From: a virus | DNA: 39,532 bases | Strand: one strand, 5' to 3' | IMG/VR virus record: IMGVR_UViG_3300004369_000046 | Span: 1 to 39,532 of that record | Part shown: in pieces, positions 1-39,532 of the stretch | Layout of the letters: each line of letters begins with the position of its first letter | Numbering within the stretch: position 1 is the first letter of the stretch | Translations under genes and position numbers: made by a program | Notes under the pieces: model-generated | The model's database searches: none | What the model was told of the DNA's origin: nothing | The model's input: only the letters and a program-made list of their open reading frames with translations

Positions 1-36
1 ACGACCCAGTTGTCTGGATTATACATAATATTCTCC

Positions 37-258
37 TTAGTATCCTGGTGCGGAATAGTCAGTATGCTTTTTGTAGTAAGCAAAGCCATCTAATCCATAA
101 GCAGGGCAAACAGAAATAAACTCTGGAAGGCCCATCGCATCTTTTTCGCCTGCTTCTCCGCAGATGAAGAATGCGCCGCTCTTTTCTGGACTCGAATGAA
201 TCCAAATATTTTTTAGTTTTTGAAACATCTTATACTCTTCTTCGGTTATTTCAATCAT
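37..258 (-). CDS. Small protein of unknown function (73 aa)
   Basis: I do not recognise this protein. It is a 73-residue soluble-looking product with an acidic N-terminal helix (starts MIEITEEEYKMFQKL) and a C-terminal half rich in Gly, Tyr and Phe. No signal peptide or membrane segment is visible. Its ATG overlaps the last 8 nt of the MazG-like gene upstream on the same strand, so the two are probably translationally coupled and co-transcribed. It is the last gene before the window edge, so any further operon partner lies outside. The frame is open and compact, and the overlap supports a real gene; function is open. Confidence 0.6.
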   Translation of the reverse strand: MIEITEEEYKMFQKLKNIWIHSSPEKSGAFFICGEAGEKDAMGLPEFISVCPAYGLDGFAYYKKHTDYSAPGY

Positions 259-532
259 AGATAGTTGACCACTTTCTTAATTTTTCTTTTTTAGCTACTT
301 TTGCTAACATTAGCTCTTCTGTATTTAGAATACCAAACTCAGTTAATATGTCAACAAGTGCAAGCATATCGCCTACTTCGAGTGCCAACATTTCTCGATG
401 AAGTTGTCCTGTTTTATAGTGCGTACTGTCTAAACCAAACCGACGAATTTTACTAACTTCTACTATTACTTCTGCACATTCTTCTTGCAAGATGCCCAAC
501 GCTTCTTCAATTTTTTTCATCTGATGTTCCAT
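251..532 (-). CDS. MazG-like nucleotide pyrophosphohydrolase
   Basis: A 93-residue all-alpha protein with the metal-binding pattern of MazG-type NTP pyrophosphohydrolases: EECAEV at residues 17-22 and EVGDML at 52-57, matching the ExxE...ExxD arrangement that holds Mg2+. Family members hydrolyse (d)NTPs to monophosphates and pyrophosphate; phage versions are thought to adjust nucleotide pools or alarmone levels during infection. The length fits the short single-domain phage forms rather than the duplicated bacterial MazG. A GAGGG stretch lies 9 nt upstream of the chosen ATG. It follows the conserved phage gene at 539-973 closely and overlaps the next small gene. Substrate cannot be read from sequence. 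Confidence 0.75.
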   Translation of the reverse strand: MEHQMKKIEEALGILQEECAEVIVEVSKIRRFGLDSTHYKTGQLHREMLALEVGDMLALVDILTEFGILNTEELMLAKVAKKEKLRKWSTIYD

Positions 533-538
533 ATCTTG

Positions 539-973
539 TTACCCTCGACGCATATTACTAACTTCGATCGCTTGTTCCTTGTTAATAATAGGAACAGCAT
601 TGCTTTTATGCATGGTAGCAATGCCTTTAATAAGAGTGCCTGTATATTTTTGGCTTTCTTTCTTAGGAGCCCAGCCGCCAATGCCATCACCGGCACTAGG
701 AATATGCGGTGTTTCACGCTGATATGATTTAATTGGTTTGTAAGTTTCAACTGACACTTGTTTTTGCTTAGAACGATACTCCCCTCGAGTATACGCAACG
801 TAATCATCCAAAGTATCAAACTGCGCCGAATGACAGTTCATCTTACGCATACGCTTATTATGACTACGCCAATCTTGCTCAAGTTGTTTGTACTGTGCAT
901 CCGTTAGTTTACGATGTTTACACTTCTTGTAGCTTGTGGTGGTCATATACGGACCAACAAGGTGCATGCTCAT
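539..973 (-). CDS. Conserved T4-like marine phage protein, unknown function (144 aa)
   Basis: A basic, hydrophilic 144-residue protein. From memory it resembles a family widespread in T4-like marine phages, with an N-terminal LVGPYMTTT segment, a central FDTLDDYVAYTRG and a C-terminal block GIATMHKSNAVPI followed by a terminal MRRG. I know no function for this family. No catalytic motif, signal peptide or membrane helix is seen; many Lys, Arg and Gln residues suggest nucleic-acid or virion contact, which is inference. An AGGAG sits 7 nt before the ATG. It is preceded on the same strand by tRNA-Asn and a GC-rich hairpin, and followed by the MazG-like gene, probably as one transcript from the promoter at 1191-1218. 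Confidence 0.7.
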   Translation of the reverse strand: MSMHLVGPYMTTTSYKKCKHRKLTDAQYKQLEQDWRSHNKRMRKMNCHSAQFDTLDDYVAYTRGEYRSKQKQVSVETYKPIKSYQRETPHIPSAGDGIGGWAPKKESQKYTGTLIKGIATMHKSNAVPIINKEQAIEVSNMRRG

Positions 974-995
974 AATTAACTCCTACGATAAACTG

Positions 996-1020
996 TTAGA
1001 TGGGGCTTGGCCCCATCTAA
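996..1020 (-). terminator. GC-rich hairpin between tRNA-Asn and the 973 gene
   Basis: A perfect 10-bp inverted repeat (TTAGATGGGG / CCCCATCTAA) with a short loop lies 7 nt downstream of the tRNA-Asn CCA end. No U-run follows on the minus strand, so it may be an RNA-processing or attenuating hairpin rather than a full intrinsic terminator. Confidence 0.5.
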
Positions 1021-1026
1021 CTTTGT

Positions 1027-1102
1027 TGGCTCCTGGAGTAGGGCTCGAACCTACGACCGAGCGGTTAACAGCCGCTTGCTCTACCAACTGAGCTATCCAG
1101 GA
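1027..1102 (-). tRNA. tRNA-Asn (anticodon GTT)
   Basis: A complete cloverleaf can be folded on the minus strand. The acceptor stem is TCCTGGA/TCCAGGA, the D arm is GCTC-AGTTGGTA-GAGC, and the anticodon stem AGCGG/CCGCT carries loop CTGTTAA, so the anticodon is GTT (Asn). The T arm has TTCGAGC in its loop. The discriminator is G and the 3' CCA is encoded. It stands alone, separate from the five-tRNA cluster at 7406-7873, downstream of a sigma70-like promoter at 1191-1218. Confidence 0.95.
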
Positions 1103-1190
1103 TCATCTCCTTTGTGTAGTATACATTAGTATACACGTTTCGTCTACTCCGCCGTGTTTGTTAGCCACTTTGGTAGCAGTTAATGTATAT

Positions 1191-1218
1191 ACTATAGCAT
1201 CATTGTTCGAAATGTCAA
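1191..1218 (-). promoter_or_regulatory. Sigma70-type promoter, minus strand
   Basis: On the minus strand TTGACA (1218-1213), a 16-bp spacer and TATAGT (1196-1191). It points at tRNA-Asn and the genes below 973. A divergent sigma70-like promoter lies 42 bp away at 1261-1289, so this is a two-way early control region. Confidence 0.7.
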
Positions 1219-1260
1219 CTGGTTTCTGCATTAATTTGGTGTTTTTCCTATAAATTTCGG

Positions 1261-1289
1261 TTGACAACATTGCTATTTTATAGTACAGT
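1261..1289 (+). promoter_or_regulatory. Sigma70-type promoter, plus strand
   Basis: TTGACA (1261-1266), a 17-bp spacer and TACAGT (1284-1289). A -10 variant TATAGT overlaps it at a poorer spacing. It drives the 40-aa basic protein and the glycine-zipper gene starting at 1330 and 1449. Between it and the divergent promoter, 1103-1190 holds no gene that I can support. Confidence 0.6.
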
Positions 1290-1329
1290 AATAACTGTAG
1301 TAAGGTAAGTACTCTTAGCGGAGAAAAAA

Positions 1330-1452
1330 ATGCTTAAACATCGTAAACATTTTGTGCTATTTCACAAAAATAGCCCCTTCAAAGCTAAAAGTGTGAAGTC
1401 AAAAAAACTTTACTCACGTAAACTTAAACATTCGAAAAGGGAGAGCTTATGA
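1330..1452 (+). CDS. Small, very basic protein (40 aa)
   Basis: A 40-residue ORF below usual size cut-offs. It begins MLKHRKHF and ends KHSKRESL, and nearly half its residues are Lys, Arg or His, with no acidic patch except near the end. A GGAG lies 7 nt before the ATG, and a sigma70-like promoter lies 41 nt further upstream. Its stop overlaps the start of the glycine-zipper gene (ATGA), the usual sign of translational coupling. It could be a nucleic-acid-binding peptide, or a leader whose translation controls the next gene. I do not recognise a family; RBS and coupling make it likely to be translated. Confidence 0.55.
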   Translation: MLKHRKHFVLFHKNSPFKAKSVKSKKLYSRKLKHSKRESL

Positions 1453-1901
1453 TTAAAAAGTCTCTTATTGTAGCTACGTCTGCATTAGCTCTAACAATGG
1501 CTAATGTCAGTACTGCTCGAGCAGATGACGCATCGGGTATTATATTGGGTGGGATTGTTGGTGGTATACTAGCAAGCACAATTACCAAAGGCAAGAATCG
1601 TGATATTGCGATTGCTGGCGGCGCTGTCTTAGGTGCTGTAGTTGGTGATGAGATGGTTAACCACAAACACAAACCACAACATGTAGAAAGTGAAAGGGTT
1701 GAATATTACGAGCCGCATCGTCCAAGACATGATGCTGGTTATCAACAACCTCAAAACTTTGATCCATGCTTGCGTTATCACCAAGAACATAACAGAAGAG
1801 CTTGCAGAGCAGGTCAAGTTCGACACGAAATGCAACGCTCATACAACTATGGATATAACAACCAAAGACGTTACAGCCATGGTCATCCATGGTGGAACTA
1901 A
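1449..1901 (+). CDS. Secreted glycine-zipper protein
   Basis: A 150-residue protein with a clear Sec signal peptide: MIKK, a hydrophobic stretch to about residue 20 and an ARA cleavage site near residue 25. Residues about 30-68 form two Gly-rich hydrophobic stretches (GIILGGIVGG..., then AIAGGAVLGAVVG) typical of glycine-zipper 2TM envelope domains. The C-terminal half is hydrophilic and rich in His, Tyr, Arg and Gln, with two Cys (in DPCLRYH and RRACRAG) that could form a disulfide in the periplasm. Bacterial relatives sit in the outer membrane or periplasm. In a phage it may modify the envelope, for superinfection exclusion or lysis timing (inference). It is coupled to the upstream 40-aa gene. 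Confidence 0.75.
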   Translation: MIKKSLIVATSALALTMANVSTARADDASGIILGGIVGGILASTITKGKNRDIAIAGGAVLGAVVGDEMVNHKHKPQHVESERVEYYEPHRPRHDAGYQQPQNFDPCLRYHQEHNRRACRAGQVRHEMQRSYNYGYNNQRRYSHGHPWWN

Positions 1902-2608
1902 AGACTACGGAGTAACTCCCAAGTCTCTTCCCAGTTGCTAACTGTAAATACTTCGCCCAGCCCATCGTTAATGATGCGCTGAGCGATTGTATGATCGTTT
2001 CCGGTTGGATCAGTCTGATCACCAAAGAAACGAACATAACATTCACCTTCTAGTGTATCGATTACTTGTTGCTTATCTGCTCCTTTAGGATAGATATCAA
2101 TTGATATCTCGCCACCTACACGAGCTTCTAGATCTAGAAAGTGTACGCCTAATTCTGTAGCAATACGAATTCGTTCACCAGTTTGGTCATCAAACGCATG
2201 ATACTCTTGGCGCTGTTGTATATCTGCATTACGTCCTACTACGCTAAAATTACACAAACCAGGACGGTGCTCTATATGGTTTCCTGTTCGAATTTTATAA
2301 TCGCTTTGAAATAATTTTTCTAATAGAAAATATTCCGCTTCACCTGGCAATTGCCAAGGATTAGTATAGATGTTTTTACCTTGCGCCCAAACATCATTAC
2401 CTAAACAGTTAAATGATCTTCCAATACTTTCGCAAATTTTCGAACCAAGTTGTTCTACTGTTTTGGAGTAATCGCTACCAGTTACTACCCCGATGTGATA
2501 CTTGCGTTGACTTATAAAGTCGCAAAACCAATTTTCAAATTCTTTATTAATTCTTTGTCTACTTGGGGTGAGTGTACCATCTACATCAAACAATAAAATT
2601 TGTTGCAA
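1898..2608 (-). CDS. Eukaryotic-type phosphomannomutase (HAD superfamily)
   Basis: A 236-residue HAD-family protein with close resemblance to the human PMM2/PMM1 type of phosphomannomutase, which interconverts mannose 6-phosphate and mannose 1-phosphate for GDP-mannose synthesis. Visible blocks: FDVDGTLTPSRQ (residues 7-18; both Asp of the HAD motif), VVTGSD, EHRPGLCNFSVVGR in the cap, GGEISIDIYPKG and FFGDQTDPTGND (metal site). Length is near the 245 residues of the family. I chose a TTG start at 2608 because GGAG lies 9 nt upstream; an ATG further out at 2671 would place the preceding terminator hairpin inside the gene. Its 3' end overlaps the convergent glycine-zipper gene by 4 nt. A phage copy suggests sugar-nucleotide or surface-glycan metabolism. 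Confidence 0.85.
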   Translation of the reverse strand: MQQILLFDVDGTLTPSRQRINKEFENWFCDFISQRKYHIGVVTGSDYSKTVEQLGSKICESIGRSFNCLGNDVWAQGKNIYTNPWQLPGEAEYFLLEKLFQSDYKIRTGNHIEHRPGLCNFSVVGRNADIQQRQEYHAFDDQTGERIRIATELGVHFLDLEARVGGEISIDIYPKGADKQQVIDTLEGECYVRFFGDQTDPTGNDHTIAQRIINDGLGEVFTVSNWEETWELLRSL

Positions 2609-2631
2609 ATCTTGTTTCTCCAATTTATAAA

Positions 2632-2657
2632 AGTAGTGGGCCCAAAGGCCCACTACT
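2632..2657 (-). terminator. Intrinsic terminator after the 2919 gene
   Basis: An 11-bp perfect stem (AGTAGTGGGCC / GGCCCACTACT) with a 4-nt loop, followed on the minus strand by TTTTAT. It ends the small gene at 2680-2919 and lies directly upstream of the phosphomannomutase RBS, so that gene depends on read-through or a promoter I cannot see. Confidence 0.8.
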
Positions 2658-2679
2658 GACTTACGCATCAACGATGCAA

Positions 2680-2919
2680 TTAGTCCTTTTTAGTAACAAA
2701 GGTATAAAGCTCTGTGGCTTTATCCATGATTTCCTTTGGCTGGTACATCTTTGGGGTGTACTTTTCAAAGTATTCAGTTACTGATTTGCCTTGCTCTTTG
2801 AATTGCTCCATAGCGGCATGGGCGAGACCGATCTGATCATCATACTGACGATCCATCATCTCTTTAGCCATCTTTAATAGCTCTAAACGGATTTCAAATG
2901 GGTTTTTGTTTGCAGACAT
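2680..2919 (-). CDS. Conserved small T4-like phage protein (79 aa)
   Basis: A 79-residue helical protein starting MSANKNPFEIR, with a C-terminal motif PKEIMDKATELYTFV. From memory it resembles a short protein conserved among marine T4-like phages, for which I know no function. It is rich in Met, Lys and Glu with no membrane segment. The start is well supported: AAGGAG lies 8 nt before the ATG, and a strong sigma70-like promoter (TTGCAT-N17-TATAAT) lies about 60 nt upstream. A strong intrinsic terminator follows 22 nt after the stop, so it is probably an abundant monocistronic early transcript. Confidence 0.75.
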   Translation of the reverse strand: MSANKNPFEIRLELLKMAKEMMDRQYDDQIGLAHAAMEQFKEQGKSVTEYFEKYTPKMYQPKEIMDKATELYTFVTKKD

Positions 2920-2978
2920 AATTTTCTCCTTTGTGTGTATATGTGTCTATGTTATAACATTCACTATGTTACATATCT

Positions 2979-3007
2979 ATTATAACAATAATATTTAGTG
3001 AATGCAA
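2979..3007 (-). promoter_or_regulatory. Sigma70-type promoter for the 2919 gene
   Basis: Minus strand TTGCAT (3007-3002), 17-bp spacer, perfect TATAAT (2984-2979). An inverted repeat CATTCACT...AGTGAATG spans it, and the palindrome ATGTTATAACAT (2950-2961) lies in the leader; either could be an operator. Confidence 0.75.
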
Positions 3008-3016
3008 GCCTACATT

Positions 3017-3038
3017 TTACCAAATAATTATTTGGTAA
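3017..3038. repeat. Perfect 22-bp palindrome
   Basis: A perfect inverted repeat of two 11-bp arms (TTACCAAATAA and its complement) with no spacer, lying 2 nt beyond the stop of the 55-codon gene at 3041-3205 and just upstream of the promoter at 2979-3007. It could end the upstream transcript as a weak AT-rich hairpin or bind a dimeric regulator. Confidence 0.6.
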
Positions 3039-3040
3039 CT

Positions 3041-3205
3041 TTATTTACCAGAGGAGGTATCGTTACCTGCTCTAATGACATTATGCTCAATAAAATCGCG
3101 AGCAATTTTGCTATTAGTTGTAACCAATGCTACAGTACCATCATCATGGTATACTACAACTCTACGGCTATCTTTATCTCGTATTGCTTTCATTTTCGCA
3201 CTCAT
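3041..3205 (-). CDS. Small protein of unknown function (54 aa)
   Basis: A 54-residue ORF directly downstream of the tmRNA on the same strand, too short for most gene callers. It starts MSAKMKAIRDKDSRRVVVYH and ends DTSSGK; a second Met at residue 5 is an alternative start. The middle (VVVYHDDGTVALVTTNS) reads like a small beta-hairpin followed by a helix, with no membrane segment. No strong Shine-Dalgarno is visible, which lowers confidence. It is probably expressed by read-through from the tmRNA promoter. A perfect palindrome follows its stop. I recognise no family. Confidence 0.5.
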   Translation of the reverse strand: MSAKMKAIRDKDSRRVVVYHDDGTVALVTTNSKIARDFIEHNVIRAGNDTSSGK

Positions 3206-3221
3206 TACTGTTAACAAAAGT

Positions 3222-3519
3222 TACATGGCACTTCTGTTGCCAGGCAGTTCCCGCCCCTACATACCTAAATTAGGCTGCTAGTGCCATTTCTGGCTCAAAG
3301 TTGTCATTTGCAACTATTTGGTTTCTTGCGTTAACCGAGCTTGCGCCGGACAACTCCACTCTTCTACTACCTGCCAGTCGATCCTAAGTTCGGCCCCATC
3401 ATAAACACACTTCATGGATGAACCCACTTTTCACCTTGCGGTTAGAGTGTGTTTATGGTGGAGCCGCCGGGTACCGCCCCCGGGTCCTGTACAGCGTTTG
3501 AATTGCTTCAACGTTGCAG
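3222..3519 (-). ncRNA. ssrA: Two-piece (circularly permuted) tmRNA
   Basis: On the minus strand the order is acceptor piece, spacer, coding piece, as in alphaproteobacterial permuted tmRNA. The acceptor piece (about 3519-3456) ends with CGGCTCC-A-CCA; the coding piece begins GGGGCCG at 3397. These form a 7-bp acceptor stem with the G3-U pair that specifies alanine. The excised spacer (3398-3455) folds as a perfect 10-bp hairpin. Next come GGATCGAC, the resume region AAATAGTTGCAAATGAC (close to E. coli AAATAGTCGCAAACGAC), and the tag reading frame 3311-3273, ANDNFEPEMALAA, with TAA at 3272-3270. A hairpin at 3227-3241 closes the coding piece. The 5' and 3' ends are estimates. It tags stalled nascent proteins and frees ribosomes, working with host SmpB. 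Confidence 0.93.
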
Positions 3520-3525
3520 TTTATA

Positions 3526-3554
3526 TTTATACGCTAATTTTGTGACTTTGTCAA
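3526..3554 (-). promoter_or_regulatory. Sigma70-type promoter of the tmRNA
   Basis: Minus strand TTGACA (3554-3549), 17-bp spacer, TATAAA (3531-3526), a near-consensus promoter placing transcription start near 3519, at the tmRNA acceptor piece. The -10 extends to TATAAATA, so it also matches the late octamer; transcription could occur both early and late. Confidence 0.8.
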
Positions 3555-3628
3555 GTATTTTTTTAGCCAGCATCACGAGTCAGATAGTTTACACGGCTAT
3601 TTAAAGGAGCAAAATTTATAATCAAAAA

Positions 3629-3655
3629 AATAAGCGAGGATAAACCTCGCTTATT
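3629..3655. terminator. Bidirectional intrinsic terminator after the porin gene
   Basis: An 11-bp perfect stem AATAAGCGAGG / CCTCGCTTATT with a 5-nt loop. A minus-strand U-run follows (TTTTTTTGAT), ending the porin transcript 26 nt after its stop. It also insulates the tmRNA promoter. Confidence 0.85.
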
Positions 3656-3680
3656 TGGTATGCTTTAGATTTTAACTAAA

Positions 3681-4556
3681 TTAGAATGAAAAACTAATAC
3701 CACTACGTGCTGTCCAATCGGAAGTGTCACGGTCATAATCTACAGTAACAAAACCTGTAGTGTTCTTTCTAAAGCGATATTCAGTTGCGCCGGTAATTGT
3801 TCCAGAATCGCCTGCCGCATCAGTATCACTATAACCAGCTTTGAAAGTTAATGCACTGGTGACATCATAACCAACAACTGCTTCGTAGCCAATTACATCT
3901 GTTGTCGCATTCTTCATGCTTAAACTACCTGCAACTAGTACTGGACCAAATTTGCGTTCAGCGCCAACACCGTAGTGGCTAATATCTGTCAGATTATTGT
4001 GTGCGTATGCAACACCAATACCAAACATTTCGGCACCAACTTGGAAATTATCAATAGTCTTATTTTGTGCATCATCTGTCATTACAGCGAGACCACCAAA
4101 TTGTAGATCACCGATCTTATTCATATAGCGTACACTGTTTGATTGATAGAAATCTTGCTTCTGTACGCCTGCATTTCCACCATTGAAAAATTTATCGCCT
4201 TTGTCAACAAAAGTTTCCATGATGCTCATGTGCTTACCAATACTGACCGCACCCAATGTACCGTGCTGAACACCTACATATCCAAAACGAGTTGTCAAAG
4301 CGTTGCTACTATTGACATCCACATTAGCACTTAGTTCCCCAAATACACCGACTCCTTCAGATACGTTGGAGCTTACAGTAACGCCAACTTTTGAATCAGT
4401 TGATTTAACACTAGGATCAACATTGTTCTGACTGGTTGTTTCAACAAAGCCTCGAACTTCGCCAAACACTTTTACATCAACTGGAGTCTCTTGAGCAAAA
4501 GCCGATGTGCCAGCAATCGCTAAGATTGCCGCCGCAATAATACTAAACTTATTCAT
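3681..4556 (-). CDS. Phage-encoded Gram-negative outer-membrane porin
   Basis: A 291-residue outer-membrane beta-barrel of the Gram-negative general porin type. It has a Sec signal peptide (MNKFSIIAAAILAIAGTSAFA, cleavage near residue 21), then FGEVRGF, repeated alternating strands with Gly/Tyr/Phe girdles (TRFGYVGVQ, GAVSIGKH, VGYDVTSALTFKAGYSDTD) and a terminal SISFSF, the C-terminal Phe signal read by the BAM machinery. It is short compared with enteric trimeric porins (about 340), like some marine porins. AAGGAAGG precedes the ATG. It stands alone between a strong terminator and a late-type promoter with a 5' hairpin. Phage porins are known in lambdoid phages (Lc of PA-2), where they replace or mask receptors; the same role here is inference. 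Confidence 0.85.
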   Translation of the reverse strand: MNKFSIIAAAILAIAGTSAFAQETPVDVKVFGEVRGFVETTSQNNVDPSVKSTDSKVGVTVSSNVSEGVGVFGELSANVDVNSSNALTTRFGYVGVQHGTLGAVSIGKHMSIMETFVDKGDKFFNGGNAGVQKQDFYQSNSVRYMNKIGDLQFGGLAVMTDDAQNKTIDNFQVGAEMFGIGVAYAHNNLTDISHYGVGAERKFGPVLVAGSLSMKNATTDVIGYEAVVGYDVTSALTFKAGYSDTDAAGDSGTITGATEYRFRKNTTGFVTVDYDRDTSDWTARSGISFSF

Positions 4557-4626
4557 ATTTTACCTTCCTTTTGGTTTAATTTAATGTGTGTATGTGAGTA
4601 AGGTATATACACATATCAATTGAATA

Positions 4627-4657
4627 CCGTAGTATAAACTACGGCATGATATTTACC
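4627..4657 (-). promoter_or_regulatory. Late-type promoter with 5'-terminal hairpin for the porin
   Basis: Octamer GGTAAATA on the minus strand (4657-4650). At T4-late spacing transcription starts at 4644, exactly the first base of a perfect 7-bp hairpin (CCGTAGT / ACTACGG, 4644-4627). The remaining leader to the ATG at 4556 is about 70 nt. A TTGACT 2 bp upstream of the octamer has no good -10 at 17 bp. Confidence 0.5.
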
Positions 4658-4693
4658 CAGTCAACTAAATTTATAAATTTTCTTCAAAAAACG

Positions 4694-4701
4694 GTTAAAT
4701 A
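4694..4701 (+). promoter_or_regulatory. Late-type octamer just before the 4709 gene
   Basis: GTTAAATA, ending 8 nt before the ATG. T4-like spacing puts the transcript start at 4707, giving a 2-nt leader. No Shine-Dalgarno is present. Confidence 0.4.
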
Positions 4702-4708
4702 TTAAGCT

Positions 4709-5305
4709 ATGAACTTAGAACAAGCTCAAAATGAACTGCTCAGAGTGAGCGCACCGCACTATACTGCACAAACAGTAGGTCCGGTAGATATCATTGCCAA
4801 GCAAGGCGGACAATGCACGTTAAACAACAATGTGCTGATGCTAAACTCTGGCGAGCAGAGCATTATACAAATCACACTCACTAATCAGGATATCCCATGG
4901 GATAAGACACGCATATTAGAAGCTGGAAATCGCATACTAAAAAGAGTTGGAACCGCTGACGAAGTATTTCAAAGCATGGTACATGAAATCAATGTGCAAC
5001 GTAAAACAGCATTTGATATTGCATACCAAAGAGTTCAGCAACTACAACGTCAAGAAGAAATCAAATTACCTACCCAAGAAGAAATCGATAACACCAAGGT
5101 TCCTGAAATTATTGTTATAGAGCGTGAAGTAGAACGTGTAGTAGAGGTTGAAAAACCAATTGAAGTTGAGAAGATTGTTGAAGTTGAAAAGGTTGTCGAA
5201 CGAGTTGTTGAAGTTGAAAAACTTGTGGAAGTTGAAAAGCTCGTAGAAGTCGAAAAGCCTCGCAAAGGTCTCTGGGCTAAAGTTAAAGATTGGTTTAAAG
5301 GTTAA
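4709..5305 (+). CDS. Protein with VEVEK repeats and amphipathic C-terminus
   Basis: A 198-residue protein of unknown family. Residues 1-125 look like a folded, mostly alpha region. Residues about 133-183 are a low-complexity tract built from VEVEK units (EVEKIVEVEKVVERVVEVEK and similar), predicted as an extended charged rod or coiled coil. The last 15 residues (KGLWAKVKDWFKG) form a basic aromatic amphipathic helix that could bind membrane or DNA. It is co-directional with the 51-aa membrane protein 7 nt downstream, suggesting joint action at the envelope or in lysis (inference). The upstream octamer and lack of RBS suggest a leaderless mRNA. No signal peptide. Confidence 0.7.
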   Translation: MNLEQAQNELLRVSAPHYTAQTVGPVDIIAKQGGQCTLNNNVLMLNSGEQSIIQITLTNQDIPWDKTRILEAGNRILKRVGTADEVFQSMVHEINVQRKTAFDIAYQRVQQLQRQEEIKLPTQEEIDNTKVPEIIVIEREVERVVEVEKPIEVEKIVEVEKVVERVVEVEKLVEVEKLVEVEKPRKGLWAKVKDWFKG

Positions 5306-5312
5306 GTAATTA

Positions 5313-5468
5313 ATGAGATTTAAATCAATAGCACTAGGTCTATCGACTGTGGCAATCTATAGCCTAATCGTGCTTCATCCACATGGAATTGCAATGCTAG
5401 CACTTGCGTGGATGATACCCATATGGGCACTGCTTGTTTGGGAAACGATTCTTAAAGGTGCTATTTAA
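5313..5468 (+). CDS. Small two-helix membrane protein (51 aa)
   Basis: A 51-residue ORF missed by size cut-offs. It starts MRFKSIALGLSTVAIYS and contains two hydrophobic segments (about 5-20 and 27-46) separated by HPHG, so both ends probably lie on the same side of the inner membrane. It ends WETILKGAI. It begins 7 nt after the VEVEK-repeat gene and is likely co-transcribed. Its last 8 nt overlap the convergent gene at 5461-6882. Size and topology are compatible with a small holin or a membrane partner of the preceding protein, but no lysis enzyme lies next to it, so this is speculation. Confidence 0.5.
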   Translation: MRFKSIALGLSTVAIYSLIVLHPHGIAMLALAWMIPIWALLVWETILKGAI

Positions 5469-6882
5469 ATTTAAAACTAATCTTACCGCGAATCTCTGTG
5501 CCGGTAAAATTCTTAGCAGTGTCAATAACAACACTACCTTCGTACTGTGGTGGCCATATCATTTTAAATGAATCCATTTGAATGTCGGGACCCGACTTTC
5601 TTGTTCCTGCATAAATTTGGCACATTGTACTAAAGTTTAAAAGCGCCTTTACACACTCGGTGATATTCATTTCTCCAAGTTTAGATCCGAGCCGTCTGCT
5701 CACACCTGCACTTGCATGGTAGATAGGATTGTATCTTGGATTGTCTGTATCTGCGCCATACTTGCTAATAACTTCTCTAAGGGCAGGAGTTAAATCGTTA
5801 ACGTTAGTTTTTTTGCCTCGTTTGCTATCAGCAAAACCTTGTTTAAATACAGCAACATCTTGGTCGTTAATCAATCCATGTTTTTCTGCTAAAATCAAGA
5901 AACCTTGTTCAGCTGAGTTTAAGACCACAGTTTCGATCATATCAATTTCAGGTGCAAACTCTTTTAGTAATGGTTGAAAATCAGCATCTGAACTTTTCAT
6001 TACGATTGTATCGTGTAGTCCTGCTAAACTTGCGGCGGCGCCGCCACCTTTAGAGGCTTTACTGCTTATTCCAACGATGCGACCATTAGGAGCAACTAGC
6101 TTACTATCAACTAACTTTTCTGTAGCACTCAATGGAAAAATAATTTTACAATTAGCAAATGATTCGCCGCCTAATAGTGCGTTTTCTGCACGTTGTCTAA
6201 CATCGTTATTATTAATAGCATCTGTAATTACAGCAATTGGTGCGGCAAATTCTCCTGTATAATTTTCATGTACACTACGGTATCCGTCGCCGCCCTTCAT
6301 TACATATTCTTTATTGCCACTAGCAAGTGCGCTCAGATAGCCAACCATTTGAGATTTTAGATCTTCTGGAATATCTTGCTTTGATTGAATCGCACTAGCA
6401 ATCTGTGTAGGATCATACGGACCTTCACTATTAAACACATTGCTAGGTTTAATGGCGTATGCTTCTTTCTTAGCACTAGCACTACCATACTTATAACCAC
6501 CATGTCCCGATGCTTTTACGCCTGCTGGAATATCAGTCATAAGACCCGAAACATTACCAACGTTCTTAACATAACGAACATAATATTCGTCTTGGTTTCC
6601 AGAGATCATGTGGACAATGTAGAGCCCAAGCATTCCGTTGTTTGGCTTATTTACTAAGTAAACCTTGCCTTCTACGTTATCTTGAAAGTATTGTAATGCC
6701 TCGTCTCGTTGCTGAGGGTTCTCATATGCAATCTGTTTGTCGGGCCAAAGTATTAGCTCGACAAATGTTGACTTATCATTGTCGTCTTTAGGATTGTAAA
6801 ACTCATCGCCGTGCTTTCTGTTAGGAAAGCCTACGCTTTCTACGAGTTTTTTGGGTAGTGGTTTAAACTGTTCGTATCTCAT
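5461..6882 (-). CDS. Large phage protein of unknown function (473 aa)
   Basis: I cannot assign this protein. It is soluble, 473 residues, with no signal peptide. Notable segments: an N-terminal basic stretch, a Gly-rich KASGHGGYKYGSASAKKEAY (about 123-142), KIIFPLSATEKLVDS, and NGRIVGISSKASKGGGAAA (about 267-285). The last places basic residues in a Gly-rich strand-loop and resembles the core of some nuclease-like phage proteins, but I see no complete D/E-xK site, so I propose no activity. A late-type octamer GATAAATA sits 8 nt before the ATG with no RBS, so a leaderless late transcript is likely. It follows the deaminase gene (16 nt gap) and converges with the 51-aa gene. Confidence 0.75.
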   Translation of the reverse strand: MRYEQFKPLPKKLVESVGFPNRKHGDEFYNPKDDNDKSTFVELILWPDKQIAYENPQQRDEALQYFQDNVEGKVYLVNKPNNGMLGLYIVHMISGNQDEYYVRYVKNVGNVSGLMTDIPAGVKASGHGGYKYGSASAKKEAYAIKPSNVFNSEGPYDPTQIASAIQSKQDIPEDLKSQMVGYLSALASGNKEYVMKGGDGYRSVHENYTGEFAAPIAVITDAINNNDVRQRAENALLGGESFANCKIIFPLSATEKLVDSKLVAPNGRIVGISSKASKGGGAAASLAGLHDTIVMKSSDADFQPLLKEFAPEIDMIETVVLNSAEQGFLILAEKHGLINDQDVAVFKQGFADSKRGKKTNVNDLTPALREVISKYGADTDNPRYNPIYHASAGVSRRLGSKLGEMNITECVKALLNFSTMCQIYAGTRKSGPDIQMDSFKMIWPPQYEGSVVIDTAKNFTGTEIRGKISFKFK

Positions 6883-6889
6883 TACTGAG

Positions 6890-6897
6890 TATTTATC
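6890..6897 (-). promoter_or_regulatory. Late-type octamer just before the 6882 gene
   Basis: GATAAATA on the minus strand. T4 spacing puts +1 at 6884, two bases before the ATG at 6882. There is no room for a Shine-Dalgarno between octamer and start. Confidence 0.5.
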
Positions 6898-6898
6898 C

Positions 6899-7354
6899 TC
6901 AGTCGGTATATCCCTGAATATCTAAACCATGATTGTCTAAAGTAACTACTTCATTACCATTTTCAGTATAGACCACACGTCGAATACCAAACTCATTAAT
7001 GCAACGAGCGCAACCTGCACAGGGCTTGCTAGAACCATATTCCCAGTGACGCTTTTCTTTACCATCTCCTTTACGAGCACGAACGATATACAAGGTACAC
7101 TTTTCTAAATCTTCGACGTTGAGTGTCTGTAGTGCATTCTTAATAGCATGCGTTTCAGCATGAAAGAATATTGCATCTGGGTTTTTGGCATACTTGGTTT
7201 GAAACGGATGAGACTTCAGATGGTTAAATCCCACACCCACTACTTTGTTTTTGCGTACAAGAACTGCCGCCATGCGACTGCCTCGAACACGCTCGGTGCT
7301 CTTAGCGATTTCAAACGCTGTATTGATATGTTCGTGATCTTGTTTGGTCAGCAT
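6899..7354 (-). CDS. Cytidine/dCMP deaminase-family enzyme
   Basis: A 151-residue zinc deaminase of the CMP/dCMP family. HAE (residues 65-67) supplies the zinc His and catalytic Glu, and PCAGC (111-115) the two zinc Cys ligands. The spacing and the RxxAVLVRKNKVVGVG N-terminal strand fit dCMP deaminases, which convert dCMP to dUMP for dTTP synthesis; a tRNA or free-base deaminase cannot be excluded. It is slightly shorter than T4 dCMP deaminase (193 aa) and lacks the extra N-terminal zinc region. No RBS is strong at the chosen ATG. It lies downstream of the tRNA cluster on the same strand and may be read from the tRNA promoter. Confidence 0.8.
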   Translation of the reverse strand: MLTKQDHEHINTAFEIAKSTERVRGSRMAAVLVRKNKVVGVGFNHLKSHPFQTKYAKNPDAIFFHAETHAIKNALQTLNVEDLEKCTLYIVRARKGDGKEKRHWEYGSSKPCAGCARCINEFGIRRVVYTENGNEVVTLDNHGLDIQGYTD

Positions 7355-7405
7355 GATACTTTTAAGGGCGTTGTCCTAACCGCTAATCGAAGGGGTCGGT
7401 AAATT

Positions 7406-7501
7406 TGGTAGTCCCGCCCGGATTCGAACCGGGATCGCTCTCTAATCTGGAGACATTTAACTGCGTATAAGGCAGGTGTTTTACCGTTAAACTACGGGAC
7501 C
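7406..7501 (-). tRNA. Atypical tRNA, apparent anticodon TAT (Ile), long variable arm
   Basis: Minus strand. Acceptor GGTCCCG/CGGGACT (first pair G-U), D arm GTTT...AAAC, T arm CCCGG-TTCGAAT-CCGGG, discriminator A, encoded CCA. The anticodon arm folds as CTGC-CTTATAC-GCAG with a C/T mismatch at its base, giving anticodon TAT (Ile, AUA). The variable region is about 26 nt and forms TCTC/GAGA, a class II feature normally seen in Leu, Ser and Tyr tRNAs. The fold is certainly tRNA-like; the isotype is uncertain. Confidence 0.8.
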
Positions 7502-7502
7502 T

Positions 7503-7586
7503 TGGTGCCCGCGGCCAGACTCGAACTGGCACGCCATAAGCGAGGGATTTTAAGTCCCTTGTGTCTACCTATTCCACCACGCGGGC
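7503..7586 (-). tRNA. tRNA-Leu (anticodon TAA)
   Basis: Class II tRNA on the minus strand. Acceptor GCCCGCG/CGCGGGC, anticodon stem GGGA/TCCC with loop CTTAAAA (anticodon TAA), a variable arm CGCTTATGGCG, T loop TTCGAGT, discriminator A and encoded CCA. It reads UUA, a codon common in AT-rich genes. Confidence 0.95.
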
Positions 7587-7590
7587 TATT

Positions 7591-7667
7591 TGGCCTGCCC
7601 TAGAGGATTCGAACCTCTGACCCACAGCTTAGAAGGCTGTTGCTCTATCCAACTGAGCTAAGGGCAG
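7591..7667 (-). tRNA. tRNA-Arg (anticodon TCT)
   Basis: Minus strand cloverleaf with acceptor CTGCCCT/AGGGCAG, D arm GCTC-AGTTGGAT-GAGC, anticodon loop CTTCTAA (TCT), T loop TTCGAAT, discriminator G and encoded CCA. It reads AGA, a codon often under-supplied in bacterial hosts and favoured by phages. Confidence 0.95.
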
Positions 7668-7671
7668 ATCT

Positions 7672-7748
7672 TGGTGGGCCCCCAGGGACTTGAACCCCGA
7701 ACCTACGGATTATGAGTCCGGTGCTCTAACCAATTGAGCTAGAGGCCC
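7672..7748 (-). tRNA. tRNA with CAT anticodon (Met or Ile2)
   Basis: Minus strand cloverleaf with acceptor GGGCCTC/GGGGCCC, D arm GCTC-AATTGGTTA-GAGC, anticodon loop CTCATAA, T loop TTCAAGT, discriminator A and encoded CCA. CAT is elongator Met, or Ile2 if the host TilS modifies C34 to lysidine. The body resembles bacterial Ile2, but I cannot separate the two by eye. Confidence 0.92.
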
Positions 7749-7781
7749 TAAACTGTGATTGTGTGAATGTCCTTCTTTTAC

Positions 7782-7873
7782 TGGCGGTGAGGGTGGGATT
7801 CGAACCCACGGTACCCATTGCTAGGTACAACAGATTAGCAATCTGCCACTTTCGGCCTCTCAGTCACCTCACC
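7782..7873 (-). tRNA. tRNA-Ser (anticodon GCT)
   Basis: Class II tRNA on the minus strand. Acceptor GGTGAGG/CCTCACC, anticodon stem CAGAT/ATCTG with loop TGCTA within TTGCTAA (anticodon GCT), a long variable arm (TACC...GGTA), T loop TTCGAAT, discriminator G and encoded CCA. It is the first gene of the tRNA cluster, about 9 nt below the likely transcription start. Confidence 0.95.
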
Positions 7874-7888
7874 TGTTTAAGTTTATGT

Positions 7889-7917
7889 AGTATAGCAAAC
7901 TTACTTAGTGATGTCAA
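7889..7917 (-). promoter_or_regulatory. Sigma70-type promoter of the tRNA cluster
   Basis: Minus strand TTGACA (7917-7912), exactly 17-bp spacer, TATACT (7894-7889). It reads into Ser, Met/Ile2, Arg, Leu and the atypical tRNA and possibly on to the deaminase gene. Confidence 0.85.
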
Positions 7918-7972
7918 CCACTATTTTTTCACATATTCGTTTTATGTTACGAAAATAGTCTTCCGATTGCAA

Positions 7973-7980
7973 GATAAATA
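7973..7980 (+). promoter_or_regulatory. Late-type promoter octamer
   Basis: GATAAATA on the plus strand. T4 spacing puts +1 at 7986, which is the first base of the first hairpin in the leader of the DUF3563-like gene. Confidence 0.55.
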
Positions 7981-7985
7981 TCTTT

Positions 7986-8068
7986 GTAGGGTGCAATGCT
8001 CTACGGCATATCCCATGCCTTAAAAGCGGTAGCGCCGGGAGAGACCGGGGCCGTGATTCCTTAATCAC
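7986..8068 (+). ncRNA. Structured 5' leader (tandem hairpins)
   Basis: A 107-nt leader before the ATG at 8093 holds consecutive hairpins: GTAGGGTG/TGCTCTAC (7986-8004, with wobbles), GGCAT/ATGCC (8005-8019), a GC-rich CCGG/CCGG element (about 8035-8048), and GTGATT/AATCAC with a 4-nt loop (8053-8068). An AGGAG follows at 8081. The density of helices and the position from the predicted +1 suggest a stabilising or regulatory leader. I match it to no known riboswitch class. Confidence 0.5.
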
Positions 8069-8092
8069 ACACATACATACAGGAGAAAACAC

Positions 8093-8287
8093 ATGAAAAC
8101 AATCCTTCGTTGGATTACTTTACCACTACGAGCAATCGTTAGCTTCTTTACCAATTTAAGCAAAGCCCAAGATATCGAATGGTACTTAGGTCAAGCAACA
8201 GATCATGCAGATCTCGAGCGCAGACTTAACAACCTTCGATATGGTAATCACTTTGGTTATAATAGTTTTAAAGGAGGCAGACTATGA
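8093..8287 (+). CDS. DUF3563-like small protein
   Basis: A 64-residue protein whose centre, EWYLGQATDHADLERRLNNL (residues about 29-48), matches the pattern of the proteobacterial DUF3563 family (YLAQATDLADLERR type). The N-terminal 20 residues are hydrophobic and basic (MKTILRWITLPLRAIVSFF), perhaps a membrane-associated helix. DUF3563 has no known function as far as I know; its presence in a phage suggests capture from a host. AGGAG lies 7 nt before the ATG. Its stop overlaps the start of the next gene (ATGA), so the two are coupled. A late-type promoter and structured leader precede it. Confidence 0.7.
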   Translation: MKTILRWITLPLRAIVSFFTNLSKAQDIEWYLGQATDHADLERRLNNLRYGNHFGYNSFKGGRL

Positions 8288-8469
8288 CCGTAACAATATT
8301 AAATAAGAAATTTTTGGTCGACAATCCTTTTAAAGGATTCGGCAAAGCATTTTGGGAACGCTTAGAACGTTGGGGCGAATATCGATCCCGTTCTGTTATT
8401 AGAGAGTATTGGTGGATGCTAGATGCTGACACTCGTGCATCTCTAATAGAAAGATGGAAGAAGGATTAA
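8284..8469 (+). CDS. Small protein coupled to DUF3563-like gene (61 aa)
   Basis: A 61-residue protein beginning MTVTILNKKFLVDNPFKGFG, rich in Trp, Arg and Glu (FWERLERWGEY, REYWWMLDADTR), predicted helical. Its start overlaps the stop of the DUF3563-like gene, with GGAGG 7 nt upstream inside that gene. The stop overlaps the convergent nucleotidyltransferase-cupin gene by 4 nt. I recognise no family. The pairing with a DUF3563-like protein under one leader suggests the two act together; this is inference from context. Confidence 0.65.
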   Translation: MTVTILNKKFLVDNPFKGFGKAFWERLERWGEYRSRSVIREYWWMLDADTRASLIERWKKD

Positions 8470-9236
8470 ACCTCTTCCTCCCATCTCTCTATATCTTCTT
8501 CTATACACTCTTTGCCATATTGAATTTCAATAATAGAGCAAGGCTCGGGGAATGGATTCAACAACTGATGCCATCTTGTGTTTGGAATGAAGGTGCTTTG
8601 AAATGTTTGCATTACAACTGGCTCTTGTGTTTCATCAATAGTATTGATCACACAAGAGCCTTTGTGTACCATCCAAAACTCACTACGCTTGGTATGACGT
8701 TGCATGGATAATTTCTGGCCCGGTTCGACTACTAATTCTTTAACTTTAACACCTTCTGACTCAAAAAGTACTCGGTAATAGCCCCACGGACGCACGGTTT
8801 TAGGTGCTTGTATGTTTTCTACTAGTGTGCTACTGCTATTGCGTTTGTCAGTGCCACCTACACCAAATTCAAAAGAGCATTTAGCATGTTCAAACCACAT
8901 ACGTTCTTCTTTAGGCAAATCTTCTTTGCTGGCTCGATCTCCGCCGTTACAAAACACAACATGCTCTGCACCAAATGATAATGCTTTAAATATTGCACCA
9001 CTTGCGCTTCCATCTGAATCATCCCAACTAATAACTCTATCTACACCTGCTAGAGCTTGTACAATAGCTACACGCTCTTGCATAGGCATAAACACAAAAC
9101 CTTTTTTGCGAGCAAGCCATTCATCGCTGTTTAGGCCAACCCAAACTTGTTCACCATGCTCTTTAGCGGCACGAATCATTTCAATGTGCCCACTGTGTAT
9201 AGGATCAAATCCACCCGTTACTAGTGCTACTTTCAT
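8466..9236 (-). CDS. Nucleotidyltransferase-cupin fusion (sugar-nucleotide enzyme)
   Basis: A 256-residue two-domain protein. Residues 1-140 form a cytidylyltransferase-like Rossmann domain of the RfaE/TagD type: GGFDPIHSGH (HxGH motif at 14-17), NSDEWLARKKGF and SSSTL (134-138, the ISSTxI-like motif). Residues about 149-256 form a cupin like the phosphomannose-isomerase type II domain of ManC: PWGYYRVL, LSMQRHTKRSEFW and a HQLLNPF segment. The first domain would transfer AMP or CMP to a phosphorylated sugar or polyol; the second usually isomerises or binds a sugar phosphate. I do not recall this order as a standard fusion. With the phosphomannomutase it suggests phage-directed surface-sugar or glycan synthesis. 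Its start overlaps the stop of the methyltransferase gene (4 nt). Confidence 0.8.
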   Translation of the reverse strand: MKVALVTGGFDPIHSGHIEMIRAAKEHGEQVWVGLNSDEWLARKKGFVFMPMQERVAIVQALAGVDRVISWDDSDGSASGAIFKALSFGAEHVVFCNGGDRASKEDLPKEERMWFEHAKCSFEFGVGGTDKRNSSSTLVENIQAPKTVRPWGYYRVLFESEGVKVKELVVEPGQKLSMQRHTKRSEFWMVHKGSCVINTIDETQEPVVMQTFQSTFIPNTRWHQLLNPFPEPCSIIEIQYGKECIEEDIERWEEEV

Positions 9237-9988
9237 AATACGTGTCTATGCCAATCTTTGTCAAACCAGTTTGTTATCAGATCTTCTTGTCTAATATATC
9301 CGTTCGAATCTAAACTTTTTATTGCACTTGGATTCAACATCTTCATGTCTGCTAGTTGATACAAACTTGTTTTAGGATCAATTGGATCTCCTGCTTTGTA
9401 AACAGCCGCATGGATCCAAGGAACATAATCGTGCGTCTCTACTTTAAAAAACGCATCATTGCAGTCGAATCCACAAACCGCTAGCATATACATCAGGTTG
9501 ACAATGTTGTGTGGGTACAATGTTCCGTCATACACACGGAAATGAACTTTATTGTTTACATACCCTGTATACTGCGGCATGATGATAATCAACATACCAT
9601 CCTTGACCATCAGTTTATTCCAGTTACAAAGAGTTTGTAATGGATTTATTGCATACTGAAATGCATCATGACACCACAGCAAATCAATCTTACTGCCAAC
9701 GACTCCTTCTTTTTCAAAGTCGTCAGTTATCAGTTTAACATTTTTTAGATTTTTGACTGTCGGATCTAATGTGTCTGTTAAATCGATAGAAGCTAGGTTG
9801 TAGTTGCGAGGCTCGGGTTTTTCTTCTCTAGTTGCGAGTGTAGCCCACCACTTGGTGTCTAAGCCAGCGCCGCAACCAAAGTCTGCAACATTTTTAATGC
9901 TGTCAAGAAAACTATCGTATTGATATATTTGATTAAGTGTTTTAAGACTGTGTAGATGGCTTTGGTGAGGGCTTACAAAATGATCCAT
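9233..9988 (-). CDS. Class I SAM-dependent methyltransferase
   Basis: A 251-residue protein with a Rossmann methyltransferase fold. Motif I is VADFGCGAGLDT (residues 34-45, SAM binding), followed by SIDLTD (acidic end of strand 2), LITDDFEKEG and LLWCHDAFQYAINP (motif IV region). The C-terminal half after about 130 is less typical and may bind substrate. It resembles small-molecule or sugar methyltransferases (type 11) more than DNA methylases: no DPPY or PCQ motif is present. It overlaps the gene upstream by 47 nt and the fusion gene downstream by 4 nt, so it belongs to one operon that also includes the sugar-nucleotide fusion; glycan methylation is a reasonable guess. Confidence 0.8.
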   Translation of the reverse strand: MDHFVSPHQSHLHSLKTLNQIYQYDSFLDSIKNVADFGCGAGLDTKWWATLATREEKPEPRNYNLASIDLTDTLDPTVKNLKNVKLITDDFEKEGVVGSKIDLLWCHDAFQYAINPLQTLCNWNKLMVKDGMLIIIMPQYTGYVNNKVHFRVYDGTLYPHNIVNLMYMLAVCGFDCNDAFFKVETHDYVPWIHAAVYKAGDPIDPKTSLYQLADMKMLNPSAIKSLDSNGYIRQEDLITNWFDKDWHRHVL

Positions 9989-10244
9989 GTTTGAGAATAT
10001 CCAAAGTTACTTGTTTACTGTAATTATCTAGTTTGGATTCGAATTCTCGATTTAATTGCTTAATATGGTATTCAGTTAAACTATCTGCAAACAGTGTGAG
10101 TTGTCTAAGTTGTAGTGCATACGTGTCAAGTTCTGCTTGCCAACGTTGTAGTTTAAACATGTCTTGCCATTCTACTTTAGGTTTGGCATCACGCAATACT
10201 TCCCAGCGATCTAAATTTTTTTTAATGCTATTGAAGTGTAACAT
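9942..10244 (-). CDS. Small helical phage protein (100 aa)
   Basis: A 100-residue, highly helical protein (KKNLDRWEVLRDAKPKVEWQ, then long Leu/Gln/Glu-rich heptads) probably forming a coiled coil, ending in a flexible PSPKPSTQS tail. I recognise no family. Its start lies inside the end of the UvsY-like gene (17-nt overlap) and its end overlaps the methyltransferase by 47 nt, so it is packed between recombination and sugar genes on one transcript. A role with UvsX/UvsY is possible from position alone. Confidence 0.6.
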   Translation of the reverse strand: MLHFNSIKKNLDRWEVLRDAKPKVEWQDMFKLQRWQAELDTYALQLRQLTLFADSLTEYHIKQLNREFESKLDNYSKQVTLDILKHGSFCKPSPKPSTQS

Positions 10245-10683
10245 CTTCCATGCCCGCTGTGCGTAGTTTTACAATATGTCCGAGCATCCATTGCTTGTTA
10301 TCCAATCCTTTGTGTATACCTAACCACTTGTTTCGTAACAAGCTCACTTCATTGATTAGAGTTTCAAAGTCAATAACATCATCTTCGCCGTCAACATATT
10401 TTTCAGCGTCTCTACTACTTAAAGCTCGAGCATACCCTTCTAGGTATTTTTGAAAATGTTTACGTCGAATTTTCCTAAGTTGTATGTTGAGAAACTCGAG
10501 CACCGCTTCAATCTCTTGAAGTTGATTAAAACGGTGCTCGGTAATCCCTGGCATTTCTTTCAAGTTAATTTCAATGATGCCTGATATCTTTGCATCCTTA
10601 CGTGCTTTTTCGAGTTCAGCTTCGTAATATGCAATGAATGCAGGTAGTTCACCAAGGTCTTTAACTACTCGATTATACCACAT
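10228..10683 (-). CDS. uvsY: Probable UvsY-like recombination mediator
   Basis: A 151-residue helical protein placed two genes after uvsX on the same strand. The middle and C-terminal pattern (LEGYARALSSRDAEKYVDGE, then EVSLLRNKWLGIHKGLDNKQ and MLGHIVKLRTAG) follows the arrangement I associate with UvsY of marine T4-like phages: a basic helical core, a conserved KYVDGE-like turn and a final helix that oligomerises. T4 UvsY (137 aa) loads UvsX on gp32-covered ssDNA. Similarity to T4 itself is weak by eye, so the call rests on pattern plus synteny. A 3-nt gap separates it from the acidic protein upstream. Confidence 0.65.
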   Translation of the reverse strand: MWYNRVVKDLGELPAFIAYYEAELEKARKDAKISGIIEINLKEMPGITEHRFNQLQEIEAVLEFLNIQLRKIRRKHFQKYLEGYARALSSRDAEKYVDGEDDVIDFETLINEVSLLRNKWLGIHKGLDNKQWMLGHIVKLRTAGMEDVTLQ

Positions 10684-10686
10684 AGA

Positions 10687-10941
10687 TCAATCTTCGTCAT
10701 ACGTCCATTCATCTTCATCTTCATCATCTGCTGAATCTTCAAAGTCGTATTCTTCATACGCTGTACGAAGATATTCGCAGTTGATTTGACCGACTAACTC
10801 TTCTAAGTCTAGTTCGTCCATTTCGTCAACTAATATTCCCATTAGATGGTCTGCGGCACCTTGACGGTTTACCGCAGGAATGTAATCTAACAGAATATTG
10901 TATGTTGTTACTAGACTATCCATGTCTACAGATTCGCTCAT
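10687..10941 (-). CDS. Small acidic protein between uvsX and uvsY
   Basis: An 84-residue acidic protein starting MSESVDMDSL, with a C-terminal tail made almost only of Asp, Glu, Tyr and Trp (EEYDFEDSADDEDEDEWTYD). I set the start at 10941, one nt after the uvsX stop, with AGAGG upstream, rather than an in-frame Met at 10959 inside uvsX. Such tails mimic DNA or contact ssDNA-binding and recombinase proteins; the position inside the uvsX-uvsY operon fits a regulator of recombination filament assembly (inference). I recognise no family. Confidence 0.65.
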   Translation of the reverse strand: MSESVDMDSLVTTYNILLDYIPAVNRQGAADHLMGILVDEMDELDLEELVGQINCEYLRTAYEEYDFEDSADDEDEDEWTYDED

Positions 10942-10942
10942 A

Positions 10943-12013
10943 TTAAACCTCTTCTTCAAGTACCTCTTCGGGTTCAGTATCTACCTCTAGAGCAACGGGC
11001 TCCCGATAATTTTGCATTATGGTATCTAAACAACCGTCGCTGTTTTTCTCCCATGCCTTACGGAATTGTTTTAGCTCATTGCCATTTGGTAAATCATATT
11101 TAAGCATATTACCTACTTTCTGTAACATGCCTTTCTTTTCGAACAAGTCTACTAGACCGCTGTAAGGATCCATTCCTGTTTCATACGGGATCTTAACCTG
11201 TACAGCTTCAAAAGGTTTTGCATAACGAGTTTTCATAACTTTACAAGCGGCACGAATACCATTCACATCGCTCACTTTGTTACCATCCTCGTCTTCTTTG
11301 AGCTTGAGCTTACGCATAGCAACCACAATACTTGATGCATACACAAAGCCTTGTCCGCCCGAGATCTTATCATCTGGGTCAAACATGTCTTGTGATGCAT
11401 ATGTATGGTTAGTACATACCATACCTACATTGTAACTACCAAACATATTAACACAGTTACGTACAAGTGCTGTCAGTGCTTTAGGCTTACGACCCATGTC
11501 ACCTTTCATATCGCCCTTGTCAAATTGATCCACGTCAGTGGGTGTAAGCAACATACCCAAACTATCAATAACAAACAATACTTTGGGTCGTTCTTCTTCA
11601 GCCATTGTCTTGTAGTCTGACATGAACGTGCTAATAGTTTTGGCAACGTCGTCAATCATGCTCATGCTTAGTTTTAGCAGTTTGCTCTCGTCTGTGTCTA
11701 CACCTAGTGCATGTAACCATGCCTCATCAAGTGCGTTTTCACTGTCAACGAGAACAACAAAAATACCTTGCTCTTGAGCATTCTTAACAATGTTGCCGGA
11801 GACAAAGTAACTTTTACCTGCGCCGCTCTCGCCAGCAAATACAGTTACCTTACCCATAGGAACTCCCTTGTCAAACTCTCCGCTGACAAGATAATTTAGT
11901 GCATAGTTTCCTGTTGAAACCCAGTCTGTGGGATCGTGGAAACCAACTGTCAATCCGGTGATTGACTTTGTAATATCCTTTCGGAATTTACTTACGTCAA
12001 ATGGTTTAGCCAT
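10943..12013 (-). CDS. uvsX: UvsX RecA-like recombinase
   Basis: A 356-residue RecA/RAD51-family ATPase. Walker A is GESGAGKS (61-68), the catalytic Glu follows in VDSENALDE (89-97), and Walker B is VLFVID (145-150). The L2/ssDNA region and C-terminal FRKAWEKNSDGC block match UvsX of marine T4-like phages; T4 UvsX has 391 residues. It forms filaments on ssDNA and performs strand exchange for recombination-dependent replication, with gp32 and UvsY. The C-terminus is acidic (EPEEVLEEEV). AGGTAGG precedes the ATG. The gene follows gp32 with a 125-nt structured gap (see RNA at 12040-12121), and is followed by the acidic protein and UvsY. Confidence 0.95.
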   Translation of the reverse strand: MAKPFDVSKFRKDITKSITGLTVGFHDPTDWVSTGNYALNYLVSGEFDKGVPMGKVTVFAGESGAGKSYFVSGNIVKNAQEQGIFVVLVDSENALDEAWLHALGVDTDESKLLKLSMSMIDDVAKTISTFMSDYKTMAEEERPKVLFVIDSLGMLLTPTDVDQFDKGDMKGDMGRKPKALTALVRNCVNMFGSYNVGMVCTNHTYASQDMFDPDDKISGGQGFVYASSIVVAMRKLKLKEDEDGNKVSDVNGIRAACKVMKTRYAKPFEAVQVKIPYETGMDPYSGLVDLFEKKGMLQKVGNMLKYDLPNGNELKQFRKAWEKNSDGCLDTIMQNYREPVALEVDTEPEEVLEEEV

Positions 12014-12039
12014 ATTTTTCCTACCTTGTTAAAAGAATA

Positions 12040-12121
12040 GATGGGGATGTCAAACCTTAGGTCTGATGTTTCTATTAGTATTCTACACCAACAACTAATG
12101 AAGGTGTGACAGAGCCCCATC
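12040..12121 (-). ncRNA. Structured RNA with possible pseudoknot upstream of uvsX
   Basis: On the minus strand an outer stem GATGGGG/CCCCATC (12121-12115 with 12046-12040) encloses two helices: ACACC/GGTGT (12107-12103 with 12089-12085) and TCAGACC/GGTTTGA with a TAA loop (12066-12060 with 12056-12050). The first helix loop contains ATTAGT (12099-12094), perfectly complementary to ACTAAT (12079-12074) just beyond it, so it can form a pseudoknot or an alternative hairpin. It ends about 27 nt before the uvsX start. T4 gp32 binds a pseudoknot in its own mRNA; a similar control of uvsX is inference. Confidence 0.6.
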
Positions 12122-12138
12122 AACTGCTACACTTCTAT

Positions 12139-13125
12139 TTAATTAGAAGCCTGTCTGCTACGAATCATAGCGAGGATATCTTCAGTCCTCTTAGATGATC
12201 CGCCTTCAGCGGCTGTATTAACCACTGGAGCTTCTGCGACAGCGGGCTCATCGTCGACATCGTCAACTTGAGCTGGAGCAGTCGCAGGCGTTGGTGCCGG
12301 AGCCGATGTAGAGCTCTCAGAAGCATTTGCACCTCCGCCTGCGAATCCGCTAGGCTTATAATAAGAGGCCCAGCGGTCCGGATCGTATGCCTGTCCGTCT
12401 ACTGATGCTTCGAACATTTCTTTCATGACTTTGAGCTCAGTTTCGTTAGGCTTCTTAGGTAGGAAGTCAGCAAGGTTATGAAGACCAAATTGGTCGATTG
12501 CCGCACGTTCAACTTCGGTCAGTGCGGTTTCCTTACGAGCGTACTTGGAAGTGCTGTAGTCAGCATATCCACCCTTGCTGGTCTTAACGACATTGAAGTC
12601 TAGACCACGTTCGTAATCAGTTGGAAGTTCTTCCATCTCCGGGTCCATGAGAGCCGCTTTAACAATGTTAAAGATCTGAGGGCTAATAATAAACCTGCGG
12701 ATTGGATTCTCAGGCGTTGAGTCGTCTGCAAGTGAACTTTCACGTACAAAGCCTTGGAACAAGTAAGAACGCTTCTTCCAATACTTACGACCCATTTCCT
12801 CAAGACTTGAGTCTTTGAACCATGTACGTACTTCTGCGAGAATAGGACAACTGTCGCCCCACATCTCTACGCAAGGTACCTGTACAATTTGAGGTTTGCT
12901 ATTAACGTCTCCTTTGATCCCATTGAATGGAAGTCGGATCATGTTGCGCTCTACCCAAAAGAAATCATTCTTTGGGTTTGAGTCTGGAAGGAAACGGATT
13001 CGGGAAGTTGAGCCCTCTGGGATATTCCAGTGAGCAAAGATGGCATTGTCGCCACCACTTTGATTTGAACCTGTACGGTTCTCTTGAGCGTTTAGTTTTG
13101 CTCGAATTTCAGCCAATGTAGCCAT
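12139..13125 (-). CDS. 32: Single-stranded DNA-binding protein gp32
   Basis: A 328-residue homologue of T4 gp32 (301 aa). It has the N-terminal basic/cooperativity segment (MATLAEIRAKLNAQ), an OB-fold core with IRFLPDS, FFWVERNMIRLPF and VQVPCVEMWGDSCPILAEVR (the Cys pair in the zinc-ribbon position), LFQGFVRES and FIISPQI, and an acidic low-complexity linker (QVDDVDDEPAVAEA) before the tail. The protein coats replicating ssDNA and organises UvsX, UvsY and polymerase. A sigma70-type promoter, a hairpin and AAAGGAG lie upstream; the hairpin is a candidate autoregulatory site. It heads the gp32-uvsX-uvsY operon. Confidence 0.93.
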   Translation of the reverse strand: MATLAEIRAKLNAQENRTGSNQSGGDNAIFAHWNIPEGSTSRIRFLPDSNPKNDFFWVERNMIRLPFNGIKGDVNSKPQIVQVPCVEMWGDSCPILAEVRTWFKDSSLEEMGRKYWKKRSYLFQGFVRESSLADDSTPENPIRRFIISPQIFNIVKAALMDPEMEELPTDYERGLDFNVVKTSKGGYADYSTSKYARKETALTEVERAAIDQFGLHNLADFLPKKPNETELKVMKEMFEASVDGQAYDPDRWASYYKPSGFAGGGANASESSTSAPAPTPATAPAQVDDVDDEPAVAEAPVVNTAAEGGSSKRTEDILAMIRSRQASN

Positions 13126-13141
13126 AATGTTTTCTCCTTTA

Positions 13142-13171
13142 ATGTGCCATAATGTTTTTGCCTGAGCACAT
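13142..13171 (-). promoter_or_regulatory. Hairpin and repeated start region in the gp32 leader
   Basis: A 6-bp hairpin ATGTGC/GCACAT with an 18-nt loop lies immediately before the gp32 Shine-Dalgarno. A 13-bp direct repeat (GCCATAATGTTTT at 13121-13133 and 13146-13158) duplicates the start-codon context: the upstream copy holds ATG GCA CAT TAA, a three-codon mini-ORF. This may mediate gp32 autoregulation or be a decoy start. Confidence 0.4.
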
Positions 13172-13177
13172 ACACAC

Positions 13178-13206
13178 AGTATATGCTATTTTTATTTAGC
13201 AGTCAA
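13178..13206 (-). promoter_or_regulatory. Sigma70-type promoter of gp32
   Basis: Minus strand TTGACT (13206-13201), 17-bp spacer, TATACT (13183-13178), placing the transcript start near 13171 and a roughly 46-nt leader. Confidence 0.75.
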
Positions 13207-13230
13207 AGGAAAATTTTACCAAAATAGATT

Positions 13231-14691
13231 TTATGAAATGCCGGCTAGTTTTTTAAGACTATCTACCGATTCTTTGGTAGGATCTTCAGCTGGTGCTTCT
13301 GCGTCAGTAGGTGTTTCGGCAGGTTGCTCTTCTGTGTCAGCTGGTGCTTCTGCTTCAGGTTTCCAAGTTCTAAGATATTCAAATATCTTAGCCATTGATT
13401 CTTGGATGTCTCTGCTTACTGATGCATTGCCAGTAACTATATCTTTATGAATATTAGTAAACCATCTTACGATAGTTGGGCGGGCATCGGCTTCCGGACC
13501 TTTGACTTCTGCCATATCGGCAATATCGTCAAATAGTTCGTCATCGCCGAGAATGTCATACATCGCAGATGTAGCATCGTTGCCTTCTGGACCAAACTGG
13601 ATCGGTTTGGCAAAAATACGCTTGAACTTTTCAACATCTTCGTCGCTCTCAGGCAATGCCCAAGTGCCTTCGGTTAGCTTGTCAGCCCAATTTTCAAATT
13701 CAGTTGTATTGGCTTCTATAGCCGGACGATTTGCAAATGCTTTGTAAACATAAGGAAGAGCTTCTTCAATACGTTGGTCAATAAAACGTTTTGTGAAACG
13801 CTCTTTAAGCGCCTCTTCATCTTCCATTTCAACCATTTCTGGTGCCATATAGTCTTCCCAAAATGCTTGATAGCCTTTTGGTGTACTCATTCTATCCAAG
13901 CTCTTACGACATTCATAATAGCGTTCTCTAGCACATTCGACCAAACTAGGAACTTCGCTATCCTCAAATGCTTCAATGTTGCGTGTAGCACGTAGGAACT
14001 TACTTAGTTGTTGCATTTCTTCTACTATTGCGTAGATCTCTTTTGTACGGTCATCCGAGATCATGCCGCCATGTGCTACATGCTGTCCAACTGCACGAGC
14101 GGCTCGCATATTAGTAAACGGTAGTCTAAAACGCTCACCTAGATTATTTTCAACAAAAATAACATCGATATTACGACTACGTGCGCCACGCTTATCCTCA
14201 TCAACTTCTGTGCGATGTCTGATGATTAAACGTGTTTCTCCGACGTGGTCGTAGCTTTTCTTTCTAGTACCGTACATTTTACTTTCCTGAATATCTATTT
14301 CGTTTGACTGCCAGTTACCACTAGTTGTTTGTTGTTTGATGTCTCTGAGATTCAATGAACTGCGATTGATGTCTCTGGTATCGAATGTTAGCAGGTTTCT
14401 TCTAGCAAATCTACGCATTTCTTTTAAAAATGTAAACCAATCATCTTGCTCTTCTTTAGATAAGTTGTTAGATAACTCTTTGCTAAAATAAATCTTTAGT
14501 GATTGATCGTCAATGATACTAACTGTAACATTACCAAACTCATTTCCATTTACGGAGTAGTCAAAGTTATAAAAACGTGCGAGTGATGAGTCATCTGTAG
14601 CTCGAGCTTTTTCGTCGCCAAGACTTATACGATCAAAGCGGCTTCGTAGCTTGTCAAAAAGTGCTTCTGCTATGCTGTTAAGTTCTCTCAT
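13231..14691 (-). CDS. Conserved marine phage protein with C-terminal LAGI tail (486 aa)
   Basis: A 486-residue hydrophilic protein. From memory similar long proteins occur near the terminase in marine T4-like phages; I know no function. Residues 1-245 look like an alpha/beta domain (FDKLRSRFDRISLG, RLIIRHRTEVDEDKRG, FRLPFTNMRAARAVG). The remainder is helical and acidic, followed by an Ala/Pro/Glu/Thr linker (about 448-472) and a short end ESVDSLKKLAGIS. The same LAGI-type motif occurs in the 70-aa protein at 17459-17671. A linker plus short helix suits a capsid-targeting or docking tail (inference). It begins 14 nt after the oxygenase-like gene; a late-type octamer fills that gap. Confidence 0.75.
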   Translation of the reverse strand: MRELNSIAEALFDKLRSRFDRISLGDEKARATDDSSLARFYNFDYSVNGNEFGNVTVSIIDDQSLKIYFSKELSNNLSKEEQDDWFTFLKEMRRFARRNLLTFDTRDINRSSLNLRDIKQQTTSGNWQSNEIDIQESKMYGTRKKSYDHVGETRLIIRHRTEVDEDKRGARSRNIDVIFVENNLGERFRLPFTNMRAARAVGQHVAHGGMISDDRTKEIYAIVEEMQQLSKFLRATRNIEAFEDSEVPSLVECARERYYECRKSLDRMSTPKGYQAFWEDYMAPEMVEMEDEEALKERFTKRFIDQRIEEALPYVYKAFANRPAIEANTTEFENWADKLTEGTWALPESDEDVEKFKRIFAKPIQFGPEGNDATSAMYDILGDDELFDDIADMAEVKGPEADARPTIVRWFTNIHKDIVTGNASVSRDIQESMAKIFEYLRTWKPEAEAPADTEEQPAETPTDAEAPAEDPTKESVDSLKKLAGIS

Positions 14692-14696
14692 AATAC

Positions 14697-14704
14697 TATT
14701 TACC
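14697..14704 (-). promoter_or_regulatory. Late-type octamer just before the 14691 gene
   Basis: GGTAAATA on the minus strand. T4 spacing puts +1 at 14691, exactly the A of the start codon, predicting a leaderless mRNA. An AAAGG overlaps the octamer, so read-through mRNA from gp17 could be translated conventionally. Confidence 0.4.
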
Positions 14705-14705
14705 T

Positions 14706-15287
14706 TTAACGAAAATATGTGTAGGTAGTGAATCTATAGTCTTTGCTGGGCACAAGCATACCATGCCACAATGTTGGAGTATTAATCATAAAATATGCGG
14801 TATTTTTTTCGAATGGGAATCGATATCTAACTTTTGTTTTATTGTCTATTAGTTCTTCTGCCGCTTGAATATCTTCGGGTGCCTCTGCGTAGAACGTTGT
14901 TCCTGTTTCTTCCTGCCCTACCCAAAATGTTTGCATTGCTTGCGGCACACCTTTTATATGAGCTGGGATCTCACCAACCACGCCGTCTAAATGAATAGGT
15001 ACTGTAAATCCCGGTGGATCGATCCACATACGAGTCCCTTCTGCTACAAAGAAATTTGTATTGCAGGCTTGATTTATTTGATTAATATTAAGAGTAAGTT
15101 GAGCATCCATTTCACGTAGCAAGTAGTGATCGCCTACCATCCAACGTGTCCATTCTTCTTGAGCTTCTTGTTTTGTAAGAGGCTCATTCAGCCAATCGTG
15201 TGCTACTATGCGTTTGGCAAGCCCTTCAGAAACAACATCGGTGATTCTAAACAAATCCTGTGTTGGAGGTATGTTTTTAATAATCAT
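14706..15287 (-). CDS. Putative 2OG-Fe(II) oxygenase-like protein
   Basis: A 193-residue protein with the jelly-roll signature of 2-oxoglutarate/Fe(II) oxygenases: IHLDG gives the HxD pair (H99, D101), LWHGM the distal His (H175), and Arg at 185 (DYRF) could bind 2-oxoglutarate. RMWIDPPGFTVPIH and NTAYFMINTP match the strands around the metal site. Family members hydroxylate proteins, nucleobases or small molecules; the substrate is unknown. Such enzymes are frequent in marine T4-like phages. It sits 3 nt after the terminase stop on the same strand, so it is made late, which points to a virion or structural-protein substrate (inference). Confidence 0.65.
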   Translation of the reverse strand: MIIKNIPPTQDLFRITDVVSEGLAKRIVAHDWLNEPLTKQEAQEEWTRWMVGDHYLLREMDAQLTLNINQINQACNTNFFVAEGTRMWIDPPGFTVPIHLDGVVGEIPAHIKGVPQAMQTFWVGQEETGTTFYAEAPEDIQAAEELIDNKTKVRYRFPFEKNTAYFMINTPTLWHGMLVPSKDYRFTTYTYFR

Positions 15288-15290
15288 GTT

Positions 15291-16856
15291 CTACACCATT
15301 ATAAAAGGCATTGGTTCAATAAAGTCATCCATGCTGTCTTTGAGCACAGTGTCTAGTTCACTGTCAAAGTTTTGCATATACTGTACCATGCGTATAATCA
15401 ACAATGTTGACATAACCAAGTCATCATGTTCACCCGGTTTCGCCGCAAAGCTCATACCGTGTGCTACAAAACTTTTAAGCTCACTTAGCAGTGCCTTGCT
15501 GTTAATTGTGATCCTATCTGTTTCCAACAGCATCTTAAACTTACTACACGCCGCTAGTTTCGATTTAGCAGTTGTAGTAAATCCTTTGCGAAAGCGTCTT
15601 GCGTTACCTACTTTAGCCGGTTCACTTAAAAACACACCACGTATGTTTTCCTCTCCAATCTCTGCAATGGTTACGAGTCCTGCCTCCCCTAATGTATTGT
15701 TTTCTATACTATAGTATATGCGTTCGTTATGCCCAACGATGTCTGCGATATAGTCAATGATTTCTTTCATTATAACTATCTGTCGTTGTATAGGAGTTTT
15801 GTTGTGCTTCCATTCAGCAATCTGCATCATAGTAGGAACCTCAAATACTTGTATAGCACTATAGTCGCCACCTGTTCCCAAGCTAGGATCCAATGCAACA
15901 ACATATTGGCAGTTTGCGTTTGGACGTTTATACCAACGCACTTCGCCTTGCTTTTCTGTTGGCTCTATGCCATCCATCTCGAGTAACTTGATTGCACTGA
16001 TAAGTGTTTCGTCATAGATGATCGGTTCGCATTCGTGCTCACGTTTAAAACGTTCTTCGCCAATACTTGCACGTTCTTGTGTAGCCCAGGCTTCGCCTCT
16101 TTCAGGATGTCTATTCCAACGAGCCATGTAGCCTTTAAAACCGTTTTGTCCTAGTTCTGTTTTGTTTCCAAACTCATCTTCAGTTTTGTTGGCTCCTGTC
16201 CATAGTAGCCAAAACTGATCTTCGTCACTGTTTGGTGTTGAAGTAATAATAGCTTTACCGCCTGTTGCTAGTGTTGGGCTAATAGATGTCCAAAACTCTC
16301 GAGCAATAGTGTTACGCACAAACGCAAACTCGTCACAGTATAGCAATGTAATACTCATACCACGACCGGTAGTTTCGGTTGTTGTTGTGCTTACAATACG
16401 GGAACCATTTTCAAAGTCAATGCTACCTTTGTTGTAGCTAGTAACGCCTGCACGTATGTGATTAGGACACAGTTCATATGCATAGCGAATACGTTGCATA
16501 ATTTCTTGGGCGCCAGTGTATTTGTGTGCGGCAATAAGAATGGTTGAATCTGGAACAAACATAGCATACCACAGCAAATATCCTGCGGCTGTAGTAGTTT
16601 TACCCATTTGACGTCCAAGTAAATTAATGCTAAAACGATACCTGTGATAGATATCAATTAGTTCGTCTTGATAGTCAAAAGGATCGTATAACAGACGTCC
16701 TCGAGTAGGATGCTGTATGTAGAAAAAGTTTGATAAAAAATATTTGGCGCCTGTTTTCGAATCAGCACACCGAGCAAAATCTAACAACTGATTCTGTGTA
16801 TAGGTTTCTTGCCTGTGTGCGGGCTTAATCAATACGCCTTCTAAACTTTTAGACAT
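15291..16856 (-). CDS. 17: Terminase large subunit (gp17)
   Basis: A 521-residue DNA-packaging ATPase/nuclease. Walker A is LLGRQMGKTT (79-88), Walker B plus catalytic Glu is ITLLYCDE (169-176), coupling motif STPNS follows (206-210). The nuclease domain shows ALDPSLGTGGD (D323) and EHDDL (D478/D479) as metal ligands. T4 gp17 has 610 residues; the shorter length is typical of marine T4-like phages. It docks at the portal, pumps DNA into the prohead and cuts the concatemer, working with the gp16-like protein at 19479-19994. A late-type octamer lies at 16897-16904 and AGAGGAAC in the leader. The order gp17 and oxygenase suggests one late transcript. Confidence 0.97.
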   Translation of the reverse strand: MSKSLEGVLIKPAHRQETYTQNQLLDFARCADSKTGAKYFLSNFFYIQHPTRGRLLYDPFDYQDELIDIYHRYRFSINLLGRQMGKTTTAAGYLLWYAMFVPDSTILIAAHKYTGAQEIMQRIRYAYELCPNHIRAGVTSYNKGSIDFENGSRIVSTTTTETTGRGMSITLLYCDEFAFVRNTIAREFWTSISPTLATGGKAIITSTPNSDEDQFWLLWTGANKTEDEFGNKTELGQNGFKGYMARWNRHPERGEAWATQERASIGEERFKREHECEPIIYDETLISAIKLLEMDGIEPTEKQGEVRWYKRPNANCQYVVALDPSLGTGGDYSAIQVFEVPTMMQIAEWKHNKTPIQRQIVIMKEIIDYIADIVGHNERIYYSIENNTLGEAGLVTIAEIGEENIRGVFLSEPAKVGNARRFRKGFTTTAKSKLAACSKFKMLLETDRITINSKALLSELKSFVAHGMSFAAKPGEHDDLVMSTLLIIRMVQYMQNFDSELDTVLKDSMDDFIEPMPFIMV

Positions 16857-16896
16857 ATTTCGGTTTTATGTTCCTCTAGATACTATATAATACTGT

Positions 16897-16904
16897 TACT
16901 TATC
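16897..16904 (-). promoter_or_regulatory. Late-type octamer for gp17
   Basis: GATAAGTA on the minus strand, +1 expected near 16891, leader about 35 nt with AGAGGA. It is divergent from the TATAAGTA of the HNH gene 16 bp away. Confidence 0.4.
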
Positions 16905-16919
16905 ATTATCAAATAAGGC

Positions 16920-16927
16920 TATAAGTA
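16920..16927 (+). promoter_or_regulatory. Late-type octamer just before the HNH gene
   Basis: TATAAGTA on the plus strand. T4 spacing puts +1 at 16933, exactly the A of the HNH start codon; no Shine-Dalgarno is present. Confidence 0.45.
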
Positions 16928-16932
16928 TTGTT

Positions 16933-17481
16933 ATGAGCGACACGCTACTACTAAACGCTAACTACGAACCTATCAGTATTTTGCCACTAAGTGTGATTGG
17001 TTGGCAACAGGCTATTAAATTACTTTTTTTAGAAAAAGTTAAAGTTATTGAAAATTACAAGGATCGAGTGATCCGTAGTCCTAGTATTGAAATTCAGCTA
17101 CCCAGTGTTTGTGTTACCAAAGAATACTTCAACCCAATGAAGCATGTCAAATTTACTAGACACAATCTATACCTACGTGACATGTATCAATGTCAATATT
17201 GTGGAGATGTTTTTAGCCCAAGTGCATTAACTATTGATCACGTTATCCCTAAAAGCAAGGGCGGGCATATTTGTTGGGAAAATTGTGTAACTGCATGCAA
17301 AGATTGTAACTGGAAAAAAGGTGATAAGATTATGAAACCTCTTAAAGAGCCTGTTAATCCTGAATACTATCACTTGGTAGCTAAATGGCGGCGAAGGCCC
17401 GGCAATATTACAGTACGTCCTGAATGGCTACCGTATCTTCACGTAGACGAACAAAAGATCAACGTTCAGACTTCTCGATAG
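16933..17481 (+). CDS. HNH endonuclease
   Basis: A 182-residue HNH nuclease with zinc-binding pairs C87xxC90 and C122xxC125 around the ALTIDHVIPKSKGG core (DH at 102-103, Asn at 117). The N-terminal part (LLLNANYEPISILPL...AIKLLFLEKV) is the conserved flank of a widespread bacterial and phage HNH family. Here it is the only plus-strand gene within the packaging block, between gp17 and the small head proteins, and runs against both neighbours. It may be a free-standing homing-type nuclease or may help packaging cleavage, as HNH proteins do with some terminases. Its 3' end overlaps the convergent 70-aa gene by 23 nt. Confidence 0.9.
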   Translation: MSDTLLLNANYEPISILPLSVIGWQQAIKLLFLEKVKVIENYKDRVIRSPSIEIQLPSVCVTKEYFNPMKHVKFTRHNLYLRDMYQCQYCGDVFSPSALTIDHVIPKSKGGHICWENCVTACKDCNWKKGDKIMKPLKEPVNPEYYHLVAKWRRRPGNITVRPEWLPYLHVDEQKINVQTSR

Positions 17482-17671
17482 GTTTTTCGCCAGTTAGATA
17501 TGGTCTGGCAAACCAGAGTTTAAACCATTCAGGTGTGCCTGGTTTAATGTTGTGCTTGCGTTGTAGTTTGGCTTTTTCTGTACCAGTGTGGCTGATGTTG
17601 TCTGGAAGTATGCTTTCGTTAGCATGTCCTGTTATGCCAGCAAGTCTTTTTAAACGTTCTAGATCGTTCAT
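17459..17671 (-). CDS. Small LAGI-motif head-region protein (70 aa)
   Basis: A 70-residue basic protein starting MNDLERLKRLAGITG and continuing KPGTPEWFKLWFARPYL. The first 14 residues carry the same LKxLAGI pattern as the extreme C-terminus of the 486-residue protein at 13231-14691. Its start overlaps the stop of the preceding gene (ATGA). It is the last of a row of small genes between gp16 and gp17 that probably contribute to the prohead or virion. I recognise no family with known function. Its 3' end overlaps the HNH gene on the other strand. Confidence 0.65.
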   Translation of the reverse strand: MNDLERLKRLAGITGHANESILPDNISHTGTEKAKLQRKHNIKPGTPEWFKLWFARPYLTGEKPIEKSER

Positions 17672-18027
17672 CTATTTTTACGTTTGACAGGACCTTGTGC
17701 AACTGTGATGCTTTGTGTGTTTACATCTGGAAGTTCGTTGCTGCCTTCGCCTTTGGTAAGTTTGTGCTTTGTAGTAATACCCATACGCTTTTTGGCGGCA
17801 TCAATGATTTCTTGTTCACCTTGTGTATATGCTAGTGTTACCATACGTCCTTGTGTAGGACCATCTTCGGGCATATCAACACCATCTGGAGCGCCTGCTA
17901 AACTTAACCCAAAACGATAAGCACCGTAAAAGTCAGTATTCCAGGTCTGTGCTCCTGGTAGTGCATGTTGTGCGCTTTTGCGTAGTTGGCGGCGTCTGCG
18001 TTCAGTTAAGAAATCTCTAGCTCGCAT
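17668..18027 (-). CDS. Conserved phage protein of the head block (119 aa)
   Basis: A 119-residue basic protein. I chose ATG 18027 (MRARDFLTERRRRQLRK), one nt past the upstream stop, rather than an in-frame start further inside the neighbour. Conserved-looking blocks: LPGAQTWNTDFYGAYRFGLSLAG and EQEIIDAAKKRMGI. From memory a similar YRFGLxLAGxP segment recurs in marine T4-like phage proteins of unknown role. The Arg-rich N-terminus suits nucleic-acid or capsid contact. It belongs to a tight series 19435 to 17459 with gaps of one to five nt or overlaps, so it is probably co-translated with the other head proteins. Confidence 0.65.
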   Translation of the reverse strand: MRARDFLTERRRRQLRKSAQHALPGAQTWNTDFYGAYRFGLSLAGAPDGVDMPEDGPTQGRMVTLAYTQGEQEIIDAAKKRMGITTKHKLTKGEGSNELPDVNTQSITVAQGPVKRKNR

Positions 18028-18028
18028 A

Positions 18029-18595
18029 CTACCACTTTCTGCAAGACCAGTAACGTGCTTTTGTGCGTGGTCCTGGATTATCACAGTTGTGACGAGCACG
18101 GAAGCTCTTACGGCGTTCTGGATTAGATTTCTTAATACGCATGTTAGGATCGCCAAAATTGACTTTCTTAACATTACCTGTTTTCGGATCTTTTACATAG
18201 ACCTTAAACTTTTTAACATCGCCTTGCATTGGCTTGCCTAATGGCACCTTACGTCCTTGATACTCAGCTTCATCTAAGCCAAGTGCTCGGCGCAGGCTAT
18301 TAAGTTCTTCATTGACATCCTCAACATCGTCGTCATCTGATGTTTCAGTGTTATCATATTCACCTTGTTCTTCTATGGTTTGATCCTTAGAGGCTTCATC
18401 TGATTCGTCAAGGTCTTCTAATGCGTTGTAGCCCTCAAACATTTTAAACGATTCAGGATCACCTGCTACAACAATATAATCTTCTTTGCTTTCTAATACA
18501 TATGTAGATACACAAGTTTCGTCCATCTCAAAGTCGATGTTATCACCGCGAGTTGGGAGCTCTGTTTCTCTGAGATAGGATGCGAAACTTTTCAT
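18029..18595 (-). CDS. Conserved phage protein with Cys/Arg-rich C-terminal motif (188 aa)
   Basis: A 188-residue protein with start set at 18595 (MKSFASYLRETELPT). The first half is acidic (DDDDVEDVNEEL). The second half is basic and ends in a motif I recall from many marine phage proteins: DPKTGNVKKVNFGDPNMR, then SFRARHNCDNPG and ARYWSCRKW. The two Cys with nearby His could bind metal. The same C-terminal module occurs in phages on otherwise different N-termini, which suggests a docking or maturation signal; I know no proven function. The acidic-then-basic layout and tight spacing with neighbours suit a prohead core or internal protein (inference). Confidence 0.65.
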   Translation of the reverse strand: MKSFASYLRETELPTRGDNIDFEMDETCVSTYVLESKEDYIVVAGDPESFKMFEGYNALEDLDESDEASKDQTIEEQGEYDNTETSDDDDVEDVNEELNSLRRALGLDEAEYQGRKVPLGKPMQGDVKKFKVYVKDPKTGNVKKVNFGDPNMRIKKSNPERRKSFRARHNCDNPGPRTKARYWSCRKW

Positions 18596-18600
18596 ACTGC

Positions 18601-18981
18601 TTATCTCTGAACTAGAATTGCTTGGTAGTTTTGTAACCAAGATTCGCCAAGACGTGGTTCTGCACTCTCATCTTGCTTTTCTTTATCTTTTGCGGCTTTT
18701 TTCACGGATTCTTCTTTGTCACCATCGCCGTCTAAATCAATGTAATCTGGTTTTGCGGCTTCTGACAAATCATGTTGTCCACCGCAGTGTTCGCAACTTT
18801 CGTCGCAACCACATTTACCTTCTGCGTTAATCTTATTGCCACAACAAGAGCAATTTTTACCAGATTCACTAAGTGCTTCTTCGTTGGTTGCACACTCGCA
18901 TGGATAACATTTGCACTCAGGACAGATGTCTTTTTCGTCTGATTCTGCAATAGCGGTTAGCTTATCTAATAAATCTCTCAT
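18601..18981 (-). CDS. Cysteine-rich putative zinc-binding protein (126 aa)
   Basis: A 126-residue protein with start set at 18981 (MRDLLDKLTAIAES), one nt after the upstream stop. Residues 20-66 hold twelve Cys in three clusters (CPECKCYPCEC, CSCCGNK, CGCDESCEHCGGQH), resembling tandem zinc ribbons or a metallothionein-like fold. The C-terminal part is acidic and lysine-rich and includes YIDLDGDGDKEE, an EF-hand-like loop. I recognise no family. Position among late head-region genes suggests a structural or internal protein, but a role in redox or metal storage is also possible. Expression with its neighbours is likely from the octamer at 19471-19478. Confidence 0.65.
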   Translation of the reverse strand: MRDLLDKLTAIAESDEKDICPECKCYPCECATNEEALSESGKNCSCCGNKINAEGKCGCDESCEHCGGQHDLSEAAKPDYIDLDGDGDKEESVKKAAKDKEKQDESAEPRLGESWLQNYQAILVQR

Positions 18982-18982
18982 A

Positions 18983-19435
18983 TTACTTTTCCTTAGCGAT
19001 ATCAAATTTAACGGAATTTTTTGTGAAGTCTTTAAGCATGCTCTCAGTACGCTTGTCGCCTACTATATCCTGCTTTCCTGTGTCATCTTCAGCATCTTGC
19101 TCTTCGGCTACAAACTCAGCACCATCTACGGCAACTAGCACGTTTGTAGCAGGGATACCAGCACGGTCAACAATTAAACGTTTAATACCAAAGTCTGTTG
19201 CTGGGTACTTAACTTCAATTTCAAATACGTGAGATTCAACAGGACCTAGTCTGTGGAACTCTGGCTGTTCGCTGATTGGTGTACGCTTTGCTTTACCCAT
19301 TGATTCTACCTGGTAGACGTCAACGGCATTCTTGATGCGATCCATTGTCTCTTTAGTTGGTTCAACACCAGCTAGTTTGACTTTAAACTGATAGGTTTTG
19401 TCAGTTTCAAAATAATATGTAGCAAATGTTTTCAT
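18983..19435 (-). CDS. Phage protein of the head/packaging block (150 aa)
   Basis: A 150-residue protein starting MKTFATYYFETDKTYQFKVK, with alternating beta strands (KVKLAGVEPTKE, VFEIEVKYPATD, IPATNVLVAVDG) over residues 12-105 and an acidic flexible tail (EEQDAEDDTG). It looks like one small alpha/beta domain plus an extension. No catalytic motif is visible. It follows gp16 (44-nt gap) and opens a series of five tightly packed genes. A perfect TATAAATA octamer lies 35 nt upstream. A structural or scaffold role is likely from position; I cannot name the T4 counterpart. Confidence 0.65.
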   Translation of the reverse strand: MKTFATYYFETDKTYQFKVKLAGVEPTKETMDRIKNAVDVYQVESMGKAKRTPISEQPEFHRLGPVESHVFEIEVKYPATDFGIKRLIVDRAGIPATNVLVAVDGAEFVAEEQDAEDDTGKQDIVGDKRTESMLKDFTKNSVKFDIAKEK

Positions 19436-19470
19436 TTCGTAATCCGTTAAAAATTTTATTTTATTTTATG

Positions 19471-19478
19471 TATTTATA
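19471..19478 (-). promoter_or_regulatory. Late-type promoter octamer (perfect TATAAATA)
   Basis: TATAAATA on the minus strand, immediately after the gp16 stop. Start expected near 19465, leader about 30 nt to the ATG at 19435. It would drive the five-gene head series. Confidence 0.6.
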
Positions 19479-19994
19479 CTAATTGTTTGATTTGTTTGCG
19501 TCGAGTAGTTGCTTCAATAGCTCGTCTCTGCTGATTACAACGCCTTCACTTTCCATAACACCGTCATCGTTATTTGAATCTTTTTTAATTTGGTGGTCTA
19601 GTTTTGCTTTTTGTAACTGTAGTTGCACCATCTTTAGCTTTTTATCCATCTTGGCTGTTTTAGCTGTGATAGCGTGTCCTAGTAGTCCGTTAGCTGTTTG
19701 TAAAATCATACCTGCAAATCGAGGATCTACATTCATACCAAGATCCATCAGGTCTTGAAACTTTTCTTGTGCTAAACTAGCAAGCTCATCCATTTCTTGG
19801 TCACTTGCTTCGAGGTCTCTGACTGTAGGGAGTGCAATGTTGATTTTATCAATAGCATTATCTACACTTCGAATAGTTTCTGTGTGTACTGCTATTTCCT
19901 GTCTGGTTTGTTCGACTGTTGGCTCATCTAGTTCTTTTGCTTCATGTACATCTGTAGAATCTAGATTAAAAAATTCTTCTAGCTTTTTTGTCAT
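19479..19994 (-). CDS. 16: Terminase small subunit (gp16-like)
   Basis: A 171-residue helical protein. The central part (AQEKFQDLMDLGMNVDPRFAGMI to KKLKMVQLQLQKAKLD, about residues 72-135) follows the T4 gp16 layout of two long helices that form the oligomeric ring: a helix, a PR-containing turn, a helix with Thr/Ala-rich segment and a Lys/Leu coiled coil. N- and C-termini are acidic and flexible, as in T4 (164 aa). It regulates gp17 ATPase and recognises DNA for packaging. GGAGG precedes the ATG with good spacing. Assignment rests on pattern, size and closeness to gp17; no invariant catalytic residue exists to check. Confidence 0.75.
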   Translation of the reverse strand: MTKKLEEFFNLDSTDVHEAKELDEPTVEQTRQEIAVHTETIRSVDNAIDKINIALPTVRDLEASDQEMDELASLAQEKFQDLMDLGMNVDPRFAGMILQTANGLLGHAITAKTAKMDKKLKMVQLQLQKAKLDHQIKKDSNNDDGVMESEGVVISRDELLKQLLDANKSNN

Positions 19995-20014
19995 TGTAGA
20001 CCTCCGTTACTATG

Positions 20015-20022
20015 TATTTACG
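20015..20022 (-). promoter_or_regulatory. Late-type octamer for gp16
   Basis: CGTAAATA on the minus strand; +1 near 20009 gives a 15-nt leader carrying the GGAGG of gp16. Confidence 0.4.
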
Positions 20023-20042
20023 TAACTTAGGTCTATAGATGA

Positions 20043-20068
20043 AAAAAGGCACCCTAAGGTGCCTTTTT
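20043..20068. terminator. Bidirectional intrinsic terminator
   Basis: An 11-bp stem AAAAAGGCACC/GGTGCCTTTTT with a 4-nt loop. It ends the TRAP-type gene transcript 20 nt after its stop and separates it from gp16. Confidence 0.9.
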
Positions 20069-20087
20069 CCTTAGTCAAAAATGCTAA

Positions 20088-21029
20088 TTATGCACGTTTG
20101 ATTGCATCAACGATAGCATGGTCGAAACCGTAATCCTTTTCGTAAAGATGAGCTGTGGCAGCGGCAAAACGCTCCTGCTCTTCTTTGCTTAGGCGTACAA
20201 CTTCAATGCTGTCTGCTTCGCAACGAGCTTGTGTCTTTTCAACATCAGCAATACTGATTGAACGCTCGTACTGTGCGGCAACTAGTGCGGCATCAGCAAC
20301 AATCTTCTGTTCAGCTTCGCTTAGTTCATTCCAGAAGCCTTCAGCAATTAGAATGCTTGTTAAGAATAAGCTATGCTCTGTGTGGTTAATAACTTTGGAC
20401 ACTTTGTTCTGTCCTAGTGCATAAACACGTGGGTATGTGCTTTCGCCAACTGAAACTGTTGAGTTGTCGATGTTTTCTGTTAGCTCTTCTAGTTCCATTG
20501 GAACAACTTCTGCACCCATTGCCTTGAATGTGTCAATAGCAACTGGTGAGAATGAAGTGCGAACCTTCATACCGCGTAGGTCTTCGATACGACGAACTGC
20601 TTCTTGTCCTGGAACAATGCGGAAGCCGCCGCTGTATGTGAAAGCTAGACCTTTAACAGCCTTACCGCTCTTAGATAGACCGTTTAGTAAACTTTTACCA
20701 ACTTCGCCTTCGAATACACGTGAAGCGTGATCGTGGTCTTTAAATAGGAATGGCATATCTAGCGCACGGAATTCTGGGCAGATCTGGCCTAGTGAAACTG
20801 TGTATGTCTGTGACATTTCAATTTCACGATTGTCTAATAGATCTACTAGGTCGTGCTTGCTAACTAGCTTGCCTTCTTGATACTTGTCTGAATACTCGCC
20901 TAGAGTCATTACCTCGATTTCAAATGCGCCATTGCTTTTTGAAGCAACTTCTGCTTCAAAAACTTTTGCGGCACGAATGAAAAGCTCGATTGGCTCGTGT
21001 GCGAGAACCCAACGGATTTTCTTTGTCAT
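20088..21029 (-). CDS. TRAP-transporter solute-binding (DctP-like) protein lacking a signal peptide
   Basis: A 313-residue protein with the fold pattern of DctP-type TRAP solute-binding proteins: WVLAHEPIELFIRAAKVFEAEV, FRALDMPFLFKDHDHA, AFTYSGGFRIVPGQEAV, LRGMKVRTSFSPVAIDTFKAMGAEVVP (with the conserved ligand Arg in KVRT) and the LTSILIAEGFWNEL region. Normal family members have a 20-30 residue export signal and work in the periplasm with DctQM. This one starts directly at the mature domain (MTKKIRW), has a good AAGGAG 8 nt upstream and no transporter partner genes, so it should stay in the cytoplasm or virion. It lies between gp16 and gp4, with its own terminator and a late-type promoter with a 5' hairpin, implying high late expression. 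Confidence 0.85.
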   Translation of the reverse strand: MTKKIRWVLAHEPIELFIRAAKVFEAEVASKSNGAFEIEVMTLGEYSDKYQEGKLVSKHDLVDLLDNREIEMSQTYTVSLGQICPEFRALDMPFLFKDHDHASRVFEGEVGKSLLNGLSKSGKAVKGLAFTYSGGFRIVPGQEAVRRIEDLRGMKVRTSFSPVAIDTFKAMGAEVVPMELEELTENIDNSTVSVGESTYPRVYALGQNKVSKVINHTEHSLFLTSILIAEGFWNELSEAEQKIVADAALVAAQYERSISIADVEKTQARCEADSIEVVRLSKEEQERFAAATAHLYEKDYGFDHAIVDAIKRA

Positions 21030-21073
21030 GATTTATAGTCTCCTTAATGGTTTCCGGAATTTAAAGGAATGCG

Positions 21074-21108
21074 AGAACCATATTACGGTTCTGCTACGTT
21101 TATTTACC
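21074..21108 (-). promoter_or_regulatory. Late-type octamer and 5' hairpin for the TRAP-type gene
   Basis: GGTAAATA (21108-21101, overlapping the gp4 stop) gives +1 near 21095. A 6-bp hairpin AGAACC/GGTTCT (21092-21074) begins 3 nt later. The leader continues about 45 nt to AAGGAG and the ATG. Confidence 0.45.
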
Positions 21109-21534
21109 TTTTCCTTGGTGGAATATCTGTTCTTCCGTGATTATTTTAAAATTTAAGCCTTTATTCTTACACCATGCTTTTGCGGCTTCCCATTTTACCA
21201 TGTTTAGCACTGCATATGCTTGGTCTCTTCTACTTTTAGCTTCTTGTAGACTTGTTTCTTTTTTGGGCTTAACTTCGATAACGTCTGCTTGATGCTTGCC
21301 ATTGCGATCAATATAATAGATCAAAAAGTCTGGAACGTAGATAGTTTGTTTACCAGTAAATGGATTTTTGTAATTAATATGTATCGCTTCGCTTGCCCAT
21401 TTAAGTATACTAGGATTATTGTCACAGAAGCGCATGAATACATGTTCCCAACTGCTACGATACGTAGGATCCCTTTTCCCTACATATTTTTCAGGATTTA
21501 GGATCTGATACTTACCCTGTGCATACTTACTCAT
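21100..21534 (-). CDS. 4: Head completion protein gp4 (TnsA-like nuclease fold)
   Basis: A 144-residue protein close in length and layout to T4 gp4 (150 aa). It shows the endonuclease pattern of the TnsA/restriction fold: Glu30 in RSSWEHVFMRF, Asp69 in VPDF and EVKPKK (E87xK89). NPSILKWASEAIHINY and FTGKQTIYVPDFLI are typical of the family. In T4 gp4 completes filled heads before tail joining and acts on DNA ends. Its ATG overlaps the preceding stop (ATGA), so it is coupled to the 127-aa protein in the series baseplate/tube protein, 127-aa protein, gp4. Confidence 0.88.
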   Translation of the reverse strand: MSKYAQGKYQILNPEKYVGKRDPTYRSSWEHVFMRFCDNNPSILKWASEAIHINYKNPFTGKQTIYVPDFLIYYIDRNGKHQADVIEVKPKKETSLQEAKSRRDQAYAVLNMVKWEAAKAWCKNKGLNFKIITEEQIFHQGKGK

Positions 21535-21914
21535 GGTAAAATATTTCGTTCAACATACTGATTTCTAACACGAGCTTGATCAGTCCCTAATAGACTAGTC
21601 CCAACTCTGTTTAAATTGAGGTACATGCAAAGATAAGTACTGAGATTGCCGATCGGAACTTTCTTAAACTCGTCTAACACACCCATTGGCTCTGCTCCAA
21701 TTTTTTGCGCTGTATACATAACTGCACTAGCAAGAGCTAAAGCGGCTTTTTTGTTACCTTTTGTATAGTATTCAAAATATGATATAATAGCATCATTCTC
21801 AGCGCCGCTGATATCCACAATTTTATCAAAGTAATTACTAAAATATCCGTCAGTTGATTTCGATGAACGAGTAATATCAACTTGATTTAGATTGGTAGGT
21901 ATATTATATGGCAT
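21531..21914 (-). CDS. Conserved T4-like virion-region protein (127 aa)
   Basis: A 127-residue helical protein, MPYNIPTNLNQVDITRSS..., with GYFSNYFDKIVDISGAENDAI (about 24-44), a Lys/Ala-rich helix, and a C-terminal NQYVERNILP. From memory, short proteins with a FSNYFDKP-like segment and a similar ending accompany structural genes in marine T4-like phages; I know no confirmed role. No enzyme motif is visible. It shares a TAATG overlap with the baseplate/tube gene before it and an ATGA overlap with gp4 after it, so all three are translated together. Confidence 0.7.
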   Translation of the reverse strand: MPYNIPTNLNQVDITRSSKSTDGYFSNYFDKIVDISGAENDAIISYFEYYTKGNKKAALALASAVMYTAQKIGAEPMGVLDEFKKVPIGNLSTYLCMYLNLNRVGTSLLGTDQARVRNQYVERNILP

Positions 21915-23164
21915 TATGTAAATATTCCGCTATTTCGTATCTCAGTCTCGACATTCTTAGAAGCTGTTAATGTGTTTGTAAATGTCGATGTACTCGGAAG
22001 TGTAAATTGTGCATTTGACAACTCAGTACTAAACTCGTCTACAAAATCATTTGTAGTACTTAACAAACTTCCGTTACTACTAACATTTGGACTTAGTCCG
22101 CCAATCTGTTTTAATGCACGGTCTACACTATTACCAAATTGGCTAATACCTTGAGCTATTGTTTTCCCAACAGGACCCCCTGTTGGAATGTTTAATCTAG
22201 AAGCAGGGTTTTGCCCTCTTAGAATGTCTTTTCCAATTTGTGTTAACTCGCCTTGGATAATAGATGATAGGTTTCCGTTTTTAAAGGTTTCTAGTACTCT
22301 AGCCCCTTTAACTATAGCACTGCCGATATTGCCATCGGCTAAATCGTCGACAATACTATCCGCAGTAGCAATAACACCCCCTGGACCTAAAATAGATCGT
22401 GTACCGCCGCCTGCTGGTGTTAACGGACTTGGAGTTTTATCATAATGAAGGTCCCCAAAGCCAGCAACAGTTTCGCCAGGGATCACATATCCACTGGCAT
22501 ACTTAACGGCTTCAAAACTGACTGTCATTTCGTTACTTAGTAACCCTTGGACATCATCTGCCCTATGATCTCCATGTTTGAATGCTGTGATTACAGGATT
22601 TATTAATGTATATTCTGAAAATCTTTTTTGTTGTAAACTGTAAATTCTAATAGCTTTAATAAACTGTATTTTATTTCCGCCAAGGCCGCTAGTATTACGC
22701 GGAGTATAGCCCCAGTTTTTTGCTTGTAAAGGATTGTATCTATGTTGAGCACTATATACTGAATTTTGATAATCACTGTCTCTAAAGAAGTAACTATAGT
22801 AGTCATACCAAAAATTACGTACAACGTTAGCTGAATCATCGTGAAAAGTAATTCGAACATCTTCGTATTCAATTTTAGTGTTAACGTGATCCCAACGATT
22901 ATAAGAATTCTTCTTCGCGGCGTTGATTCTAAATCCAGGCAATGCTACTTCTTTAACCAACATGCCTAGCTCCATCTGCTCGGTATTGCTGAGTTTAACT
23001 CCGATAGAAGGATTAAGTTCAAACGCTACATGGTATAGAAACCCATACTTAGGAGCCAGCCGATAGTTGCCAGAGACATACAGCTCAGAGGCATGAGAGT
23101 AATCCTTGACGTTGTCGCCAGTGGTAATTTGTTTTAAAAATTGGTTAATGCTTCCAGTGCTCAT
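21914..23164 (-). CDS. Tail-tube-like baseplate/tube initiator protein (gp48/gp54 type)
   Basis: A 416-residue virion protein. Residues about 25-225 show the tail-tube fold pattern shared by gp19, gp48 and gp54: LGMLVKEVALPGFRI, IEYEDVRITFHDD, NFWYDYYSYFF and MTVSFEAVKYASGYV. The last 150 residues are low in complexity, rich in Ser, Thr, Asn and Gly, as in proteins that sit between tube and baseplate. T4 gp48 and gp54 (364 and 320 aa) cap the hub and start tube assembly; I cannot decide which one this matches. The octamer at 23170-23177 lies 6 nt before the ATG with no RBS. Located directly after gp19 and its terminator. Confidence 0.75.
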   Translation of the reverse strand: MSTGSINQFLKQITTGDNVKDYSHASELYVSGNYRLAPKYGFLYHVAFELNPSIGVKLSNTEQMELGMLVKEVALPGFRINAAKKNSYNRWDHVNTKIEYEDVRITFHDDSANVVRNFWYDYYSYFFRDSDYQNSVYSAQHRYNPLQAKNWGYTPRNTSGLGGNKIQFIKAIRIYSLQQKRFSEYTLINPVITAFKHGDHRADDVQGLLSNEMTVSFEAVKYASGYVIPGETVAGFGDLHYDKTPSPLTPAGGGTRSILGPGGVIATADSIVDDLADGNIGSAIVKGARVLETFKNGNLSSIIQGELTQIGKDILRGQNPASRLNIPTGGPVGKTIAQGISQFGNSVDRALKQIGGLSPNVSSNGSLLSTTNDFVDEFSTELSNAQFTLPSTSTFTNTLTASKNVETEIRNSGIFT

Positions 23165-23169
23165 ATTAA

Positions 23170-23177
23170 TATTTATC
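23170..23177 (-). promoter_or_regulatory. Late-type octamer directly before the tube-initiator gene
   Basis: GATAAATA on the minus strand. T4 spacing puts +1 at 23164, exactly the A of the start codon, predicting a leaderless message. The terminator at 23185-23212 just upstream makes a separate promoter necessary. Confidence 0.55.
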
Positions 23178-23184
23178 TAAAAAA

Positions 23185-23212
23185 AATAGCCCGGTTTTTA
23201 TACCGGGCTATT
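23185..23212. terminator. Intrinsic terminator after gp19
   Basis: An 11-bp stem AATAGCCCGGT/ACCGGGCTATT, loop 6 nt, followed on the minus strand by a run of eight U. It lies 80 nt below the gp19 stop; 23213-23291 holds nothing that I can support. Confidence 0.9.
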
Positions 23213-23291
23213 ATTAGATTAACATGATCGAGATGTTGCAGATAGCTATCGTTCTTATTATTAGTTAAGGGTCGTCTGACTAATTTTAGTA

Positions 23292-23909
23292 TTAACCAGT
23301 TACTGCTGCCGCAACGTTTCTGCCAACAAGTGTGCCAACACCAACACCAACTGGTGATTGGATAGCATTGTCGAAACGAATGCTTAATTGGACTGTCATT
23401 GGCTCATTGTTATCATAAGCTAGTTCACCGTAGTTAACATTTGAAAGTAAACAACCGTATAACTCCCATGTTTCAATTACTGCTGGTTCTTGAGCGCCGT
23501 TACCGCCGTCTAGTACTTCGTAGCGTAATAGAAACTTGTAGTCAATACCGCTAGCGGCACTGGCTTGCTCTAAGAAGTCGAACTGCTTCTGTACTTGTTC
23601 ACCTACTAGGCGTGAGACGTTTCCGCCTGCATCATCTCGTAGGGTAACTGTAGTTTCTTGCCATTCTGGCTTACCTTGTAGGTATATTTTTGAGTTATAG
23701 GTATCGATTGTGATTGGGTTAAATGCAATCTGTGGTCTTGCGATACTTACAACTTGCTTAGTTAGTTCTGACTTAGGCTGGCTAACACCAAAATTATCAA
23801 AGCTGGCGCGGAAGCGATAGCTAAGTTTTGGCATTAGCAGACCTTGGCTACTTGGGCTTTGGTCTGTGGCCAATGGAACTGTAAATTTTGTTAAACTTGC
23901 AACTGACAT
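23292..23909 (-). CDS. 19: Tail tube protein gp19
   Basis: A 205-residue homologue of T4 gp19 (163 aa). The pattern SYRFRASFDNFGVSQPKS near the N-terminus, QVVSIARPQIAFNPITIDTYNSK, then ATVTLRDD-like ETTVTLRDD, and WELYGCLLSNVNYGELAY near the C-terminus are the strands of the tube fold. Hexameric rings stack inside the sheath to form the DNA conduit. It lies directly downstream of the tail sheath gene on the same strand, as in T4. AAGGAG and a GATAAATA octamer (23932-23939) lie upstream, and a strong terminator downstream, fitting a very abundant late product. Confidence 0.93.
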   Translation of the reverse strand: MSVASLTKFTVPLATDQSPSSQGLLMPKLSYRFRASFDNFGVSQPKSELTKQVVSIARPQIAFNPITIDTYNSKIYLQGKPEWQETTVTLRDDAGGNVSRLVGEQVQKQFDFLEQASAASGIDYKFLLRYEVLDGGNGAQEPAVIETWELYGCLLSNVNYGELAYDNNEPMTVQLSIRFDNAIQSPVGVGVGTLVGRNVAAAVTG

Positions 23910-23931
23910 GTTTTTAATCTCCTTATACAGA

Positions 23932-23939
23932 TATTTATC
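23932..23939 (-). promoter_or_regulatory. Late-type octamer for gp19
   Basis: GATAAATA on the minus strand, +1 near 23926, giving a 16-nt leader with AAGGAG. Confidence 0.6.
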
Positions 23940-23992
23940 TGCATTTGTTGAACAGCTAAGAGCGGTTACCCGCCCCTAGCTATTTTTAACTA

Positions 23993-26900
23993 TTAGATAC
24001 CGGCTGCGATATCACCTGGGTTCTTGAGGCGAATTGGAATGTAAATAAACTCAACTGCCTTCATTGGTTCAATCGCAATATCAACGTATAGTTCGTTTCT
24101 TGCAATACGTGTTGGTGTGTTGTTTGTATCATCACACACAACTAGGTAATCGTAAATACCACGTTTTGCAATTAGATCGTTGATTGCACCTTCGATTACG
24201 TTCTTGATTTGGTCTCGTGTAATCTTGTCGTTTGGTTCAAACAAGAATGCGTTACCAACATCTGCAAGGATTGTTCTAATGTAGTTAACAAGTCTTGCAA
24301 CGTTAACACGGTCCATACTACTTGCAACTGGGTTACGTGTCTTTTGACCCCAGCATACTAGACCAACACCTGGTAAGATTGTGAATGGGTTGATCTTGTT
24401 TTCGTATAGTGCGTCTCTGTTACCATTGTTAATACCGTTACGTACAAACCCGCCAGTCTTTTCATTGACGTAACCAATGTCTGTAGCATTGTCAACTAGA
24501 CCTCTGCGTACACCAGCTGGAGCAAACCACATATATGCGGCATTGTCATTCTTCAGATATGTACGTAGAGCCATATGACTTGCTGGCATAACGATTGTGT
24601 TACCGCTTAGGTCATTTGTCTTAGCATGTGGGTAGTAAACAGCTAGGTATGGATCAGCAGTGCTGAGACCATCGCCGTTTGTATTGTTTGCCCAGTTAGC
24701 ATAAGCAACGCTGTTAGCTGGTAATGTCATTGGTGTGTCACCAATGACAAACGCTGTATTTTTACGATCATTGTTTAGTGCAACCATGTTCGAAATAACT
24801 TCTGGATAACCCGGAGCACAAATAATGTTGTAACGGAATTGTTCTTCACGAATCTGAATGTTTGCATCTACTGCGGCTCTCATCGCTTTAACAACCATAT
24901 TACGCTGTGCTTGACCGCCCATGTAAGGTGATTGGTCGTCTTTTAGACCTGAAACGCTAACCCATGCATCCTTAACAACAGGAAGAGTAACATTTGGGAA
25001 ACTATTTTCGTTAAAGTAGTTGTTCACAAATTTCTTAACGTTGAATCCGCTTCTACGTGTGTTCCAAAGTAGCATGCCTCTTGGGAATAGCTTGTGATTA
25101 GGAGCATCTAAGTCTAGATAGTTTGAAACAATCAAGGACTTGATAGTTGGATAGTTGGCAGCAACAATGTCTGTTGTACCACTATTATCCCAACGTGCAT
25201 CAGCAAATACGATACCGTTCTGACTGAATCTGTCTCTTGCATCAATAGCTGACCAATCACCTGCTTGTGTATAGCGATATAGTTTTGGATAGTTAATTAG
25301 ATCACTTGTATCTAACCAAACATCACCAGCTACGATAGGACTTCCGTCTGTTTGTGTTACAGGCTTGCTTGCTGTAACAATAACACCGTTTGGATCTGTG
25401 TTTGTTAGGTTGTAACCACGAGCATCGTTTGCTAGTGTTTTATAACCTTTCCAACCATTGTCATTGATCATAATGTCAACAACTGTTGGGTCGCCATAGT
25501 ACCAATGTGTGCCATCGTCTGGCTCTTTGTATGGTGTTTCAAACTTTGATTCGTAGTCTAATAAGCGCCAGTTAGTAACATAAATTGTTCCATCGGCATC
25601 GTCGAGCCAATTAGCGGGTGTAAAGCCAGCTCCAGCAGCCATTGTACCTGTAATATCTTTAACAGTGATAACACCACCAGTTTCATGTACTAATGTAAGT
25701 GTTCCGTCTGCGTTTCCTTTACAGGTAACTTCTGGAATAGCATATGTATTAAACACTGTAGCCCATGAGTTAACGTCGGTAACTGAGACACCAAATGTAA
25801 CAGTGTAGTAGAACAATTCTTCAAATCCGCTACGGCTTACGCCAACTAAAACTTGTCCGCCACCAGCTAGACCTGTTGGCGTAACGGTTGCTTCCATTTT
25901 ACCTTGAGATGCTCTGTAGTACAATCTAACTTGGTTTGATAAAGGGTACTCGTCGTATACAGCAATCTTAGTTCCAAAAGGAATGCTGAAACCGTTTGCA
26001 ATAGGATCTAGTGCAAATTGTGCGGCAGCAAAGTCTTTAGAAACTGTTACTGTCTGAGCGACAAAGCTATCTGTATCGGCTACATACTCTTTTAGTTGTA
26101 GGTTCATACCGTCGCCTAGTGCTGAGGTTTTAAGCCAAACACTACCTGTTGGGCGAGGTTCTGTGTCACTTGCTCTCCAGCTTGGAACATCGACATACGT
26201 ACCGTGATACCATTCTGGAATATTATATGTGCCTGCTGTAATTCCTAGATCGTCTAAGATTGTGCCTGCACCGTTATCGGCAATTTCAATTTGACCTGTT
26301 CCGCCAGAGGTAGTTACTGCATTTTGGTTGCCATGAATTCTAAAGAAGCCGTTCTTTAGAGTAACAGTAAGACCTGTTAGACCAGCCGCCGCATTAAATG
26401 AATCTTCTAGTTCGTCAATAGTTGTACCGGTTAATGTAACTGTGATGCCATTAATGTCGATTGCATGACCGCTTGTTAGTGTTGGGCTGGCAACTGTTGA
26501 GCTGATAGTAGGAATACTTGCTTCCCATAGTTCATCGCCCACTCTGCGCCAACGACCAGTTTCGTCTTTAACATAAAGTCTGTTACGGAAGTCTGTAGTT
26601 ACTACAGCATAATCGCCAACAGCGCCAAGACCGGAAATAGGATAACGACCAGTGTTTAGTGTTGTTGGGTTTAGTTCTTCAACTGTATCGACTATAATCG
26701 GGGTCTTCTTGTTGAATGTATTTTCAGCGGCATCCCATTCGTAGACACCCCATTCTGTTAGACCAAGGTCTAGCCAGTTTGTTCCATTGGCTGGATCGCC
26801 TTTTGGACGAACGCTTGTTGCTTCTAGCTCTTTAAGGTTTACGTCTGCACGAACAGCATATGCGCGATTGATTACGCCCATTGCACTGTACGTAGCCATT

Positions 26901-27175
26901 AGTCCATACTCGTTTAACGGACTGCCATGAATTGGTGTTCCGCCTGCTGATTGCTTAAAGATTGGCGCACCAAGTGCAGAGATAATCTCTCGCTGTGAAG
27001 TAAACACTTGCAACTCTCCAGCGTTATCTTTTGTTGTACCGGTAGCAAGCGATCCATTGCTTACTTTATCTTGTTCTGTTGTTAGGAATATTAGAGGTAC
27101 TGTGCCGACTGCGCCCGGTACGTATGCGCTTTCGTCGGTTACGGATAACTCTAAACCTGGTGAAATCAAAGCCAT
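23993..27175 (-). CDS. 18: Tail sheath protein gp18 (long form, 1060 aa)
   Basis: A 1060-residue contractile tail sheath protein. The N-terminus (ISPGLELSVTDESAYVPGAVGT, then FLTTEQDKV) and the C-terminal sheath domain (INPFTILPGVGLVCWGQKT, RLVNYIRTILADVGNAFLFEPND, MKAVEFIYIPIRLKNPGDIAAG) are the conserved core of T4 gp18 (659 aa). The extra length lies mostly in residues about 190-700: inserted beta-rich domains, including GHAIDINGITVTLTG and a later VTVTFGVSVTDVNSW-type repeat, which should decorate the outside of the tail. A late-type octamer and a hairpin leader precede it; AAGGAA lies before the ATG. It is followed by gp19. Confidence 0.95.
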   Translation of the reverse strand: MALISPGLELSVTDESAYVPGAVGTVPLIFLTTEQDKVSNGSLATGTTKDNAGELQVFTSQREIISALGAPIFKQSAGGTPIHGSPLNEYGLMATYSAMGVINRAYAVRADVNLKELEATSVRPKGDPANGTNWLDLGLTEWGVYEWDAAENTFNKKTPIIVDTVEELNPTTLNTGRYPISGLGAVGDYAVVTTDFRNRLYVKDETGRWRRVGDELWEASIPTISSTVASPTLTSGHAIDINGITVTLTGTTIDELEDSFNAAAGLTGLTVTLKNGFFRIHGNQNAVTTSGGTGQIEIADNGAGTILDDLGITAGTYNIPEWYHGTYVDVPSWRASDTEPRPTGSVWLKTSALGDGMNLQLKEYVADTDSFVAQTVTVSKDFAAAQFALDPIANGFSIPFGTKIAVYDEYPLSNQVRLYYRASQGKMEATVTPTGLAGGGQVLVGVSRSGFEELFYYTVTFGVSVTDVNSWATVFNTYAIPEVTCKGNADGTLTLVHETGGVITVKDITGTMAAGAGFTPANWLDDADGTIYVTNWRLLDYESKFETPYKEPDDGTHWYYGDPTVVDIMINDNGWKGYKTLANDARGYNLTNTDPNGVIVTASKPVTQTDGSPIVAGDVWLDTSDLINYPKLYRYTQAGDWSAIDARDRFSQNGIVFADARWDNSGTTDIVAANYPTIKSLIVSNYLDLDAPNHKLFPRGMLLWNTRRSGFNVKKFVNNYFNENSFPNVTLPVVKDAWVSVSGLKDDQSPYMGGQAQRNMVVKAMRAAVDANIQIREEQFRYNIICAPGYPEVISNMVALNNDRKNTAFVIGDTPMTLPANSVAYANWANNTNGDGLSTADPYLAVYYPHAKTNDLSGNTIVMPASHMALRTYLKNDNAAYMWFAPAGVRRGLVDNATDIGYVNEKTGGFVRNGINNGNRDALYENKINPFTILPGVGLVCWGQKTRNPVASSMDRVNVARLVNYIRTILADVGNAFLFEPNDKITRDQIKNVIEGAINDLIAKRGIYDYLVVCDDTNNTPTRIARNELYVDIAIEPMKAVEFIYIPIRLKNPGDIAAGI

Positions 27176-27205
27176 CTTTTTCTTCCTTTGTTATAAGTAA
27201 CTTCA

Positions 27206-27245
27206 TAGAAAACACGTGATGTTTTCTAACTTAAATGTATTTATT
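27206..27245 (-). promoter_or_regulatory. Late-type octamer and 5' hairpin for gp18
   Basis: AATAAATA (27245-27238) gives +1 near 27232. A hairpin TAGAAAAC/GTTTTCTA (27228-27206, 8 bp, 7-nt loop) starts 4 nt later. The rest of the leader carries AAGGAAG before the ATG at 27175. Confidence 0.5.
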
Positions 27246-27293
27246 TTTATATGAAAAAATACGGTGCTTACTGCGCCCTTAATTAAGGTTTGG

Positions 27294-27301
27294 GTATAAA
27301 T
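27294..27301 (+). promoter_or_regulatory. Late-type octamer (perfect TATAAATA) before the 27308 gene
   Basis: TATAAATA on the plus strand; T4 spacing puts +1 at 27307, one base before the ATG at 27308, with no Shine-Dalgarno. Confidence 0.55.
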
Positions 27302-27307
27302 ACATGC

Positions 27308-27658
27308 ATGATGGAACGTAATTTATGCCCAATATGCGAAGACCGCCCTGTAGCAATCAATTGCCACAACAACGGTCGTACTTATTATAGAAAGATTTGC
27401 GATGCTTGTAATCGTCGCAACAAACGTCTAAAGCCTGTTGCTCCACTGTGGTACCGTATGGGTTACAGAAAAAAACTTCTTTGTGATAGATGCGGATTCA
27501 AAGCTAAGACAAATAAACAAATGTTTGTCTTGCATGTTGACGGAAATCTAAGCAACATAGATAGTTTTAATCTAAAAACTATCTGTGCTAACTGTAAAAT
27601 AGACTTATTCGAAAACCGTTCTAAGTGGGTAGCAAGTCCACAAATAGGAGATTTTTAA
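27308..27658 (+). CDS. HNH/endonuclease-VII-like zinc protein (116 aa)
   Basis: A 116-residue protein with three CxxC pairs and a final CxxC: C7-C10, C31-C34, C59-C62 and C93-C96. The second half has LHVDGN (76-80), Asn88 and TICANC, the layout of an HNH nuclease (HxDGN...N...CxxC). The first half resembles a separate zinc ribbon. Relatives include endonuclease-VII-like and HNH nucleases that act on branched DNA; the precise substrate is unknown. I start at ATG 27308 (a second ATG follows at once) because a TTG start at 27290 would precede the likely transcription start. It overlaps the convergent dNMP kinase by 38 nt. Confidence 0.7.
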   Translation: MMERNLCPICEDRPVAINCHNNGRTYYRKICDACNRRNKRLKPVAPLWYRMGYRKKLLCDRCGFKAKTNKQMFVLHVDGNLSNIDSFNLKTICANCKIDLFENRSKWVASPQIGDF

Positions 27659-28268
27659 TCTGTTTTTGGAGTTGTTCGACTGACGCATTGTTTTCAATAA
27701 TTTCGTCAAAATAAGTGTCCGGCATTGCCCAGCGCCATTCACTTTCATGAACTTCAGGAAATACAACACGCATAGAATGATTGCTAGTTGGTGTACCTGA
27801 GTGATTAATGGCGACAGCCGTCCCCCACCAGTCTGGTTTTGGCCCACGTCTTACCCACCAGACTTGACCGCCGACATCCGTTACCATTTGAATCTCGTTT
27901 TGAAATCTAGTATCAGGAATAACAAAATTTGTATCAGGACTGTTAACAATTTGTTGTTTTACCAAGCTAACCCACACACCATCGTAAAAACCGTTACGCA
28001 TACAATCGGTACCAAACAACTGTAAAACAAGTCTCGGTGTAACTTGTTTACCTGTTTCTTTTGACCAGAATTCATCTGGCTGTTCCCTCCATTTGCGGCT
28101 TTCGTCAGTCTCGCCTTCGAGCATTTTACGATCCCAGCCAAACATAGTTGAAACCGCATCTTTGAGTTTATCTGCGAAGCTTAATTTAACAAAGCCGTGT
28201 TCTTGTACAAGATAATCTGCGACCGTGCCTTTGCCGCTACCAATCAAACCACAAATACCAACTATCAT
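27621..28268 (-). CDS. 1: Deoxynucleoside monophosphate kinase (gp1-like)
   Basis: A 215-residue P-loop kinase. GLIGSGKGT (residues 7-15) is the phosphate-binding loop; LSFADKLKDAVSTMFGWDR, RLVLQLFGTDCMR and VWVSLVK, then VIPDTRFQNEI (the conserved DTRxxxE of gp1-type kinases) identify the T4 gene 1 family (241 aa). It phosphorylates dGMP, dTMP and hydroxymethyl-dCMP-type nucleotides; no HMC pathway is visible here, so substrates are probably ordinary dNMPs. It has its own sigma70-type promoter at 28296-28324 and AGGAG 7 nt before the ATG. Confidence 0.88.
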   Translation of the reverse strand: MIVGICGLIGSGKGTVADYLVQEHGFVKLSFADKLKDAVSTMFGWDRKMLEGETDESRKWREQPDEFWSKETGKQVTPRLVLQLFGTDCMRNGFYDGVWVSLVKQQIVNSPDTNFVIPDTRFQNEIQMVTDVGGQVWWVRRGPKPDWWGTAVAINHSGTPTSNHSMRVVFPEVHESEWRWAMPDTYFDEIIENNASVEQLQKQIKNLLFVDLLPT

Positions 28269-28295
28269 ATATCGTTCTCCTAAACGTATATGTTA

Positions 28296-28324
28296 ATTAT
28301 AACACTACAGCAGTGCAGTGTCAA
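28296..28324 (-). promoter_or_regulatory. Sigma70-type promoter of dNMP kinase
   Basis: Minus strand TTGACA (28324-28319), 17-bp spacer, perfect TATAAT (28301-28296). The leader is about 20 nt with AGGAG. Confidence 0.85.
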
Positions 28325-28325
28325 G

Positions 28326-28622
28326 TTAGTGTTTTTTGATTTTGTTGAGCATTCTTACCAAACGGCTTGTTGGATTTACACGTTTGGTCTTTTTGGCTTT
28401 ACGTGCTTGTCTAATTTTAGTATTAGCACGAGTCAACTTCATTTGAGCACGTTTAGCAACATCAATTGGCTGACTACAATCTATAACAGCAGGAACTACA
28501 CGCCCTTTGCGCTGACCGCTTAGGCAACGCCATTTCATAGTGGGACCTTTTTTGGTCTTGGCCCATACTAGCTCGTGTTCGTCTAGCTCTGTTTCTTCTG
28601 GTAAGAAATCGAATGCTCTCAT
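28326..28622 (-). CDS. Basic phage protein downstream of gp13 (98 aa)
   Basis: A 98-residue protein, start set at 28622 (MRAFDFLPEETE) through a TAATG overlap with gp13. After an acidic start it becomes strongly basic: KWRCLSGQRKGRVVP, then KRAQMKLTRANTKIRQARKAKKTKR and a final SRLVRMLNKIKKH. From memory, short proteins with a KWRCxxGxRKGRVV motif recur in marine T4-like phages beside structural genes; I know no proven function. DNA binding or packing inside the head is plausible. It ends 2 nt before the dNMP kinase promoter. Confidence 0.7.
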   Translation of the reverse strand: MRAFDFLPEETELDEHELVWAKTKKGPTMKWRCLSGQRKGRVVPAVIDCSQPIDVAKRAQMKLTRANTKIRQARKAKKTKRVNPTSRLVRMLNKIKKH

Positions 28623-29491
28623 TAGCCTGTTACCCAAGTCAATGGCGTGCCGCCGTCAATGTAGTCTTTAAGTTGCTGTTCTAGTTCTTGCATTTCTTGT
28701 TGGCCTTCAGCGAGAAGAGCTGGACCATTTAGTGCAGTACCGCCCGATGGGCCTGCAATGCTAGCAAACTTGCTACGTGCTTCGCCTAAAATACGTTTAG
28801 CAAAACTGTATGCATACTCTTGGATCCACGGGAAAGCCATATGATCGTTCAGTATCATGATATCTGGCTTATAGTTGTCAATCAATAAACCAATTACTTC
28901 GTCACTTTGCGCTGGAATCTTACGTAGAATTGTCAATTTCTTAGTGGCATTATTCCAATTGAATTGCATATAACCACCAAACATAGTCATTGCTAGTTCT
29001 TGATACTGTGAATACAGTTCAAAGCTCAATAGACCGCCAACTCGCCCAGCTACCAACATATAAGTGTTCAGATAGCCTGCTGAAAATGGTTCAAACTGTG
29101 TAGCTGTATTACCTGTAACACTACCGATGCCTCTACGGAAGATTTGGCGAACTTGCATGATCTCACTAGGTAGAATATACTCGCTGGTCTCCCCAGTTAA
29201 CTTTAAGAACGCATAGCTCTGTTCAACGCTGTTTGAACTGCGCTGTCTATATTTTGTGATAGCTTGGTTGACTGAAAGATCATAGTGCGCTTTATCCAGT
29301 TCAACATCTACCATACCATCGCCTAATCTCAAACGAATATAGTCTTCTATTTCACGCTTTTTAGTATTAGATGTTGGTAAGGAACTACTATCAAATGCAA
29401 TTTCGCCAGCACCTGTTCCTGTTGCAGGATCATACAATGAATCTGCAATCAGTGTTCCGTCTGCGTTAAGTCCAGTTTTAAGGGTAGCCAT
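28622..29491 (-). CDS. 13: Neck protein gp13
   Basis: A 289-residue homologue of T4 gp13 (309 aa). The opening helices KKREIEDYIRLRLGDGMVDVELD and HYDLSVNQAITKYRQRSSN match the gp13 start, EIMQVRQIFRRGIGS the middle, and WIQEYAYSFAKRILGEARSKF the C-terminal helix. T4 gp13 forms, with gp14, the neck ring that closes the head and receives the tail. The partner gp14 lies on the opposite strand at 30968, with one gene between. A GATAAATA octamer and AGGA lie upstream. It overlaps the 98-aa gene. Confidence 0.85.
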   Translation of the reverse strand: MATLKTGLNADGTLIADSLYDPATGTGAGEIAFDSSSLPTSNTKKREIEDYIRLRLGDGMVDVELDKAHYDLSVNQAITKYRQRSSNSVEQSYAFLKLTGETSEYILPSEIMQVRQIFRRGIGSVTGNTATQFEPFSAGYLNTYMLVAGRVGGLLSFELYSQYQELAMTMFGGYMQFNWNNATKKLTILRKIPAQSDEVIGLLIDNYKPDIMILNDHMAFPWIQEYAYSFAKRILGEARSKFASIAGPSGGTALNGPALLAEGQQEMQELEQQLKDYIDGGTPLTWVTG

Positions 29492-29518
29492 ATGTTATAT
29501 CCTGCTTGCTTTACTATC

Positions 29519-29526
29519 TATTTATC
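29519..29526 (-). promoter_or_regulatory. Late-type octamer for gp13
   Basis: GATAAATA on the minus strand, +1 near 29513, leader 22 nt containing AGGA. Confidence 0.55.
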
Positions 29527-29538
29527 AGGATGGGTGGC

Positions 29539-30798
29539 TTACTGAACTCTGAGTAATATCGTGTCCGAATTAATGCGTCCGTTGAGTTTGGTTTCGGTAG
29601 TCTTAATGCCAGATATAAACTTCCGTAACTGAACTTTGCCACTCTTATTGAATGTCGATAGTTGCTCTATAGGCTTACGTAGTGTCTTTTGTACACTCTC
29701 GTCCTCATTGAACCCTGTTATAGTTGTGCCTTTAACTTGTAGTCCACTCTCTCCTCTATTCATTCCTGTAGGATCGATATTTGAAGCTACATATTTGCCT
29801 AATTTCCGTGTCTTCGTATTGTACACCCACAACTCGTTAGCACCAATAATGTCTGCCGGGTTAATACTAACCACTTTGATATCAGCATCTTCTTTCTTAA
29901 ATTTGAGTTTAGAAATTAGCTTTTCTTTGCTAGGGCTTTTCTTAACTCGTGCCTTGCGTGTAGTCTTTTTAAGTTGCGAGAACGCATCACAATCAGTTAG
30001 CACTGCCTCCCAATATGCGATATGTCGTTTCCAATCTGCCGGCTTCATGTGTGCATAGCCTTCTTTAGCTTGCTCATCGCCAGCTTTTACTGCGGCTAGT
30101 TCTTGTGTTAACTCTTGTTTGCGTAGAGTTGCAAACTCAATAACTTGCCCAATACGTGCTTGTGGCAGTTTTTCATCTTTAAACAAAGCATATGTATCTG
30201 GGGTGGCATTCTTCTCATTGAGAATTACAGAATCATAGCGTCCTTCAATCTCTCCCAAGATCTCAGATACTTTGTCATCTAATCTGTCTTGGATAGTAGG
30301 CTTGAATACTTGCAGGCTCGATTTAGCAAGACGTTTTTCTTCAGCTTCTTTTGCCGCAATCAGAGGCTCGCCGATAGCCATCAACTTTTCAACAGATTCT
30401 TTAACAAAGTCGCTTGCTGGCTTAGGTGTTCCAATAGTGCCAGGTAGTTCTTCCCAATACGCATTCCATGCAGGATGCACATCTGGCATGCCATTGGTTA
30501 GACATCGCGCAACGCTACATGCTATTACCGGAATACTATGATTTGGTGCAGACCTTACGGCTTTAATTTGTGTCGTAGTGTATTTGTTACTCTTCATCCA
30601 ATCGAATAGATGAGAATACATGTCACTAGCTTTGAAATCATTATAATAAAAATCCATTGCAATCCGACGTTTACGATGGAACTCTTCTCCGGTCCATTCG
30701 CTGGCGCCTTCCCACTGCGGTTCGGTTAACTTTGCGCCGCGCCTAATATTAGGCGATGCACGTTTGACCTTTTTCTTAGTAGGGGCTTTGATAGCCAT
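29539..30798 (-). CDS. Phage protein of unknown function between gp13 and gp14 (419 aa)
   Basis: A 419-residue basic protein with no signal peptide. The N-terminus is Lys-rich (MAIKAPTKKKVKRASPNIRR), followed by a region with RIAMDFYYNDFKASDMY and DWMKSNKYTT, long Glu/Lys helices (about 130-260) and a beta-rich C-terminal third (LWVYNTKTRKLGKYVASN). From memory, proteins of similar size occur in this place in marine T4-like phages, without a known role. A sigma70-type promoter lies upstream, unlike its structural neighbours, so it may be made early; the basic character suits nucleic-acid binding. I propose no function. Confidence 0.7.
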   Translation of the reverse strand: MAIKAPTKKKVKRASPNIRRGAKLTEPQWEGASEWTGEEFHRKRRIAMDFYYNDFKASDMYSHLFDWMKSNKYTTTQIKAVRSAPNHSIPVIACSVARCLTNGMPDVHPAWNAYWEELPGTIGTPKPASDFVKESVEKLMAIGEPLIAAKEAEEKRLAKSSLQVFKPTIQDRLDDKVSEILGEIEGRYDSVILNEKNATPDTYALFKDEKLPQARIGQVIEFATLRKQELTQELAAVKAGDEQAKEGYAHMKPADWKRHIAYWEAVLTDCDAFSQLKKTTRKARVKKSPSKEKLISKLKFKKEDADIKVVSINPADIIGANELWVYNTKTRKLGKYVASNIDPTGMNRGESGLQVKGTTITGFNEDESVQKTLRKPIEQLSTFNKSGKVQLRKFISGIKTTETKLNGRINSDTILLRVQ

Positions 30799-30847
30799 GC
30801 ATTTCTCCTCAGTTAGTACTATATACCAATCTTCTCAATATATTATT

Positions 30848-30875
30848 ATTATAGCATCAAAACTCAATGTGTCAA
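30848..30875 (-). promoter_or_regulatory. Sigma70-type promoter of the 30798 gene
   Basis: Minus strand TTGACA (30875-30870), 16-bp spacer, perfect TATAAT (30853-30848). It lies 60 bp from the divergent late octamer of gp14. Confidence 0.8.
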
Positions 30876-30934
30876 CCGAAAATTTCTGGGGATTTTCACG
30901 GGCAAAATCAATAACTTAGCAGGGTAAACATTAC

Positions 30935-30942
30935 GATAAATA
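30935..30942 (+). promoter_or_regulatory. Late-type octamer for gp14
   Basis: GATAAATA on the plus strand, +1 near 30948, leader 20 nt with GTGAGG. Confidence 0.55.
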
Positions 30943-30967
30943 ACACTAAAGTGAGGAAATAAGCAAT

Positions 30968-32146
30968 ATGCCCAGACTAAGCCTATGGAAAGACGGTGCT
31001 CACACCAATGATTACAAGTTCATGGACGGCAGAATCCGTGAAATGTTAACTGTTGGGGGTACTGGTGTATACATACACAAATACATTGGCACCAAAGACC
31101 AAGGTGACAAGGGCGACGCAACCCAGCCCCAATATCTAAACCAAAGTGAAAAAAATATTCAAGACTTGCTTTGGGTAGAAAACAGAGATCGCAAATATGA
31201 CGACGCTGTTTACTCACTACGTGGACATTATACTCGAGGCGATAGCGATTTTGATCTAACTCAGTTTGGTATCTTTCTAAGTGCTGGCACTATCATTATG
31301 GTATTCCATTTAAATGATATGGTTAAGACCTTGGGTAGACGTATTGTTGCTGGTGATGTTATCGAACTTCCTCATCTTAAAGATTTTCATAACTTAGACC
31401 AAGACGTTCCTGCCGCACTAAAACGTTATTATGTTGCAGGGGATGCAAGTTTTGCCAGTGAAGGCTTTACACCAACTTGGTGGCCTCACTTGTGGCGTGT
31501 TAAGTTTGAACCACTAGTTGACGCACAAGAATACAAAGACATTATCAACAAGATTACTATCAGCGAAGATAGCAATACAACCATTGCACAGGTTTTAAGT
31601 ACCTACGATAAAACCATTGCTATCAATGATGCTGTGGTTGCTCAAGCAGAAGCAGAAGTTCCAAAGAGTGGATATGACGTTGAACACTTGTTTGAACTTA
31701 AACAGATTACTTCTAAAGGAGACGATGCTCCGAGTGCAGATGATACACAATACTCTGCTGAAGATGAAACTATTAAAGCTAATGATCTAAGCGCGGAACA
31801 ACAAAACATTGATGTTAGAGTTACAGGCTGGTTATCGGGAGACGTATTCGGAAATAATATTGCTAGTGGCATTGCATTTCCGAGTAGTCCGGCTGTAAAT
31901 GATGTATTTGTTCGATTAGACTTCTTACCAAACAGAGTTTTTAAGTACGATGGTACACGTTGGGTTAAGCAAGTTGACGTTAATAGAACAGGTCTGACAC
32001 CTAACACAGCAACAAACACTACACAACGTAGCAACTTCAGACATGATGGTAGTACATATGTCGATCCAGCAGACGATACTAATACATTAACTACAAGACA
32101 AAGTCTAAGTAAAGCATTTACTCCTAAGGCAGACAACAATGGCTGA
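30968..32146 (+). CDS. 14: Neck protein gp14
   Basis: A 392-residue homologue of T4 gp14 (256 aa). Residues 1-200 carry the family pattern: DYKFMDGRIREMLTVGGTGVYI, NIQDLLWVENRDRKYDDAVY, FGIFLSAGTIIMVFHLNDM, and RRIVAGDVIELPHLKD, then WRVKFEPLVDAQEY. The C-terminal third is an extension with FVRLDFLPNRVFKYDGTRWV, a small module also seen in marine relatives. With gp13 it makes the neck ring between head and tail. Its end overlaps gp15 by 8 nt, so the two are coupled. It opens a short plus-strand late operon gp14-gp15-Nudix. Confidence 0.9.
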   Translation: MPRLSLWKDGAHTNDYKFMDGRIREMLTVGGTGVYIHKYIGTKDQGDKGDATQPQYLNQSEKNIQDLLWVENRDRKYDDAVYSLRGHYTRGDSDFDLTQFGIFLSAGTIIMVFHLNDMVKTLGRRIVAGDVIELPHLKDFHNLDQDVPAALKRYYVAGDASFASEGFTPTWWPHLWRVKFEPLVDAQEYKDIINKITISEDSNTTIAQVLSTYDKTIAINDAVVAQAEAEVPKSGYDVEHLFELKQITSKGDDAPSADDTQYSAEDETIKANDLSAEQQNIDVRVTGWLSGDVFGNNIASGIAFPSSPAVNDVFVRLDFLPNRVFKYDGTRWVKQVDVNRTGLTPNTATNTTQRSNFRHDGSTYVDPADDTNTLTTRQSLSKAFTPKADNNG

Positions 32147-33596
32147 TACATTTCATCAAAATTATTTTTACGATGGGCAAATACGTAGATTTGTCCAGCA
32201 ATTTATTCGAATGGTCAGCAATTTCTATGTAGAATTTGGTAGCGACACTGCTGAAGGCGCAACCGCTATTCAACGTATTCCTGTTATGTATGGCGATCCT
32301 AGCAGGCAAGCCGCTCAGATATTACGCAACAATTCAGAAAATACAATGACTAGTGTTCCTGCAATGAGCGTGTATATTACTGATCTACAATATGATCGAC
32401 GTCGTATGCAAGAGCCGTATCATGTTAGCAAAATGAGTTTGCGCTCTCATAGGATAGATCACGAAACAGGGCAATATGACGAATCTAAGTTTGATAGTTT
32501 TACAGTAGAACGTGCAATGCCAGTACCTTATCTATTAACGCTTAATCTAGACATATGGTCTAGTAGCACAGAACAAAAACTTCAGATCATTGAACAAATT
32601 GCTACACTGTTTAATCCTAGCTTAGAAATACAAAGCACAGACAACTATATCGATTGGACTAGTTTAAGTACGGTATTACTTACGCAAACACGTTGGGATA
32701 GTAGAAATGTTCCTTCAAACAACAACGATATCAGTATATCTACTATGAGCTTTGAACTGCCGATTTGGATCAGCCCGCCTGCTAAAATTAAAAAATTAGG
32801 TGTTATACAAAAAGCTGTTGCAAGTGTTTTTGATGCAACAGGAAAACTAAGTTCAGAAATCATCGACGACGTATCTTATCTGTCAAGACGAATTGTCGAG
32901 CCTTACGGTTATAGTATTATATATAGCGGAAACACCATAACGTTAGTTAAGAACGAAGCAGTTGCTGAAATAAATGGTGAGCTAATATTAGGTGATGAGC
33001 TTAAAAACAGAATTAATTGGAAATCTTTATTAGATCATTATGGAGAACTCAAGGACGGAACGTCAGAAATACGTTTAACTAACATAGAACGTACTTTTGA
33101 GTCTATCCTCTATGTCAGCTACAATCCACAAGATGCTACACAACTACTCATAGCAGATCGAGATATCGATTCATTCCCTGGGAATACCATCGAAGGCGGT
33201 ATTGATGGTATTATTGATCCACAAAACGAAAATATTATTAAACTAATGTACGACCAGAATAATACATATTCTCCTGGGCAAAACAGACCTGTTGCAAGAC
33301 AAGGATTACCTGTTCGTTACTTAACATTGGGACGTATCGGCAGTGTACAAAACGCTGAAAGCGCAGAAGCATGGGGTGGAGGACAAAATAGAAATTTTGT
33401 AGCTGAACCCGGAGACATTATTGAGTACACACCGGCAGACGGGCGTTGGCGTGTTATGTTCGATGCTAGCACAGAAAACGGCGTAGAGTATGTTACTAAC
33501 TTAAATACAAACATACAATACAAGTGGTTTAATAAACAATGGACAAAAAGCGTAGAAGGTCTGTATCGCGAAGGCGAATGGAGAATAGTAATCTAA
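32139..33596 (+). CDS. 15: Tail sheath stabiliser / completion protein gp15
   Basis: A 485-residue homologue of T4 gp15 (272 aa). The diagnostic parts are in the first 225 residues: FYDGQIRRFVQQFIRMVSNF, IQRIPVMYGDPSRQA, AMSVYITDLQYDRRRMQ, PVPYLLTLNLDIW, IEQIATLFNPSLEI and MSFELPIWISPPAKI. gp15 forms the hexamer that caps the finished tail and joins it to the neck. The 260-residue C-terminal extension is absent in T4; it ends with a Trp/Tyr-rich repeat (ADGRWRVMFD, YKWFNKQWTKSVEG) that may add a surface domain. It overlaps gp14 upstream and the Nudix gene downstream. Confidence 0.9.
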   Translation: MADTFHQNYFYDGQIRRFVQQFIRMVSNFYVEFGSDTAEGATAIQRIPVMYGDPSRQAAQILRNNSENTMTSVPAMSVYITDLQYDRRRMQEPYHVSKMSLRSHRIDHETGQYDESKFDSFTVERAMPVPYLLTLNLDIWSSSTEQKLQIIEQIATLFNPSLEIQSTDNYIDWTSLSTVLLTQTRWDSRNVPSNNNDISISTMSFELPIWISPPAKIKKLGVIQKAVASVFDATGKLSSEIIDDVSYLSRRIVEPYGYSIIYSGNTITLVKNEAVAEINGELILGDELKNRINWKSLLDHYGELKDGTSEIRLTNIERTFESILYVSYNPQDATQLLIADRDIDSFPGNTIEGGIDGIIDPQNENIIKLMYDQNNTYSPGQNRPVARQGLPVRYLTLGRIGSVQNAESAEAWGGGQNRNFVAEPGDIIEYTPADGRWRVMFDASTENGVEYVTNLNTNIQYKWFNKQWTKSVEGLYREGEWRIVI

Positions 33597-34063
33597 ATCT
33601 TGTAGCAACAGGATGTATTATCTACGCTCTCGACACTAAACGCTATCTATTTTTACTTCGCAATGATGCGGGCAAGTATGGCAATACCTGGGGTATCGCA
33701 GGCGGCAAAGTTGAAAATCAAGAACGTACAGTTGCAGGACTTCAAAGAGAAATCATCGAAGAGATTGGCAATATCGATATCAAGAAGATTGTGCCACTAG
33801 AAACTTTTGTTAGCGACAACGAAAAGTTTACCTTTTACACATATCTGGTTACAGTGGAACACGAGTTCCTACCGACGCTTAACGAAGAACACGAAGGCTA
33901 TTGCTGGGTGTACTTACACAAATACCCCCGTCCATTACATCCGGGGGTATCGCGTAGTTTTAAGTTTGATCGTATAGTTGAGAAATTAGAAACTATTCAG
34001 AAGTTATCCGATGTCAGCTTCTTTAATGAAGTCCCAAACACTAATATGACGGACGTTGTTTAG
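33578..34063 (+). CDS. Nudix hydrolase
   Basis: A 161-residue Nudix enzyme. The Nudix box is complete: G43-x5-E49-x7-REIIEEIG (residues 57-64), supplying the metal-binding Glu. Members cleave a nucleoside diphosphate linked to another group, e.g. mutagenic or sugar nucleotides, NADH, Ap4A or mRNA caps; T4 NudE is a phage case. I start at ATG 33578, which overlaps the gp15 stop; an in-frame Met 39 nt earlier lies deeper in gp15. It ends in a 60-nt convergent overlap with the gene at 34004-34690. Substrate cannot be told. Confidence 0.88.
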   Translation: MENSNLNLVATGCIIYALDTKRYLFLLRNDAGKYGNTWGIAGGKVENQERTVAGLQREIIEEIGNIDIKKIVPLETFVSDNEKFTFYTYLVTVEHEFLPTLNEEHEGYCWVYLHKYPRPLHPGVSRSFKFDRIVEKLETIQKLSDVSFFNEVPNTNMTDVV

Positions 34064-34690
34064 TGCTTCCCATTCTTTTGGAAATTGTCCATAAGAACCT
34101 TCAGTAATATAGACGAACTCTGTTTCTGGGTATGTTTCAAAAACAATCTGACTACTCTTGATCCAAAATGGGCGTGTTTTTGAATCAGTTTCAAACCCTA
34201 GTAAAAACACTTTGTTATGCCCATCGAATGCGGCTAAGTATGCGGCAATAGCGCCAGCGTTCCATGGAGGATCTTGAGGCACCAAATAAATTTTGCCTGG
34301 ATATTTTAATATCATGGCAGCATTAGAATAAACAACACTTTCATTGGCATAACCGCTGTCGATAATAGGTTTAACGTTTTCGTCTCCTACTGCTACTAAA
34401 AAATCACACTTAATGTTGCGCCATGTTTCGTTGGTTCCATAGGTTTGCAATTTGTTGCTTGCTAGAATACCGCCTCTGTGATTTTTGATCTTTTCTAATA
34501 ACTTTCCGTCTTTGAACTTTGCACTATCGCCGTTGCCGATTACAACTGCTTGAGTTGTAAGGTAGTTGTTGAACACGTTGTTGGCAACATATTCTGTTGT
34601 TGGTGTTGAGTGGTCGTTATGAAATTCTAATAATGTTACAACATCTTCGCCTTCGTATGTAGCGCGATATTTTTGTTCAATTTTGTACAT
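34004..34690 (-). CDS. Rossmann-like protein, possibly DUF115/MptE-like (228 aa)
   Basis: A 228-residue protein. AVVIGNGDSAKF (residues 48-59), followed by GGILASNKLQTYG, CDFLVAVGDENVKP and VFLLGFETDS, resembles the DUF115/MptE-like Rossmann group, whose members act on pterins or are linked to flagellin and surface glycosylation. The match is loose, and the function is open. I start at ATG 34690 with AAGGAG 10 nt upstream; a TTG 9 nt earlier would sit too close to that RBS. A GATAAATA octamer lies upstream, so it is probably a late gene, placed between neck and fibre genes. The 3' end overlaps the Nudix gene by 60 nt. Confidence 0.65.
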   Translation of the reverse strand: MYKIEQKYRATYEGEDVVTLLEFHNDHSTPTTEYVANNVFNNYLTTQAVVIGNGDSAKFKDGKLLEKIKNHRGGILASNKLQTYGTNETWRNIKCDFLVAVGDENVKPIIDSGYANESVVYSNAAMILKYPGKIYLVPQDPPWNAGAIAAYLAAFDGHNKVFLLGFETDSKTRPFWIKSSQIVFETYPETEFVYITEGSYGQFPKEWEALNNVRHISVWDFIKEADIG

Positions 34691-34723
34691 GCTAGGCAAG
34701 CTCCTTAATATGGTTATATAGTA

Positions 34724-34731
34724 TATTTATC
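34724..34731 (-). promoter_or_regulatory. Late-type octamer for the 34690 gene
   Basis: GATAAATA on the minus strand, +1 near 34718, 28-nt leader with AAGGAG. Confidence 0.55.
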
Positions 34732-34739
34732 AGCACACA

Positions 34740-35495
34740 CTAGGTAATGTATGTAGTGAAGACTTTTACACTGTTTCCGACAGTGTCGCCTGTGTAAAGT
34801 AATCTAACATTTCCCGAGCTAATATCTGTTGTTAGGTCACCTAATGATGTGTTAGTAGACACTTCGCCGTAAACTGTTATGGTTGCTGTTGTTCCATTGT
34901 GTACAACTAGTGCTTCAATGATATCAAAGTTTGTGCTGTTGGCTACTGTCACCAGATACTTTGCGCCTCTGTAGGTTGATGCACTGAATGTATCAACCGC
35001 GGTAGCACTTGTTCCAACTATGGTTGCTGTTGGAGACGATGCAATGTCATAAGATTGTGTGTCTAAGTTACCACCTAACTGAGGTGTGATATCTTGAACA
35101 ACATCTGTCAATATATTGTTAACAAAAGTTAAACTGGTGGTATCAATTGTAATAGGATCTGCTGTGGTTAAACGCCATAGTGTGTTAGCATAATTAGTGC
35201 CTTCTGTGATAGGAACGAATGCACCACTGGTAACTACTGCATTTGAATTAAAATCTAGCGAACGTTGCCAAGTTCCGTCACTGCCGCTACCAACTGTGTT
35301 TACTAGATAAACGCCATTTTCACTTGCGTCAGTTTGTGCAGTAACTAGTATGCGATCTGATATTTGTAGATTCACTCCGTCTACAGTGGTTGGTGTGCCA
35401 CCCGATAATGTTATGTTGGAAACCGTAACTACCCGACAACTATTCTTATAGTCTGAATCTCGTAGTTGAGCTTGTCTAGGTCTAGTTAATGCCAT
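34740..35495 (-). CDS. Tail fibre-type structural protein (251 aa)
   Basis: A 251-residue beta-rich protein, start set at 35495 (MALTRPRQAQLRDSDYKNSC). Residues 20-125 look like a small domain found in phage fibres (VDGVNLQISDRILVTAQTD, ENGVYLVNTVGSG, NTLWRLTT). The last 80 residues (YRGAKYLV...LVVHNGTTATITVYGE) match the C-terminus of the large fibre gene at 37876-39532, pointing to a shared tip or attachment module. No signal or enzyme motif. It is likely a short fibre, collar or fibre-associated protein. A late-type octamer lies at 35530-35537; the preceding fibre gene has its own terminator. Confidence 0.75.
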   Translation of the reverse strand: MALTRPRQAQLRDSDYKNSCRVVTVSNITLSGGTPTTVDGVNLQISDRILVTAQTDASENGVYLVNTVGSGSDGTWQRSLDFNSNAVVTSGAFVPITEGTNYANTLWRLTTADPITIDTTSLTFVNNILTDVVQDITPQLGGNLDTQSYDIASSPTATIVGTSATAVDTFSASTYRGAKYLVTVANSTNFDIIEALVVHNGTTATITVYGEVSTNTSLGDLTTDISSGNVRLLYTGDTVGNSVKVFTTYIT

Positions 35496-35529
35496 TATCA
35501 AATTCCGCAGTTAATCTCTTAAGATACAG

Positions 35530-35537
35530 TATTTATT
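35530..35537 (-). promoter_or_regulatory. Late-type octamer for the 35495 gene
   Basis: AATAAATA on the minus strand, +1 near 35524, about 28-nt leader with GCGGA. Confidence 0.45.
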
Positions 35538-35553
35538 TGTTTTAATACAAATA

Positions 35554-35579
35554 AGAAAAGGGGCTGAAGCCCCTTTTCT
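35554..35579. terminator. Intrinsic terminator after the 739-aa fibre gene
   Basis: Stem AGAAAAGGGGC/GCCCCTTTTCT with a 4-nt loop, giving U-rich 3' sides on both strands. It lies 20 nt after the fibre stop. Confidence 0.85.
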
Positions 35580-35598
35580 GTTAGCATGTTAGTTGTTA

Positions 35599-37818
35599 TT
35601 ATCTACCAACTGCAATTTCAACTACACCGCTATTGCCATCAAAGTTTGCTAGTGCTTTACCAATAATCATCCCTGCTTTTGGTTCGCTTGTAGCTCTTGT
35701 TGCTGTTCCGTTTGGACCAGCTACCATGATGTCACCTTTGCGGCATGGACCTAAGATCTTAGTTGGAACTCGACCTGTATATGCGACAGCAACTACTGTT
35801 GCACCAGTTAAGCCTGTGTTCATTAAGAAGCCAGGAGCAGTAGAAACAACGCCTGCAATTCTTGGAGATCCAGGGCCAGCCTTTGTAACTTCTTCTGCAC
35901 CGCCAAATTCAACAACAGTACCTGCTTCGTACTTCATATCGCCTACATAGTTTTCAGCCAAGTCAGCGTATCGTGCTTGAGTTGATGTACCAGTCATCAC
36001 CCCTGCACTGAAGTTACCAGATGCGTCACGATAAACAATAGTGTTAGCAGTATTAGCACTTGTAGCGTTAGATGTTACAGTGAATGTACCACCTTCACTA
36101 CTTACACTACCACTAATACCGTTACCGCTTGTAGCGCCTGCGCCAACGTAGTTACCAGTTGTATCAGTGCCTAGTGCAACTGAGTTGGCAGCGATTGTTG
36201 TAGCAAATGATACACTACCTAGGTTGGTCATTGTACCAGAACCAGTAACATCACCTGTTAGTGTAATAACTGGATCGCTTGTGGCTGTTGTAGTGAGGGA
36301 AACGTTGCCGCTACCATCAATACTTGCACTACCTGTAACAGCACCTGTTAGGCTTAGTGTACGAGCTGTTTCCCATGCACTTGCTGTTGTAGCGTTACCA
36401 CTAAAACCGCCACTTGATGAAATTGCTCCGCCGCTATCGCTAATTGTAGCACTACCAAGTTTAATTGTGCTACCACTTAGATATAAGTCACGCCATTTTA
36501 ATGAGGTAGAACCTAAGTCATATGTAACATCTGTTTCTGGTAACATGTGACCAGATCTTAAAGGTTGACCACTTGTTGTCCATTCATCATATGTTTCGTC
36601 CCAAACAAAACTTACGTTTGAACTTGAACCACGCTCAATTTCAATACCGCCGTTTTCTGTTGGAGTACCGGTTGCATTAGAGTTAATAAGGATAACGTTG
36701 TCTGCTAGGTTAATTGTTTCAGTATTAACAGTTGTAGTTGTACCATTTACTGTTAGGTCTCCAGATATTGTAAGATTGACAGCAGTAGCCGTACCGGTTA
36801 AAGCAGGACTTGCCAATGGTGCTTTTGCATCTAACTGTGTCTGAATAGCACTTGTTACACCATCAACATAGTTTAGTTCATCGGCTGTTGCTGTAATTGG
36901 TGTTCCGCCAATAGCCGGGGAAGTCATATTTGGACTTGTTAGAGTCTTGTTGGTTAGTGTTTGTGTATCATCTGCACCAACAATATCATGTGTGTTTGTG
37001 CCATCAAACACCTGCCATACATCTGAAGTTTCGTTGAACAACAATGTTGCGGCATTACTATCACCACGTAAGATTCTAATACCACCGTTCTCGCTTGGAG
37101 CACCACTAGTAAAGTCTGCGTTTAAATCAACGATGTTGTCAGCGAAGCTAACAGTTGCACCTGTACCACTGATAGTACCAGTAACTGTTAGGTTATCGTT
37201 AATATAAACTTTACCTGTACCATTAGCTGTCAGTGTTAGGTCTGTGTCTGTTGAACGACTTTCAATGGCGTCAACATCAATACTGTTTGAGAAAGTAATG
37301 GCATTCCCATCGCTTGAGGTAATGTTATTGCCTCCTTCGATTTGCACAGTACCTTTTAGTTGGATAGTACCTGAGCCCGTTGGATCAAGTTCAACGTTAC
37401 CTGAACCCGATGTTTGAAGACTTAGGTTTTGGTTTGCGTCAGCACTAACAACGATTGTACCTGAATCGTCTTGTAGAACTTTTTGACCATTAACGTAAAG
37501 TGATCCTGATGACACATAAACGTCTTTCCATGCAAAAGATGCACTACCTAGTGAGAAACCGGTTGACCCGTTAGAGTTAACGCTTGGTACAATACCGTCA
37601 CTGGTAATTGTAAAAATTTCTGTACCGTCAATAGTGACAGCAACGTCACTGCCCGAGCCAGTGTCGTTTAGAGCAATGCTAGTATCGTTTTTAGCGATAC
37701 TTGTTGTTGCTAGGTCACCAGTAATGGTACCCGATGTTGTGATGTTACCTGTTGCGGCATCGATTGTCAATGCACCAACGGTAAGACCGTTCTTTACTAC
37801 AAAATTACTGTTTGCCAT
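35599..37818 (-). CDS. Repetitive tail fibre protein (739 aa)
   Basis: A 739-residue fibre protein, start set at 37818 (MANSNFVVKNGLTVG) because GGGAG lies 10 nt upstream; the in-frame start further out lacks one. It is built from low-complexity beta repeats rich in Gly, Ser, Thr and Asn, with recurring DNIVLINSNATG/DNIVDLNADFTSG units, SENGGIRILRG/TENGGIEIERG units and DLYLSGSTIKLGS-type strands, as in marine T4-like phage fibres. The C-terminal 120 residues (DLAENYVGD..., GTVVEFGG, IAGVVSTAPGFLMN, AYTGRVPTK) form a non-repetitive domain common at the ends of such fibres. It should mediate host contact. Confidence 0.88.
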   Translation of the reverse strand: MANSNFVVKNGLTVGALTIDAATGNITTSGTITGDLATTSIAKNDTSIALNDTGSGSDVAVTIDGTEIFTITSDGIVPSVNSNGSTGFSLGSASFAWKDVYVSSGSLYVNGQKVLQDDSGTIVVSADANQNLSLQTSGSGNVELDPTGSGTIQLKGTVQIEGGNNITSSDGNAITFSNSIDVDAIESRSTDTDLTLTANGTGKVYINDNLTVTGTISGTGATVSFADNIVDLNADFTSGAPSENGGIRILRGDSNAATLLFNETSDVWQVFDGTNTHDIVGADDTQTLTNKTLTSPNMTSPAIGGTPITATADELNYVDGVTSAIQTQLDAKAPLASPALTGTATAVNLTISGDLTVNGTTTTVNTETINLADNVILINSNATGTPTENGGIEIERGSSSNVSFVWDETYDEWTTSGQPLRSGHMLPETDVTYDLGSTSLKWRDLYLSGSTIKLGSATISDSGGAISSSGGFSGNATTASAWETARTLSLTGAVTGSASIDGSGNVSLTTTATSDPVITLTGDVTGSGTMTNLGSVSFATTIAANSVALGTDTTGNYVGAGATSGNGISGSVSSEGGTFTVTSNATSANTANTIVYRDASGNFSAGVMTGTSTQARYADLAENYVGDMKYEAGTVVEFGGAEEVTKAGPGSPRIAGVVSTAPGFLMNTGLTGATVVAVAYTGRVPTKILGPCRKGDIMVAGPNGTATRATSEPKAGMIIGKALANFDGNSGVVEIAVGR

Positions 37819-37875
37819 AGTTCCATATCTCCCTGTTAGCAAATGGGGAGGAGTTACCCCCTTCCCCTTGTTTTA

Positions 37876-39532
37876 TTATACTACGATGTAGTGCTTGGCG
37901 GCTCTTACTGTTGAAGTTCCGCTGTCGCCTGTACCTTGTAGCAGTACGTTACTGCCACTAATAGTGACGCTATATGTCATAAACGCTGTTGTTCCGTCTG
38001 CGACTGTTTGACCATATTGTGTCATTGTAGCAGTTGTACCATCGTGGATTACTAGTAGTTCGTCTACTTGATAATCTGTACCGTTGGTTGCCTGTACAAT
38101 AAACTTGGCACTTCTGTAGTCTGCTGCCGCAAAACTTACAACAGTTGTAGCAGTGGTTCCAACGCTTACACCTGTCTTAGCTTCAACAACCGCACCGTCT
38201 GTGTCATAGTAGCTTGTGATTGTGCCTGAACTTGTGCCAGTGTAAATGTTAATTGCAGTGTTTGTTGGCTCAATCTTCATATAACTGTTACCACTTGAAA
38301 CACCGTCTAGTGAACTTGTTGTAGTAATAATACGTGCATCAATAACGTCGCCTGTTGCTGGTGCTTCAGTAAACGTTAGTGTAGTTCCGCTAACACTGTA
38401 TGCAGTTGTTGGAATCTGGATAACACCGTTGATACTAACCATTACTGCGGCAGTAGTTGTTGTTTCACTTAGTGTAAATGCTGTTGTAGTATCGTCACCA
38501 TTGAATTGGTCTGCTGTGATAATTGTAAAATCACCGGTTAAGTTTAACCACTGTGCGCCAGTATAAATTTCTGCACTACCAGATGTACTGTTGTAACGCA
38601 ACATACCTTGTACGCCAGTGACTGGACGTTCGCCAGTAGTACCTTTTGGAATAATTATTGAATCAGTACCAACAACGTGTAGTCTTGCGTCAGTTACTAG
38701 ATCGCCTGCTGTGCCATCACCACCGATAACAACCGTGTCATATGTTGCACTTGCTACAACACGGAACAAGCCTGCTGTTGTATCACCGGACCAAAGAATG
38801 TCTGATCCTGCGGCGCCAGCACTGTTACCAGTTAGGTCGCCGCTAATTGTAATATCAGCAAATGAGCTTGTGCCTGCTGATGTTACATTACCAGTTAGGT
38901 CACCTGTTACATCACCAGTTAGATCTGCTGTGATTGTGCCTGCGGCAAAGTCACCGCTTGCATCGCGAGCAACAACTTTACTTGCTGTATTTTGATCTGT
39001 TGCATCAACTGCTAGTGTTATTGCGGCACTTTCGCTACCGCCATCGCCGCCAGTGATATAACTGCCGTTTGTGATACTTTCAACATAGTTGCCTGTAGTA
39101 TCTGTGCCTAGTGCAATACTGTCAGCGGCAATAGTTGCTGTTAGTGTTACATTAGTACTACCATCAATGCTTACACTACCGCTTAGGTCACCACCTAGTG
39201 TAATTGTACGTGCGTTCTCCCAAGTGCTTGCTGTTGTAGCGTTGCCACTTAAAGCACCACTAAAGGTTGTTGTTGTTAGTGTATCAGTGGATGGATTAAA
39301 TGTTAGTCCTGTGTCAGTTCTAATTTCTTCTGTGCCAGTTGCGGCTTCAGCAAACATAATAAAGTGCGAAGCATTTGCTGTGTTTGTAGCTATTAAATTA
39401 ACCGCATTTGCATCATCTGCTGTACCAGTTAGGTCACCAGTTACATTACCTGTTAAGTTACCGCTAAATCCTGAGTTAGCTGTAATTGTTGTACCAGTAA
39501 TTGCCGCTGCCGCGTTAGCACCAATAATCGCT
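37876..39532 (-). CDS. Tail fibre protein, 5' end outside window
   Basis: The reading frame stays open from the stop at 37876 through the right edge, so at least 551 residues are present and the true start lies beyond 39532; an internal ATG at 39357 is not the start. Repeats include LTGNVTGDLTG units, ASHFIMFAE (typical of marine phage fibres), RTDTGLTFNPSTDTL, and SFADITISGDLTGNS. A non-repetitive domain near the middle (VQGMLRYNSTSGSAEIYTGAQW) and FTLSETTTTAAVMVSINGV precede the 80-residue C-terminal module shared with the 251-aa protein. It is likely a long host-recognition fibre. Confidence 0.85.
   Translation of the reverse strand, partial: AIIGANAAAAITGTTITANSGFSGNLTGNVTGDLTGTADDANAVNLIATNTANASHFIMFAEAATGTEEIRTDTGLTFNPSTDTLTTTTFSGALSGNATTASTWENARTITLGGDLSGSVSIDGSTNVTLTATIAADSIALGTDTTGNYVESITNGSYITGGDGGSESAAITLAVDATDQNTASKVVARDASGDFAAGTITADLTGDVTGDLTGNVTSAGTSSFADITISGDLTGNSAGAAGSDILWSGDTTAGLFRVVASATYDTVVIGGDGTAGDLVTDARLHVVGTDSIIIPKGTTGERPVTGVQGMLRYNSTSGSAEIYTGAQWLNLTGDFTIITADQFNGDDTTTAFTLSETTTTAAVMVSINGVIQIPTTAYSVSGTTLTFTEAPATGDVIDARIITTTSSLDGVSSGNSYMKIEPTNTAINIYTGTSSGTITSYYDTDGAVVEAKTGVSVGTTATTVVSFAAADYRSAKFIVQATNGTDYQVDELLVIHDGTTATMTQYGQTVADGTTAFMTYSVTISGSNVLLQGTGDSGTSTVRAAKHYIVV

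Follow-up and report, generated by a model that had tools for sequence, protein, structure and literature searches.

Genes and RNA features at the locus

The window, meaning the whole stretch of DNA analysed, is a 39.5-kb viral contig from an IMG/VR record, and among isolates its uvsX is closest to those of jumbo phages such as Sinorhizobium phage Phosso, Agrobacterium phage Atu_ph07, the GAP32/121Q/RaK2 group and Xanthomonas phage XbC2. The minus strand carries a gene for a gp32-like single-stranded DNA binding protein (positions 12139–13125, PHROG 1192, E 1e-70), followed by uvsX encoding a RecA-like recombinase (10943–12013, Pfam RecA 1.8e-16, PHROG 97 UvsX-like 8.5e-72). The gp32 product has matches among the PHROG SSB families and none in Pfam. 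The genes are separated by a spacer of 125 nt, with an 82-nt element in its middle (12040–12121, minus strand), in the 3' untranslated region of gp32. The closing stem of the element, P1, begins 17 nt past the gp32 stop codon and is followed by the U-rich flank TATTCTTTTAAC (12028–12039, minus strand) and by the Shine-Dalgarno region of uvsX, AAGGTAGG (12020–12027, minus strand), which lies 12 nt beyond the end of P1 and outside all helices of the element. A promoter scan found no promoter-like site on the minus strand within the element, and the spacer does not contain an obvious separate promoter for uvsX.

Rfam searches with gathering and permissive thresholds gave nothing relevant for the element; the weak matches in the window at E<=10 belong to unrelated families and are far below the cut-offs, and the corresponding elements of relatives have no match at E<=1. 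BLASTN of the spacer region against phages found nothing. A tRNA identity was considered and rejected, as ARAGORN does not call the element despite its 7-bp closing stem. Elsewhere in the window there is a permuted tmRNA of the alphaproteobacterial kind (3223–3558, minus strand; Rfam alpha_tmRNA 113.6 bits, tmRNA_permuted 103.1 bits) that is not called by ARAGORN, five tRNA genes (7406–7873, minus strand; Ile-TAT, Leu-TAA, Arg-TCT, Met-CAT and Ser-GCT), and a tRNA-Asn at 1027–1102.

At the other end of gp32, the leader (13126–13240, minus strand) consists of about 115 noncoding nucleotides that are almost unchanged between the window and its relative L082, while the gp32 coding DNA of the two is about 85% identical. 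It contains a TTGACT-17-TATACT promoter, a TAAATA word resembling a late promoter, a palindrome over the -10 region, GCATATAC-TGTG-TGTATGTGC, and GGCA boxes found again in other leaders of the family. Just ahead of gp32 (13126–13160, minus strand) a short frame of 3 codons, ATGGCACATTAA, repeats the gp32 start region (AACATTATGGCACATT / AACATTATGGCTACATT). The leader is far more conserved than the 82-nt element and, judged by its sequence, would be the better candidate for autoregulation of gp32.

Folding of the element and its two types

The prediction of a structured, possibly pseudoknotted RNA at this site was based on a 7-bp closing stem, two inner helices and a perfect 6-bp match between ATTAGT and ACTAAT. 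All of these are present in the sequence of the minus strand, which encodes both gp32 and uvsX. P1 is formed by GATGGGG (12115–12121) and CCCCATC (12040–12046), giving 7 Watson-Crick pairs of which 5 are GC; it is present in every fold considered and is the solid part of the element. Inside its loop of about 68 nt, helix S1 pairs ACACC (12103–12107) with GGTGT (12085–12089) over 5 bp, a third helix is formed by CAGACC TAA GGTTTG (12051–12065, with CAGACC at 12060–12065 and GGTTTG at 12051–12056), and helix S2 would join ATTAGT in the S1 loop (12094–12099) to ACTAAT (12074–12079). Apart from P1 and its U-rich tail, no U-tailed 7-bp stem with a large loop (25–80 nt) occurs on the minus strand of the window; the hairpins elsewhere in this phage are ordinary ones with short loops, and the element is not reported by a scan for consensus terminators with loops of 3–8 nt.

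The element folds better than its dinucleotide shuffles (z -3.1, 2/200). The minimum free energy fold is a rod of P1, UGUCA/UGACA and ACCUU/AAGGU at -26.8 kcal/mol, in which TGTCA (12107–12111) and TGACA (12048–12052) extend P1 as P1b. The three nested helices of the original prediction reach -20.4 kcal/mol, about 6 kcal/mol worse, and are thus disfavoured in the window by the nested model; S2 is worth about -2.5, the pseudoknot being scored by stacking energy only. The pseudoknot score of the inner domain was matched by 74 of 500 mononucleotide and 126 of 500 dinucleotide shuffles, so that chance could account for the inner pairing if the window is taken by itself. Rod and pseudoknot are predicted to be mutually exclusive in the window. 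A 15-bp GU-rich alternative around P1 was rejected as it is not kept in L202. The pseudoknot-core pattern ACACC...ATTAGT...GGTGT had 31 matches in viral contigs, a collection large enough for 16 fixed bases to be expected by chance.

The closest relatives split into two types. L202 and L203 carry true homologues of the window element, while L193–L201 and L082 have at the same site a sister type, CTGCGAG-36 nt-CTCGCAG, which is wholly unlike the window type in sequence. The flanks of the two types are nearly identical (ATTCTTTTAAYAAGGTAGG), and both consist of a 7-bp stem followed by the same U-rich flank, but the stems differ in sequence and the inner domains, of 36 nt in the sister type and about 68 nt in the window type, have nothing in common. 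The form is thus retained while the sequence is replaced. The uvsX of L202 is nearer to those of L193 and L196 than to that of the window, yet its element is of the window type, and in L199 both gp32 and the element are of the L193 type while uvsX is of the L200 type. From these sequence comparisons L202 and L199 are apparently natural recombinants, in which the element type segregates with gp32. The element word GATGGGGCTCTGTCA..CC was found only in L202 and L203, indicating that the element is not a dispersed mobile RNA.

The homologues give some support to the inner helices. S2 changes from AUUAGU/ACUAAU in the window to UUUAGU/GCUAAA in L202, with one A-U to U-A double change and an additional A-to-G change that leaves U-G, and S1 reappears shifted inward by one step (ACACC/GGUGU to CCAAC/GUUGG). 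P1b is kept in L202 as TGTCA/TGATA, and the third helix partly, as GACC CTAG GGTT with no covariation. In the sister type only four inner positions differ between L193 and L196/L200 and none breaks a pair; two of the four together replace a U-A pair by C-G in AUCUC/GAGAU, and a G-U is turned into G-C in CCGG/UCGG. When columns were permuted, a compensatory-change helix as long as S2 arose in 250 of 3000 permutations for window and L202 (p about 0.08) and in 90 of 3000 for L193 and L196 (p about 0.03), with two distinct sequences per type, small numbers, and changes found after looking. By energy, the pseudoknot is better than most shuffles in the sister type (matched for L196 by 26/2000 mononucleotide and 23/2000 dinucleotide shuffles) and in L096, an unrelated case with a large loop (7/2000 and 23/2000), but for the window and L202 it is no better than shuffles. 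An H-type pseudoknot can form in each of the two types; the evidence is suggestive and puts the odds at roughly even in the sister type and lower in the window. The prediction of a structured RNA that may be pseudoknotted is supported to this extent, with one compensatory pair change in each type.

Hairpins at gp32 ends in related phages

Scans of viral contigs gave about 180 distinct gp32 3' flanks, including 55 gp32–uvsX spacers in which uvsX starts 40–140 nt downstream. In 49 of the 55 spacers a hairpin better than shuffles is present (p<=0.05), typically of 9–12 bp, GC-rich and with a loop of 3–7 nt, and the 3' flanks of the family hairpins are enriched in U (4.8 of the 10 nucleotides after the stem, background 2.9). 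In some relatives gp32 and uvsX are only 9–13 nt apart with nothing between them. Where gp32 ends without a neighbouring uvsX, a hairpin follows within 70 nt in 89 of 109 cases (shuffles 6.6%), whereas regions upstream of uvsX without a neighbouring gp32 have one in only 13 of 129 (shuffles 2.3%). Among isolated phages, the hairpin after gp32 is present in Phosso, Ettore, Vibrio 2.275.O, GAP32, Atu_ph07 and 121Q, and in Ettore the downstream gene is a different one, not uvsX. Since the hairpin follows gp32 ends and not uvsX, and since the element is inherited together with gp32, the structure belongs to the 3' end of the gp32 message. The proposed control of uvsX through the element, by gp32 or by a ligand, is not supported: such a structure is rare before a uvsX that has no gp32 next to it, and the element leaves the uvsX Shine-Dalgarno region uncovered.

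The window clade is the exception to the plain hairpin, P1 enclosing a large inner domain. The hairpins of the six isolated phages occupy the same genomic place with a GC-rich stem, and in most of them, as in the window, A/U-rich sequence lies downstream; unlike the window element they are plain short-loop hairpins with no inner domain. L140, taken up as another large-loop case, was rejected, as the stretch reads as the open frame of the next gene. A gp32-tail pattern had five matches in bacterial genome contigs, on assorted bacterial and archaeal contigs, and these were taken for chance. In the gp32–uvsX spacers of L121 and L132 a TTGACA is found inside the loop of the post-gp32 hairpin, followed in L121 by TATAAT 17 nt downstream and in L132 by a weaker TATATT-like word; by sequence, terminator and uvsX promoter seem to overlap in these two.

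A probable 3'-end structure of the gp32 message

The element is best explained as an expanded form of a 3'-end structure of the gp32 message, resembling an intrinsic terminator or a 3'-stabilising hairpin and standing at a site kept in the family; we put the probability of this reading at about 0.7. RNA polymerase passing the end of gp32 would transcribe the GC-rich 7-bp P1 and then the U-rich run, where some transcription may stop; alternatively P1 might block 3'-to-5' exonucleases after processing. Either stop or protection at P1 would lead to gp32 being made in excess, and the remaining polymerases would read through into uvsX, the terminator being possibly leaky. The clade-specific inner domain, in the place of a loop of 3–7 nt, probably has a fold of its own, which may be an H-type pseudoknot, and would thereby bring the two strands of P1 together. 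No T4 message is more stable than the gene 32 mRNA (PMC3014915), in keeping with a need to protect the end of this message.

As in intrinsic terminators and 3'-stabilising hairpins, a GC-rich stem stands just past the stop codon, followed by a U-rich run, and the position is conserved while the sequence turns over; a stable GC-rich stem after the gene end is found both in P1 and in the hairpins throughout the family. Unlike intrinsic terminators, the two element types have an inner domain of 36–68 nt with a possible pseudoknot instead of a short loop, and an adjacent downstream gene of the same pathway. Against termination also speak the U-tract of TATTCTTTTAAC, which is interrupted (7 T of 12), and the size of the loop, intrinsic terminators seldom having one of 68 nt. 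Stop-codon read-through stimulated by a pseudoknot was rejected, as the gp32 frame closes within 4 codons past the stop in the window.

It is a real possibility, somewhat short of even odds, that the inner domain is functionless, a neutral insertion into the loop with the pseudoknot as a chance match, so that only P1 matters. The shuffle-level scores of the window and L202, the modest permutation values and the lack of any inner sequence common to the two types all agree with this. On the other hand, an H-type pseudoknot can form in two independent types and in L096, none of the substitutions that separate variants disrupts a tested helix, and in each type the inner domain has persisted through the divergence of the clade. 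At the other extreme, the loop after the SSB gene might have been replaced, independently in sequence, by pseudoknotted domains that assist the terminator, with conditional termination setting or switching the ratio of gp32 to recombinase. This we regard as rather unlikely. A literature search found no pseudoknot terminators linked to SSB genes.

A conditional terminator or attenuator, in which a protein or ligand acting on a switch between pseudoknot and rod would decide whether P1 forms and thus the read-through into uvsX, is unlikely. The mutually exclusive folds predicted in the window, the replacement of the plain loop in one clade only and the pseudoknot energies of L196 and L096 are compatible with it, but the terminator stem P1 is present in every fold considered, the inner sequences differ between the types so that a specific ligand pocket is improbable, and the Rfam results for relatives and window offer no known family.

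That gp32 or another phage protein binds a pseudoknot operator, spreads over the A/U-rich Shine-Dalgarno region and represses translation of uvsX is quite unlikely. The arrangement does recall the operator of gene 32 in T4, T2 and RB69, where an H-type pseudoknot, in the element a suggestive one, also lies beside the gp32 gene with unstructured A/U-rich sequence and a ribosome-binding site next to it; the order resembles that of the T4 operator (PMC535899), the pseudoknot coming first and being followed by an unstructured A/U-rich stretch that contains UUAA, then by the Shine-Dalgarno and the start codon, and both element types have inner domains capable of a pseudoknot. The T4 pseudoknot, however, is located 5' of gp32 and acts on gp32 itself (PMC535899), in the leader of the gene that it regulates, while the present element is kept with the 3' end of gp32, has a 7-bp stem around its pseudoknot, is unrelated in sequence and would act on another gene; the window gp32 also differs from the T4, T2 and RB69 system in matching PHROG SSB families and no Pfam family. 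Moreover the structure tracks gp32 and is co-inherited with it, nearly all relatives have a simple hairpin only, some have gp32 and uvsX only 9–13 nt apart, the uvsX leader lacks the GGCA boxes that are repeated in the gp32 leader, and P1 ends 12 nt ahead of the Shine-Dalgarno region. The suggestion of a ligand-sensing riboswitch controlling uvsX found no sign in its favour apart from the alternative pairings and is very improbable, there being no conserved unpaired core even between the closest relatives (a riboswitch aptamer should be conserved across homologues and the inner sequences of the two types are unrelated), no Rfam match, and an element that belongs to the gp32 end.

A plain hairpin at the end of gp32 is ordinary. 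What is new is that within one clade the loop has grown into folded domains whose sequences are unrelated, at a site in the jumbo phages where the position of the hairpin is kept and its sequence replaced wholesale. Should the inner domain influence termination, it would provide a compact natural dosing of two replication proteins from one transcript. For the regulation of these genes, attention shifts from the control of uvsX to the 3' end of gp32 and to the conserved leader of gp32.

Follow-up and report, generated by a model that had tools for sequence, protein, structure and literature searches.

What is a solute-binding protein of the TRAP transporter type doing among the virion genes of a phage, in a form that lacks an export signal? 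The question is raised by a gene on the minus strand of the window, by which we mean the whole 39,532-nt stretch of viral DNA analysed here (IMG/VR record IMGVR_UViG_3300004369_000046). The gene (20088–21029; ATG at 21029–21027 and stop codon at 20090–20088) encodes a DctP-type protein of 313 amino acids. An initial annotation had proposed that it is a repurposed binding protein produced in quantity late in infection, serving as a virion component, a sponge for a metabolite or a decoy for host transport.

A full-length DctP protein without an export signal

The window protein matched the Pfam family PF03480 (DctP) over residues 18–298 (E = 2.6e-49) and the NCBI model NF037995 (TRAP_S1) at 1.1e-39, with a score of 136.5 bits against a cut-off of 50; its best sequence match in the PDB, found with phmmer, was 4xfe (8e-30). 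AlphaFold, supplied with 22 phage relatives, gave a model with a mean pLDDT of 95 and a pTM of 0.91, and a PDB fold search with this model returned TRAP binding proteins at the top (TM about 0.8–0.9), the two-domain TRAP fold being present. The full DctP-like fold claimed in the initial annotation is thus borne out, and the prediction gave no sign of an unrelated fold. The gene is under strong purifying selection (dN 0.022, dS 0.255 against the relative L001), and most copies in the family are 311–345 residues long, with no extra anchoring domain.

The N-terminus of the window protein, MTKKIRWVLAHEP, leads directly into the first strand, which begins at residue 3 of the AlphaFold model. The reading frame is closed by a stop codon two codons ahead of the ATG. 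A ribosome-binding site, AAGGAG (21040–21045, minus strand), lies some 10 nt upstream of the ATG, and identical or similar sites are found in the relatives. All of the 153 phage DctP proteins measured have 4–8 residues ahead of the first strand and no signal peptide, whereas their secreted relatives have clear signal peptides. A hidden upstream start with a signal peptide was sought in the phage relatives and found in none, and a wrong start call masking a signal peptide could be ruled out in every phage relative that was checked. Because the scan patterns used contain conserved motifs, motif conservation is in part selected for; the distance from the start to the first strand forms no part of these patterns and is unaffected. 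The start at the mature domain, with its good ribosome-binding site, had therefore been read correctly.

We conclude that the window protein is a full-length member of the DctP structural family, yet not a member of TRAP transport. With TRAP binding proteins such as DctP and SiaP (PF03480), it shares the full fold, the conserved arginines and the ligand-gating network described below; it differs from them in lacking a signal peptide, in being cytosolic as judged by its sequence, in having no DctQ/DctM pairing and in its predicted late phage expression.

The ligand site is retained

In SiaP, R147 and R127 contact the carboxylate, and a network formed by R127, E186 and H209 closes the cleft (PMC4089482). 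The window equivalents of R147, R127, E186 and H209 are R157, R137, E196 and H219, which are conserved in 86%, 90%, 95% and 100%, respectively, of the phage proteins compared (n = 104). The ligand-arginine region noted previously is thus present, and the gating network (R137/E196/H219) is intact. The canonical arginine R157 is absent in two relatives (L033 and L034), and the position of the canonical Asn187 is occupied by Ser or Thr in the leaderless phage proteins. Because the arginine/carboxylate contact restricts TRAP proteins to carboxylates (PMC4646407), the ligand of phage DctP is most likely a carboxylate.

A late transcription unit with a predicted abundant product

A TAAATA element, the core of a T4-type late promoter, is located at 21101–21106 on the minus strand, where it overlaps the end of the upstream gene. 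The element recurs throughout the family: of 101 non-redundant phage DctP copies, 92 have it no more than 150 bp ahead of the start, compared with 6.7% of random stretches. When counted by ORF start, TAAATA preceded 88 of 102 DctP genes, as against 14% of PP-loop genes (see below), 33% of other ORFs and again 6.7% of random stretches. Within the window, 15 of the 22 minus-strand TAAATA sequences are followed by a minus-strand gene within 150 nt (p = 1e-9). Directly after the DctP stop codon comes an intrinsic terminator (20042–20071, minus strand) composed of a 13-bp hairpin and a T-run (z = −4.2). A simple terminator scan missed this hairpin, which is kept in three relatives (L001, L007 and L010). 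Terminators follow 43 of 100 phage DctP genes, compared with 26 of 486 control ORFs. The promoter and terminator that had been ascribed to the gene were thus both recovered, whereas the 5′ hairpin was not: the leader hairpin (AGAACC...GGTTCT; 21071–21095, minus strand) is weak (z = −1.1, not significant) and its sequence differs among relatives, and we rejected it as a conserved element.

Codon usage, a proxy that predicts rather than measures abundance, points to heavy production. Among the 31 window genes compared, the effective codon number (ENC) is lowest for DctP (34.3), which also has the highest CAI to sheath/tube codons. In a 171-kb relative, it ranks first in codon bias among 92 genes of at least 200 amino acids, ahead of the major head protein (ENC 37.4), and it is the most codon-biased gene in 21 of 45 loci (p = 4e-10); in a marine-like group (L066–L094), its codon bias is ordinary. 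From this bias we infer that DctP would be made late in very large, stoichiometric amounts. The late unit, the codon bias and the leaderless start support the initial description of a repurposed, late, abundant and non-exported binding protein, and there is good support for DctP as a late, leaderless protein of predicted abundance whose ligand site is intact. The 171-kb relative also encodes a second leaderless DctP (L032; G002 126106–127107), which is 44% identical and ranks fifth of the 92 genes in codon bias.

Position of the gene in the virion block

The virion block of the window is syntenic with that of Pseudomonas phage PA5oct (Arenbergviridae; TerL 52%), its closest cultured relative, which has the same gene order but no DctP relative. 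Upstream of DctP lies a head-closure (gp4-like) gene (21100–21534, minus strand; phrog_218, 8e-42), an orthologue of PA5oct gp284 (45%), and downstream lies u171 (19479–19994, minus strand), an orthologue of the hypothetical PA5oct gp283 (35%). The location between gp16 and gp4 given in the initial annotation thus stands in part: the gp4-like assignment holds, whereas the gp16 identity of u171, which matches an unnamed PHROG and gp283, is unsupported. The genes for gp284 and gp283 abut in PA5oct, and the window has the DctP gene between their orthologues. Judged from this gene order, the window DctP gene is an inserted cargo, equipped with a putative promoter element and a terminator of its own, and does not belong to the regular content of the block. 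It is found inside the neck/tail/terminase block in the window clade only and lies elsewhere in the other relatives, with no stable linkage to virion genes. The window also contains a five-tRNA cluster (Ile, Leu, Arg, Met and Ser; 7406–7873) and a lone tRNA-Asn gene (1027–1102).

Distribution and origin of the leaderless family

When viral contigs were scanned with the window DctP as a single sequence, 37 loci of 36–97% identity were returned, and a profile scan found a DctP relative encoded in 330 viral contigs, the best 80 of which were retained. The annotated phage collection contained no DctP relative of more than 60% identity and no isolate with the gene; the matches found there, at 21–31% identity to ordinary-looking DctP genes in mostly unannotated records, were rejected as close relatives. 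Two UniProt entries from uncultured phages resemble, in size and identity, halves of proteins of the leaderless family. The literature searched on phage DctP/TRAP proteins yielded gene-list mentions only: TRAP solute receptor-like annotations are reported for large phages, namely uncultured Caudovirales and the Ralstonia phages RP12 and RP31 (PMC5468394), but these are names in gene lists, and an RP12 protein is a weak structural match that falls outside the leaderless family. Some loci (L036 7992–9533, L037, L140, L143, L165 and L187) have a split DctP, in which the gene for the N-terminal half stands apart from one or two genes for the C-terminal half; the C-terminal half begins with M-K-(I/V)-R-T-N, and the N-terminal half in L036 has its own terminator.

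In a maximum-likelihood tree, the phage proteins and five cellular leaderless DctP proteins formed one clade (69 rows; 95/97). The phage copies thus stand beside secreted proteins of Bdellovibrionota, which bear signal peptides and are the next relatives of the clade, with weaker support for this placement; as the root was set at the midpoint and several outgroup branches are long, the deeper branching order is unsure. These Bdellovibrionota proteins (L102–L105), the closest cellular relatives outside the leaderless clade, share with phage DctP the signature W(L/V)LAH(E/D)P, TYSGG(F/Y)R and HSLFLT, but they are secreted and chromosomally encoded, and some adjoin genes that read as acyl-carrier and ketosynthase-like. 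The five cellular leaderless proteins (L097, L098, L099, L100 and L106) lack a signal peptide, as the phage copies do, but are encoded on contigs of chromosomal appearance, among ordinary bacterial genes; because their source is metagenome-assembled genomes, a misplaced contig is possible for each of them. In L097, L100 and L106, genes for an MFS permease and a 2OG-oxygenase-like protein precede DctP. Beside or near leaderless DctP in the bacterial genomes, there is a protein of about 200 amino acids with an HxD...H pattern like that of 2OG-Fe oxygenases and no Pfam match (L097 556–1161, L106 5381–5983, L100 4985–5707 and L098 9356–9982).

The residues H11, P13, H99, T131-Y132-S133-G134-G135, R201, H219, T224, E255 and R256 are common to the phage, the leaderless cellular and the secreted members, whereas DctP proteins outside these groups do not have them as a set. 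The ligand site is thus older than the move to the cytosol and has been kept. The leaderless clade is explained by a single loss of the signal peptide, starting from a secreted ancestor that resembled the Bdellovibrionota proteins.

Linkage to PP-loop genes and TRAP transporter parts

Among 60 non-redundant DctP loci, 44 have a gene for a PP-loop ATP-pyrophosphatase; it shares the strand of DctP in 43 and lies no more than 1.5 kb away in 40. The density of PP-loop genes is 0.25 per kb within 2 kb of DctP, compared with 0.06–0.09 per kb further out (p = 1e-7), and a reciprocal scan via the PP-loop protein recovered DctP in 53 of 80 loci. The PP-loop proteins carry SGGxDS; the strict motif accounts for only half of the loci, and profile iteration unites them in one superfamily. 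A fold search gave weak but consistent matches to GMP, carbapenam, beta-lactam and NAD synthetases and to LarE, and a sequence-profile search against the PDB returned nothing meaningful. A motif scan found no PP-loop gene in the 39.5-kb window, and none adjoins DctP in the window clade, the large relatives of which have two or three elsewhere. Since PP-loop genes have an ordinary codon bias and mostly no late element of their own, their production in equal amounts with DctP is not obvious. We ascribe the linkage in part to shared metabolic islands of jumbo phages. A family of about 250 amino acids, of unknown function, is encoded directly upstream of asparagine-synthetase-like PP-loop genes, sometimes in repeated pairs (L018 5015–7022, L218 8290–12058 and L219 8959–12700).

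Other recurrent neighbours of DctP are genes for signal-peptide-bearing TctC-type proteins, Rieske and 2OG-like oxygenases, desaturases, B12-radical SAM and ATP-grasp proteins. Of 60 DctP loci, 12 encode an exported TctC-type protein, and in jumbo-phage contigs signal-peptide proteins of the TctC/Bug type adjoin both DctP and PP-loop genes (L029 4873–5790, L025 7065–7970 and L026 8127–9005). The TRAP membrane partners DctQ and DctM, reported earlier as missing, were indeed not found among the annotated window neighbours or in most large relatives, and DctM was absent from most phage records searched, including the window relatives G002 and G003; one phage group, however, has both. Immediately upstream of the leaderless DctP in seven phage contigs (L057 4808–7806, and L040–L042 and L054–L056) lie genes for an exported DctP and for DctM, joined by DctQ where the contig extends far enough. 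The L057 set is a complete phage TRAP transporter, with DctQ (PF04290, 2.5e-20), DctM (PF06808, 1.7e-60) and the exported DctP, and adjoins the leaderless DctP, a ring-hydroxylating oxygenase gene and a PP-loop gene. A phage of this type thus has one DctP for export and a second that stays in the cell.

A proposed cytosolic role

We give an even chance to the proposal that leaderless DctP is an abundant cytosolic carboxylate-binding protein, a buffer or carrier, for a small-molecule pathway of the phage PP-loop enzymes. In such a scheme, a TRAP-type Venus-flytrap protein would have left transport to act in the cytosol. A small carboxylate, imported or made, would be bound by DctP and, as the gene linkage suggests, processed by phage enzymes, chiefly by PP-loop ATP-pyrophosphatases, enzymes that use ATP to activate carboxylates or sulfur acceptors, with 2OG-Fe or Rieske oxygenases also taking part in some phages. 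The closed cleft would hold the ligand, either to present it to an enzyme or to make it unavailable to host or phage. In the window clade, the gene would be carried as cargo, its own transcription unit being set between two conserved virion-region genes. Among the three roles offered originally, a cytosolic ligand-binding one (buffer, carrier or sponge) is favoured because of the family-wide PP-loop linkage, the shifting genome position and the leaderless cellular copies outside virion blocks. Since the membrane parts of a TRAP transporter meet their binding protein in the periplasm, a decoy for host transport is unlikely, and nothing specific to the virion was found beyond late timing, abundance and the location in one clade. 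Against a carboxylate buffer stand the lack of a PP-loop gene in the window (motif scan) and next to DctP in the nearest clade, the ordinary codon bias and usual lack of a late element of PP-loop genes, and the loss of R157 in L033 and L034.

A virion role, in which a protein of binding-protein fold would be made late and abundantly as a decoration or an internal head protein and would perhaps still bind a ligand, agrees with the gene's own late element and terminator and with its codon bias at or above that of the major head protein, and the window-clade gene does sit in the neck/tail/terminase block. We consider such a role unlikely but keep it in view because the timing and abundance would fit: the position of DctP is untied to virion genes in most relatives, PA5oct is without DctP in an otherwise syntenic block in which several of the neighbours are virion proteins by mass spectrometry, no extra anchoring domain is present, the leaderless copies of cellular origin are surrounded by ordinary bacterial genes, and the ligand-gating network is retained. 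Binding-protein folds have turned into enzymes in MqnA and THI5. That DctP has likewise become an enzyme, or an enzyme subunit with the PP-loop ATPase, would agree with its tight linkage to PP-loop and oxygenase genes and with the invariance or near-invariance of H11, H99, H101, Y132, E196, R201, H219, E255 and R256. The same signature residues occur in the secreted Bdellovibrionota relatives, however; they are thus older than the relocation to the cytosol and in keeping with a ligand site. Very high expression would be unusual for an enzyme, MqnA and THI5 are absent among the sequence and fold matches listed, and we regard an enzymatic role as quite unlikely.

A continued part in transport, in which DctP either reaches the periplasm without a signal or serves the cytosolic side of a host or phage TRAP transporter, seems very unlikely to us. 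The seven contigs with DctM and an exported DctP (and DctQ where complete) directly upstream speak for it, as do the exported TctC-type proteins, but where the phage TRAP set is complete, the transporter comes with an exported binding protein of its own, and most phage records searched, G002 and G003 among them, have no DctM. We attach hardly any credence to a counter-defence role, in which DctP would act as a sponge for an immune signal of the host; a cytosolic, predicted abundant protein with a small-molecule-binding fold would suit this purpose, but counter-defence is needed early, whereas DctP copies almost throughout have the late element. Moreover, TRAP binding proteins favour carboxylates (PMC4646407), and the PADLOC defence and anti-defence profiles gave no match to DctP and, for its partners, only a weak QueC match.

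Extending the proposal of a cytosolic carboxylate buffer, jumbo phages may have domesticated a secreted receptor into a very abundant late intracellular protein that captures one carboxylate for a PP-loop pathway, and some of them may have added their own TRAP uptake and tailoring oxygenases, giving an import and biosynthesis system with a dedicated ligand buffer; this fuller scenario is offered tentatively. Transport binding proteins are defined by their action outside the membrane, and a conserved intracellular family with predicted expression at least equal to that of the capsid protein would be a new use of the fold. It would suggest that environmental jumbo phages run a metabolic programme not described before, and identification of the ligand would give the chemistry of the pathway.
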